The position numbers and the translations under genes are program-made. Below are positions 1 through 64,000 of a stretch of 64,000 nucleotides of DNA, one piece after another (position 1 is the first letter of the stretch; every line of letters begins with the position of its first letter). Below the pieces are notes generated by a model. That model saw only the letters and a list, made by a program, of their open reading frames with translations. It did no database searches and was not told the DNA's origin. Source of the DNA: Daucus carota subsp. sativus (taxonomy: Eukaryota > Streptophyta > Magnoliopsida > Apiales > Apiaceae); contig NC_030386.2 of assembly GCF_001625215.2 (NCBI RefSeq), forward strand, positions 16,214,545 to 16,278,544. Direction: 5' to 3'.

Positions 1-734
1 CTAGGGGTGGTCCAGTTATTAAGGGATAATAATATTTAGTTTTATAAATGTAACTTGACTTCGTATGGATGTTTGTATGATGTTCTACTTTTGGTACAAA
101 TATTTATTAGGATGTTATTTAATGAAACTATGGTATTGCATATTTATTTCTTGGATTGTTTTATATTAGTTGAAGTGTTTGTTATAGTAGTAAAAGATGT
201 TGAACAGGATTTGGTGTGGAAAAAATTTGAATGCCATAAAATGGTGGGAATAAAGCCAAATACAGCAGGTTATTTTATATGAGTTTTAAATTTACGACGG
301 AACAATGCGTCATAAGTTTCAGTTTTTCTCCAAACTTACGACGGATGTTCATACATAACTTCTGTCGTAAGATAACTACCGACGGACGTTCCGTCGCAAG
401 TTCAACTTTGTTCAAAAGGAAAACCAGGGCCCACAACAGACATGCGACGGAAACTTCCGTCGTAAGATAGTTAACATACGACGGACAGTGCGTCGTAAGA
501 TAAAATTTATCCAGACAAGGATTTGGGGCCCACAACATACTTGCGACGGAAAGTTCCGTCGTAAATTCAATAACTTACGACGGTTTTAATACTTACGACG
601 CATGTTTGGAATTGTGACGTATTTTGCAACTTTCGACTTGACCAAAAACGACGGAAAAAGTCCGTCGTAAAGTAAGAACTTACGACGGACTTGCGCCTTA
701 ACTTCCGTCGTAAAAACCCAGTTTTGTTGTAGTG
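1..734. mobile_element. CACTA (En/Spm) DNA transposon, right-hand end
   Basis: The sequence ends at 734 in TTTTGTTGTAGTG, the reverse complement of the CACTACAACAAAA terminus typical of CACTA elements. From about 290 to 715 the DNA is packed with short inverted and direct copies of ACGACGG / CCGTCGTAA, the subterminal repeat pattern to which CACTA transposases bind. The left end is not in the window, and positions 1-280 show no recognisable coding sequence. Several short reading frames here are by-products of the repeats. Orientation is not determined. Confidence 0.75.
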
Positions 735-787
735 ACCTGAAACGACAGTTAAATGGCGTGATAAATTTAAGAGACACTGGAGATACA

Positions 788-1727
788 GTTCTAATTTACA
801 CCAACCAGTAGAAAAAATTGCAGGGTGTTGAATATAATCTTTAAATTTTTTACAATTCTTTTCAAGAAGAATAACAAGCAATTTCAAAAAGACAAAAATA
901 ACACAATTTGTTTAAAATTTCGAATGGACTATTATATACCCGAGATAGTTATATACAGAAGAAATAATCAGTGATATTCCTGCAAATACACAGCTGCGGG
1001 TTTCAACACTAGAACATAGGAGAATATGAACTTTGTTCACACCTATGCAGTGTTGCTACTACTTGGTTATATATATTTCAAGTTTATAAGATAGATTAGA
1101 ATAAAAAATGACACCATAATCTATGCTTTGTTTTTTCATTCTTGTCTTATGTAAGTCTTCTTGATGGTCTTTGTCTTGACTGATCTTCTCGATTTAATCC
1201 AAGTTGTTTGCACAGAATAAAAATATTACTGCATCTTTATTTTTCTAAATAGGCTTTCATGTCCAAATTAGTGTAATCAACCCATATGATCTGTCAGATT
1301 TAGCATAATTTCATTTTTAACAAATGTTGACCTATCCATTGAAATGCTCTTCATCCGTTGATTAGTTTATAAGTTTTATCAGTTGAAGATTCATCCGTTG
1401 ATAGATTTATAATCTGTTGAGACTTCACTCTTTGATATTTGCGAACTGCTCAGCCGTCAATCATCCTTCACTTAGATAAAATTACATGGCATATAGTATT
1501 CATAATTGGCCACCCTATTCTAAATATCCGTTGATGGATCATTGTACAAACAACATACAATTTATCAGTTGATAAAGCATCTAACTTGAGCATGCCACAA
1601 ATCTAATATCAGTTGACATGTAAACAATCAACGGATAGATGTCATCGGTTGATAGTTATAGAACTTTAAACTCAATACTAGATACACTAAATCGTATGTT
1701 ATCATCAAAATCAAATAAATCCTAACA
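788..1727 (-). mobile_element. Degenerate LTR (solo LTR or LTR fragment), same family as 49111-50099
   Basis: Read on the minus strand the segment begins TGTTAGG near 1727 and follows the LTR at 49111-50099: the start, the TGATGATAACAT block, the block around CATGTAATTTTATCTAAGTG, the ATATAACCAAGT block and the CT-rich end are all in the same order. It carries scattered copies of ATCAACGGAT / ATCAACTGAT. It looks old and eroded, no target duplication is clear, and no internal retrotransposon genes are present. The left boundary is approximate. Confidence 0.6.
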
Positions 1728-1730
1728 TAC

Positions 1731-2401
1731 AGGCTTTTAAAGTCGGTTAAGTAGGTGATGTTATTTTTCTAATAATAACGTTAGTTATCTGAAATGTCTG
1801 AAATGTCGACGCTATAGTGTTGCTTAACTGGAATGCCGACACTATAATTCTAATAAACTGCATCAATTGTTTGAAATGCTGTCACTATAGTCCTGACCTA
1901 TTGCTTCGACTGTCCGAATACCGACACCTAAAGTATTGTTTTGCAAAAAAATAATAAATATATGTTTCCTTGTAATTATCTAGCAATTCGCCATGTTCAT
2001 AAGCATAGATTCAAATTACATAAGAAAAATGAACCATCAATTCAATCATCTTTATAAAAAAATACATTAAACTGTTATTTATTACATTAAAAAATATATA
2101 TTGCAATAGTTAGCTGTGGTAAAAGAGTGTAGGAATACGACTGCTCATCAATTAGGGAGAGAGTAGTGTTTATTTCTAGATTGAGAATTTAATTGGAGAT
2201 GTTCTTATCGGTGTTCGAAATATTGCACTATCCAATCGTGCTCAGCAGCAAGTGATTTAAGTCAATAAAACCAATCTTTTGTTAGTAAAAAAAAGGGAAT
2301 GTGAAATAAAAATTAAAATAAATTATTACAAAGTTAAAATTTTTAACTTGTCGGATGCTGGTTTATAAAATCAAAAATTAATTTAAAAATTTGTTACACA
2401 A
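1731..2401. other. Gene-free spacer with short imperfect repeats
   Basis: At 1785-1935 variants of GAAATGYCGACACTATAGT recur about four times, which may be the remains of a small transposon. The rest is AT-rich and shows no reading frame or RNA gene that I can support. Confidence 0.5.
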
Positions 2402-2409
2402 ACAGTATA

Positions 2410-2680
2410 TAGAGATGAATTCGAGTCGGGCAGCTCGCGAGCTCGCCCGGCTCGAACTCGTTTAACTAGGCTCGACTCGGCTCGTTTAAGTAAACGAGCC
2501 GAGCTCGGGCAAAGATTCCGGCTCGTTTAATTAAACGAGCCGGCTCGGCTCTACTCGACTCGTTAAATTGAGTCGAGTTCGAGCAGGATTTAGGCTCGAT
2601 TAGTTAAACGAGCCGACTCGGCTCGGCTCGAATTACGCCTGGCTCAAAACTCGGTCCGCTCGGCCCGAATTACACCCCTA
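2410..2680. mobile_element. hAT-type MITE rich in GGCTCG motifs, split from its right target duplication
   Basis: The terminal inverted repeats are imperfect (TAGAGATGAATTCGAG on the left, the complement of TAGGGGTGTAATTCGG on the right). The interior is built of repeated GGCTCG / CGAGCC and TTTAATTAAACGAGCC motifs. The 8-bp target duplication ACAGTATA lies at 2402-2409 and at 3057-3064. The two copies are separated because another MITE (2682-3054) inserted at the right junction. The 8-bp duplication and the TAGGGGTG end fit the hAT superfamily. It has no coding capacity. Confidence 0.8.
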
Positions 2681-2681
2681 A

Positions 2682-3054
2682 GAGCATCTCCAATGGGGCT
2701 CTTAAATCACTTTCTAAAATATAATATAATATTTGGCTCCTAGTGAGTTAAGACATCGAAATAGATTTCATCTCCAATGCTCCTCTTTATACTTGCTCCT
2801 TATTAATATTTTATTCATATAAATGAGAAAGAAAAATGAAAAGAGAGAAATGTTTGTGATAAAATTGGAGGGAAAGTAATATTATATTCATGAAAAACAT
2901 GTTAAGAGCTCCTACATGCTCTTTAAAAGAAAGGAGAGATGATGAGCTCTTAAGTTTTTAAAGAGTTTCAAGGAGCCCATTGGAGCTCTATTTCTTGTCT
3001 TGCTCTTAAAATTTGAAGTTAAGAGCTCATTTAGAGAGTCCCTTGGAGATGCTC
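2682..3054. mobile_element. Tourist-like (PIF/Harbinger) MITE
   Basis: The ends are GAGCATCTCCAATGGGGCTC and its near-complement ending GGAGATGCTC, flanked on both sides by the 3-bp duplication TAA (2679-2681 and 3055-3057). The interior is AT-rich with further GAGCTC blocks and codes for nothing. It inserted one base beyond the end of the hAT element at 2410-2680. A related element lies at 27007-27378. Confidence 0.8.
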
Positions 3055-3064
3055 TAACAGTATA

Positions 3065-3389
3065 AATAAATTGCTGATAACTTATAAACTCAGAAGCTGA
3101 AGCTGAGATTATAAGTACAACCAAACTAACCCCATGGACACGAAACAACTTAATTGTCAGCTGTGAGGGTGCAGTAAGACCGAGTCAACCAAATTTTACC
3201 GAAGTGAACAGGAGTACGCGTAAAAGAAATCAAAGTGAATGATGTGAACGTCAAACAGAAGTCAACTAGTATATGTCCGAACCATCTTAAACTCCTTCCA
3301 CTCCCATTTCATTCCACACCCACTAATAACAACTTAACAACTCCACCACCCAACACTCCACACTTTCCCCTCGCCGGAACCCTACCGTC
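3065..3389 (+). promoter_or_regulatory. Upstream and 5' leader region of the MSP-domain gene
   Basis: About 325 bases separate the MITE cluster from the start codon at 3390. From 3280 the sequence is pyrimidine- and CCA-rich (for example CTCCACCACCC), typical of a plant 5' leader. I see no clear TATA box. The reading frame at 3235-3567 overlaps exon 1 in another frame and is not coding. Confidence 0.4.
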
Positions 3390-6239
3390 ATGCCAATCAC
3401 CGATCACCGGACCACAAAGTCATGGAACTTGTGTAGCTTCTGGAAGTGTTTTGGGGCAAGAGACTCTTCTTCTTCATCTACTCATAATCTTTCTCCTGCT
3501 CACCAAAACAGCAGCCTCGAATCCAACTCTAAGCCGAACAATAACTTTGCTTCTGCTGTCAAGTTGATTCTTCCGATCACTCGTCGCCTTCGTTTCGATC
3601 CTTCCAGAACTCTCTACTTTCCATGTAAGTACACCTCATTTTTCGTAATCCGTGACGGGTGACCCTAACTTGACTACAGGCGGACAAGACTATACGACTG
3701 GCCCGGGCCACATGTATATTTGTGTGTATGATTGACTGTGGATTTGTGTGTTTTAGATGAAGCAGGTAAACAGGTGAGAAGTGCTGTGAGGATCAAGAAT
3801 GCCAGCAAGTCTCATGTGGCCTTTAAGGTATTTTGTATACTTTTCTTTTATTGAATTATGTTTTTTTTTTGTCAGGTTGAATTATGTGTTGTAAACATTA
3901 TGATTTAAATCATATAACTAATATATATGATTAATTTGTTTAAGACTAGGAAGTTGGTGTATGGAGGATTATACTCTAATTCTATTGACTTGTGTTTCTC
4001 CCCGTGTTGTGCTTCTTAAGACCTTATTGGCTTATTCTATTTAATGTAATTTAGTCAAATATGTTGATGATATTTACGACTAGTATGTTTGAATAATCTT
4101 GCTGAATTGTGAGTGCTCTGCTACAAATTTCCCGTTAGGATGTTATACCTTTGCTGTATTAATCATCTGATTTTTATTGGAGTTGACTTAGGAATGCCGA
4201 TTATTTTTTCTTGTCCTGGAGTGATTTCATTAAAACTTTGTTCATTGTGCTTTAGTTTCAAACCACAGCACCTAAGAGTTGTTTTATGCGGCCTCCTGGA
4301 GGAATACTTGCTCCTGGTGAAAGCCTTATTGCTACCGGTAAATTTCCTGGCATTTTTGTTTATGAGCATCCTTTGAGATCAGTAGACATTTGCATTTTGG
4401 TGGATTAAATTTCTATACGAGTGAATGTCATTTTGTATTCATTTCTACAGTGTTCAAGTTTGTGGAGCTGCCAGATAACAATGAAAAACAATCTGACCAG
4501 AAGAGCAAGGTGAAGTTTAAGATTATGAGTTTGAAGGTGAATGCAGGAGTGGATTATGTACCGGAGTTGGTGAGTTTTCTATGGATGTTGTAGGCTTTCC
4601 TTGACGGTGATCATATCTGCTTATAATATGAAAATCTTAATATAACTGTATTCCTGCATACTATACACAGAGTTACAACATCAGTGTGACCATGTGAACT
4701 AGTATTTTTCTTCGAATCTCTTGTATAATTAGCATTTAGCGGTCTTTGATTCTGAAAATGTGGTAACTGGCTTAGCAGAGTAAGTGTCAGACGAGCCGGA
4801 TGGTTAATACTACATGATTATTGTAACTCATAAAAAATCCAGCAGTTAAGATTATATGCAGTACTGAATATCCTGATACATCCTATCATTTGTTCGGAGT
4901 AGATCAACGATGATAGCTCTCTTCCAGTTGTAGGACACCGGTGTTTAGCTTGATTTTCATAAAGTGATGGATTCATGTACCTATGATGTCAGATAGAAAC
5001 TTCACCAAAAATAGTGGTAATAAATGAACTGAAGTATACATTTTTGAATAATAAGACATCACATTTAGGCTGTAAGCGTGGTATACCTTAATTGATCACC
5101 TACATAGGCAGTTATGTTATGTCAGTTATATAAATAATGCTTGTATTAGTGTCTGTATAAATGCGAATATATTAAACTGATAGAACAACACTGTGTACAG
5201 GATTCAAATCATACATATAATTGTTATGTGAATTTTTCCAAGTCCATCTCACAACCATTTAAAAGGACCACATGTAGTACAAATGTTTGCCTCATCTTAT
5301 CCTTGACATGACCTTACACGACTTTAATGAGGTTGTCTGCAGGTCAATAGACCTATTTCTATGTGTTACGAACGGAGATTTGTTTTTCTTTTTCCGCATC
5401 ACGAATATGATCTGAAATATCGTGTTATGTACATCTTAAATCACTTTTTTTGTCAATATTGCATTTCTGTTGGTGATTGACTGGTAAGTAATATTAGTTA
5501 TTTTAACTTTCTTACACAGTTTGATGAGCAAAAAGATCAGGTAGTTGTCGAGCGGGTTTTACGGGTAGTTTTCTTAGATGCAGAGCGATCGACTCCTGTA
5601 AGTACAAGCCAGCATCACCATGTCGGCAATCATTCCATCTATTTTATATTTATAGTTAGTTGACTGTGTTGATGTTGGATTATGTTCAGGCATTGGAAAA
5701 ACTAAAACGTCAATTGGCTGAAGCAGAGTCAGCTATAGACACACGCAAGAAATCTCCAGCCCCTACAGGTCCGCCAGTTGTCGGGGAAGGTCTCGTCATA
5801 GACGAATGGGTAAGCAAACTAATATTTTCTAGAAGAGTGTTTTGTTATGCTATCTTGATGTAGAACGTATATCCCATGTGATGCAATTAAAAAAAAGTGA
5901 AGGCTAGCGAACATCTGTGGGCAGTTATTGTCTACATTATGTTAAAGGAAAGAAATTGTAGGACGCAGAATTAAATTGTAAACATGAAACACTTAAAAAC
6001 AGCTATATTTGTTACTGGCTCCTACTGAAGCCCCTTTTATCTCTTAGTTGTTTAACAGAACTATATTTGTTGTTATAATGGATTCAGACATGTTTTATCA
6101 TGCACTTAGTTCCCTGTTAACTGATATTTGGTTTAATACACGTTTCTTTACTAATAAATGCTCCTTTACTTTTTTCCAGAAAGAAAGAAGGGAGAAATAT
6201 CTTGCTCGCCAGCAGGTTGAAGCAGTTGATTCAGTGTAA
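3390..6239 (+). CDS. VAP-like MSP-domain protein (PVA4/MAMI type), 7 exons
   Basis: Exons: 3390-3624, 3757-3827, 4256-4337, 4451-4569, 5520-5597, 5690-5809 and 6180-6239; all introns are GT/AG and the joined frame gives 254 residues. Residues 1-60 are a serine- and asparagine-rich head. An MSP domain follows from about residue 68 (LRFDPSRTLYFPYEAGKQ), with the family block KSHVAFKFQTTAPKSCFMRP. A short predicted coiled coil (ALEKLKRQLAEAESAI) and the conserved tail GEGLVIDEWKERREKYLARQ come last. There is no C-terminal membrane anchor, which matches the PVA4 subgroup rather than the anchored VAP27 proteins. MSP proteins bind FFAT-type peptides at ER contact sites; that role is inferred from the family. 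The ATG at 3390 is the first in the exon and aligns with the family's usual length. Closest remembered relatives are Arabidopsis At4g21450 and At5g54110 (MAMI). The family assignment is very secure. Confidence 0.95.
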
Positions 6240-7170
6240 ACATCACATTGCTTCTATTCTTATTCCGTTATTGTAACTGCTCCTTTTGCCTCCATGAAAA
6301 TCCTTGGTTTACAACTTGCCATCTCCATAGGGTGACCGCTGGAGCAACATGATTTGCTTCTCAGCATGTATAGAAAGAGCTAGGTTTTGAAACCGTTGTA
6401 CATGTTTGACTCTGTTTTGCAATGAAAATAATTATCTTGTATCCAACTCAAAACCACTGGCCTGCTCACTCAAAACTCAAAACCATTGGCCCAGTCACCG
6501 TTCCTCTGAAGTCTAGGGTGGGTTAGCCGGTTAGTTATGGTTCATTATCTGTACATTCTGCAACAGCAAGAGCATCCCAGGATTGGCCGTGATCTCGTGA
6601 TCAGTTTTCTGTAGACATTAGACTGATGTTATGATATTAACATGACAAAAGATCAATGCCTGTGGTGGTAAACTGGCAATAAACACAGTCAATTCTCTTT
6701 TATGTCTTGTTGAGGTTAAACCATTATTGGCTATGTGCACCTAAATGCATAAGATTAAAAAAAAATTATTATGGGAAGTGGGCATGATATTCACTGATCT
6801 TAGACATGTATTCTTATACAAAAGTAGTTGTTTTTCTTTATATTATTTATAATTTTTACTTGGCACAAGTTTTCTGAAAACATGAAAAGTGACAATAAAA
6901 GTTAAAAACAGAGATAAGAGCAGCATGGTGGTGGTATGGGAAAGAGGTTCATGCACTGCTTCATCTTTTACCAACTTGAACATGACATATGTGTGTCTGT
7001 CTCTGTTAATCATTTATCAGTAAAGAGAAAAACCGAAGGCTGAACCGCTTTGTTCTAACCGTACACCCCTTGTTTTCTGACAACATAAACCTTTTCACTT
7101 GTCTATATATAAAGACTTGTGTAAACATTGAGTTGCAACCAAAATCTGTTTAGACTTCCTGCAGGGAAAC
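6240..7170 (+). promoter_or_regulatory. Spacer: 3' end of the MSP gene, then promoter of the DUF3774 gene
   Basis: 6240-6450 is probably the 3' untranslated region of the upstream gene. TATATATAAA at 7104-7113 sits 58 bases before the next start codon and is a good TATA box for the small gene at 7171. Nothing else is recognisable between them. Confidence 0.5.
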
Positions 7171-7443
7171 ATGAAGTTCAACACTAAGGCTTGGATTGTT
7201 ATTGCAGTTAGCGGTGCAGTTGTTGCTAAAGAGCACTTGTTCGTGACCAAAATCTCTACCGTAAGGAAGAGCTCCTATTTCCGTGCTGTTGGTGCGTCAG
7301 TCAGTCGAGTTGGAGTTGTGATTTCCCCGAGGGCACTTGATAAGCAGCCGATGAAGGTCTCTGAAACGAGATATCGGAAGCACAAAGTTAGAGATGAGCC
7401 ACTGAGGATGATATCTTTTTTGAGTTCTTGGGGACCTTATTGA
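7171..7443 (+). CDS. Wound-induced small protein (DUF3774 family)
   Basis: A single uninterrupted frame encodes 90 residues. The start MKFNTKAWIVIAVSGAVVA is the hallmark beginning of the plant wound-responsive DUF3774 (PF12609) proteins, which usually read KAWIVAASVGAVEALKDQ. The end, LRMISFLSSWGPY, matches the family ending VMYLSCWGPN. Between them is a basic, serine-rich linker. Family length is about 80-100 residues, so it is complete. Family members are induced by wounding and are proposed precursors of small signalling peptides; no activity can be read from this sequence. The last residue is Tyr where Asn is commonest, and the central charged residues differ from the usual pattern. A TATA box lies at 7104-7113. 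Single-exon structure and a short leader fit a rapidly induced stress gene. Confidence 0.85.
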   Translation: MKFNTKAWIVIAVSGAVVAKEHLFVTKISTVRKSSYFRAVGASVSRVGVVISPRALDKQPMKVSETRYRKHKVRDEPLRMISFLSSWGPY

Positions 7444-7980
7444 GGTCTCATTGTAATTATACTCATGTCTAATGTATCTGGTTTTATCAGTTCATTCTGA
7501 TTAGAATCTAACATTTTCTTTTGTTAACTTGTCATGGACATCTCGGTTCGAAGAATCAAAATAAGAGGACCGAACCATGTCTTCTTACTCTTTTTCAGCC
7601 AACCATCACACTATAAAAGTTTCATAGGCTGGCAGGAAGTGAATCTACAATGTATGTAAATATAAACAGATTTTTTTTTTGTTTATCATTAATCTATTGA
7701 TTAAAATCATTAGAATAATTAAATTTCAAAAACAACAAAGTAACTAAAGTTCTCCTGATTCCTGAACCTGTTAATAATACAAAAAACTCTGCAAGCAAAA
7801 ATAAAAGAAGTTCGAGGTCAGATTCTGAAACAGAGTCTAAGCTGTTACTAGTAGTAGCTAAAAGCACAGTTTTGCTAAACTTATAGAAATTTATTCAGCA
7901 GCTTACAAGTTTTGAGCACCATATATTTAATATAACCTAGTCCACAATAAAACAATGATGGCATAGTTGCTGTTCTTGAA
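7444..7980. other. Gene-free spacer
   Basis: The 3' region of the DUF3774 gene followed by AT-rich DNA. No feature is recognisable. Confidence 0.4.
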
Positions 7981-7989
7981 GCGTTTTGA

Positions 7990-8406
7990 TTAAAGGGTAA
8001 ACGAGCCAACCCAAGTTGAACCCTGCCAGGCTTGAGTTGGAGCTAGAGCTCGATCAAGCCATAACTATCAAGTTTGAAGATAGACTCCACTAGACTAAAG
8101 TTTTATAGGTTCAAACTCGGTTATAGAACTTGAATTGATTCTACTACAAAGGCTCAAAATGTAGCTCCACACGTGATAAGTTCGGCTCGATTCAATATAT
8201 TAATTTGTCTAAATATTGAATATTTATATAATTATATATAAATAAAAAAAATAATTAGAGACTCAATTGAGCTCGAGCCCGTCTTGATAAAATATTTGAA
8301 TAGTTAGAGCTGAAGCTCGGTTCTACTATTATCGAATCGATTTCAAATATTTTACGAGGCTCACTCGAACAGCTCACGGATAGTTTGACTCGTTTGCAAC
8401 CCTGCA
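7990..8406. mobile_element. Probable hAT-type MITE, degenerate
   Basis: The left edge reads AGGGTAAACGAGCC and the right edge reads GACTCGTTTGCAACCCTG, so the ends are imperfect inverted repeats of a CAGGGTTGCAAACGAG type. The interior has recurring GAGCTCGA / GCTCGA motifs, in the style of the hAT MITE at 2410. No clean 8-bp duplication was found, so the boundaries are approximate. Confidence 0.5.
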
Positions 8407-9307
8407 CCCTTCAAAGAAGTGAGTTTACGAAGGCGTCAGTTATCCGCAGTTGAGTAGCGAGATCATAATATGAGAACCATACTGAAAAAATCGCACAATA
8501 CTATTGTCCTGAGAAAAACGCACAATTCTGTTACACTGTGTAAAAGAGTCTAGATGCTGTTCAACCAAGATTTTCTGGTATCAACTAACAGTTTGAAATC
8601 AGATATTTAGATTCAAGAGTCTATGCATATTGTACCAAAATTACAAACTAAAAGTCTCACCTTAATCAGCAGTGCCAATTTATCATCTACCAAGTTTTTA
8701 CAGCAACAAACTTATCCGAATATCATGAAGTATTAAAAAAACTCATTTTTTGGCTCTAGAAAAGTCGCTGAAGGTAGGAAAATCTCCCACCTGATTAATT
8801 AGTAGCATCCAAGCAACAAGCCGCTAACGATTTCTGGCATATAGACAAGGAAGCAAGTCGCCAACACTTCATCGACACGTTAAGAGTAGATGCCAGCAGC
8901 CAAACACTACAATACTGCAAAGGATACGAAGTCACCAAGAATGCACTCTGCTAAGAAACTAATTAAACGATTCTGTGAACCCTGAAAATAAGAAAATACT
9001 TCACCTGAGATGACACACATAACTCCCAGAACTCACACCTCCCACGACCACTTTAAGATGTTATCGATCACAGTAAGGTTTCATGCAAGACGGACGACAA
9101 TGACCATATCTTATGAGGTAACAACTATCCTTGTAAAGTCATATAAATCTATCTGTTAAAAATCATTATGATCATATTATGGTTTTTTGTTAAGTGGCCG
9201 GTTCTTCTCTAAAATGTTGGTGCTTAGCAAAAGATTGTACTCGTTTAAATTATTATTATTATTTTTTATCTCAGTTTCTTCCACATTTTCAATATGTTGA
9301 AAAGTGA
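8407..9307. other. Gene-free spacer
   Basis: AT-rich DNA with no supportable reading frame, RNA gene or bounded repeat. Confidence 0.4.
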
Positions 9308-9777
9308 ATATAGGGATAGGACCAAATATAAATTTTTTTAAGTTAAAAACTTACAAACTTTTTTTTATTCTCCCATCGTGTTAATCTTTAGTTATCAAAA
9401 GTATTCATGTTGAAAATTCTTGAAAAAACATCACAATTTTTTAAAAATAACGCATAAATAAATCGCGCATTCAACACATTTGTAACTGGAGTTCAACATC
9501 GGGTGTTGAACACTAATTATTATTATGTTGAATATATCTATAAAGACACTTAAACTATACCTCTGGGTTTGGGTGGGGTTTAAATAATAGTTGTACAATA
9601 CGTTTAACTTAGTTCTTACATTCAAAAATTAGTTTATGACACTTTATGTACTTCTCCAACGCAACTTTAATCGATGTTCAACAAAATATGTTAAAAAAAT
9701 GTTGAACTCAAATTATATATGTGTTCAACGCAGAAAGTTTGTAAGTTTGTAAGTTTGTACCAGAACCCACCCCTATA
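9308..9777. mobile_element. MITE-like element with imperfect inverted ends
   Basis: The left end AATATAGGGATAGGACCAAA, followed by AACTTACAAACTT, faces the right end TTTGTAAGTTTGTACC followed by CCACCCCTATATA. The interior repeats GTTGAACAC-type motifs. This resembles the common plant MITE class beginning TATAGGGGTGGGTTC. A target duplication is not clear and the superfamily is undecided (possibly Mutator-like). Confidence 0.45.
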
Positions 9778-10477
9778 TATACTCAAAATTTCGGTTGTAT
9801 GAATTGGCAAAATTTGATACCCTACCGACCACCGCCTGGCAAAATCTCACTGGTAAAACATGACTGGTCCTGAAATTTCTTGTTTTTATTTCCATATTCT
9901 TGCAACAGCTAGCATTTCAACACTCTACAATCATAAATCCATGTAGTTGTCTGAGGATAGCTGCAGCAAAGCTTGAGCCCACTTGGTCTTCTTGATGCCA
10001 CATACATCATCATGGCAAAAATTTTACAGGCCACACACTCAGGAAGAAATTATATAGCATCTCTGTTTGGACCTCAACTTGGATCACCCCACACCTACTA
10101 GCACCAGCATCTATGCTCCGAACGATGAACCCATTCGCACAAAAAGGCCGAAAGATTTCTGAAGCAAACCTTTAATTTTTAAAGTTATCTAGAGCAAACT
10201 AGGCAATTAGCCCGGATGGCTTGATCTTGAAAATATAAGGGCTATTGCAATATGCATAATTGAAAGAAGATCTTAATCGTCGATTTTGTTAGGGAATGGT
10301 ATAGATTCATTTGTTAAAACAATGACAAATCTAATACTAGTTGTCAATCCCATGTGCTATATATAGTTCTCCTTTGTTATGTTGTAGAGTGTTCTTTTTT
10401 CTTCTTAAAATCTAAAAAATTATCATCACCACTCAACCATTATCTCATTTCATTTTCAATATTTGGGCTAATCCAGT
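9778..10477 (+). promoter_or_regulatory. Spacer and promoter of the LC8 gene
   Basis: Mostly featureless until TATATATA at 10358-10365. This is followed by a CT-rich stretch and about 110 bases of leader before the start codon at 10478. I take the TATA repeat as the likely core promoter. Confidence 0.5.
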
Positions 10478-10944
10478 ATGTTGGAAGGAAAAGCTGTGAT
10501 TGGTGACACCGATATGCTTGAAAGCACACAACAAGATGCGCTTAATCTAGCTGCTAAAGCCCTCGATATCTTTGATGTCACTGAAGCAACTGCTATAGCT
10601 CGTTTCATAAAGAAGGTTCGTATAATATGCATAAATGCACTTGAATGAATAAATTATGGCTAGAGATCATACAGCTAGCCGTAACTATAACAGTATCAGA
10701 ATTCTGATCAGTTTGATTTCGTGCTTAATTGAAGCAGGAATTTGACAGTACTTATGGACCGGGATGGCAATGCATCGTAGGGACTGATTTTGGTTCATTT
10801 GTGACTCACTGTTACGGCAGTTTCATCCATTTCCACATAGGGAATCTCGCGGTTTTGCTCTTTAGGGGTTCAGCAGGGCCAGAAGCGGAAGCAGAGGCAG
10901 AGGCTGATCATGTAGAAGCTCTGGAGACTGAAAGCATAAAATAA
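10478..10944 (+). CDS. LC8-type dynein light chain with acidic tail, 2 exons
   Basis: Exon 1 is 10478-10615 and exon 2 is 10738-10944, joined in phase 0 to give 114 residues. The LC8 fold covers about residues 1-94. It contains the helix segment ALDIFDVTEATAIARFIKK, then WQCIVGTDFGSFVTHCYGSF, then the strand IHFHIGNLAVLLFRGS. The GxxFGSxVTH core that forms the peptide-binding groove is intact. LC8 is a homodimeric hub that docks short TQT-type motifs; seed plants lack dynein motors, so the protein acts in other assemblies such as nuclear pores. The canonical protein ends near LLFRG. This one adds about 20 residues containing EAEAEAEADHVEALETESIK, a low-complexity acidic extension. The start is the first ATG after the TATA box. 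The family call is secure and the partners are unknown. Confidence 0.9.
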
Positions 10945-12004
10945 AAGTTTACTATGTTGATGTTCTTTATGCTAGTTTATTTGTGTGGAGTACAATGAAA
11001 TGGAATTCCAGTTCTTAGTGTTCTTCAATCATCATTTTTTTTTGAAAGTATTCAATTATTTATTTTGTCTTCAGTAAGTCGGCTTGAACTAAGATTTTGC
11101 TAGCCTAGTTTGTGTTGCAGCAAATTACAAGGCTTTGTCGTTCATCTCTTTGGTTTTAGTGCTACGGATTCAACTCCAACATCTTAGACATTAAAACTGG
11201 GAAAGAAATGGCTGTTATTTTGTCAATTTTTTCATACATAAACTTAGTTTTTGACCAAATTACATAAAACACACAAAGCATTGAGGCTTGCATCTATCAT
11301 TATATTACTTCAGCTCTTCTGTTTTAGTCGTTGTATCCATGTCAGATACTTGAACATCCGGACACTACACTTTTCGTGTCGGATTCTTTGACTGAACTGT
11401 GAGCACTTCGGCCAATTCAAAGACCAAACTTTAGTCAAACCAAGGACTCAAAATAGATACATGAGACGAAAGAAAAAAAAAATGAGATAGGAGAGAAGAC
11501 GTCTAATTTGCAAAGTTTTTTACAAAATAATGTTATATTTGAGTATCATTGTTTCTTTTCTCTAAGTTGTCTTCCCATACTTGTTTATCAATATATTATA
11601 TCATATCCCATGATCTGTGTAAAAAAATTGGGCAGTGTCTTCGTGTCCCCAATTTTCAAATGTTTTAAGTCCGATACTCGGATATGTACCATGTCCGATA
11701 CTCAGTTTTCAAGTCCGAGTAACATGACATACATGTACTTTGACTTAAAAATACAATCATAGACAATGGACATGATAAAACTGATCTATTTGAGTCCATT
11801 TAGAATTCCATAAACTAAAACTTGAATTGGATTGTTCAGCATGTTTCAGGTTTTTAGATGCGTGCAAAAGAACATCTTAAACAACTTCTCAAGTCCTTTG
11901 GCGATACTAAGTATCCAGAACTTGTTTCAAGTTTATTTAATCATTTTGTTAACCATAAAATAGATAATTTATTATCCACTCATACAGTCAAGCCCCCTAT
12001 TCCT
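10945..12004. other. Spacer between the LC8 gene and the 3' end of CNGC4
   Basis: Contains the 3' regions of two convergent genes. At 11320-11720 there are several near-repeats of GTCCGATACTC / GTCGGAT, suggestive of an old transposon, but no ends are visible. The short frames at 11508 and 11858 have no family features and are not called. Confidence 0.4.
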
Positions 12005-15000
12005 TCAGAAATCGAAATCATCATGATTAGGCTTAGGTGAAGTTAACAGAGCAGCATAGAGCCTTAACCTATCTTCCCCAAGTGATGAACACCTTGACAA
12101 GGGTCTCCTTGGCCTTATAAATGACAAGGAACTCAGCGTCAAGCGGTGCCTATACCTCCGCCAAGCCAACTGAATTGCAACAGCTGCCCAAGTTCTCCAA
12201 CCAGGCGAATAATACCTAGCACTGCGCTTCACTTTCTCATTCACAAATGTGTACCTAAAATGCTGTGTTACATACTTCACATCTTCCGCTTCTAGCCCAA
12301 AAGCTTCAGTTGTTTCAAGAGTTTCTAGTGATGATGAAGATAAAGGCAATCTTTCCACAAAAGGTTTCCTAAGACACCATGATAAAAGCTCGTCGCCACT
12401 GAAGTTTCCAGGGCCTAACATGCAGCAACTTTTTACACCATCTCTTAAATCTTGGCTGCTTTGTAGGTGTCCTCTTACTATAAACAGCATTCTCTGAACC
12501 GGATCACCTTCCTTTGATATCTGAAATCATCATATTCAGATCAGATTGAATTAAAGGCCTTGTTGACATTAACAGGTAGCCAGATTCAATTTTAATAGAT
12601 AATATCTCTGTTTACTCTGGGCCAGAACTTACGGTTTCTCCCTTAGTGAATATGAGGGACTTGACACGGTCACATATGTTCTCCAGAACCAAACTATCCA
12701 TGTGCTGAAACAAAGGCACCTGAGAGTTCAATGGCCAACAGTATGTTAGAATATACCAACACATTTTTGTAAGAAAAAGACATCAAAGTTGTTAATCTTT
12801 TTCGACAAGAGGCCTTCATACATTATTACCTGCTTGACCAAGTCCAAACAGAGATGATACTTAATATCCCTCCTAAGACCTTCAGGGAGATTCCTGATCA
12901 TATCACATTCATCAACGCCACGCATGGCAGCCCAACGCTGCCTCTCATAGTTGCGCACTCTCTGCCTAAACTCTTGCGGCAAATGCCTCTTTCTCATCCA
13001 CCACTCAACGTTCCTCATCTTCAACTGCATCGCCTGTTTCTTTGACGTTGTTGCATGCAAAAACACCTACACACGTACAAAATACAAACACATTATTAAT
13101 TAGTATCACTGTGAAAAAACACATCTTAGGCATGTATGTAAACTCATGATAATTGTTATCTTTATACCTTGATATTACCAATTAACATAGTGACTAGTAA
13201 GAGTCCACTCGTAAGAACAATTATGATAAACACAACTTCTAACCAATCTGTGGTGCTCTCCAAGTTCCCGAATGTGCTGATATTCATAATGCATAAATCC
13301 ATCAATACGTCGCTACAAAATTACATTCAGGATAAATAAACTGATTGTAAAACTAACAAAATTACTTGTGTACCTAAGTGTCATAAGGCCCCAGAAGATG
13401 GGAAACAGTATTTTTTCCAAACGGCTCTCATTTGTGACAAGTTGAACCGTCCATTTATAAGCTCCATAACCAAATTTATCATGATCAGCAATGAGACACA
13501 GAGACCTAGCTTCTTTATTTTCTCCCCATAACAGTCTTGTGCTGGCTGTCACCAGGTTTTTTCCTCCATAAAATAGATTGGTTTCGCAAGCCAAAAATTT
13601 AGGGCCACAACTTTGTGTTTTCATGCATTGTTCTGTCAAGCATTTTGTTGCTCTCTGGATTCCTAATAAGTACCAACATGCTCCTACAGCCTGTGTGCAT
13701 TAAAATGGTAACAGAGATCGTATAAATTATCAAAATCTGTAAAAAATACCAAGGTACAGAAAATGATAAAAATTTAAAATGGTAAAAAAAAATGTAAAAT
13801 TAGGGGGCATGTGTCCCGGGGCCTCTTACTAGATCCGCCCCTGCCTATGGGCAGGTGCAAATGAATCCAAGTACTTAATAGTAGTTTGTGTATATGGAAG
13901 CAATATGCTTAGTTAAGCTAGAGAAACAGTAAAAAAGATAACCATATGCTAATAATGACTCTAGGTATATGATCTGAGGTAGATTATGATGAAGAGTAGA
14001 AAGCTGGAGACTCACATGGGAGGCAACGAAATAAGCAATCAAATTGAGAGCAATTCCCCACCATACGGTCCCGAAAATATAACCGGAAAGATTTTGCATT
14101 CTGCGCAAGAGGTATACAGAGTGGTAAATCTTTGGTAAATACTGCAGTAGAAACATGACTAGAAATGTTGTCATCACTTCTGTCGTCGAACCCTTTTCCA
14201 GTAACGCTGGGATTACTATCCATAAGACAACCTGCAGTTTGATAAATTTAGGTAAGTTAGGATGATCAAATGCATGTGTGGAACCTTATTCATAATTTAA
14301 ATTTATTGTTGAACAATAATTTTATTTGCATATAACACCTTTAATTATATTTTTGTGTACATTTATCTAATCGGATCACATGCTCTTTTCTGGTTCACTT
14401 CATTGTTTGCTTCCAAACAACAAAATTTCTAATCCAACCTCTAACGCATGGAATAACTATCCCGATTCTGATTAACCAAACTCATTAACTATAAATTGAA
14501 CGCCTCATATCCATTTCTGCATATTGTTAGGGATCTTGTTTTCTACAAACTAAACTCAATAAACTCAAAACTCGGTGTCTCTTGGAGAGTGAATTGATTA
14601 AATCCCAATCTACCCAGAAAAAACGAACAAAAATAACCTGCATCACATGTTGGCACACCGGGGAGTACTACAAAAGCTTATGTACCACTCTGCATGCCAA
14701 CTAGTCATGACATGCATGCATTTGTCATTCTCTGCAACCGTTCTGTGCTATTGTACAAAACCGTGACCACACCCAATTTATCGTACCAACAGATCGATCA
14801 CTCAGAGCTACTAATAAACAATTATACAGCATCTCCAAAATAAAACCACTAATTACCAACCAATCGATTCAAATAACTAATCAAACCTGAGGTATAGGTA
14901 GGATGACAAAGAGATCAAAAAAGAAGCCCTTCCTAGCCTTCAAGTAGCGCATGGCCACGGTGCGTGAGCTCGTATCATGTGGACGGCTTCTCTCGTCCGC

Positions 15001-15417
15001 ATTGACAGCATGCGGGTGTTTATTTATCTTCAACTGCAACCACATGTTCCATACGTGCAGAGAATCCGTCATGCATCGAAGAACCGTGATGGTGATTGCA
15101 AAATAAGCGTCCACATATAAACACATGCAGGCTTCGCTTATAGAGAGGGCGTAAAAGAAGAGCGGATCTACAAACAAACCAGTTGCGCATACTAAAAGGA
15201 ACACTTGGTTCCATTCTTGAATCCTCGAGGCCCTAGGGTCCAAAACCTTCCCCAGAAACCATAGTTTATCGCGACTGCACGTGGCTCTTCTCGTCATAGC
15301 AACTCGTGCTGAGCTCTCTTCTTCTTCTTGTTCTTCGTTGTTGTTGTCGTCTTCTTCTTCGTTGTCATCATCGTCTTCGTCGATGATATGTGAAATTTGT
15401 TGTTCAAGAGTAGCCAT
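12005..15417 (-). CDS. CNGC4: Cyclic nucleotide-gated ion channel 4 (CNGC4), 7 exons
   Basis: Exons in coding order: 14887-15417, 14016-14231, 13374-13690, 13168-13276, 12830-13066, 12633-12719 and 12005-12520. They join cleanly to 670 residues (Arabidopsis CNGC4 is about 694). Residues 13-36 are almost all acidic, as in the Arabidopsis protein. Next come the transmembrane helices and a pore with the filter GNL at about 358-360, characteristic of CNGC4 (CNGC2 has AND). A C-linker and a cyclic-nucleotide-binding domain (about 471-590) include the phosphate-binding cassette GPGNFSGDELLSW (about 535-547). A calmodulin-binding IQ motif, AVAIQLAWRRYRHRL, lies near 613-627. The C terminus LTSPKPNHDDFDF is diagnostic. 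CNGC4 (HLM1/DND2) works with CNGC2 as a plasma-membrane calcium channel in immune signalling. All key residues are present and the gene looks functional. Intron 1 is 655 bases long. Confidence 0.97.
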
Positions 15418-17925
15418 GAGTTTAATTAGTTACTTATTATTTATGTATTTTGAATTAGTTTGTTACTCCTGTGTAAAGGGGATATAGAAGTGAGTTGAGC
15501 TGAGGACTGAAGGGATGGGATTGGAATGATGATGAGAACAAGACAGAAAATAATTGGAAGGGATAGATGAATAGGAGTACTAAACTAGCTAACTGCAATG
15601 TAAATACTACAATTTTAACCTTTTAAACTGCTATATGTTTTATGGGGAACACATACAAACTATTTTGATAGACAATTGTGTAAATAATTATGAGTTAATA
15701 GAATGTTATTTTATATAAAAACCCTATATATGTTGAGTGTGTCGACCCAAGTCCACATCGCAAATATAAAAAAGATTTGTCTTGAATATAAACAATCAAA
15801 ACAACTCCATTAATATGACGTCTTTTGAAAAGAGTCCAAAAAACAAATCCGTGTCACGACCCAGATATCATCTCATCTTAATACATCTTAATACGGAGTT
15901 AACGGGTTTTGTTGATCTTAGGGTTGCAGGTTATGTGATGCGGGAAAGTTTAAGATCTATTGAAAATCAATTAAATTTAATTATTATTATATTCTTGAAT
16001 GTCCATCTTTACATTGAAAATGAACAATGATGGTAAGTTTTTTCTTTAGTTCTGTGGATAGATGTAGTCTTACTTAGAGTTTTACCTAGATATCCCCATT
16101 AAAAAGGAACAAATTTTAAATTTATGTAACCAAAATATATGGTTAACTTAATATGCACATATCACTAAAATTCTGTAAGTCATTATAAATTTTAGATAAT
16201 TTACTAAAATTGTTTTGATATATAAATGAAGAGAACATAAGAGCTCATAAAAATTTGGAATGCAAACACTCGACCCAGAAACGTTTGTAAATACAACCTA
16301 CATCAACCTAGACACCGAGCATTTCTGCGCATGATTTTTGGACCTTGAGCTTTGCAAGAGAGCAAACAAAGAGAAACTGCCAAACCAATGGGCAGAGAAG
16401 AAACTGAGTAGGGTCCATCTCGAGTAAGAAAGTAAAAAACTAAAAATTATGCACCAGTACTAACTGGTATTGAAAGCAAAACATCAGATATACATATGGT
16501 ACACAATTACAGATACACATATTGGTATGTGAAATAGCTGCACATGATAGATAAAATCAAAAATAGCAGCACACAATCACACAGCAATAATAAGTTATAA
16601 TACGTTCAAACAACACAGTTTCTGCGCAGCTTCCCTCGTTTTGTACTCTTCCCCGTTCGGTTGCTTACCATCCCATAAGCATCTATCATGTCCACGTCTC
16701 TCCTTCAAGAGCCTGATATAGCTTTTAAGCCCACCATATCCGTACTCCATTCCACACATTTCTTTTACCGCTGCTTACGTTTTGGGTTTATTACTGTTAT
16801 TTTGTACTCCCCCAGTCCCCTCAATTGTTTGCACTGGAGAGTGGGGACATAGATTCCGCAAGCATTCTAATACTCTCATACAATATAGTTTGATAAGTTA
16901 TTTTAAATTTGTTTTCTCTGAATAAATATTTACTATCTAACAATTTATAAGAAAAAGAGAAATTTCAGAAAAAATTATCAAATTATATTTTATATGCATC
17001 TTAAAATGCGTGTCGATCAATAAAAAAATATGTAAAGAAATGAGAGATACTGCGTGTCGATCAATAAAAAAAATATGTAAACAAAATGAGAGTACAGAAA
17101 AAGTAATATTTATTATTCTCATACCTGAACTTAGTAAACTAGTACTAAACTACCTACCTGAGTTCATATAAGAATCGATTTCTATTACTGCAAGAGCGTC
17201 ATTCCATGACATTATCAACATTTATTAAGGCACAAGACATATGAATATCACGTGAAAGATTGAAAAATATACAAAAGTTAAAGCTGCACAAAAATTATAA
17301 TTTGACGAGTGAATAAAATCACATATATCATAAATATCAAAATACGGCAGATTATCGACTTGTGTATCCCTCAGTTATCAGTAATATCATAGAATTGAGG
17401 GTGGGAGAGAAAAAGTCGGATAGGACCCTTCGTCTTAGGTACAGAATGGGATGTTACTGCCTACATGGTCCTGACTCTAACATTGATGTATAGCGACGCG
17501 ACATATATTGGTCGCAGGGGAGATCATAGGAAAATCACGTGTTAACATTGTTAGACAATATGTTCGAATAAAGTAGAAGATCGTGTGCGTGACTGATTAA
17601 ACTCAAGGAGACTAATAAATGGAACGAAAATAATATGTAAAGATTTGAGTCCGGTTCGAAATTATCTGCTCGAAAAACATATTCACGTTTTCGTCATATT
17701 TGCGAAACGGAAGCTTCTTGAAATAAAACAAATTATGATGCAGTGCTACACATAACTTAAAATAAGCTTCAAAAATATAGATATAGACAGTGTAATTTGT
17801 AAACGTGTGCTACTTTTTTCTAATTAATTAGTCACATAGAAATTAAATTTGTAATTAAATCTAGCAGTAATATATATATATATAGAGATTCTTATATATA
17901 TTAATCTAGCAGGGATCACTACAAG
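15418..17925. other. Long spacer upstream of CNGC4
   Basis: 15418-15700 is the probable CNGC4 promoter and leader. 16806-17105 starts like a Stowaway MITE (TACTCCCCCAGTCCC) but has no good right end. It contains a tandem duplication of about 48 bases, TGCGTGTCGATCAATAAA..., at about 17007-17098. 17873-17884 is a short TA run. No gene is supported; the frame at 15281-15487 is the CNGC4 acidic stretch read backwards. Confidence 0.45.
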
Positions 17926-18745
17926 AAAATCCGAGATTTCCAACGGAATTTTTCCTTGGTAAACATGAAATCCCGTTGAAAAAATGGAATGCCAATCGAA
18001 TTCCCAACGGAAAAAATTGTTACTAAAATCCTCATTGGTAAAATTTTCCTACAGAATATGGATTCTGATGCTAATGTTACAACGGATCGGGAGGCTGACT
18101 TTAAAAGGAATCCATTATCAGAACTAGGGGTGAACATGGGTTGGGTTGGGCGGGTTTTTGGAAAAAAACGACCCAACCCAATTAGTTCGGGTTAATAAAA
18201 ACTTAACCCGTTAACTGAAATTTTTTTATCTAACCCAACCCTACCCAACCCAATTAATTCGGGTTGGGTCGGATTGGTTTGGGTTAAACTTGCGAAAATT
18301 ATAATAAATAAAAATTTAGTCATTCATCGCGATAGGAAAAAAAAAACTCACTCGCACACCGGTAGCTAGTAACAGTCGGCATACATATTTATAGTTACTC
18401 AGTTTCTATGAATCATTCACCAATATCAGTCGATGCGTAAGTTTTTATCGAAGAGGGAAGCCTATTACATTGGTGAAACATTTAAACAATGGTGAAATAA
18501 TAGAAAATTGTTGTATACACACTCAGTTATGAACTCTTATATATAATGTGTATATCAGTTCATTAACAAATCATTGATCATGTTCAAATTCCAAAAGTCA
18601 TCATTTACATTTTATAGTTATCGAGATACTTAAAATTATTCATATTGCTGTTGTAAATGTATAGACACACCCTAGATAAATCAAATTAGGTTAAAGATTG
18701 ATTGAGATAAACTAAAAAATGTAAAATAGGTATGTAAATATTATA

Positions 18746-18803
<58 letters not shown>

Positions 18804-19100
18804 CGGGTTAGGTTGGGTTAGTTCAGGGTTAAAATCTGTAAAACCCTGACCCAACCCAACTTAATCGGGTTTTTTAAAAATTAACCCATTTATTTTTCGG
18901 TTTTGAACGGGTCGGGTTAATCGGCCTAAAAAAGGGTCGGTTTGGGTTGGGTTAGCGGGTTGAACGGGTTTATGTTCACCCCTAATCAGAACGGATATTC
19001 CGTTGGTAACTTGCCAACAATTGCCAACCAACATTCCATTGGTAAAGAACTTTATCAACAGAATACCTACAGAAAGCCATGAGGACGGATAGTTGAAACT
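17926..19100. mobile_element. CACTA-type element remnant interrupted by a hAT MITE
   Basis: It begins with CACTACAAGAAAATCC, a classic CACTA terminus, and carries repeated CCAACGGAA / TTCCGTTGG / CATTGGTAAA subterminal motifs at 17938-18050. The same motif style resumes at 18993-19075, after the hAT insertion at 18125-18984. No matching right terminus is found, so the right limit is approximate and the element is incomplete. Confidence 0.65.
18125..18984. mobile_element. hAT-type non-autonomous element, GGGTTG-rich, complete
   Basis: The ends are TAGGGGTGAACAT and its complement, flanked by a perfect 8-bp target duplication ATCAGAAC (18117-18124 and 18985-18992). Both flanks are built of AACCCAACCC / GGGTTGGGTT motifs. 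An AT dinucleotide run of roughly 50 bases lies near 18748-18800. The element is 860 bases with no coding capacity. It is inserted into the CACTA remnant, so it is younger than that element. Confidence 0.9.
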
Positions 19101-20987
19101 GGCTAAAATTTGTGAAAAAGTATAAGATACTAACATATCCAAACTGAGAGATCCGATACTTTACTTTTTGCATGTAATTTATGTTGAAGAAAAATATTTC
19201 TCCACATTATTTTAAAAAAAATTCTAAATAAAAATTTAATATATAAAAATATATTTTTTTCTATTTTCAAATTATAATCAAAGTGAAATTGAGGGAGGTA
19301 CGATTTTTGTGCTTTTAAGTTTCACGAATTCATATCCTTTAACATATTATAAAAATACGGTTGTAATAGCAGATAAAGCATGTGCATGAGGACCAATGCT
19401 ACTCTGTACTAATCTATAGTGCCAAGAACTGCCCAAGCAACGTTTGATCATTTAGATTTAGACTGTTGGATCCAATGATCCATATAAATATGTGCTTCAC
19501 GGCGGTGAATAAATTAAAAAAAGTTGTGTTCCGTCGAAATAATATAGGCGAAAGAGTCACAAAGATCACGGGTAAAATAGTTCTTAACTTATCAATTAAT
19601 ATGTTCATATATATTTTGAGGAGTCAAATTTAAAAAATCAAAATGAATAGATATAGAAATTCAAGATTTCAAAATTTCAAAGTATAACTTACAAATCATA
19701 AATAAATTTATACAGGAAAAACAAATAAGCTATAATAATTTGTAACATTTTTTACTCCGATGAGTAACGAGCCTATAGATCTACATGCATAATGCATGCT
19801 AGATTTTGTACCGAACTTGAAATGATTTTCTTGTAACTTGGCCTTTTCTTCTTGTCGTGTTCAAGTGGAAAGTCTGGTTTCCTTTTTATTTGTTTGGGAG
19901 CTTTTTATGCAATATTGAGAGGTATGTTACATATTCTTGTACCATTTAACTGTCTCCCAGGTCTAACCGATGAAGCGGAAAATATTTTCTCCTTTCCATA
20001 CAAATGTATGCTTATGTTTGGGTTGATAATTAATAAAATTTAAGAAGATAGGTAAAGTAAGAGTGAAAATATAACCAAAGTGTTAGATCAATTAATATTA
20101 AATATATAAAAATAAGTATAGTGAAGAATAATAATAATAATAATAATAATAATTGATTTTTATATTGTAAATTTGGAAAATGTTAGTATCTAGAATTTGA
20201 TCTCAAATTTTTTTTCTCAGATCCAACATGTATTGTCACAAAATCTGTGAACAAAATTTAGGATATGCATCATTACTTATTTGATAAGTTTCAAAAAATA
20301 AAAAATAAAATGCGTCATTCTAAAAACCAAAATGTAAAGAAATAATCGTAGAGAGGGCAGTATTCATTTATCTTTCATCCTTATAATAAGTTAAGTTCAC
20401 CACTAATCTCGACTATATACTATTCCTCAATAAGTTAGCGTGTGTCTAGTTACGTAATGTTATTTCTCGATAAGTTAACGTGTCTAATTAATTTCTCTAC
20501 ATAATACTGATTAACAAGTCTTCATTTAACAAGATCTCGAAAAAAATGGAAACAGCAACTCACTAGTGTATTGAATTTCATGGTACTTGTGTATCTGAAT
20601 TCTTCTTTTTTGATAAGCGTTTCAAAATGGTTGTTTGCATGAATGGTTTGCTCTGTGAAACCAGCCTAACACTGTGCCCTCCTCTCTAGAGGTCAGGAAC
20701 CGAAGGCCTACGCCAATGGTCCATGACCCAACTCTGAACTCCCTACTTGCCTACTTGGATTGGACAAGCCGGATAATGTTCAGCCCCAAACAGAAAGACT
20801 CTGAAAACACCATCACAATCACAAGTCAAAGAAATAACTTCTTGGCCCATTAATTTTAGGGCCTGTTTTAAGATGCCATTCCCTCCTTCCCTACTCGGAT
20901 CATTCGTTACTTGTGACGAAAAATTTCTTAAAAATAAGCTATTATATCTTATTGAATAAATACGTTAAAAACGAAATCGTTTCCATT
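19101..20987. other. Gene-free AT-rich spacer
   Basis: An AAT trinucleotide run lies at about 20128-20153. No bounded transposon or supportable gene is seen. The frame at 19852-20043 has no family features. Confidence 0.45.
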
Positions 20988-20992
20988 GCGGG

Positions 20993-21035
<43 letters not shown>

Positions 21036-21060
21036 ACGTTTTCGATCCACGTTCACCGCA
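20988..21060 (+). tRNA. tRNA-Phe (anticodon GAA)
   Basis: The 73 bases fold as a full cloverleaf. The acceptor strand GCGGGGA, D arm GCTC...GAGC, anticodon loop CTGAAGA with GAA at 21021-21023, variable loop AGGTC and discriminator A follow plant nuclear tRNA-Phe almost base for base. There is no intron. The A box (TAGCTCAGTTGG) and B box region are present, and a TTTT run follows at about 21073. Compared with the standard plant sequence, as I remember it, the T stem differs at three places. The outer pair has changed from G-C to A-T, which keeps pairing. The innermost base 53 is T facing C61, a mismatch at a normally conserved G53-C61 pair. It may therefore be a weak or decaying copy. Confidence 0.85.
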
Positions 21061-21416
21061 TATATCCATTCCTTTTACACTTTTGGGAGCCAAGTCATTC
21101 ATTGCAACTTTCTTTAACCCATCTTTTACAATCTAGCTTTTTCTGATCTATTTTCTACATGCATATTTTTCATTTTTTAGCTTCTGCTAATCATTCTCTT
21201 TCTGCATCTGGTGCCTTCCCAATATTCACCCTTCACTACTAGAGTCTAGAAACAACAGATGTATACATAAAAAATAAACACATTTCTTGCATGATGCATC
21301 ATACTATTGTTCTTTTCTTTTTTTGGCTTGAAGCACCTTTCTAGTTGATGCTACTAATTAAATTTCTGCAATCTGCACCAACAACAATATTTTCTCATGG
21401 TACAACTAATCCAGTA
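21061..21416. other. Spacer between tRNA-Phe and the myosin-tail gene
   Basis: Probably holds the 3' untranslated region of the minus-strand gene that ends at 21417. Nothing else is recognisable. Confidence 0.4.
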
Positions 21417-24400
21417 CTAACGTCGTTTACTCATCCCTCGCCACCATTTGCGATGACCTGCTTCAGCATCTGAGACTCCAATTTTATGAAGCTTCACCTT
21501 GGCCTCCCGTAAACGAGCCTTGTAATCTTTCATCCATGTTTCAAATTTGTTTTTCAGGTTTCGAAGGTCTTTATCAGGGTCTGCATAAGCTGAGTTCCCT
21601 GACTCCACAATAGCTTTCACTTCATCATTGAAAGTATGTTTTCGTTGCTCAAACTCTTTCATCAGGTGGCACACTGGATTGCCATTGCCATTAGATTGCC
21701 GTACTGCTCCAAACTCCGTCAGATCCTCTTGCCTCCTGGACTGATTGGAGGTGTTATTAGAAAGACTTCTTTTCACTGCAGCCAGGCTCATCTGCACATG
21801 ACATATACCATAATCACTCATACGTAAATATACAAGTGGCTTCGGCCAGTAATGTAATTGGACCGCAAAACCAATCATGTTTAATTAGAGCATAAGATAG
21901 CGATCAGATTTAAGTACTGATGTAAAAACATATCCGAAATATAGTACAAGTACTTACTTGTAACGATGATGTCTGCTTTTGCCACATGTCTTCCATCAAT
22001 TTCATTTTGCCTTCATATTCCAGCCACCTAGCTTCATATTGCTGCACTTGATTTCGCAGTGCTGCATTTTCTTGTTCTTTTTTCTCTAGGTTCATCTCTG
22101 CCTTCAAAACCCTCTTTTGAAGCTCTTCCACAGATAAAGGCAGAGCCTTTTTGCTTACTTGTGGCATCTCCTGCAAAATCAAGCAGACCTTACTATTAAC
22201 CAGAAAGCTTCAATATGTTTATGATATTCCCTTGCACCAATAGGTTCTCTAACATTTAGATCAAGCATCTTTCATATATTTATAAATTAATGCTTGTCAG
22301 TTGCAATGCAACTACATACAGAACTCATGTGATAGCTTGCACTGTAAAGATGAGGTTATTTGTATAATCTAGTTGTCAGTGGCAATCTATATAGGTCTAA
22401 GTATGAACTTCTGTGTAAAGACGAAATAGATATTATCTAAAAAAATGACGATGGCATAACTGGGTCTGTTAAATGAACTGACAAATTTTCTTCCTTTTCT
22501 TATCCAATTCAGAGCATCATGTCCATATGTGACGCAAAAACGCAGATTTAAACATATTTTATGACTGGTGAAACTGTAAAAGTCAGTACAGGCGCACATT
22601 TATGGAGCATAATTTTTGATTAGACGGAGTCCCTTAAAGCTCAAGCTCCAACTCTAAAACTTTAAGGGTCGTTTAATATTTTCTGGCAATTTGTGTTTCT
22701 TAACCATGTTGAAAGGAAGTTCCACTAGTGAAGGAGGAAAATTCAACACACCAGATCATATATTGATCAATCACAAAACATAAATAATTATACAGTTTAT
22801 AATCTAGACATCCTTGCCTTGTTCAGGCGAAGTAGTGAATTGGAGAGTTTTAAAATACTAGAGTCCGAAGCTTCAGAGCAACCTCTATTCTAAGTTCCAT
22901 AAAGTATCCAACTCAAGGGCAAACAGTTTGTTATAAAAAAAAATTGGCAGAGATGGAAGTTATAACTTGACTGGAAGACGAACAACACTAACTCTGATCG
23001 GGAGCTATATATACACTAAAATGCAAAATTCTATATATGAAAAGATGAAATATATAAATTTATCAGGCGGAAGAAATGGTTGTCAGTCACAGAATGCAAG
23101 TACCTTGACATCAGATTTCCTCCTACTTGGACTGTGAACAGAACCTGGGTTACATTGATCCAATTTTTCCAGATTCTGCAATATCTTAGCCTGTTTTCTA
23201 GCCAGCCATCCACGTATTACTGCAGCAAAGACAGGTTTGAATAATATATCGTCTTAGAATAAAAAGGGGCACATTTTTGAATATGACATCTTACCTGCTT
23301 GTAATTGTAGAACAATCCTTTCCTGCTCATTTGTTTTCTGAACAACCAGTTCCCTTTGATTAATGAGACAATCATACTTCCTTCTAGCATTTGCAGCACG
23401 GACAACTGCAGGATATTGTTCTTTTGTTAAATTTTAAAAGCCGTACTAAAGATATGCGAGTTTTTACATTAAAAAAGAAGAAGTTAATCTTATGAAATTT
23501 TTGCCCACTATTCATTTTTGTGTGAATTAAGTTATGACATAAAATTTTTCAAGACAATTCAAAGTTCTGAAGCCACTATTAGCGGCATGAAGCAACAGTC
23601 TGCACATTGATCAATATTATTTGAATCAAAGAAGCACCTAAAGTATATCTATCTGAGGAACCAACTAAAACATCTTTATATATTAATAAATCTAAATTTA
23701 TGTGATCCTTACATGATTGAAGCGATATCACCCCTCGTTTCAGCTCAAGGAAGTAACGACGATCCTGATAAGAACGAAAGCATTTCTGCACCTTAAGTGT
23801 GCCTAGCAGAACCTGTTTTCTTGCTTCCTCCAATGTTCCATTCTAATATGCAAAAACACGTCACACATAGGGAAATTAAGTAACAGAATTTAATCCGATT
23901 TCACATAAAACAAGACATTCATACATGATACATCTCGCTGTCCCACCTCCTAATATGAATTTATAAATGGAATACAGATATGCGGTGGAAAAGATTCTCA
24001 GTCAAGGCTTCAGTCTTTTCATCTGGTTCATTTTGGCCTAAACTCTAACTTCAAAATTGCCCCTAAATTTTTTTCCAAAATAATGTAGTAGAATTTTGTT
24101 AAGAGCACAATATCATCATGGTAAGCCTATCTCTTAATAGCTCGAGAAATTTAACATGGTATCGGAACTCATGTCATGTCAGCTGACGACCAAAACCTAT
24201 ATATAGACTGTAGACTTGTAGTAGATGAGATTAATTTTAGTTACCTTTTTGGCATCAAAACTGCCACCTCTTGAATCCTTTTTCACACAACTGAGAGCAG
24301 CAGAGGAGTTTTCGAAATCATTAGGCAGCGGGCGCTTAGACGAAGGCCGGCGAGCCTTGGAGACCGGCCGAGACGGCAGCTTGGGCGGCAAGTCTCTTGG

Positions 24401-24487
24401 CCTGTCAACTTCCTCTCTCCGCCGGAGAGAATCCAGCATTTCCTCCATCGAGCTCCGAGCTATCATAGATGGCGACACAGACAACAT
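21417..24487 (-). CDS. Headless class VIII myosin derivative: N-terminal extension, IQ motifs and tail, no motor
   Basis: Exons in coding order: 24245-24487, 23713-23842, 23295-23405, 23104-23219, 21958-22170 and 21417-21791; all introns are GT/AG and the frame is open for 395 residues. Residues 1-81 match the plant myosin VIII N-terminal extension (MLSVSPSMIARSSMEEMLDS, then DRPRDLPPKLPSRP). The next exon enters directly into the neck: LLGTLKVQKCFRSYQDRRYF (about 93-112), the IQ-like VISLQSFVRAANARRKY (about 119-135) and LQAVIRGWLARKQ (about 159-171). Residues 201-271 are a predicted coiled coil (LEYEGKMKLMEDMWQKQ). Residues 272-395 are the conserved myosin VIII tail, with NKFETWMKDYKARLREAKV and the end HRKWWRGMSKRR. 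About 700-750 residues of motor are absent, with no P-loop, and the first intron (about 400 bases) cannot hide it. Full-length myosin VIII is about 1100-1200 residues. The product could dimerise or bind calmodulin but cannot walk on actin. It may be expressed or a recent pseudogene. Confidence 0.85.
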
Positions 24488-25541
24488 TTCTCTATCTCAA
24501 ACCTCTATAGTCTTTTCAGACAGACTTAAATCAAACTCATGACATTGTTGAAACCTCGTATCTAAAGCCTGATCAAGATCACAACTCAAAACAACCAGAA
24601 TGAAATACAAAAAACAAGAAACAAATTACAAAAGAAGCAGAACATTTGTAGCTGCAAAAAACACTTAAATTGGCATCTACACAACAAATGATTTTTTTCT
24701 AAATATTGCGAAATATAGAAAAACGAAGATAGAAGAAGATTGACAGCAAAAACGAGAAAACGAGAGTTATATAGTATGAAATTAATTTAGTACAACTACA
24801 ATACTTTAGGTAAGTTTGTTGCTAGTAGAGAAAAAGGATCTTTATTTCTGGTTAAATATGTTGATATCGATAGATTTACTTTGCATGTTCTGCCGAAAGG
24901 AAACTGTAGATTTCTACTCTCTTTTTTTGAATAAACTGATTTCTACTTAATCTAATTGTATAGAAATGGATATATCTAATTATCTATAGCTGTCCATTGA
25001 AGAAAAATTTGGATGAAGACCTCGACGTCATATATAAACAGATATGACTAGAACCGGAGCAACTTAACAAAGGCCAAGAATAGAAGCCTCATCTATTTTA
25101 TTTATTTTTTTGTCGAAAAAATAAATCACTTTTATCAAATAGAACAAAATATAGTCGGGACTTTCGTAAAAAAAAACAATCGAGAAAAACTTTAAACTAT
25201 GGATATAATCAGGTTGGAAAATAAATAACATCCAAAAAATAATTAGTTGTTTTCTGTTTATTTAAAACATAAAATTTAAAATTTTATAAGCTAAAAAATG
25301 AATCAACGATCCAAATTGCACGAACATCCCATAAAGCAGCAACACCACAATTGATCTTATCATACATAAGTAGTTATTAGCCCGATGGTCAGAAACCATA
25401 ATTACATAAATTTAGGTTGGAGTAGCGGCACTCCAGCTATCTCAATGCTGATTGCCGAATATCATCTATAAACATGTCGAAAGTGTAACCCTGATGGATG
25501 AATAATCTTTGACCGTGAAAGGTGACTTCTTGCCATAATTA
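24488..25541. other. Leader and promoter region of the headless myosin gene, then spacer
   Basis: The minus-strand leader lies just above 24487. Beyond it the DNA is AT-rich with no bounded repeat or gene. Confidence 0.4.
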
Positions 25542-25778
25542 CTACCTCCATCCCAAATTAGATGACCCCGTTGACTTTGGGCACGTAACTTTAGGTGCAT
25601 TGACCGTCTACTTCCGAAATATATTTTTTTATTTTTTCTTTTGTAAATAAAAATTTCATATTTAAATATTTATTTACAAAAATAAAATTTTAAAAATAAG
25701 TCATGTAGCTATACGGTCAATGAACCTTAAACTGTGTGCCCAAAGTCAACGGGGCCATCTAATTTGGGATGGAGGGAG
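25542..25778. mobile_element. Stowaway (Tc1/mariner) MITE
   Basis: The terminal inverted repeats are long and nearly perfect: CTACCTCCATCCCAAATTAG on the left, and ATTTGGGATGGAGGGAG at the right end. The inner arms (CCCGTTGACTTTGGGCAC) also pair. It is flanked by the TA target duplication (25540-25541 and 25779-25780). It has no coding capacity. Confidence 0.9.
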
Positions 25779-25780
25779 TA

Positions 25781-27003
25781 TTACCGACTCAAATTTGACG
25801 CAGGTTTTTTAGATCCCAAAAACATCAATAAACTCTTTATCAACAGATCCAGCATCGAATAAATCCAAACATAACTGAACAAAACATAACAAAATACTTC
25901 AGAATTAGAGACATACGAACACCCAGACAATTAGATTTTATTGAAAGAAAATCAACGCAGATGAAAGAAAACAAAAGAATTGGACTTTACACCGGAGAAT
26001 AAACTCTTTTGGAGATTAAAATTGTTTTGTAAAAAAAAAGAACTTGGGAAAGGAAAAGTAAATGCCCTCAGAGGGCTGGGAAAAAATATGATAATTTTGT
26101 AAAGAAAAAAAAATATTCATAAGAAAAAAAATTAGCCGTTTATCTTTTCATTTGTTGACTACTATCAACCAAAAAATCCGAGTTATATAACAGTACCGTT
26201 TGGTGAATGATGATAACATGACAAGGACAACGTGGTCCCGTTAACCATGGAGAAAAGCATTTGGTGGCTGATGGGGGAGAGTTAATCTTCAATTTAGCTA
26301 ATTGTCCGGAGGAAAAATGCCAATTTAGACCAACTCATAGTCCAAATCTTAATAATTAAAGGGAGTTGCTGTTCCGTTGAATTTGGATTTAATGTTTATT
26401 CGTGTTAGAATCATTGACACCGTCTCCGCGTCTTCTTCCATTCGGTTGCATTGCGAAGATTCTCAGTTGTCAGTTTAAATATGTAAACTGGCGGACTGCT
26501 GCAATAAAATATTTGGAAGAAAAGGTTTCCGACACATATTATCGAATATATACTTTTAATCGGTAAGAGAGATATATATTTTAGATTTTCGATTTTAATT
26601 TATTTATATTTGATTATTATTTTTTCTTATTTCCTTTTTTTATTTTTATTTTTTCATATTTAAGAGCATCTCCAACAGCGTTGGTTATAATCGTTGGCTA
26701 AATTGGACTTTTAAGACATTATGTAAAATCTGTTGAACATGTAAGACATTGTACTTCAATGGTATTTGCTATATTGATTGGTTATAATTTAAAAATAGTA
26801 AGTTATTAATATTTTAGTTTGTTAAAATAGAATATATCAGTTCAATATGATAATAAATGATGTTTAATCATCCTGCAGATTTCCTACAGACATGTAGAGG
26901 TTCGACAAATATAGTCATCATAGGAGGTTAACTAAAATTATAGACAACAGATTCATGTGGGTGGAGTGTGATTTTTTTAAGAGGTTGGCTAAATTTTTTA
27001 TAT
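25781..27003. other. AT-rich spacer with a MITE-like fragment
   Basis: At 26663 the motif GAGCATCTCCAACAGCGTTGG begins an apparent Tourist-like end. GTTGGCTAAAT recurs at about 26691 and 26983, but no matching right terminus is present, so it is probably a truncated element. No gene is supported. Confidence 0.4.
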
Positions 27004-27006
27004 TTA

Positions 27007-27378
27007 GAGCATCTTCAAGAGGCTCTCTATTCAAGCTCTTAAGTGAAAAAATAAAGAGCCATGTATAAATTTAAGCTCCAAGAGACTCTTAGAGGCTCTT
27101 CAAAAAGTTAAGAACCCATTCTCTCTCCTCTCTTTTAGGAGTCGCAACTTGGCTCTTAACTTATTTTTATCAATAAAAAATTCTTTCCCTCCAAATCAAC
27201 CCCACTTTTGAATTTGGATCTTTGTTTTAGTGGAGCCCAACATGAATAAAATATGATATATAAAAGAAATATAGAGAGCATTGTTGGAGTTCATGCTCTT
27301 AACTTTGTATTAAATCACTAAAAGCCATATATTTTATAGTATATTTAAGAGCCAATTAGGAGGCTCTTGGAGATGCTC
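27007..27378. mobile_element. Tourist-like (PIF/Harbinger) MITE, directly abutting a second one
   Basis: The ends are GAGCATCTTCAAGAGGCTC and, at the right, GAGGCTCTTGGAGATGCTC, with the duplication TTA at 27004-27006 and 27379-27381. The interior consists of alternating AAGAGCC / GGCTCTT blocks. It resembles the element at 2682-3054. Its right-hand TTA is also the left-hand TTA of the next MITE. Confidence 0.8.
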
Positions 27379-27381
27379 TTA

Positions 27382-27662
27382 GGGGCCGTTTGGCCAAACT
27401 TAAAAAAAGTGATTGTGGCTGTTTGGCGGGGCTTTTAAGCCCCGCTTCTGGACTTTTAAGTTAGAAGCACTTATTTCGTACCGTTTGTGTAAAAAGTCGA
27501 GAAGCACTTATAAAAAGCTACGATTCCTAGCTTTTGTTTCATGACTTCTGCTTTTTTCCCAAACACTTTAATCACTTATAAGTCTTAACTAACTTCTAAC
27601 TTCTACTTCACTTTTTTATTTTAAGCAAGAAGCACTTATTTTAAGCTCATCCAAACGGCCTC
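27382..27662. mobile_element. MITE with GGGGCCGTTTGG ends (TTA target duplication)
   Basis: The left end GGGGCCGTTTGG and right end CCAAACGGCCTC are inverted repeats. TTA flanks both sides (27379-27381 and 27663-27665). The interior repeats AGAAGCACTTAT and CACTTATAAG motifs seen in the common plant 'GGGCCGTTTGG' MITE group. The 3-bp TTA duplication points to PIF/Harbinger, although some families with similar ends are hAT. Confidence 0.7.
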
Positions 27663-27665
27663 TTA

Positions 27666-28179
27666 GTATGCCAACTCACTTTTTAACTAAGGGTTTTGTA
27701 TGGTTAGAGATACTATAATCACTTGTTTGTTTTCCTATCCAATCTCAGTACCGTCAAATATGAAAAATCAGAAAAGTTTTTGGATATGAAACAAGAATCG
27801 GGAAAGAATATATGAAAAAAATAAGGAAATTTATCAAAAATATCATTTTTTTAAAGATTTTTTGCAATTTTATTATTTTTTGAAAATATTTGCAAAATAT
27901 ACTAATTTTTTTAGAAATTTTTGAAGAAATGCGGTGTTCAACTAGATGCAAACAGGGGTTTGTAAGTATGATTACTTCTGGTTGCAAATACAACTGGTTG
28001 AATACATTATTTTTGTAAATATTTTCAAATTTTGATAATTTTGACAAAATTTTTGAAAAGGATGTAATATTTTTATAAGAAAAAATTTATACTCGTGTAT
28101 TTATGAGAAAACCCCCGAAATTTAAAGATCAGATAAACTTGTCCATCACCAAAATTTATAATTTTTGTTAAATGTAAAA

Positions 28180-28214
<35 letters not shown>

Positions 28215-28474
28215 TCATATAAATATTAAAATTTAAATATAATATATGCATATATCAAATGAACCTTTCATTAGATTGTTTTGTATTATAATATAGATTA
28301 ATTATAATGATTTCGGTGTTATATTATTTCAGTTTTATCTTAACCAACATTTTATCGTAAATAAATTAAATTTATACATAATATATGATATGAAAGATGA
28401 AAAGATTTATATATTATAATTTTCAAAATTGTTTCTTTACAAAACTTTATACTTAATAAGAGGCAATATTTTTC
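27666..28474. other. AT-rich spacer
   Basis: Very AT-rich, with a TA dinucleotide run at about 28183-28212. The long minus-strand frame at 27754-28047 is low-complexity and unsupported. Confidence 0.4.
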
Positions 28475-29023
28475 GGGTTAATTATCTAGTTGATCACTGA
28501 AGTGGGCTTGATGTATCAATTTGGTCACTGAACTCAAAACGGTGTCAAAATAGTCACTGAAGTGGCCATAAATATCAAACTGGTACCTTGAAATATAAGT
28601 TCAAGCAGTAAAAATATTATTTATAAAGTTTTACACATTATTTTTGAATGTTACAAAAACCAAGTAAAAGATTATGATTTCTAATATTTATGATAATATA
28701 TTTAGATTTTATCAAGTTTATTTTTTATTTATATTTAATTAAAACAAAAAAATAACTATATAATAAAATATAAATAATAAATAAACTTGATAAAATATAA
28801 ATATATTATTATAATTATTAGAAGTCATAACTTTTTAGTTGGTTGTGTTAACAATTAATAATAATGTGTAAAACTTTATAAATAATATTTTTACTACTTG
28901 AACTTATATTTCAAGGTACTTGTTTGATATTTATGGTGATTTTAGTGATCATCTTGATACCGTTTTGAGTTCAGTGACCAACTTGATACATTAAGCCCAC
29001 TGATCAAACTTGATAATTAACCC
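28475..29023. mobile_element. Mutator-like (MULE) foldback MITE, complete
   Basis: The arms are very long inverted repeats, starting GGGTTAATTATC and ending GATAATTAACCC. Matching inner blocks continue well inward (TCACTGAACTCAAAACGG against CCGTTTTGAGTTCAGTGA; TTGAAATATAAGTTCAAG against CTTGAACTTATATTTCAA). The target duplication AATATTTTTC, 10 bp, is perfect (28465-28474 and 29024-29033). A 9-11 bp duplication with long arms is typical of MULEs. It is 549 bases with no coding capacity. Confidence 0.85.
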
Positions 29024-29033
29024 AATATTTTTC

Positions 29034-29518
29034 TGAAAAAAGAAGAATTTCTCAATTTTCGGAAAAAATCTGCTTTCCTTGTTTCATGACGGAAATCAAA
29101 GAATAAAATAATCTCCATTTAGCGACGGGATAGACTTTGAAACCGACCTCAAATTTAATGAAGAAAATAACACTAACCAACTTCGAAGTGAAGCGATACA
29201 CCTTAACTTCGATAGTGCCGTAGTGGCATGCGAAATGATTGATCCAACAAGATTTGGGACAAGGTGGAAAAAAAAAAGCTACTTTAATAAAAAGCAGAAA
29301 AGTGTGCAAAACTGATGGGAGAGATGGGTGGTGTGAAAGAGTTGAGTAAGAGTGTCAGTGTTAACCTTTAAAACACCGAGCTTGTTCACTTGTTCTTGTA
29401 TATACTAATTTTCCATCCATATTCCATGTGCCACTCTTCCTCTTTTCCTTGCGGAGGATTATTGTGCAGTGTGCATGGTGGATAATGGACAATTGGACAT
29501 GTTCTTTCTCCGGTCTAA
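29034..29518. other. Gene-free spacer
   Basis: No gene or repeat that I can support. Confidence 0.4.
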
Positions 29519-30306
29519 AGGCAAATCCAACGGTGGCCTTTCAAATTTGGGCCGCTTTCGATCTAAATCTTTCCAACAGTGACTTAAATCTTAGTCCAAA
29601 TTTAGGCCGATAAACAGTAGCGGTCTAAATTTAGGCCAGCACTATTCACCTACCTAAATCTTTTTAATAATATAATAATAATTTTTTTATCTTTTGTATA
29701 TTTGATTAATTAAATGATTATATGTTAACATAATTATTAAATAGTTAGAAATTATATTTAATATATTTTACTGAAATAATTATATATATATAATATAGGT
29801 ATATATATATATATTATGAAATAAAAAATTAAACAGTCTTAGAATAATTCAAATTAACAATACATTAATCATAAGATAAAGATTACATTCGGTAAGATAT
29901 AGATTATATTCGATAAAGATGAAAATAATCGATTTCAACAATTTCTTGGACGACATCGAAAAATAAAAACCTTATATTACAATCGAGATGCATTAACTAA
30001 GTATTTGTGAGAACATTATATTAATTCGGAGTAGGATTGAATCTTTGTAATTTTTATTTTAATTATTTTAATGAATTTATTAAGTTTAATATTAATATGA
30101 AATTTTATATTATTGTTAAAAGATTAAAATAATAATATAAAGATATATAGTTAGAAGAATAAAATATTGATATATGAATTTAGACCAAAATTTAGGCTAA
30201 ACTGTTGGAATGGATAGATAATTCAGTCTAAATTTGGACAAAGATTTAGGCCAAAAACTAATTCCAAGATTTAGGCTGAAAACTGGTTCCACTGTTGGAG
30301 ATGACC
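29519..30306. mobile_element. Probable PIF/Harbinger-like MITE
   Basis: The left end GGCAAATCCAACGGTGG faces the right end CCACTGTTGGAGATGACC, with TAA on both sides (29516-29518 and 30307-30309). Inner blocks such as CTAAATTTAGGCC are mirrored at both ends. The middle is AT-rich. The ends are diverged, so the boundaries are less certain than those of the neighbouring MITEs. Confidence 0.6.
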
Positions 30307-30501
30307 TAAACAATGAGAATGTCTCCCTTTCTCATATATAGTTGATATATTATTATATCTGTTTTTCTAATGTGTCCGTGAGTACATGCTAAGTACTAAA
30401 AATTATAAATTTGATTCATTTTGATTGGCTCTTATTTGTTAATAATTGTGGACCCCCTACAAATACAACAGCCACACCCATCAAAATATCTCAAACTTAT
30501 A

Positions 30502-30752
30502 CTCCCTCTGTCCCATTTAATTGTATACGGTTTTTTTCAACTGCTCGACACGCATTTCAATGCTCTTATAAAATATAGTTCCGTAACTTATTTTTAAGAT
30601 TTTCATTTTCTGAATAAAAATATAACATCCAAACTATAATTCAGAAAATGAAAATTTTAAAAATAAATTACACAACTACACTTTAGAAGAGCATTAAAGT
30701 CCGTGTCGCGTCCCCGTCCCCCAATGTATACTACTTAGGGGGACGGAGCGAG
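30502..30752. mobile_element. Stowaway MITE, same family as 55347-55596
   Basis: The left end is CTCCCTCTGTCCCATTTAAT and the right end is GGGGGACGGAGCGAG, flanked by TA. Interior blocks such as AACTGCTCGACACGCATTTC and the CCGTGTCGCGTCCCCGTC region are shared with the copy at 55347-55596. Confidence 0.8.
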
Positions 30753-30928
30753 TAGAATTTAGTATTGAGCATGTGCCACAGGCACACACCATACAAAGCC
30801 TAATGTATTGATTTTATAATTAGGTTATTGCAATTTTCATATTTTTTTATCTATTGAATTTCTAATTTTACAATGAGGTAAAATATAAATCAGCCTTTAC
30901 TGGATCCAGTTATTGTAATTCTAACTCG

Positions 30929-32588
30929 TTTTTTTTTTTTTGAAATTAACTGATGCATTTCATTCAAAGCGAAATATCATAAGAAAGGGCCTCCAACAAA
31001 CACATAGGAGGAGACGTGAAAACATTATAGGAATTTGCTAAACAAGGGATTTTAGCCACCTCATGTGCTACCCTGTTTGCATTTTTCCGGATAAAACTAA
31101 CTGAAATCTTAGGCAAACTCGTGAGGAGCTGCCGACAACTCTCAACAATATCACCAATCTCTAAATAATTCAGACTATGGCCTTGAATAGCTTTGATCGC
31201 AAGTTGAGAATCCGATTCCACTATGACTTCATCATTGTGCCTGTGCATATCTTTGAGCCATGACAGAGCTTCACGCACGCCTAGCGCTTCTGCTTCACTA
31301 ACAGGAACCTCCCCCCAGAATCTACAGTTCTTTGCTTCTATAAAAGTACCTGTACTATCTCTTAGAACCATTCCAACAGCAAAGGTCTTCGTGCCTGGAT
31401 AAACAGAGGCATCAACATTCACTTTAAATACTCCAGCTGCAGGTAACTTCCACCTTGAAATCGTTGATCGACTTGCATGTGTAACAGTTACATTCTCTTG
31501 GGTACTACTCTCCTGTTTCTTCCTCGCTCGAGTCCATTCCGAGAGCATACGAAAGCTGCTGTCCATAGCAAAACTCGGAGTAACTACCTTTCCCTCCCAT
31601 ACCTTCTTGTTCCTCCAGTGCCATATACCCCATAACACCACACATATTTTCACCTTTTCTTCATTTGTTGTCGTGCTAAGTTTCTGAATCAACCACTCTG
31701 GAGCAAACTCCGTTTGAGACCAGTCATACGTTAAGCCAATATGATTCCAACAGCCAACAGCAAAACTGCAATCATAAAATAGATGTAGCATATGTTCAAT
31801 GTCAGTGGTACACATAGGACAAGTAATGGGAATTCTCACTCCTTTAGAACTCAGTCGTCTCCGAACTGGAACTGCATTTCGACAAAAACGCCATACAAAG
31901 ACTTTAACCTTGGGGGGTAATTTAAGATGCCAGATATTTTTCCATCCTGTACAGTGAGGCACTGTCGTACTACCAAAGTGAGAATTATACCATAAGTGGT
32001 ATGCATGTTTCGCAGTGTACAGACCATTTGTCGAATTTGCCCACACCACTCTATCAGTCATCATACGTTGGGGAACAGGAACTTTTAATATCTCATCTGC
32101 ATCTTCTTTGAGAAAATTTCTTTGGATTAACTCTATATTCCATTTTTCCTCTCCTGGCAAAAGCAAACTAGACACTTTTTCAGTCCGTCCCACATACAAC
32201 TGATTTTGCTCCACCTTAAAATTAGCTTTGTTTCTCAACCATGGATCTTGAGTAGCGACAATATCATTTCCATTACCCAGTACCCATCTGAAACCACTTT
32301 TGAGTTCCTCCTTTGCAGTCCATATCCCTTGCCATATAAAACTTGATCCCTGGCCTTTATTTGCCTTTAAGACATGATCATGCGGGAAATATCTCCCTTT
32401 AAACACTCTTGACACCAGTGATTGTGGATTTTGCATAAAATTCCAAATATGCTTGCCAAGTAAAGCGATATTGTACCCATGTAAATTTCGAAAACCCAAG
32501 CCACCTCTACTCTTTGCATAACTCATATTATTCCAGGAAAGCCAATTGATACCCTTCTGATCCTCTCCTCTACCTGTTCGCCACCAAT
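30929..32588 (-). mobile_element. 5'-truncated L1-type LINE with 3' poly(A)
   Basis: A 13-base T run at 30929-30941 is the poly(A) tail of a minus-strand insertion. A long target duplication surrounds the element: AGTTATTGTAATTCTAACTCG ending at 30928, and a copy carrying two extra bases (GTTATTGTACA, then ATTCTAACTCG) at 32590-32611. Only the 3' third of ORF2 is present, as usual for target-primed reverse transcription that stopped early. The open frame and the intact duplication suggest a fairly recent insertion. Confidence 0.85.
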
Positions 32589-32679
32589 AGTTATTGTACA
32601 ATTCTAACTCGTTTTTAGAATGTGCACAATAATGGAGCCCTCGATGAAGGAATCGATGCCCTTCTCCTATAATTTGCAA
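30964..32679 (-). CDS. LINE ORF2 C-terminal part: zinc-binding region and RNase H
   Basis: A 571-residue open frame. About residues 1-28 are read from flanking host DNA, so the listed ATG is not a real LINE start. LINE sequence begins near the YWWRTGRGEDQKGINWLSW motif, the end of the reverse-transcriptase region. A reverse-transcriptase zinc-binding domain (zf-RVT, PF13966 type) covers about 220-310 with CPMCTTDIEHMLHLFYDC. An RNase H domain (PF13456 type) covers about 418-550: VNVDASVYPG (first Asp), EAEALGVREAL (Glu), VESDSQLAIKAIQG (Asp), then the RVAHEVAK end. The endonuclease and most of the reverse transcriptase are missing, so the element cannot move alone. This plant L1 group carries an acquired RNase H. 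There is no stop inside the frame. Confidence 0.85.
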   Translation of the reverse strand: MQIIGEGHRFLHRGLHYCAHSKNELELYNNYWWRTGRGEDQKGINWLSWNNMSYAKSRGGLGFRNLHGYNIALLGKHIWNFMQNPQSLVSRVFKGRYFPHDHVLKANKGQGSSFIWQGIWTAKEELKSGFRWVLGNGNDIVATQDPWLRNKANFKVEQNQLYVGRTEKVSSLLLPGEEKWNIELIQRNFLKEDADEILKVPVPQRMMTDRVVWANSTNGLYTAKHAYHLWYNSHFGSTTVPHCTGWKNIWHLKLPPKVKVFVWRFCRNAVPVRRRLSSKGVRIPITCPMCTTDIEHMLHLFYDCSFAVGCWNHIGLTYDWSQTEFAPEWLIQKLSTTTNEEKVKICVVLWGIWHWRNKKVWEGKVVTPSFAMDSSFRMLSEWTRARKKQESSTQENVTVTHASRSTISRWKLPAAGVFKVNVDASVYPGTKTFAVGMVLRDSTGTFIEAKNCRFWGEVPVSEAEALGVREALSWLKDMHRHNDEVIVESDSQLAIKAIQGHSLNYLEIGDIVESCRQLLTSLPKISVSFIRKNANRVAHEVAKIPCLANSYNVFTSPPMCLLEALSYDISL

Positions 32680-33834
32680 TTATATCTTGAGAGAGTGATG
32701 TGATCCCATTTTATGGGCTGTCTTGTTGTGACTTTGCATGCTCTGCCTGTTATTTGGTGAATGTCCCCTCGTGTCACACGTATTTATTTCATTTAACCAT
32801 GGAAGCTGGTTCATGGTATTTTCGGTGATGTTCAAGTTTGACAAAGAAGTTATATCATTTACAATTTTACATGGTCTATCATTGCTAGGTAATCAAAAAA
32901 TAATCTCAAATAATAATGAGACATTATATATATGTCAATATTCTGATCAGAATTTTTCACTTGTACCACACATCATTTGATAAAAAAATTTGATAGAAAA
33001 TTTTGACGTGCGTAGCATTATCCATCCGCTATTTATAGTGAATACAAATATTACATATAAATAAATTAATTAATCAAACTATCCTTCAATGACAACAAAT
33101 ATCACCGTAATTAACATTCTAACTATATAATGAAATTTTACACCAAATAAAAAAACTCTAAACTCTGTCAATGATCAATTAATTAATAGAACGGTTCATC
33201 AATCTAAAAAAATCCTAATAAGAGTCGATCTCCTCTCTCTCTCACATTTCTCTCTTCGTCCACCGCCTCTTCTCTCCCCCTACTCACCCTTCATACCCTC
33301 GATCTAAATGAGCATGGTCACCGTAAGAGACCTATATTCTCTTGTTTTTTTTTTCTTCAAAAAATTTCAATAATCTTCATCTTTTGGGTGAGATTTTTGA
33401 TTCTTGTATCCATTCTTTTGGGTGTTTTATGTCTCTCCTTTTGGAGTGATTTATGTCTCTTCTTTTGGAGTGGCTGGTGTGTTTCAATATGTTTATGTGT
33501 GTCTTATTTTATTATTTTGGTCCGTTGATAATGATTCAATTGGTGTAATGGGAGATCTGAAAAACCCGTTTTGAATCTGACATGATGGTGATTATCATCG
33601 GTGTTTTATGTGCACGGGTCAATTGTGACGTTACTATTTTCAGGATTGCTGGTGTCGATTGGATTGCTGGGGAAACCTTTGTAATCATTTGATTGTGAAG
33701 AATATTTATATTCTGTTTGTTAAGCAATCTGAAAATAAAATGATTAGTTATTTAGGTCATTTTAGTTTTCAATTAGGTTGTATTATTAGTTCGGGGATTT
33801 GTTCGTATTTCAATTTTTTAATGAATGTTGAAGT
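32612..33834. other. Spacer with a pyrimidine-rich tract
   Basis: A CT-rich stretch at about 33224-33300 is followed by a run of repeated CTTTTGGGTG / CTTTTGGAGTG phrases (33380-33475). It looks like a leader or the 5' region of a transposon, possibly belonging to the LINE fragment that follows, but I cannot show a link. No gene is supported. Confidence 0.35.
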
Positions 33835-34546
33835 TGGTAGTGGGGAAGCTCAGACAGCTTTTAAGCAGTGAATGACATTTGTAATTCAGAGATATGGGAG
33901 CGACGAGATAGCTAAAATCTGTATGATCTGCTGAAAATTGTGGCAGAATAGAAACGATATTGTATGGAATCAAAGAAGTGTAGAACCTTTTGAAATGGTG
34001 CAATCAGCAGAACTAGTTCTTAATCAGTGGGAGCGACCATCGGAAGGTATGATTAAGATAAATACTGATGGAGCCTTATTCGAATATTCTAACACTTATT
34101 ATTCCATGATAGTGAGAAACCATACAGGTGACTTAATAGAAGCAAAAGCAAGTTGTAAACAGGGAACAGTGAACCCAGAAATGGCCGAATTGATGGGTAT
34201 AAGGGAAGCTCTTATTTGGCTTAAAGACAAAGATTACACGGGTGCAATTGTGGAAACAGAATGTCTGGTCATGGTTCAGGCAATGAGGAGCTCGACAACA
34301 ACTCTTTCATACCTGGGAAGAGTGATAAATGAATGCAAATCTTCATTGGTTTCATTAAAACATCGTAATGTTACTTTAAAATTTGTGAAGCATTCTGCGA
34401 ACAAAGTTGCTCACTATATAGCGAGAAACTCTAGTTCTATAACTGATCGTAGGTGGATAGGTGATAATACTGCTCCAATCTTTTATCATGTAATGTTGGA
34501 TGATTTAAAATTTTAATACAAGTTTTCTTTTATGGCAAAAAAAAAA
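33835..34546 (+). mobile_element. Second L1-type LINE fragment (RNase H end), damaged
   Basis: The frame 33938-34516 encodes a LINE RNase H domain: INTDGALFEY, then EMAELMGIREALIWLKDK, VETECLVMVQAM and KHSANKVAHYIAR. Reading further 5' in the same frame gives LINE-like protein (GSDEIAKICMIC, then KLWQNRNDIVWN). It is interrupted by two TGA codons at 33869-33871 and near 33931, each where the family has Trp. A 10-base A run at 34537-34546 is the poly(A) tail. It is related to the LINE at 30929-32588 but older and on the opposite strand. The 5' limit and target duplication were not found. Confidence 0.75.
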
Positions 34547-35036
34547 TACAATTATTTTTAAAAAATTCAACACTTTACATCGACACCTACAAACCTTTGC
34601 TCCAATTCAAACTTCAACTATAAAATGATTAATTTTAAATCTATTAATTTCAAATATACTTTTAAATATACAAATATTTTTTACATAAATAATTTTTCAA
34701 TATCCACTAATTATATATAAATTTCTCTGAATATTGTATCTTTGATAAATTCTATTAATAAAAGTATCTTCGTTTTTACAAAAAAAAATAAAATTAAATA
34801 CAGTCCGGCAAGCATTATTAGCAGAAGCATAAAGCTTTACTCAAAAAAAAAAAAAAGCAGAAGAATAAAGCTGAATGGAATTTGGGCTTGAATTTTGTTC
34901 CGGAGGTGGGCTTGAGCCTCCCGGTCTACACATTCGAGTTGGACCAAAATCCAGATAACAGATTTATTAGGGTTTTGGACACTTTTGGTTGCAATAAGTC
35001 TTTAATTATAATCCTGTTTTATATGTGTATTTGGGA
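34547..35036 (+). promoter_or_regulatory. Spacer and leader of the small basic protein gene
   Basis: AT-rich up to about 34850, with an A run near 34841-34855. The final stretch before the start codon at 35037 is presumably promoter and leader. No TATA box is obvious. Confidence 0.35.
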
Positions 35037-37061
35037 ATGGCGAAGAACAGGTGCAAAAAGAATAAGAAGTATGGTCCCACATCAATGGATATTACCACTC
35101 CAGATGCACTGGAAGATGTGCCTCAAGGTAGGGCTGCTCATGGGTTGTCCAACCCGCTCAAACCAACCCAACCCAACCTTAAACTAGGCCGACTAACCCG
35201 ACCCATTCCAAACCGTGGGTTAATTGGGTTGATTTTTGGTTGAGCCGTTTATAATGGGTTGGGTCGAAATATGACTTTTAAAAACCTTAAACCAACCCAA
35301 CCCGGTCAAAATATATCTTTAACACTCTGATACTCCCTCCGTTTCTTTATTCTTTTCTCGTTTGATATGTCGGGACTGTTCATAACATGAGACTAATTAC
35401 TAATTTACTTTTAATCTATAAGACTAAATATAGTCGTGAGTGATCTTGTTGGATTCGTATTCACGAGTACTTTAATACAATGAAGTTTTTATATTTAATA
35501 CTCATACAAAATTAATGATATTAAGAATCAAAAGTGTGTATTGGCAAACATGCTAGAGAGAAACAGGAAAAGTAATAAGAGACGGAGGGAGTAGAATATT
35601 TTTGGTTGCTCACGGAACTATATTTACTTATTTGATGATAGAATGTGCAGTGAGTGTAGTGCAGTGTGCAGAAACAATTAGAAATAAAGCTTTATAGTTC
35701 AAATCAAACGACTCACATTGCTAGTTCTTATGATTATATATCATGTCTGAAACATGATTTTTAATAGTTAGTAGTGTATTAAGATTCAGCTGTCCACCTT
35801 AGTATGAAGAGAATATCTGCACTCTAAAAGCACCTGATATTTTGTATCGGTGCAATGTCCTATGTTATTGCTAATTGTATACAACAAAATGGTGCAAAAC
35901 ATATTTTGGATTATGCTTATCTTGCAAAATTTTCAACCCGATCAACCCTACCCTAACCAACCCAACCCGTCATACAATTAGTAGGGTTGGGTTTCTAATT
36001 CTTTTTATGATTAATGGGTTAAATTTTTCAAACCCGTACTAAATGGGTTGGGTCGCTTGAATGGCCGAAACCGACCCAACCCAGCCCATGTGCAGCCCTA
36101 CCTCAAGGTTGCCTTGCCTACACATACACAAATTTGTTTGAAGTTATGAATTTTTTATTTTATGCTTAACTAACTCAAATATTGTTGTTGATAATTATTA
36201 CTGTATCTTTAATTTATAGCTATGGACACGTCAGAAACTGTAGTTGACGATGAAACTCATAATGATTCCATCAGGTCAGCCTCACTCAACCTTATACAAG
36301 TCTCTGTTTTTGTTTAATTCTGTAACATGTACTTTACTAGCTAGGAACATGATTTGTGAGGGACCGTTTATATAACATAGTCAGATACTAACAGGGCGTC
36401 GAAGATTTGAGGGGTCACAATAATTTTCCACGGATCAGAATTTTTCGGTTCCAGAACTTTTCGGTTCCACGGAAAATATTCATAAAAAAGAAAAGCTCCG
36501 ATCCGCGGAAAAAAATTATAGCAGATTGGTAAGAATAAAAACTCTGATCCGACCATTAAAATACAGATCTAACCACTTTGAAACTGTGTGTTCGATAAGC
36601 CTTCCATAATAAACAGTTGTTATGGACTAAAGCCCTAACAACATAATGTATAAACTGTAACTTTCAAGCATAATGACGTGATTTATGTAGAAATTTTATA
36701 TTTTATGTACTTGTAACGATCTAATAGTTGGAAGTGGCATTCTTTTACGAGGGCGTTTTCTACTTATAAGTTGAAAATGTATGGATTTTTTGCTTTACCA
36801 CTTATAAGCTGACGCAAATACGGCTATAATTGCGGATCCTAGAAAATGAGTAGCTTTATCTTGGTGTTAATTCTTATTTGTATGCAACATCTTTTATGCA
36901 GAAAAGTTAAGAAGCGGGTGCAGATGAAAAGGAAGCAGAAAGTCCGGAAGATGAAAGCCATAGCAAGAGCTGTAGCTAAAACCGAAAGGAAAGCTACCAA
37001 GATTCTGAACAAAGAAAGCAAGAAATTGCGGACTCAATCTGCGAAAAAGCTATATGACTGA
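35037..37061 (+). CDS. Small lysine-rich plant protein, function unknown, 3 exons
   Basis: Exons 35037-35127, 36220-36274 and 36902-37061 join to 101 residues. It starts MAKNRCKKNKKYGPTSMDIT and has an acidic centre (AMDTSETVVDDETHNDS). It ends with a strongly basic segment (KVKKRVQMKRKQKVRKMKA, then AKTERKATKILNKESKK) and a conserved-looking terminus RTQSAKKLYD. I recall similar short plant proteins of unknown function with the MAKNR...MD start and SAKxLY(D/E) end, but no established role. The basic character suggests a nuclear or nucleolar location; this is inference. Intron 1 contains a hAT element and, inside it, a Stowaway. The 5' splice site falls exactly on the hAT target duplication (see findings). 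Reading into the intron instead meets a stop at 35241-35243. Confidence 0.75.
35129..36100. mobile_element. hAT-type non-autonomous element inserted on a splice donor
   Basis: The ends TAGGGCTGCTCATGGG and the complement of TAGGGCTGCACATGGG are flanked by a perfect 8-bp duplication, CCTCAAGG (35121-35128 and 36101-36108). Both flanks consist of AACCCAACCC / GGGTTGGG motifs like the element at 18125. A Stowaway MITE is nested at 35333-35591. The element is 972 bases including the nested MITE. It lies wholly in intron 1 of the small basic protein gene. Confidence 0.92.
35333..35591. mobile_element. Stowaway MITE nested in the hAT element
   Basis: The ends are CTCCCTCCGTTTCTTTATTC and AATAAGAGACGGAGGGAG with TA on both sides (35331-35332 and 35592-35593). 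It is inserted inside the hAT element at 35129-36100 and is therefore the younger of the two. Confidence 0.9.
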
Positions 37062-37734
37062 CTGACTTCGGTATTTATTTGTAGACAGCGCCATAAGTCT
37101 TTAAATTAAGAACAGAAATTCGGCTTTTATATTTTAAGAGCATTTGTGCATGTAGTTTGAGCTACTTGATTAGTCAAGGTTTGTTATCAAATAGAAAAAT
37201 CAGGTTCCTAACAAACGTATGCTTCAGCATCTTTTCATGGATAATACAAGCAGAAAGGGTGAGAACCTAATAGTTTTTGACTAATCGCGGAAAGATAGAA
37301 GTAAAGTCTTGATATTCAAGTAAAATTTTGGCGTCAAACTTTTTCACGGATAATAAGCATGAAAAAATCATATTGCAACAATGATTTGTTAAGAACATGG
37401 GCTCTTATATTAATTTCCTTTTCAGCACGTTTGGTTTGCGATTTGCCGAGTCATTAACTTTTCTTTGAGTTTTGCTTTAAATTTTCTGCTGAATCTTACA
37501 AAATGGGAGTGTGACACTCTAGTAACATAGGCCACAAGCAAGAAGAGAATTAGTTTCTGATAGCACTTACCTCATGGTGATATAGTTCTGATAAATGTGA
37601 AGATAATGCGATTTCTCATATATGCAAACAGTTGTAGTGTATTAAACTATTATCATAACTCTTATATCAGTATACAAACCACTGATTGTGGTACTTTCTC
37701 TGTTACACTCTGCAAGTTATTCAGAAAAGATTTT
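37062..37734. other. Spacer between convergent genes
   Basis: Holds the 3' regions of the genes ending at 37061 (+) and 37735 (-). No other feature is seen. Confidence 0.4.
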
Positions 37735-39021
37735 CTAATATGCACCGCTGTTGATCATCTCCACATACTGTCTCAGTGACTCCTTTCTCTGCAGTCTCAT
37801 ATCCTCTTTAAACCTACTGATAAACTCCTCAGCTCGCTTGTTTAACTCGTCCTGACCCAGGGAAGGATCTCTTCTGAGCTTTCCCCAGCCGGATGATCCT
37901 TCTAGTGTCCTTGATATGTTATTCCGGTTGCTGCTTGCTTGCTGGTTGAATATCTCAGATTTGATCATATTACGAGGATCCTGCAAGTTTCCACCACTGT
38001 AATGGTGAGTTGTTGGCATTGGACGCCCATCTGTAATAGCCTTCCAAGTGCTCTCCAAGGTTTTAAATTCCTTCTCAGGCTTTTGAGCTCCCAATTTCTT
38101 TCTCCCTAAAAATAAATTTTACAAAACTTAGTATACCATCTTCCACCCTAAGTTTCGTATAGTAGTTTCTCAACTTAGATAGTATTGATGTTTCCCTGGA
38201 CAACCAAAAATAGGAAAGAAACAAATCCTATCTTTATATAAATGACGCAAGGATAAACTTATTCATTTGTCGTCTTTCCTGACATACCTTCTCTTTAAAA
38301 CCAAGTTAGCTTCATGTTTAACATACTGGCAGACTTAAGTCGAACCATTTTCATCAGAAAATAACTAACACTCTTTTTTAGCTGATCCCTGATTTCACAA
38401 CTCTGATGAAACTAACTAGAAGTCTAGAACAAATAAACAGTGTGAGTAATACTCTTGATTATTCTAGTAGTACGTACCTTGAGTATGGAGTTGGACATCT
38501 TTCGGGTGAATGAAGCTCTCTGACCCCGGCAACTTCCATGTCTCAACATTTGCACCCTTGGCGGTGCCCTCATCAGAACACCTTACATTAGCATTATCAG
38601 AATCAACCACTTGTACATCATTCACACATGTTATAATCCTAGTCGTTGGAAGACTGTCGTTCTCATTCCCAGGCGCTTCGTCTGAAAATTCCACACACTC
38701 AACCCCTGTTGAAGACTGCGGTAAGTCTACCAACTCCCTCTGATCTTCACCCACACAATGATCATCTGTAGGAAATAATCTGACAGGCTCAGAGTAGTCG
38801 CGGTGATGCTCATGAAGCTTTGAGGACGCGAAAATAGTGATGATAATACAATTTATCACGAGATAGAGATACGGAGGCCTAAGCCAAGACGCCACAGGCC
38901 TCCAAATTAATCGAACTCTGGAGATTGTAATGTCCATTGTATGCTGCGGAGAGAATGTCACCATAATCACCATGGAAAACACAACTGCAATACTTAAGGC
39001 CAATCTTACTGATATTGTCAT
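37735..39021 (-). CDS. DUF4408/DUF761 membrane protein, 2 exons
   Basis: Exon 1 is 38478-39021 and exon 2 is 37735-38105, giving 304 residues. Two hydrophobic segments, residues about 5-24 (VRLALSIAVVFSMVIMVTF) and about 49-66 (PPYLYLVINCIIITIFASS), form the DUF4408 region. A long acidic, serine-rich middle follows. The C terminus is a DUF761 motif: QDELNKRAEEFISRFKEDM, then RLQRKESLRQYVEMI. This pairing is typical of a plant family related to cotton-fibre-expressed proteins whose role is unknown. The signal TATATATAGTC on the minus strand near 39174-39183 is a plausible TATA box about 150 bases before the ATG. Arabidopsis At5g54300 (as remembered) is of this type and lies near THE1, supporting the assignment by order. 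The first exon starts at the first ATG and the introns are canonical. Confidence 0.88.
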
Positions 39022-41303
39022 GGCTTCACTTGTTTTCAGAATATACGAATGATATTAGTATAAATTTATGACGATAATATATTATCTCTGATACAGATAG
39101 TAGCAGAAACTGATCTCAAAGGATGTGCAGAGGGGGCTAGCTGGTATGTTGCTGCATTTTTTATACGACTAGACTATATATAATGGTGACTATGGTACGG
39201 ACAGTCAGATTAAGATATTGGTTATGATTTAATTATGGTGATTATCAGTAGTTACGTGTATACCATGGTGATCCATGTGTTGGCTGTTAAGAGCTCAGAC
39301 CAGATAAATTAGGCTAAATCTCGAAAGAAGTCAATACATGAATTAATGACTTTTATAAGCATGATTAAGAGTTTTGTGGAACAACCTCTCTGATCATAGA
39401 GATACTAGCTTTCATTGTGCCGTGATGCAGCTTATCTCAATTTCGATCACTTTCGATGATTATCTAATTTAGAGCAGTAAATGAAATCGGTTTGTGTGGA
39501 TTTGTCAGCCATCCTGAATACGAGAATAGTTTCTAAAATTTAGTGCTTGACGACATGCCACACCATGGAAAAATCGAATTTTAATAACGAATTTCTTTAT
39601 CAAACTGATGCATATTTAGGGGTAAACAAGGAAGTTAAAATGTATAGATTTAATTTGGTATTGCTTAAGTTCTAAACATATTTTATAGTACTGAGACTAA
39701 AAATCTACCATAATAATCATCAATCATAAATTTAAACCTCAATTGACTAGCGAGAAATGGCGACTATTTTTTATACAGGTTAGGTCTGTTTGAAATTATG
39801 GATTACGTGAATAGAGAGAAGAAATGCAAAGACAGAAGCGAAGTTGAAGTTTACTAAACCTTTCGTTCTGGTTCTTCTAAATATATATGTGGATTATAGA
39901 TTCCTCGTCTTCAACTGAAATCAATCTCTTAAAAGAAAACGGCCGAACCTGCTCGATAATTTAATGTGAAATTATCAGCTAAAAGCAAACAAACCAAGCA
40001 CAGGGTGTTTTTACATGGAATGTTGGTCGCACCTAATAGTTCATCGATACAAATGTTCATATTTTGCACGGCCATTCATCAAATTTCCCTTTATAGCAAC
40101 CGATTTTCGGTTATACTGTATTAATCATGTTGCATTTCCATGTTACGTTGGGTGTGGCGGGACATGAATCCGATCCGAATAGTACTCAAAATGAAATTTA
40201 AAATTGACTGAAAATGATCCCGTTCACTTGAAAATAATTGGAGATAGCCTGAAATTATAATTTTATTTATTTTTATTTAAATATTTATCTTGTCTATTTT
40301 TATTTAATTATATCCCGATTCAAAATTGTCGTGTTTATCACATTTTAGTCCCGCAATTTGTTTATGCGTGACAAGTTCACAGCCATATATTATTCTTGTA
40401 AATTTCAAAGAAAGATCTACCAATTGGTATTGACATTTGACCATATTCGAGATTTTACCAACTTATTACCAACTCAAGGACTTCTTAAGTGAACAAAAAT
40501 ATTAATTTAATAAACGAACCTGCAAAATATAAATAGTTGCATCGATGGTACAAATCAGAATCACTGGTATCCTGGGTATGAATTAGAATCACTGGTATAT
40601 AAATTTACTCTTTCTAACTCTCATTCTGGATATAAACCAGAACCACTGATATATAATTACTTTCTTGACAGTTCTTCGTAATATGAGCTATAAACCAGAA
40701 TCACCCGATATATAATTCACTCTTTGATTATTTTTCCTCATTTATTTCATAACATGAGATGTGTATAGCACCCGTCCAGTGTATAAATGAATGACAATTG
40801 TTGAGTTATATTATTGACTTTTATCTATATAGTCCAGATTTGTGAATCATAAAAAAAGCAACATAAAATAATCGCATGCTTTGTAAAAGTAGGATCCAAC
40901 TCTAATTTACTTTGTTACTCGTCATCATCATATAGTCACACATAGGAGTAGAAGTTTCTTTGCCTAAATTTCATTTGGAAAAAGAGAGTCATGCACTGTC
41001 ATGATTACGAAACATCACAATTTTAAAAATTATCTAAAAGTGAGCAAGATTACTTAGAGCTGATCTACAACAAACTGTATCAAAGTAACTCATCAACTGA
41101 ATACTTGAACTGTTACCGAGTCCTTTCTCACTTCTGATGGATAAAATTCAGTGTCCAAACTTTATTACCAATAAATATTGTACAGACATGTATGCTAAGT
41201 TTGATGATAACCAATACACTGAGGTTCGAATGAATCTATATTTTCTAAATCCGCAATCGGATTTATCTTTCACAACTATCTCATTTTATTTTTAGTTTCT
41301 GGA
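39022..41303. other. Long spacer with a short tandem repeat
   Basis: 39022-39190 is the promoter of the DUF761 gene. 40548-40725 holds four imperfect repeats (listed separately). The rest is AT-rich with no supported gene. Confidence 0.4.
40548..40725. repeat. Four imperfect tandem repeats
   Basis: The phrase AAAYCAGAAYCACTGGTATA, usually continuing into TAATTTACTCTTT, occurs at about 40551, 40582, 40634 and 40692, with spacing of 30-60 bases. It is not part of any recognised transposon and codes for nothing obvious. Confidence 0.55.
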
Positions 41304-42816
41304 TCAGTCTGTCTTCTTGTCTTTCATACCTGCATAAGGTGCAGCACTGTATGCAGACATCTGGAAGATGGAGAAGAAAACCATTTCCACTATTACCAGT
41401 ATATTTTGATATGCTTGCTGTATGTGGACAACATCAAGCCAGATATGATGCGACTGGATTATGCCCGCTGCAACTAGCATCTCAAGCACAATTCCCTACA
41501 AACATTATTAAGGGGAAAGTTATGCCGTCAATTATTATAAAAAAGACTTGGCAACTCTTATATCAGAAACCATAAATTTCTTGTTAAATACATTTTTTAA
41601 AAAAAGGTTTCAATATCGGTCGGTGTAGAAGAGATGCATACCTGCCAGAAACAGAAAAAGACAATCCCTTTTACACACAAGAACTTGGCAAGTGGATTAT
41701 GTGGTGCAAGCTCCTTAGCAAAGACGTGGTAAAAAAGTACCAAGGAGTATAATGCCAATGAAACTGAAATGTTTAATATGATGGTAAATGTCCAGCTGAT
41801 CCAAGCAGGATAGATATCAAGAAGTTGAAGAGCTATCATCAATATGGAGCACACAGGTCGAATTGCTACAAACTGCCACGTCCAGTACTTAAGCAGCTTA
41901 AGTGTTTTATGGTTCAGACGGACAGAGTGAGGCTGCATTTACAAACAATGTTTCAGAATATCAACATAGCATACCATTTCAGAAAAGGAAAAATGACTTA
42001 GTTCCTCAACATGTTAAATGCAAAACTGTAGCAATGTCAAGTATATGTTCTTTCTTCTTTGTGACTTTTTTACTAAATGTACTACATTCAGTATCAAATT
42101 TCAATCATCAGCACTTTCCAATTAGTTTTCCTTTTTCCTGGGTCCAAACACTTCAATTTACTGCATGAAGCATACTGACCAAGCACATAAATCACTTTAT
42201 CACTTAATTATAGGTCTTATAAAGAACACTAGTAATTCCAAAACTCAAAAATTTGAGCTTAACACAGAGCTTATGACCTATCAGCATTAAAGAAAATTCA
42301 CCTGAAAAAGAGTCATTGGAAAAGAGTGGTGGATTTCTCGTCCTTTAACCTCGTCCGGCACTATGCTTTTGCTTATTGATATGTTCAAATATGTATATAA
42401 CAAAGCCAAGAACTTGGCCATCACCTGCATCAGTTAAAACCAAAATCTAATATTGGATGGGAATATATGCATTACTTATAGTCTTTTGCGTTATCATATA
42501 GTGATATTTAGATAAATAGGCTTTGGAGCATAACATAAAAGCTCACCAATGCCTCATAACATTCTTTGATCGAATCCAATAACATAAAGAAAGCCTCAGA
42601 CCCACGGAAGTCCAACAAACCAACGTAGGAGTCCACCGCATAGATTGGAGCCATCAGAATGATAACAACTATAGCTTTCTGCTCCTTTGGCTTCTTCCAG
42701 TTTGAGAGATGTGCTAACAGAAGCTTTATGCTAAAAAGCACAGAAAGCATCACACATATGGTGGATCCCAACAGGGTTAATTGTCCACGGTTCATGTTGT
42801 AGATATTTAAATTCAT
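41304..42816 (-). CDS. LAZ1/TMEM184-like membrane protein (DUF300, Ost-alpha family), 4 coding exons
   Basis: Exons in coding order: 42547-42816, 42302-42424, 41642-41932 and 41304-41495, giving 291 residues. It is a multi-pass membrane protein of the organic solute transporter-alpha/DUF300 family. Family blocks include NWKKPKEQKAIVVIILMAPI, DSIKECYEALVMAKFLALL, KGREIHHSFPMTLFQP, IRPVCSILMIALQ, FYHVFAKELAPHNPLAKF and CVKGIVFFCFWQGI. About seven hydrophobic helices are visible. It is closest in memory to Arabidopsis At4g21570, of the same length; relatives include LAZ1, a tonoplast protein linked to brassinosteroid signalling and cell death. The ATG at 42816 matches the family start. An upstream 25-base piece (43695-43719) could splice to 42827 in frame and add 12 residues. 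A leader exon ending in a donor near 44012 is likely. Confidence 0.92.
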
Positions 42817-44215
42817 CGGGATGCTCCCTGTGAATCAAACAGTATCAGAACCACTAAAAGAACACCATTGCGTACATATACATACTAACAAAGCTCTTAG
42901 CACAGAGATTGACTGGGAGAATTTTAGTCAAGATTGCATATCATTGTTTAATAAAGTTTGAGTAGAAAAAATGACTCTTTAACAATTAATGTGGCCATGG
43001 AGCTTTAGTATTTGATGAAAAAAACCTATACAAGCAGATCATATTTAGGATTCATTTTATGGGACAAATTTGCTAGCGTACATCATGATGTATCCAACAC
43101 TTTATGAGACCAATTTTCTAAACAGCTTACCGCTCTTAGGATGTGAAAACCTGATGTGGTCTGATGAAATACACAATTGGCTAAATGAGTATAATGCTAT
43201 ATAAACTATTTGTTATGTATATGATATTTTCTACAGCATAGTGCAGTTATGTGGTTCATGGATTGGTAAATTTAAAAATAACAGCAAATCTATTCAGCCT
43301 ATCTACCATATGGCAAGAACAAGCTACCTGGCCTAGCAAGATGATATTGGAATCAAAAAGCAAGTTGAAGACTTGAGGTCAAAATCAACTACAAAGATCA
43401 ATGATTTATTCTCAGGTAGGCCTACGACGATTACCCTACATTACTGATCATATGGCCTATTAACAGGTGCGGATCTTAGTGTTGGATTCTAAGTTTCAGA
43501 AGATTCAGGATTCTTAGATAAGGATTCAACATTAAACACGGTCTAGGGGACTCAATATCATCACATTAACTGCCATATCTAAACTAAACCAGGAACAAGA
43601 ATAAGCTTCGCAATCAAGAGCACTTTTTCATGATTCCATCGTAATCTAATTTCTAAATTTTAAAAGGCTAATTATAGCGATAACACATACATACCCTCTC
43701 CAGGTCTGCCCTTTGACATTGTTATTCCCAAATCAAGGCCAAGCAAAATCACACTAAATAACAAATTTTTAAGCCGAATCAAAGCAGAAACACAACTAAT
43801 AATACAAACAAAACATTGAACTCCAAAGAATCCATGCCACAACTAGAACTCCTCACCCAAACATCACAAATTAAGTTACAAACAACATGGATGATGATCG
43901 AATAACTTGATCAGAAATCAGATTAAAAAAATTCGATATAATTGCGAGATATACATAAGTGATCGATGACAGAATTAATTAATGAAAAGAAATACAAGTG
44001 AACTTACAGCGAGTATGAATAGAATGAGAAATAGATGTTAGAGAGTACACTCGTACTATGTATGGAGATCCACCTAGTAACTCTCCAGTGTGGTGTTGTA
44101 ATGAAGAAATGTGAGGGTAGTTGTAACTTGTAAGTGACACGGATGTCTTAAATCGAGACTCAGAGACACGACGTCGACGATTTCAATGCCTTCAACGCGT
44201 ACAGACAGAGACAGA
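42817..44215 (-). promoter_or_regulatory. 5' introns, leader and promoter of the LAZ1-like gene
   Basis: The acceptor before 42827 and a donor GTAAGTTC near 44006-44011 suggest a 5' leader intron of over 1 kb. Bases of about 44012-44110 would be the leader exon. The interval shows no other gene. Confidence 0.4.
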
Positions 44216-44442
44216 GGGTCTGTTTGGGTTAGCTTAAAAGAAGTGACTTCTTGCTTATAGTAAAGAAGTGGAGTAGAAGTGAGAAGTAAAAAAGTTAATA
44301 AAGTGTTTGGAAAAAATGCAGAAGCTGTGAGAGAGAAGTTAGCATTCTCAGCTTTTTTAAAGTGCTTCTACTTCTTTACACAAACAGGTCAAGAGAAGCA
44401 GAAGCCAGAATCAGCTTCTGCTTCCCTCAACCAAACAGGCCC
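44216..44442. mobile_element. MITE with GGGTCTGTTTGG ends
   Basis: The left end GGGTCTGTTTGGGTTAGCTT and right end CTCAACCAAACAGGCCC are inverted repeats. Inner arms rich in AGAAGTGAGAAGT / TTCTGCTTC also pair. The target duplication is not clear. Similar in style to 27382-27662. A weaker relative without clear ends lies at about 55160-55340. Confidence 0.65.
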
Positions 44443-44861
44443 ACAGTATGACTCGCTTCTGCTACGGATAATAATATCTGATTTTTATTTCATTTGAATT
44501 TCGAGAAATGAAGTAACAAAGGAATGAAGAGTAATTTTAGAATTTTAGAATGTGTTCGAAAATTTAAATATTTATATTAATTTTAGGAACTTTTTCAGAA
44601 ATATTAATGGAAATTATTTTCAAAAGTATTGTCCATTACAATGGTTTCTACAAGATATTACAACCTCGAACAACTTTCGCTATATATATTTAAATAATTT
44701 TGAAAATAAAGTTATAAATTTATTTTTTATGTAAAAAAAAAAAGAACGAATTTTACACCTGAATTACTTTTGAACAAATAATGAGCTAACAAATAGTATT
44801 GAAATAAAATGTACCAGTGCCGACCTCACCACCTCGGTGAGATAGTGAGATCTGATGGAAC
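44443..44861. other. AT-rich spacer
   Basis: No supported gene or bounded repeat. Confidence 0.4.
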
Positions 44862-45394
44862 TAGGGGTGAGCAAAACCGAACCGGAACCGAAAAACCGAA
44901 CCGAACCGTGTAAATTCGGTTCGGTTCGGTCCTAATTTTCTGAAAATTCGGTCCATTCGGTCCGGACCGAATAGACCGAAATAAAGTTCGGTCCGGTCCG
45001 GTCCGTAAAAAAATATTTCGGTCCGGACCGAATAGACCGAAATATATATGATTTTAATTAATATTTATATTATATATCTTATATGTTGTAATTATAATAT
45101 CTAATTTGTAAATTTAATTATATCTATGTTTAATGAATTGGGGGTGATTAATTAATATGAAAATTTTAAAATAAAAGATGAATTTTAGTTTTATTTATAA
45201 TATAATTTTTTATTTTAAAAATAATTTCGGTTCTTTCGGTCCGGACCGGACCGAACCGAATTATTTTGGTTCGGTCCGGTCCGGTCCATTATAAAACTTC
45301 GGTCCGGTTCGGTCCAAAAAAAATTAAAACTTCGGTCCTCGGTCTATTCGGTTCGGTCCGGTTTTGGACCGGACCGACCGAATGCTCACCCCTA
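44862..45394. mobile_element. hAT-type non-autonomous element, CGAACCG-rich, complete
   Basis: The ends TAGGGGTGAGCAAAACCG and the complement TAGGGGTGAGCATTCGG are flanked by a perfect 8-bp duplication, GATGGAAC (44854-44861 and 45395-45402). Both arms are dense arrays of CCGAACCG / CGGTTCGG / CGGTCCGG around an AT-rich core. 533 bases, no coding capacity. Confidence 0.92.
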
Positions 45395-45490
45395 GATGGA
45401 ACCGTGGAACATGCGTGTGGTTGAAAACAATTTGAAATTGTTGGAAACTTATTGAATTATTATCATGATATTAGAAAACAGCTTAAATAA

Positions 45491-47442
45491 GAGAATTATT
45501 TACTAAGAACATTTATAAACAAGAATGTGACTTTCTAAACAAAAATTCCAAAAGGTTAAATGAAAACGAAGCTTGTCTCGCTCTCCCTTCTCCCTCTCCC
45601 TCTCCCTCTCTCTCTCTCTCATCTCTCATCTCTCTCTCCCCCCTCCCCCTCTCATATTTCTCTGTCTCTCTAATTATGTTTGTATATTTTCTGCATATTA
45701 TGTATAATCATTTTTGGGTTTGGAATATTATGATAATCTTGATTGTTATAATGGTTTTTCTGACAACCCAAATGGGTCCTTTTGTGCATCGGTGGTCAAC
45801 GACGGTCCTTTCTCGTCACAATTCCGTTTCGATGGTGATTTTTGGACTTTATTTTAAAATCGGTAATATCTTTCCTTTTATTTTTAAATCAAATCCTCTC
45901 CGTCTCTTTAAAAGGTACGTCTTTTCCTATGTTTGTTGTGTGTTTTTCGCTTGTTTTGTTGGCTTTTATATTTTATTATGATTGTAGATGTACATTATTG
46001 CATGTTTGTTTCTCTTCTCTTCTGATATAGAAGTTGTATAGGGTTTTTTCGGTGATCAAATTCATTTGTAACTTCGTTGGAACTTGTTCGGATTAGGCTG
46101 TGAATTTTGTTGAGTGTAGTAGTCTATATTTTTCTAACTTGATTTATCCTAGCCGGATTTGATGTGGTTGTCAACTTGTCGGTCACAATATTAGTCGAAA
46201 ACGAGGTGTGTTTTAGTTTTTATGTGTTCTTTGTGTTCTTCGTAGTTCTTGATTTGTTGATGTGTTTCGTGTGTATTTGATCTCCTACATTATAAATTTT
46301 AGTTTTCAAATTTGTTTTTAGCTGCATGTACGAATAAATTATTGATTTTTATGATTTGTATATGTATTATTTTAATTATGGTATAAATTTATATATTGTG
46401 CATGTATATATGTTAGTGTGCAATAATTTTGGGTAGGAAGAAATTAAATACTTCAGTTATACATAAGGTATTAAATTTCATGTAAATGCGATTTATATTT
46501 ACCCAAATTAGGGATTAATTGATTCCATTCATGTTTTTTGAAAAATTGTGTGTTTGGTAAGTGTTTATGTGCATTTATTCCGCTTAATTGGCATATTAAA
46601 TTTGTTAATTTATTAATATTTATGAATATTTTTTGGGTGCCATAATTGATGGCTTTTATTAGGTCTTGATAACGTTCAAGGAGTTTGTACCAATTTTGGT
46701 GGCCATAATTGGTGGCATATATTTTTGGACCAATATTGGTTGGCATGATTATCGTCCTATTGTCCTAAATGAATATTTTGCGGTTAATTTTGTTCTTGGA
46801 TTAATAATTTGAATTTATTAATTCTTATACTTTGTGATGTTATGATAACCCTTTTATTGACTAATTAGATAATTAAATAATTAATTTACGTTGATCGGGA
46901 TATATATATGATTTAATTTGTAATTTCCCTCTTTTCCTAACAAAAAACTTTAATTTTTGTTTATGTATTTTTGTTCCCTCAAGTAAATATTAATATGTAT
47001 TACGATTTCTTTATATTGCGTGTCTAACCAAAGTTCTTACTTTGGTTAGACATTATCACTTTTCATATTTGTATCGTATTTTTATTAGTTCTAAAATTTT
47101 TATTTTTGAATAAATTGTTATATTATTATATTTATTTTTGTCAGGATTTATATATCATAATTGGTTTATTTTCCCCAAAATAATTTTTTTCTTTAATTTA
47201 TCATTCTTATGTTTGTTTTTGCTTGGTTTGTTTTTCAGGATCTTGGAGAGAGACCTTACGGGTTTTCTTATCAGACTTTAAAGTCTTATTATCTAAACGT
47301 CCGGAGATATCTTTGCGTATCTTTCGGTTAGATGATAAACTTTATTGGATGAAAATAATCCCTGATGCGGCTATTGTATCTATGATACAACTCATCTACG
47401 AGTATGTAGATCCTGACACAAAAAAAAAAAAAGAAAAAAAAA
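45491..47442 (+). mobile_element. Non-LTR retroposon of unrecognised family, with poly(A) tail
   Basis: A perfect 17-bp target duplication, GAAAACAGCTTAAATAA, lies at 45474-45490 and 47443-47459. The insertion ends in an A-rich tail (about 47418-47442). These are marks of target-primed reverse transcription by LINE machinery. Near its 5' end is a CT-rich tract (45575-45675). A polypyrimidine-AG site at about 47230-47240 precedes a short open stretch. No reverse transcriptase is present. It could be a non-autonomous element or a retroposed, partly unspliced transcript of a host gene that I do not recognise. Confidence 0.7.
45575..45675. repeat. CT-rich low-complexity tract
   Basis: Runs of CTCCCTCTCC and CTCTCTCATCTCTC. 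It lies inside the retroposon at 45491-47442, close to its 5' end, where a transcript leader would be expected. Confidence 0.8.
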
Positions 47443-47624
47443 GAAAACAGCTTAAATAAATTTAGCAAAATAATAGCTTAAACAAAAATAGAAGAATATA
47501 AAATATGAAGCGCTTTAAATGGTTGGTGTCCTTTTCTTTTTGTTTATAATGTTGTGCTTAAATTTTATAAAAAAAACTCTTTTTGTTGGCTGCTGAAATA
47601 CATTTTCTTTTACTTTCAAAAACT

Positions 47625-47656
47625 AGCATTAGCGTCCGTGCAATGCACGGGCCTAG
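47625..47656 (+). mobile_element. Helitron 3' terminus
   Basis: The palindrome CCGTGCAATGCACGG (47636-47650) forms a terminal hairpin. It is followed after two bases by CTAG (47653-47656) and a host T, the standard Helitron 3' signature (hairpin, CTRR, insertion before T). The body must lie to the left and includes or borders the retroposon at 45491-47442. The 5' TC end was not identified. Confidence 0.65.
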
Positions 47657-48228
47657 TATGAATCACAAACATACTCGATGAAAGTGTTGCATGAAATGGG
47701 ACAGAATGTCGTGAAAATACCGATGAACAAAGAAAAGGAAAAAAACTAATTCAAGTGATATATGCAGTAGACGAGTCTCTCTGTTTCATGACGCTGGAAA
47801 AGTAGAAAGAAACCCTGGAAATCATCACTAGGCCCTACAATCCGATTCTTTCCAGGCGACCTGAAAGGACATGATCCTTAACACCTTAACCTGTCACCAA
47901 AAAAAATTAAAAATTAAGTCTCTACAAAAGAGTCGTTTAAGACTACTTTTGTTCCGGAAATCAGGTTGATTAGTCATTACTGTAACAAAAAACAACAATA
48001 TATGATTTCATTGTTACGTTCTCATTTTGCAGTGAAAGCTCTTATCTTGAGGCCTCGAGGTAGATACATATAATTACCGGAAGGGGGGGATACAGGCACA
48101 AATGTGAAATCAGAAAATGATATATTTTGTGTGTGTGTACATGGATTTTAATCTTATAACATTGGATCTCTTTAATGGCTGATGACAATTAACTAAATAT
48201 AAAAACATAGCCATGGTTATAAGCTTAC
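47657..48228. other. Gene-free spacer
   Basis: Lies 3' of the ASY1-like fragment on its strand. A terminal ASY1 exon is expected here but I could not recognise one. Confidence 0.35.
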
Positions 48229-49105
48229 AACGGTTGCTTTTCTGGACCGCTTGCTCTGGGATGACGACTTGCTACACATGATTGCATCAAACTCACTGCA
48301 ATTGTCATGGTTTCCATTGCTTCTGCCAGTTTCCATTACTTGTGCAAAACTCTCTCTAGAAGCTGCTGGCTGCATGATTAAACAAAGTCAGATTACAGGA
48401 TTTTGGGTCACAGAACATAGAAAATCAAAAAGCAAACATCTTTTACTTGATAAATTTGAGGCAGTTGTTGATAAGACATACCTGAGCTCTGCTTGTGGGG
48501 TCCCATGCTCTTTCGTCTTTACAACAGTATGTTCACTCCTGACGGATCTGTTCTGATAAGCTTCAAATTTGCCTCTCATGCGAGTTAGATCTGATCCGAT
48601 GGAGCGAACTCCGCATCAAGTAGACAAGTTCCTTTCTTCCGAGTTATCATTGCACAGTTAAAGTATTGAATCATTCTGTTCAAATTATAGAAAAATCATT
48701 TGATCAATTACGTACCAATTGTCTCAGGTTCTGAGAATCTGCATATTAAAAATCTATTTACAGGAAAATTAAAGAACCCTGCATTATAATGTTCCTAAAG
48801 AACTTCCACCATCTCATTAAGGTTCAAGTTTTTCTTGACTTCATGCTATTTTTTCTCAGTTAAATCAGAACAGATCAGACGCTTGCCTGCAGAAATAAAA
48901 GGAATATGTAAACATCGACCAACAAATATGATTCATGCACTGAAAGTAATTATAATGCTCAATTTGCATACCAAGTCTTCTGTTGCTTCGAGCTTCAACA
49001 AACCCTTCTTTTCTCATCTTACCAATTAGCTTGCGCACATCGGTCTGGTTGACTTCTCCTTCGAGCTTGTTGTGAAGGTTGGAAACAGTAATGTAGAGCA
49101 TGATG
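48229..49105 (-). pseudogene. ASY1-like meiotic gene, 3' fragment
   Basis: Three exon-like pieces in order on the minus strand match the C-terminal part of ASY1, the HORMA-domain chromosome axis protein. About 48972-49105 gives YITVSNLHNKLEGEVNQTDV and GFVEARSNRRLG (the winged-helix-like segment). About 48482-48635 gives RSIGSDLTRMRGKFEAYQ. 48229-48369 gives PAASRESFAQVMETG and SSSQSKRSRKATV. The splice donors at 48971, 48481 and 48228 are intact. The HORMA domain and all earlier exons are missing: the fragment stops at the solo LTR starting at 49111, and no ASY1 sequence resumes beyond it. An in-frame stop lies near the start of the middle piece, and the exon for KRVIHSxLTEKKL between the first two is not seen. 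It cannot encode a working ASY1. Confidence 0.8.
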
Positions 49106-49110
49106 AAATG

Positions 49111-50099
49111 TGTTAGGAATAAATAATTTTTGATGATAACATAAACATTTTGTAACATGTCTTACTTAGAATCTTTATCAAGTTTCAGTTATAATTGTTA
49201 TATTTCTTATCTTTGGGAATTATCAACGGATGGGTAGAATAGGATGGCTAATTGTAAATATCCAATGCCATGTAATTTTATCTAAGTGAAGGATATTCAA
49301 CTGATGAGATGTAACTATTCAACTGATGAAGACTGGATGATGTTTCAACTGATGAAAATCAAGCATTCAACTGAAGACAAAGTATTCAACTGATGATGCT
49401 GAGGAATTCAACTGATGAGACTGGAACAGCATTTAACTGATGAAGTTTGTAATTCATTCAACTGATGAGCCCAGCACAACATTCAACTGATGAAGTCAAG
49501 AGCAGTTGAAAGTAACCAGAACTCTCAACTGATGAAGCAAAGAGCAGTTGAAAGTGACTAGAGCTTAAGTCTGACAAATCACATGGATCGAATTACACTA
49601 AAATAGACATGGAAGCCTAATTAGGAAAATAAAGAAGAAGCAGAAACATACTTATCTCATGCAGTGCAATCTGGATCAAATCAAGATGATGGTCAAAGAT
49701 GAAGACATCTCAGAAAGCATGCATAAGACAAAGTTGTGCGACATTGTTTTTAGATTAGAGTGCATTTTGTAATCTAGCTAAAAGCTTTGTAAAACTTGGA
49801 GTATATAACCAAGTTAGAAGTATCAGTTGAACTTGTTCAAATTACTTAAAAGAAAAATCTGAGAGTTAGAACTTGTTTGAGTGATGAACCAGCAGCTGTG
49901 CGAATTGTAATCAATCCACAGATTCTTCTATATAAAATCTCATGGGTGGATCATTCAATCCACCCGTATTTTTAAATACTTGGTGTTTCCTGTTTTACTG
50001 TGATTAAGTGTATTGTTCCTTCAATCTTTTAATTTGTAAAAGATTGTATTCAACCACCCCCCCTTCTACAATCTTTCTCTTAGTTGGTGTAAAATAACA
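49111..50099 (+). mobile_element. Solo LTR of an LTR retrotransposon
   Basis: It begins TGTTAGGAATAAA and ends ...AATAACA (TG...CA boundaries), and is flanked by a perfect 5-bp duplication AAATG (49106-49110 and 50100-50104). It is 989 bases with no internal genes and no second LTR nearby, so it is a solo LTR left by recombination. It looks whole as an LTR. A TATA-like ATATAACC motif lies at about 49802. The family is probably Ty1/copia of the long-LTR kind, but that is a guess without internal sequence. A related eroded copy lies at 788-1727. The perfect target duplication suggests moderate youth. Confidence 0.85.
49293..49540. repeat. Array of CAACTGATGA motifs inside the LTR
   Basis: Eight exact copies of CAACTGATGA and two one-mismatch copies occur at irregular 15-50 base spacing within the solo LTR. 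Two AGCAGTTGAAAGT copies follow. The spacing is too uneven for a CRISPR array and the setting is an LTR. Confidence 0.85.
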
Positions 50100-50189
50100 A
50101 AATGCTTGCATGTAATTGTAAGAGAATTGAGCAATAAATCTATTCTATAAGCTAAAGGTTCAGGTCTTTTCTTTTTAAAAAGGAACCTG

Positions 50190-50389
50190 CCGATATCAGG
50201 GTGCAAGCATTACAGTCTGTTCAGGAAGGGAGACCTCGTAGTAAAATGCCTGAAAAACCATCAGAAGATGGACATAACTGAAGAAAGTATGGGCAGAAAA
50301 TTGTCAGAGGAAATCAATTCGTTCGGACTTATTACAAATGCACATTTTTAAGTTGCCCAGCTAAAAAACAAATGGAACGAACTCATGAG
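50190..50389 (+). pseudogene. WRKY transcription factor, N-terminal WRKY-domain exon with a disrupted core
   Basis: The plus strand encodes VQALQSVQEGRPRSKMPEKP, then SEDGHN, a TGA stop, [20 protein letters not shown] and [11 protein letters not shown]. The stop replaces the Trp of the WRKYGQK DNA-contact motif (TGG to TGA). The zinc-finger cysteines (YYKCTFLSC) are present. The LQS..EG...EK.SEDG lead-in is typical of group I WRKY proteins of the WRKY1/ZAP1 type. A donor (GAG, then GTAATA) follows at 50390. No downstream WRKY exons are found. It is a host-gene fragment that cannot make a functional DNA-binding domain. Confidence 0.8.
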
Positions 50390-50404
50390 GTAATATAACT
50401 CATA

Positions 50405-51128
50405 TTAATTGTCGGGGTAACCATGAACATTGTAAACCTCAACAAAGTCCTCAAACACCTGTGCCACTTCAGGGTTCCTACGGAGGGGTAATTTTTCCAG
50501 AACTTTTTCCTGCATTATGGATAAACTAGACTTATCTTGATCAGACTTTGAAACAGGGAGATATCTATCAGGATCCTGATTTTGCTGCAATGCGTCCTGC
50601 ACAATTTCAGGCACAGAAGAAAGAGCCGTTCCTTGTTCAGCAGTTTTTGAGGTCAAAATAATAGTACCAAGGCTCTGTGTGGTAGCGAATTGTCCAACTC
50701 TAACTCAGAATTGTGGGGAGATAACTTCCTTCAGGACAAGATTTCAGTGCTCGTGTAGCACTATCATAGCTATGCCCTTGATACAAACTGACTGGCTCTG
50801 TCTCGTGCACCATAGATATAGAGCTTCCATCTTGGTTTGACTATGATGCATCTGTTACATCATCAAGGCTTTGTACTGGTTTAAATTATTTGGCAACTTC
50901 TCCGACTCCACCAGATTGATGCTGACTTCTTGACTGACTTCTGATGCCCCAGCTTCATATGTGTTTTGTCACTGTTTCAGGTTACCTTGCTCTTCCTTGT
51001 CATGCACTCCAGAGGGAGGGATATCCTTTTGGTTGGACACCGGGTCATGAAACACAGGATCTGGGTTCTCCCCTTGCTGATACTTGTCAATAGAAATTGC
51101 ATCAGGCATGCGTTCCCTTGAAGTCATC
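50405..51128 (-). pseudogene. Broken coding segment, possibly the WRKY N-terminal exon in inverted orientation
   Basis: On the minus strand MTSRERMPDAISIDKYQQGE begins at 51128. Coding-like sequence then runs, with several interruptions, to the open stretch MTSKTAEQGTALSSVPEIVQ... (50405-50656), which includes SKSDQDKSSLSIMQEKVLEK. Repeated modules of the type QSDQxxSxxSIxxEKVxEKL occur ahead of the first WRKY domain in group I WRKY proteins. I therefore suspect this belonged with the WRKY exon at 50190-50389, which now points the other way. The homology is suggestive, not certain. Confidence 0.45.
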
Positions 51129-51130
51129 AC

Positions 51131-54112
51131 GTGAGTTTTCAACATCCTTTAAGTAACAAATTTGAGAGAACATTAGTTTGTATTAGGGCACCACTATTTT
51201 CATATGCTAAATTTATAAACGGATTCAAAAACTATACCAAAACTAAAGACTTCAGTACAAGGCTCATATTATCAGTTGTTCAGTATAGAAACCTAAAAAG
51301 CAGGCATATAATGTAAATATTCTATAATAACAGACATTCAATATTATGATCAGAAACTGTCATACGAGAAATTTAGAGTCAGATGGAACAACAATATATA
51401 TGGTTAGACAAGAGCATATTAAAAAAATTCTAAGAATCAAAGAAGATATAAGTTGTAGAGAGAGGAAGAAACCATATTTAAAGAAAATTGAAAATTATTG
51501 CATTAGATAAACTTGAAATTTCTTGTATAAACTATTGCAATGGTCTACATTCAAGAACTGTACTTGAAAAGAAGAATTTTACTATACAGTGAACAGGTCA
51601 ACAAATGAATCAAGTATAACCAACTAATGATGCAATTCCTGTCTCCTTACTCTCAATTAAAAAACTTGCAGATTAATAACCTGTAATTCGCGAGGCAGAC
51701 TAACTGATCTATTGATTACATAGATATGTTCAAAATCATTAATCTTGGTTCTGACAAGTTGCTTTCGATTCACTAGGTCTACATGTAGTGAGTAGAGTTT
51801 CAGTCCATTTGTGTCTATTATTTATCTACAATATATCAGCCCCAGAGTACTCGTCGAACATCTAAAGAAAGATTGTTCCCAGGACACAGTTAAAACTCAG
51901 ATCAAAGAATAAGAAAAAGTCACAGGGTAATTATAAAGTAGAAAGCAACAAAGTAAGGTACTGACTGAATCGGAAAGAAAAAGAAGAATACCGTGCAAAT
52001 CTTGGGTCTAAAACACACTTATGTAACACGCACACACAACTGGCATATCATATTTCTGTACAACTATAATTTCATAAACCTGCAAAAATAGCTATGGAGT
52101 AAAATTGTCAAAATAGTAATTCAGGGCCACCAAATCCACAACACTTATAACAGGAAAGTGGAACTTAAGGACAGAAGAGATTTCCGGCCAATACATATTG
52201 CACTATTTGTTTTACGTTATCAAGTAACTCTTTTCCTTTATTACAAGGACATTTCAACAACTCATGCAATTTCTTTCTCTGGACTCAGCTATCCTAATCT
52301 CATGAAATAAATAATGTAGATACAGACAGTGCTCAGTACACGGGATCCTTTCGCAACTATCAATAAATGAATGGATTTAAGTACTAACATGCAGTGACCA
52401 GAAGGCCGGGCAATATGACAAAATGGAGGCAGTGGTTTGGAAAAATATGGATGTTGTTCGAATATTGTAGGTAAACAAAGCTTTAACAGAACCAAATTGA
52501 TGCAGAATGGAAGCACCACAGAGATTTATTCTAAAACATTATTAACCCAACAAGTCAGCAACTAATAGAATGAACCAGTCAGGAAAGACTCTATTTGTAT
52601 GTTGCATTCACTTTATTAAGGGAAAAAAATTTACTCCATAATGCATGCATACCAAAAAAAATATGATGTGTGTTAAGCGACCAGGTCTTTTGATACCTAA
52701 AACCTTAGAAGGAGCCTTAATTGGATCATCTTTTATATTTAACATTCATCACTCATACTGTCCTACAAATGGACAAACATAAAGGAAACAGCACCCGCGA
52801 CCTATCTCTAAACACGAGCTCTGTACCTTGAAGTAACCAGCTCTTTTAAATGTTTAAAGTGTTCACAGGAGACCTTTATTGGTTCATCTATTATATACAA
52901 CAATGTTCGTGTAAATTTAAATAGAATTTAAGAGATCTTCGAATGAGCTTCCTGTCTTTTTTAGCTTAAGTTTTGTTTCACATTCCTTATTTAGGTAAAA
53001 CGCCTCTAGTAGAACATAACAGGTACAGTGGTTCATCATATGTGATCTGTAAAGTCCCACATCATGCGTTTATGTCTCCTGATGGGTAGCTTTTTTATAT
53101 ACATATCCTCCAAAACTCACAAATCATTTCATAAACTTAGTGCTCAAACGAGAACCGATTTCAAAATCCACCTCTGAAGACTCATATATACACACAGGCA
53201 TCTATTATATACACACAGGCATACAATTCATATGCAAATTAACAAGGAACAATAAGGCATAATAAGGACACCAATTTAATAATATAATGTAGGAAAATAA
53301 AAAATCTGAAATTTTCTTAAATGTTAGAGATGCAGTCACACCTAAATTTGTATGATAAATTTAGCTCGTCTATTATCTATCTCATGTTGCCATGTGGTTT
53401 CTCCAGAAGCTAAATATAATACATAAAAAATCAAGGAGTACTATAAACTTAAATTAAAACCAAGGAATTCAGGATTTCTAGATGGAGTGTTTTTTCTAAC
53501 CATCTTATAGTATGATTTGGAACTTCTTTAACAAAGCACATCTTGCTACCATGTTACATCTTAAATGTTTGAGTAGAAGGCAATTTAATTATGTCATATA
53601 ATCATTACAGTTAAGGCTATAAAGGAGTTTAGTTCTTTGCGGACTTAATGATTTGATAAAAACTTGTTTGTGGTCTATTCAAAATTCAAACAAACTATAG
53701 TCGAGCTCCAAACTACAAATGATCCGAACTTGAACATGGAGTAGTTTGGTTATCTGAACTTGTGACCAGCCTAATAGATGTTAGGGAACAATAAAAAACC
53801 TAGAAAGAATTTAATATATAAAAGCATACAGTGACCTTTGGCTTGTCAAACTAAATTAAGTATTCACAAACATGATAATCGAGCTTATATTGAGCTGAAC
53901 TCGATAAAATTTGTTAAATACTAAAAACTGATCTTCGAGAATCGGAACTTTAAAACTATATATTTTTCGGGAAAAACATTTTTCAATTTCGAATAAAACT
54001 TGAACACTGCAGGACGTCAAGCTTTATGGTAGTCAGGCACATCTTAATTCATTTTACCTTCCTAAATGCAGTGAAGAAGCTAGATATAGATTGTAAAATA
54101 TACTTGATGGAT
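51131..54112. other. Gene-poor AT-rich stretch
   Basis: No supported gene, RNA or bounded transposon in almost 3 kb. The frames at 51131 and 52289 lack family features. Confidence 0.4.
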
Positions 54113-54347
54113 AATAAACTTTGTATAGACAACTCGACACTTAGCTAGAACCAACCTCAACCAATTTAATATCCTTTCCTGATGGTCTGGATGATTGACA
54201 CAAGATACACCTAAACAAAGAGCTCGAACAGCTGATTTCTTTGATCCTGATTTCAAAAAGGCCTCGTTCATAACTTGTACCAATGTATCTCTTATAGCTG
54301 TTTCTGCAAGCACAGACAGTCAAACAACTCATAAGTATAATACTCAA
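54113..54347 (-). other. Exon-like segment, not identified
   Basis: On the minus strand a good acceptor (TGCTTGCAG, ending at about 54312) opens a frame reading ETAIRDTLVQVMNEAFLKSG, then KKSAVRALCLGVSCVNHPDH. A second frame (NSYKRYIGTSYERGLFEIRI) is also open over the same stretch. A CT-rich, leader-like stretch ending in a possible donor (GGAG, then GTGGTA at about 54526) lies upstream at 54527-54830. Together they look like the first two exons of a gene or a captured fragment. I do not recognise the protein and cannot choose between the frames. Confidence 0.3.
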
Positions 54348-54899
54348 ACATCACAATGTCCCCTTCTTATTTAACACATTCACAAGAACCAAATTTAGAA
54401 AAATCAACACACCTAAGCGGCCAAGCCTACCGCAATGTGATCAACCCACACACAAGTACAAACATAAAAATACAAGATATATAATTAATTGGTTTTCTTG
54501 AAAAAACAAAAGTGTACCACCTCCGACACTGTTGTGGTTACTGGTTAGAGCAGCCAGCAACTGTCTGGGCAAGAACCGGAAATGGGTCGGCGAGTTGAGT
54601 GGAAAAAGGAAAACACAAAAAGCAGAGGAACCGATTGAGCCAGCGGACAGATGGAAGCAATCGATGGATGATCGCTTAATTTCAATGGGGAGGCGAAGAA
54701 GAGAAGATAGGAGTCGCTGGTTTGGGCTAGACGAGGGAGGTTTACAGGCTCGGAAGGGTATCAGTGTCAGTTCAATTCAAATCAAAATTATTAGACGAGA
54801 GGTTTCCAGGTTTGGAGGGGTATTAGTGTCATTTTGCATCAGAATTAATTTGCGCTCGCTGTTCTCGTATAATAAATATAGTAGGTTTAACAAATATTT

Positions 54900-55345
54900 T
54901 AATCCATTCTATATTTGATACCTCAATTAATTAAATTGACTATATCTTCTCTCGAATTGAGCTGCAACTAAATAACTCTTACGTGTATTTTATGACGAAA
55001 AGTTGGTATACGAATTAAATCTAAAAATATAATTTTATTTGTAATAAATGAACTCGCATTGGTATTAATCAAATCTTTATAAAAAATATCATCGACGACA
55101 TATCATTTAATACAAATTTTTTAAAAAATTGTTTAAATTATGGGAACATTTGTGTAAACTTAAGAAAAGTACTTCTAGCTTGAAGAAGTAAATTAAAATT
55201 TACAAATGATTAAACTGTTTGGGAAAAAATTAGCATTTTCAACTTTTTATAAATGTTTCTCCATATTTACACAAACAGGTAAAAAAAAAAGTAAAAGTCG
55301 AACTTCCCCTCAGAAAAAGTTGAAAGTCAGTTTTCCTAAACAAGT
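54900..55345. other. AT-rich spacer
   Basis: At 55160-55340 there are AAGTACTTCTA / CTTTTTATAAATG arms resembling the MITE at 44216-44442, but too diverged to bound. Confidence 0.35.
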
Positions 55346-55346
55346 A

Positions 55347-55596
55347 CTCTCTCTGTCCCATTTAATTCTATAAGTTTCTTTTCAACTGCTCGACACGCAT
55401 TTCAATTCTCTTATAAAATATAATTTCATAACTTATTTTTGAGATTTTCTTTTTCTGTATAAAAATATAACATCCAAACTTTAATTCTGAAAATGAAAAT
55501 TTTAAAAATAGATTGCACAACTACACTTTACAGGAGCATTAAAATCTGTGCCGCGTCCCCGTCACCTAATGTATACTATTCAGGGTGCGAAGGGAG
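55347..55596. mobile_element. Stowaway MITE, same family as 30502-30752
   Basis: The left end CTCTCTCTGTCCCATTTAAT and right end GCGAAGGGAG are flanked by TA (55345-55346 and 55597-55598). Long shared blocks with 30502-30752 (TTTTCAACTGCTCGACACGC, and the GCGTCCCCGTC region) show that they are siblings. Confidence 0.8.
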
Positions 55597-55790
55597 TACT
55601 ATGTATTATGTAACACTCACGGGCATTGCTACCAGGAACTCTGCAAGTCTGCGTACAGTTCCAAATCACGTAAATGCATTTATTTTTAACTTTTTTAAAA
55701 TATAAACATTAATTATTAGACTATATCTTAAATTTACAAAAAAAGTCCGAATAAAGTTAAACACACCGGTAAATGGACAAAACTTATCAT

Positions 55791-55902
55791 TTATAACATC
55801 CCAAACCCCAACTAGATGCATACCGGACCCAAAAACGGCTGGGTAGAGCTCTGATACCATTTACAACATCCCAATCCCACAACTAGATGCATACAGGACC
55901 CA
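55791..55902. repeat. Two direct copies of an approximately 44-base segment
   Basis: TTTATAACATCCCAAACCCC... at 55791-55831 and TTTACAACATCCCAATCCCA... at 55859-55902 share ACTAGATGCATAC and GGACCCAA. A GTGGGATGTTACA at about 55964 is a partial inverted copy of the start. Similar phrases border many plant retroelements, so this may be part of an old insertion. Confidence 0.5.
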
Positions 55903-56004
55903 ACAATCCACCACAAGTCGGCCCAAAAGTGTTGGCACTCAAATACTCTTTAACTAATCGACGTGGGATGTTACAATTTACTCCAATAACCAAACGAAAC
56001 AAAC

Positions 56005-56125
56005 CCAGTATATCCCGCTTAGAGCAGGGTCTGGGGAGGGTAAAATGTACGCAGACCATGCCCCTAATCGTTTAGCGTAAGGAGACTGTTTCCGTGAGAC
56101 CCCCAACTTAGTGCAAGACATAATT
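56005..56125 (+). mobile_element. Au-like SINE fragment
   Basis: The block GGGTCTGGGGAGGGTAAAAT, then GTACGCAGACCATGCCCCTA and GGAGACTGTTTCCGTGAGACC, matches the conserved promoter and body region of the plant Au SINE as I remember it (GGGAGGGTAAGATGTACGCAGACCTTACCCC..., and TTTCCGATAGACC). These correspond to tRNA-derived A and B boxes. The poly-T or simple 3' end and the target duplication are not clear, so the limits are approximate. Confidence 0.55.
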
Positions 56126-57309
56126 TTGTGTGAAATATAAATAGATAGTACCTTGGCCCATGATTTTGAACACATGGGACTTACCTCTATCAAGAATGCA
56201 ACTATCCATGATTGATCGGAGCTGTTGCATCAAAACAGAACGCTAAAACACCCATAACCTCTTTGCCGCTAATTCATCTATCAATAAATGATCTGAGCCC
56301 GTATGGAGGCCAAAGAATTTATGATCTCTAGTTGCCAAATGATAATTAACTTCTGCGGCTTCAAGTATCTTAATCGGGAAAAACTGCTGGCATGCAATGT
56401 ATATGTGACAAGTGCAGAATTGAGGGGAAGAAAGGAGGGCAGTTGGTGGAGGATATAACCGCAAGTTGAAAAGTGAAACTGAAAGTGTTTTTAGTGCGTG
56501 AATATAATGTAAAAGAATGAGAGAGGGGAGTGAATCTAGGGAAGAAATGCAGAGTAACGAAGAAACGAAGTGCAACGGGGTGATCACGAACAAATCTTTC
56601 TCTGTATCTCTCAGAAACACAGCTCTAGTGCCGCAGAATCTGGACACCAATAATCAAACAGCGTCTCGGATCGGAAAAGCCTTTTGTATATGTGTGTGGA
56701 CGGCAAATTCAAGATCATTGACGATTTGACGGTCGGCGGTTTTTTTTCTTGTCCAGAGAGAGAGTTTACGTGTAAGAAAAAAAATTGTACAATAGTTACT
56801 CCAATAGTTGATCTTAAATTGGACACTACGGAGGAAGAAGCTACCTTCGGCCTTGGTCATCAGTTGTGTCCGCGGGCGGGTGATTATCTCGGTTTTATAA
56901 TATCTAAATTCATTATTTATCAAAATTAGAAATAACCTAATCTTGATGACCATATATGGGGTCGGACCCTGGTTAATTGAATTATGTAAAAAAAGAACAT
57001 TAAAAGATAAAAGTGCACTTCAAAATTATTTTTTTCCCAGAATGAAAAAACACTTTCATTAATCAGAATAGAATACAGTCAAGATAAATATCTAAGTGCC
57101 GATACAATCAGGTTGGAAAACAAATAACACACTAAAAATAATTAGTTGTTTTCTTAATTTATAATATAAATAAACAAATTTTAAAATTATAAATATAGTA
57201 TAGTACAATATAATTACAATCCATCCACAAAAATAAAGATTATTTTTTTAATTTTAATAATACAATAAAAGTTATATATATTTAATAATTTATTTGGTAT
57301 AATATATAC
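56126..57309. other. Spacer without a supported gene
   Basis: Many overlapping short frames on both strands at 56240-56950, none with recognisable features. 57000-57300 is AT-rich. Confidence 0.4.
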
Positions 57310-57339
57310 AAAATATTATTATATATACATATTATACAA

Positions 57340-57530
57340 TGGAGTCGGGGAACGAGGTGGGGAGACACGAATCCCGACCTCGTCTCTGTCCCCGAATTTC
57401 TCATAATCCGAATTTTCTATAAAACTTCCTCCATCCTGCCCCGAAAAATTTCCCAAATCCCCAATCCGAATGTGGCGAGGATCGGAGCGGGGTCGATCCG
57501 GATGGGAGCGAATGCCCATCCCCAAGTACT
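57340..57530. mobile_element. Probable hAT-like MITE remnant, GGGGA/CGAGG-rich
   Basis: The GC-rich segment has GGAGTCGGGGAACGAGG at the left, GGATCGGAGCGGGG to the right, and ends near GCGAATGCCCATCCCCAAG. This motif-array style resembles the hAT MITEs elsewhere in the window. Ends and target duplication were not resolved. Confidence 0.4.
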
Positions 57531-58354
57531 AAAACCATGTCAGATGATCTCACGTATGAGTACGAGATTATCAACTTGTTTTTCGGAATATAATGATCAT
57601 ATATATGAGATTATTAACATCTTATCATCCGTAATCTTGATTTCAGAATATATAATGATCATATATTATGCGACATATAAATTTATTTATTCTAATAGTA
57701 TAAATAAGAATATATTACACCAGGACTCATCAACTATCAAGGGCTCTCATTCCCTTTTTCAACTGTACAGGATTACAGATCATTTTTGTACTCGGTACTA
57801 GTTCCCTCATTCTTATTCCTTTGATTTTCACCAATAATCCGAGTCCCCCTTTCAGCAAATGAAGAATGGGTGTGCAAACAAAAGATCTGCAACTTGGGCT
57901 TATCATATAATTGTAAATTTAGTTAGGGTGCACCTGAATTTAAAGATCACATAATAGGGTGCAAATCGAACATCATTCTTGAAATACAAGCAAATGGAGC
58001 ATGTGGAGTCCATGTAAGCCTGCAACAATTTAGCTATCATCTATACATGCATATCACTCCATAAATCATAACCAAAGTTCTTCACAAATAAGCTATCTCT
58101 AAAGCAATTATAACTCTGATTCTTCACGTACAGACTGATTGCTTTGTTAATGTGCTTGTGAAGGCCGGTGATCGTTGACCATGATTACAAACCTTGCAAA
58201 GTTGCCTTGTTCATGCTTCAAGTTCCAGCTAAGCTCCATTAATAATCTACAGAAACTTCAGAAGTGAACCCGCAAAATCTATAAATAGAGCAGAAATGTG
58301 CAGTGTGTAGTATCAGTTACAACTTACAACTTACAACACAGGCAAGGTGTGAAA
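57531..58354 (+). promoter_or_regulatory. Spacer and promoter of the root-cap/LEA-related gene
   Basis: TATAAATA at 58280-58287 is a clear TATA box 68 bases upstream of the start codon at 58355. Three tandem TTACAACTTACAACTTACAACA units lie in the leader at 58316-58338. No other gene is seen. Confidence 0.6.
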
Positions 58355-59537
58355 ATGTCGAGCCTGTTAGTCATTGTATTACTATGTGTTTCAGGGATAG
58401 TTCAAACCAGAGCATATACTAGCCTGTATTGTAGATATTCGTCTCGTTGTGGTGCCAAGACTGTGTACTGCCCGGAGGAATGCCCTGACAGCGAGTCCGC
58501 CAACAGCAAATCTAAAGTTTGCCGTATTGACTGTGATTCTCCCACATGCAAATCTGAGTGCAAACGTAAGAACCAGATATTCGAATATATTAGCACTATA
58601 ATATAAATAACTTTCTGCTTTATGCTAATTCCAATACAGGTCTTTAGATAATAGTCATGGATCCAGAGAATGTATATCATATTTTACTATAAGTAGCAGT
58701 AATATTTCAAATTCTTAATCTGAATAACATGTTATATATATATTCTGTTCAGGTATCAAACCAGACTGTAACAGCCCTGGCTCAGCATGCTATGATCCTC
58801 GCTTCATTGGAGGGGATGGCATTGTATTCTATTTCCATGGAAAGAGTAATCAGCATTTCAGCTTAGTCTCTGACCAAAACATTCAAATCAATGCTCGATT
58901 CATTGGCCACAGGCCAACTGGTCGGACCAGGGACTTCACTTGGATTCAAGCCCTTGGACTCCTCTTCAACTCTCACACATTCTCTCTCGAGGCCATCAAA
59001 TCTGCCACATGGGATAACGAAGTTGACCATTTAAGATTTACTTATGATGGAGAGGAAATTCTCATCCCAGTAGGACATCTCTCCACATGGACCTCCCCAG
59101 TAGAGAGCGTGAAAGTAGAGAGAACGGCAACTAAGAACAGTGTTTTAGTCACTATACCAGGAATTGTTGAGATTATGGCCAATGTCGTCCCAGTGACAAA
59201 GCAAGATGATAGGATTCACAGCTACAAAGTGCCTTCCAATGATTGTTTTGCTCATTTGGAAGTTCAGTTTAGGTTCTTTTCTTTGTCTTCTAAAGTAGAA
59301 GGTGTGCTAGGACGAACTTATCAGCCAGATTTTGAAAACCCTGCAAAGCCGGGAGTGGCCATGGCTGTGGTGGGCGGTGAAGACAAGTACAGAACCCCCT
59401 CACTTCTCTCACCAGAATGTGAATCATGTGTGTTCTCCCAAACTCAAGATGCAGAGAACAGCTCAGCACTGATGGAAGGCACTCTGGATTGTACCGGTAA
59501 CCTGTCCAATGGAAACGGAATAGTTTGCAAGAAATAG
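58355..59537 (+). CDS. Secreted root-cap/LEA-related protein, 2 exons
   Basis: Exon 1 is 58355-58565 and exon 2 is 58753-59537, joined in phase 1 to 331 residues. Residues 1-20 (MSSLLVIVLLCVSGIVQTRA) form a signal peptide. A Cys-rich segment follows with at least ten cysteines (CRYSSRCGAKTVYCPEECPD, then CRIDCDSPTCKSECKR). The body (FIGGDGIVFYFHGKSNQHFS, then FTWIQALGLLFNSHTFSLEA) and the late block LGRTYQPDFENPAK are typical of the plant root-cap family (PF06830), annotated in Arabidopsis as LEA-related (At5g54370 and relatives). The protein should be exported to the cell wall; no biochemical activity is known for the family. Key features: TATA box at 58280 and AATAAA signal at 59694. It is the upstream neighbour of THE1, as in Arabidopsis. 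Frame, signal peptide and splice sites are all intact. Confidence 0.93.
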
Positions 59538-59693
59538 AGTAGCTAGCTCTACTTCATGTGTTCCCATTGCCACTACTGTTGTTCATTTGTTTGTGTCCTG
59601 TATTATGCCCGGTATTATGTGTGTGTTGTCCAGATGTATCAGAGCACTAGCTCTCAGTTGTAGTTCTGTATATCAATTTCCAGAACAACAATG

Positions 59694-59699
59694 AATAAA
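59694..59699 (+). terminator. Polyadenylation signal AATAAA
   Basis: AATAAA lies 157 bases after the stop codon of the root-cap/LEA-related gene, inside a T- and A-rich 3' region, the expected place for a plant near-upstream element. Confidence 0.55.
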
Positions 59700-60589
59700 A
59701 AAACATATTTGAATTCGAACGTACTGTATTATTATAAAGTTTTGATAATAAGCAGTTTCAGATGATAAGCTACCCTAACCTATACCGAAAGCGTAAAGAT
59801 AATCATGAACAAATATAAACTTTAGACACACTGTAACTTTTGACAAAAATGCAAGAACTAGGTAAGATATCAGGCATAACCGATTGAAGTAGAACCTGAC
59901 CCAAACCACTTGGCTCTGTCATTCTCAATCATATGGAGTACTAGAACATACCATCTTATCACTATGAAAATACACACAAAAAGATATCAGGTTTGATCAA
60001 TGTTAATTAGAAGAGAACCTGGATTATAAAGGAACTTGATCACGATCTGTAGAGGATCTTTATTTTAGCCGACATGTTTTCCCCACATTAAAGAGAAGTG
60101 CAGGATCTGTAACCTCTTTTGGCATGCACTTCTCTTCTGCTTCAATCTCTTACATGACTTTCATATCCACACTTGCTTTTCGCTCTGTGATTGCTATTAG
60201 TTTAAAAATGCACTCTGTTGGGCAAAGATGACCTCCTCCATTAACTTGTTGCAAAATTAGATTCAGATATTCACTAATTTAAGTGGCGTTCCTTCTGACC
60301 AGCTAAGTTAGCTACATTCAAAACCACAGTGAATCAAGAATTTTGGCCATTAGCATAATTGAGCAAGCTATAACTTTAATAAAGTTAAGAAAGGACAAGT
60401 AAAGTGGATAGAAGACTAACCGGAACCAAACTTGAAGTGAAAGCCAGGACCCAGGCCACCATCTCCGTCAAGAACTTTAAATTACATATCTCATTTATCT
60501 TACAAATCAAAGATACAAGGTCTTCTAAGAATAAGCTCTCATTATATGGTTGAGTGCTAGTGATAGGACGACACCTTTGTTTGTCTGCA
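59700..60589. other. Gene-free spacer
   Basis: No supported feature. The frame at 60385-60738 runs into the repeat at 60590 and is not coding. Confidence 0.4.
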
Positions 60590-61114
60590 AGGTTATTACG
60601 GCGCCAAGTCGAGCCTCGGCGCCCGGATACCTTGGAATCGACTAGTCGACAAGTCGCCCGACTAGTCGTAAAAAGTCGACAAGTCATTCTTATACATATT
60701 TTTACTAGATTTAATATATAAAATATAGTTGAACGCACATTAGTTTATAGTTTGAATTAAAAGTAAAAGATAATAAGCAACAATGAGATGTATACTACGT
60801 AGCAGATTTTTAGTTCACATATAAATTGAAGCCAGAAAGTAGTGATAGGAAAGAAATAATAACGTGAAGTTGAAATGATAAAAAATTAGGGATATACTTA
60901 TATGATGAAAATGATACAAAGATTACATAGTCTGAAGCCAAAAAGTAGTGACAGGAAGGAAATAACAATGTGAAGTTGAAATGATACAAAGATTAGGGAG
61001 ACACTGATATGTTGAAAATAAGTCGCCAGACTAGATAAGTCATTGCTTGACTTTTTCTATAAAACGACTAGTCGTCGACTAGTCGACGACTAGTCGTCGA
61101 CTTGATAACAATAC
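60590..61114. mobile_element. hAT-like MITE rich in ACTAGTCGAC motifs
   Basis: The left end CAAGGTTATTACGGCGCCAAG faces the right end CTTGATAACAATACC. Multiple GACTAGTCG / CGACTAGTC palindromes crowd both ends (60645-60680 and 61060-61105). The interior contains two similar AAGTAGTGAYAGGAARGAAAT segments (60836 and 60945). No exact target duplication was found. Confidence 0.6.
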
Positions 61115-62085
61115 CCCCGCGTGATTTCACAAATCCAGTCTCTTCTGTACAGGTGCACAAGACATTCGTATATGGAGGATCAGAGAAATGTCATTATGTA
61201 AGCAACTAAAACTTTTGAAGACACCACTAATCTATGATTCATCTTTAAAAGGGAGTATACTTTCATATACTAGTGTAATATATACAATTTGATTAAGCTA
61301 TTTAGTCATGTATGGTAACCATGAAGTTCTGAAATGCTACATTCATTTGAAATTAATATAAGCAGCTCCATATTATATTCAGATCCATCACAGTTGACCT
61401 CTGGACTAGGCTCAGTAGTTTCTTCAGAAAATCTTAACAGCTACACCCTAAACTCTGATCTTAAGAAGTTCTATATATTTCCCTGGAGACTAGCATGCAC
61501 CTTGTTAGAACAATATACATACTACAAAACAAAGTTTGAATGTGACTTCTTCAGGATTTAGTTGTACCACAATTATTAACTCCGAGATATATGATCATAA
61601 ATTTTTAACTTGAATAATTAATAAATTAATTTATCAGAAATATAATGACAATACAATAGCATAAAAGCACCAGTCAGCGGCCTTAACTTAATTAACACAG
61701 ATATGAGATCACCGGTTCACAAAAATATATTGCTAGGAGAAATTTATAGAGAGAACATAAAAAGACATGATAGTTTGGAGGGGATAAAATATCTCAACTC
61801 TGTATTCCATTTTCTTGACAAGTAATTACATGTTACATCCAGATCCCACAAAAATTAAACAGTGTAATAGATGGTAAGGTACATAACTGAAACTGATATT
61901 GATTAAATAATAAATCATGATGATAATCTTGCCTTAAGTTACTCACAATGACTATTGTACATACAGATTCATATTATTTTTTAAAAATAAGACTTGAGGT
62001 AGAAAAAAACTGATGACCTTCACATTCTGGGCATCCAGTCACTCTCATGCCATAGGAAATAGTCCAAGCAAATTATGGAAGCTAC
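61115..62085. other. Spacer downstream of THE1
   Basis: The right part (about 61900-62085) is presumably the 3' untranslated region of the minus-strand THE1 gene. No other feature is supported. Confidence 0.4.
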
Positions 62086-64000
62086 TTATCTTCCACGAGG
62101 ATTTACGAGCTGAGAGAAAACAGCACTAGTGGCACCATCTTCTGCATCATCATCAGTACCTGAGTTACGCCCTTCAATCATACTTACACTGTTGTCAAAT
62201 GGCTCTAGTGGAGTCATTGGAATGCCCGGGATGTGATTAGTGCTGTTATCTTCCGGTTCCATAAGGGCCGATGATGTCTCCTCAAGCTGAAGAGCATACT
62301 CTAAATTCCACAAAACATCCCCCATTGAAGGCCTGTCAACCCCATAATCAGCAAGACACTTCTCTGCAGTTTCCCCATACTTTTTCAAAGAAGCTGAATT
62401 TACGTTTCCAACCAAGTTTTTATCCATGATCTCATCCAGCATGCCTTTCTTTTGCCAAGCCATAGCCCATTCCGCAATATTTACTTGCTCTCTAGGAAGA
62501 ACAGGATTTAGAGCCGGTCTTGTGCAAAGAACTTCCATGAGGACAACACCAAATGAATAAACATCAGATTTCTCTGTCAGCTGCTGTCTTCTGAAGTACT
62601 CTGGATCAAGGTATCCAAAACTACCCTTGACAGCTGTACTCACGTGAGTCTGATCAAGAGCCGGTCCGGCTTTTGAGAGGCCAAAATCAGCAACTTTTGC
62701 CACAAAGTTCTCATCCAAGAGTATGTTTGTTGTCTTCACATCTCGGTGAATTATACTCTGAGCTGCACCTGTGTGTAGATAGTGAAGACCTCTAGCAGCC
62801 CCAATACAAATTTCAAGGCGCTGCTTCCAAGAGAGGGGTGGAAGGTCAGATCCATAAAGATGGCTCCTAAGAGGCCCATTAGCCATGTATTCATAAACTA
62901 GAACCATTTCTGAGCGCTCATCACAATAGCCAATGAGAGAAACAAGGTGACGATGTCGTAGCTTGGACAACATTTCTATCTCTGTTCTGAATTCTGCAAG
63001 GCCTTGCTCAGATCTTGGGTTTCCTCTTTTGACAGCTACTTTAGTCCCATCTTCCAGTGTTCCCTGGTAAACCCTGCCAAAACCTCCAACACCTAATAAT
63101 GAGCTCTCATCAAATTTGTTGGTTGCCTCCATGATTTCTTGGAATGTGAAAAATCGCCCAAGATTAGAAGATGCTAGTGAGATGCAGCTTGCTGTTCCAC
63201 TCTTCTGAGATACAGTTGACCCCTTTGTTAAGGTCAAAGAGTTTCCATATAAGGGTAGAGGAAGCCATGAATTTCCCTGGTTAGGTGTCTTGGATTGGCG
63301 GGTGAGCAAGCAGCAATAACACAGACCTATAAGCAACAATGCAGCTGAGGCTCCTGCTGCACAGCCCACTATCAAGCCAATTTTCTTCTTTTTAGACGAC
63401 TTCAGAAGGAGATTTGCAACTGCGTCATGCCCATCTAGGCTTTTGGCTTCATTGCTAATCTTCATGACTTCCAGACCATTGAGTATCGCAGCTGCCAATT
63501 CAGCACTAGGGTCTGGACCAACACTTACAGTTAAAGTATCAGAATTAGCCGAGGAATTAATTATGAAATCTTTATAGTAAGGCGTATTTAACTTGCCAAG
63601 TAGAGATGAAAGGTCCAAACTTGGAAGAGCAATATAAGAATTTATATAAACGGTGAACACAAGAGTGTTCAGTGACTTGCTATAGATATCGCAGAAATGA
63701 ACCCGAACAAGATAGGAAAATTCTGGATCAACAGGAAGTACCCAAGTCATGTTGAAGTTTGAGTCAGCTACATTCGAATCTCCCATGGTTTCGGCAGTAG
63801 CATAAACCGAATTTGGTGCAATTTCAGGTGTAAGAGCATCTCGATATTCTATGATAGCAGGGCTAGCTGAAATATTCACAGCAGAACTGTTAACATGAAG
63901 GTATTTTTCATCATTTACCCAAGTTCGTCCAAGGGTATCATTCTGAGCAGTGATCAATGGACCTCCCATATTCAGACGATAAACCGTCTCAAAGGCAAGT
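62086..64000 (-). CDS. THE1: THESEUS1 receptor-like kinase (CrRLK1L), N terminus beyond the window
   Basis: The open frame runs off the right edge: before the internal Met at 63969 it reads FETVYRLN, so the true start lies outside. Visible order, counted from that Met: second malectin-like domain (1-175), transmembrane helix about 197-222, glycine loop GVGGFGRV (293-300), catalytic-lysine motif VAVK (311-314), catalytic loop HRDVKTTN (408-415), DFG (428-430) and activation segment GSFGYLDPEYF. The C terminus TSAVFSQLVNPRGR is diagnostic of THE1. THE1 is a plasma-membrane sensor of cell-wall integrity that binds RALF34 and restrains growth when cellulose synthesis is disturbed. All kinase residues are present. 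Like other family members it appears to have no intron in this part. Its neighbour is the root-cap/LEA-related gene, transcribed towards it. Confidence 0.97.
   Translation of the reverse strand, partial: LAFETVYRLNMGGPLITAQNDTLGRTWVNDEKYLHVNSSAVNISASPAIIEYRDALTPEIAPNSVYATAETMGDSNVADSNFNMTWVLPVDPEFSYLVRVHFCDIYSKSLNTLVFTVYINSYIALPSLDLSSLLGKLNTPYYKDFIINSSANSDTLTVSVGPDPSAELAAAILNGLEVMKISNEAKSLDGHDAVANLLLKSSKKKKIGLIVGCAAGASAALLLIGLCYCCLLTRQSKTPNQGNSWLPLPLYGNSLTLTKGSTVSQKSGTASCISLASSNLGRFFTFQEIMEATNKFDESSLLGVGGFGRVYQGTLEDGTKVAVKRGNPRSEQGLAEFRTEIEMLSKLRHRHLVSLIGYCDERSEMVLVYEYMANGPLRSHLYGSDLPPLSWKQRLEICIGAARGLHYLHTGAAQSIIHRDVKTTNILLDENFVAKVADFGLSKAGPALDQTHVSTAVKGSFGYLDPEYFRRQQLTEKSDVYSFGVVLMEVLCTRPALNPVLPREQVNIAEWAMAWQKKGMLDEIMDKNLVGNVNSASLKKYGETAEKCLADYGVDRPSMGDVLWNLEYALQLEETSSALMEPEDNSTNHIPGIPMTPLEPFDNSVSMIEGRNSGTDDDAEDGATSAVFSQLVNPRGR

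Follow-up and report, generated by a model that had tools for sequence, protein, structure and literature searches.

The locus described here raises the question of whether a plant genome can carry a class VIII myosin gene that has no motor and, if so, how such a gene arose and what its product would do. It lies on the minus strand at positions 24487–21417 of a 64 kb stretch of carrot (Daucus carota subsp. sativus) DNA, the whole of which was analysed and is referred to below as the window. In the gene model, six exons splice to 1188 nt that encode 395 residues and a stop codon, with no internal stops. All five introns are GT-AG, with the 3' end CAG in four of them and TAG in intron 1. The joined coding sequence remained open in none of 2000 base shuffles, and the exons have a G+C content of 0.45 overall (0.415 in exons 2–4), against 0.28–0.34 in the introns. 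In the unspliced DNA no ATG lies between the preceding in-frame stop and the start codon at 24487, and the stop-to-stop frame opens DREMLSV.

Exon 1 (24245–24487; this and all other features of the gene are on the minus strand) contains the start codon and, within the one exon, an 81-residue N-terminal extension resembling MyTH8, and ends in phase 0. Intron 1 (23843–24244), also phase 0, is 402 bases long and occupies the place where the SH3-like and motor exons are expected; it has stops in all three frames, and residues 81 and 82 are joined across it. Exon 2 (23713–23842) begins in phase 0 and includes the first IQ motif (VQKCFRSYQDR) and the beginning of the second. The remainder of the second IQ (LQSFVRAANAR), an IQ-free stretch at the place of the third IQ of four-IQ forms, and the beginning of the last IQ are in exon 3 (23295–23405), and exon 4 (23104–23219) completes the last IQ (LQAVIRGWLAR) and continues into the post-neck region. 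Exon 5 (21958–22170) encodes residues 201–271, a conserved tail region with a putative coiled coil. Exon 6 (21417–21791) encodes the remaining tail, with WW at residues 387–388, a basic end and the stop codon. The six exons are thus confirmed as real at the level of a splice model, and with them the headless anatomy that a first-pass annotation had described, an open frame with IQ motifs and no motor. Its further claim of an exon-clean, in-frame junction at residue 81/82 also stands, intron 1 being in phase 0 and 402 bases long.

A Pfam search of the joined protein found three IQ stretches (E 5e-07) and four other matches, each under its cut-off, and did not find Myosin_head at E values up to 1. 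When the window was scanned in six frames for six motor motifs, a single match was returned, a chance-like CIKPN at 6140. An approximate sequence of Arabidopsis ATM1 was then used as a tblastn query. Its motor region had only two matches in the 64 kb, with E values of 1.5 and 7.7, both distant from the gene, and no motor remnant in intron 1 was among the matches listed. The same run recovered exon 5 (E 3e-17), exon 6 (E 5e-17) and exon 2 (E 2e-06), the last aligning directly past the ATM1 motor. No match to exon 3 or exon 4 individually was listed, but in blastp of the approximate ATM1 against the joined protein one alignment, with 133 of 345 positions identical, spans both. As the myosin motor is conserved better than the tail, these sequence searches would probably have recognised one had it been present in the window. 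The SH3-like and motor domains are absent from the frame, and a motor was not recognised in the 64 kb window. The window also contains no second copy of the gene, the best non-self match having an E value of 4.4.

The class to which the remaining parts belong was examined using a survey of 67 genomes that included 208 class VIII sequences (PMC3850447). In the portions of that survey drawn on here, the MyTH8 N-terminal extensions are each on a single exon. Subtype A has all of the extension motifs, usually lacks the third IQ and has a conserved tail intron, located where conserved C-terminal region 1 ends, while subtype B has four IQ motifs and the remainder of the tail within one exon. Exon 1 of the carrot gene is identical to an approximate VIIIA N-terminus at 38 of 62 residues (tblastn E 5e-23), and the extension occupies a single exon. 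IQ pattern matches are at residues 99, 122 and 159, and the pattern is absent between residues 132 and 159. Relative to the approximate ATM1, which has four IQs, there is a 12-residue gap between the second and last IQ, placed by BLAST just past the third IQ of ATM1. Intron 5 (21792–21957) is in the tail, after residue 271, and is of the type described as a mark of subtype A (PMC3850447), matched by description. Exon 5 shares 59% identity with the approximate ATM1 over 73 columns. With three IQs, the interval from residue 132 to 159 free of the pattern, and a tail intron following residue 271, the neck and tail fit class VIII subtype A. The class VIII origin proposed in the first-pass annotation is likewise supported by the N-terminal extension, the three IQs, the class VIII-like tail and the terminal WW. 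The short exon 3 was considered as a sign of divergence after loss of the motor, and this was dropped, since absence of the third IQ is usual in subtype A (PMC3850447).

Other searches added little. The PDB sequences yielded four matches with E values from 0.3 to 0.92, a myosin-5A IQ stretch among them with 0.92, and these were not significant. A search for relatives with tail segments, in collections not meant for plants and so without bearing on plants, found none in viral contigs and, in genome contigs, 31 stretches matching a pattern, of which none encoded a relative. Within the tail, a 3.5-residue periodicity over residues 205–285 was not significant, with 750 of 5000 shuffles equally strong, and the best 28-residue windows were hydrophobic at just five of eight a/d positions; any dimerisation is accordingly putative.

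As the neck and tail fit subtype A, the simplest history is an intron-to-intron loss in a gene copy: a duplicate of a subtype A class VIII myosin would have lost its SH3-like and motor exons in a deletion ending in two phase-0 introns. Introns are retained, which argues against a retrocopy. Less weight attaches to the preserved borders and frame than might at first seem, a judgement reached by reasoning rather than computation, because both ends of the deletion would lie in introns, which make up a large share of such genes, and a match of phase is not rare.

The age of the loss is constrained only loosely. Single changes that create a stop number 178 of 3555, and under neutral drift the probability of one or more stops would reach 95% at about 0.051–0.057 substitutions per site when only stops are counted. 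Adding frame-shifting indels at assumed rates of 5–15% of substitutions lowers this to 0.014–0.029 substitutions per site. The open frame therefore only limits neutral divergence after the loss to some 0.014–0.057 substitutions per site. This leaves a recent loss or selection on the frame, and the 64 kb window alone fits either. The earlier argument that uninterrupted coding speaks against long decay holds to the extent of that bound, but a recent dead copy is compatible with it.

Such a copy, lacking its motor exons, functionless and open in frame since too little time has elapsed, is the strongest alternative. It would keep an intact frame with a chance of at least 5% up to a neutral divergence of about 0.05 on stops only, or of 0.014–0.029 with the assumed indel rates, and a headless class XI gene of Eutrema has been treated as most probably a pseudogene (PMC3850447). 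The normal borders of all five introns and the absence of stops point the other way, although neither counts strongly. We consider this a possible explanation, short of a probable one, and only slightly less likely than the mechanism that we tentatively place first, in which the product is a natural competitor of full-length myosin VIII.

The remaining gene keeps its own first exon and hence probably its own promoter and start. A TATA-like hexamer (24768–24773, minus strand), recognised by pattern only, precedes the start codon by approximately 285 bases. Short reading frames also start in the upstream region, five in all between 24886 and 24540 and four of them downstream of the hexamer; they could limit translation if they are part of the mRNA. 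A bacterial promoter scan, the model of which is irrelevant to a plant gene, returned no sites.

Several further features were seen in the window. A MITE-like element (25540–25780), approximately 1.05 kb upstream of the start codon, has inverted arms of 117 bases each that are 80% complementary and separated by 7 bases. A tRNA-Phe (GAA) gene (20987–21061, plus strand) is on the opposite strand approximately 355 bases past the stop codon of the myosin-like gene. A reverse-transcriptase-related frame of 571 aa (30967–32679, minus strand) with zf-RVT and RNase H-like domains, and a separate RNase H-like piece (33935–34513, plus strand), are of a kind that we take to be typical of plant LINE remains. 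A 637-aa frame of malectin-like receptor kinase type (62089–63999, minus strand) reaches the end of the window, and a frame with a Root_cap domain is at 58728–59534 (plus strand). Matches to DUF761 and DUF4408 are in adjoining frames (37738–38118 and 38467–39054, minus strand) that are perhaps a single gene. A cNMP-binding match (12008–12526, minus strand) is under the Pfam cut-off, and the frames near it, up to about 14285, resemble a cyclic-nucleotide-gated channel by eye.

The encoded product would be a 46 kDa protein consisting of the N-terminal extension, the IQ neck and the tail. If made, it would bind calmodulin via the three IQ motifs and occupy myosin VIII sites at the plasma membrane, plasmodesmata and endosomes, and competition for those sites, or the formation of mixed dimers, would restrain full-length myosin VIII. 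Competition leads among the mechanisms because the predicted protein corresponds to the neck and tail of an ATM1 construct with the N-terminal extension added, and because class VIII tail constructs have dominant-negative effects (PMC4199776). The ATM1 IQ-tail truncation localises to plasmodesmata, ER and endosomes, and motility is lost in the ARA6-labelled organelles associated with it (PMC2275265). The existence of headless class XI genes in nature, some of them transcript-supported (PMC3850447), also counts in favour of a competitor. Against it stand the weak heptad periodicity of the tail and the short upstream reading frames. In addition, among tens of resistant seedlings protein was detectable in one, which the authors attributed to possible toxicity, and this single GFP-ATM1(IQ-tail) line had low expression and no significant phenotype (PMC2275265). 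Targeting of PDLP1 was unaffected by class VIII tails (PMC3203191). For a headless transcript of maize O1 no protein was detectable, and its authors preferred a role in transcription to a dominant-negative one (PMC3935558), while the Arabidopsis headless class XI gene is without a discernible phenotype (PMC3850447). The idea of a natural dominant regulator, raised at first annotation, thus keeps its structural premises (class VIII origin, headless anatomy and junction), but its functional step goes beyond them. In its fullest form the idea is that this is the first headless class VIII myosin of natural origin, that an internal deletion formed it and left its promoter and N-terminal extension in place, and that it has been maintained as an inbuilt competitor adjusting myosin VIII at plasmodesmata and endosomes; this is rather unlikely to be right in every part.

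A product could also act independently of any motor, as a calmodulin-regulated adaptor at membrane sites with a positive, non-inhibitory role of its own. With a pI of about 10 the predicted protein is basic, as is its C-terminus, and it has three IQ motifs and a retained N-terminal extension, all of which would suit a scaffold, as would the recruitment of a remorin 6.6 fragment to ATM1 IQ-tail puncta (PMC8750215). We nevertheless regard this role as improbable relative to the natural competitor. Less probable still is an assembly artefact, in which an ordinary myosin VIII gene had its motor exons dropped by a collapse or mis-join running from one intron to another. An intron-to-intron loss would be a frequent outcome of a mis-join in an intron-rich gene, and an assembly deletion of this kind would leave the same structure as a real one. 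On the other side, the window contains no N, intron 1 is continuous across its 402 bases with normal borders and motor pieces were not recognised elsewhere in the 64 kb, although each of these is compatible with an artefact.

A natural headless class VIII gene was not named in the titles or abstract openings of the largely open-access literature searched. The sections of the genome survey used here describe two headless types among plant genomes, both class XI and none in class VIII, and set aside 'Fragments' (>5% missing), where a headless gene could hide (PMC3850447). The earlier statement that no class VIII example was known agrees with this, and the carrot gene is the first headless class VIII case that we could find in that literature. 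Surveys can have a blind spot of this kind by design: one in cotton counted myosins only when they had both the head domain PF00063 and an IQ domain (PMC7397272), a requirement that misses headless genes. Studies of virus movement and of traffic through plasmodesmata have used class VIII tails as artificial inhibitors (PMC4199776). A natural gene built along similar lines would show that the plant itself evolved such an inhibitor, and with a null mutant the regulation of myosin VIII could be tested without recourse to overexpression.

Compared with subtype A class VIII myosins (myosin-8A/8C/8E; PMC3850447), the carrot gene is alike in the single-exon N-terminal extension, three IQs, tail intron and terminal WW and differs in having neither SH3-like nor motor domains. 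The ATM1 IQ-tail (PMC2275265), used as a dominant negative, has the same neck and tail arrangement, and the Nicotiana benthamiana class VIII tails (PMC4199776), also dominant negatives, are alike in the tail. Both, however, are laboratory constructs and, judging by their names, are without the N-terminal extension. Mammalian headless myosin X (PMC6345916) is likewise a natural motorless form, but is an isoform of a full-length animal gene of another class. The headless transcript of maize O1 (PMC3935558) shares a motorless predicted product, but comes from a full-length class XI locus as a short transcript rather than from a gene of its own, and lacks IQ motifs. Further natural parallels are the headless class XI genes 11E2 of Arabidopsis and 11E4 of Poales (PMC3850447), which are also motorless plant genes with tail exons at conserved intron positions; with its tail exons and no motor exons, the carrot gene belongs with them as a headless plant myosin if the assembly is correct. 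In 11E2, exons 1–22 and some internal exons are described as lost, two 5' exons are added and no IQ motifs remain, while 11E4 is described as having lost its first exons (1–20 in sorghum) and some internal ones and has a 40-residue N-terminal extension and three IQ motifs. Their tails are class XI whereas that of the carrot gene is class VIII-like, and where they lost their first exons, the carrot gene is missing its middle part and retains a first exon of class VIII type.
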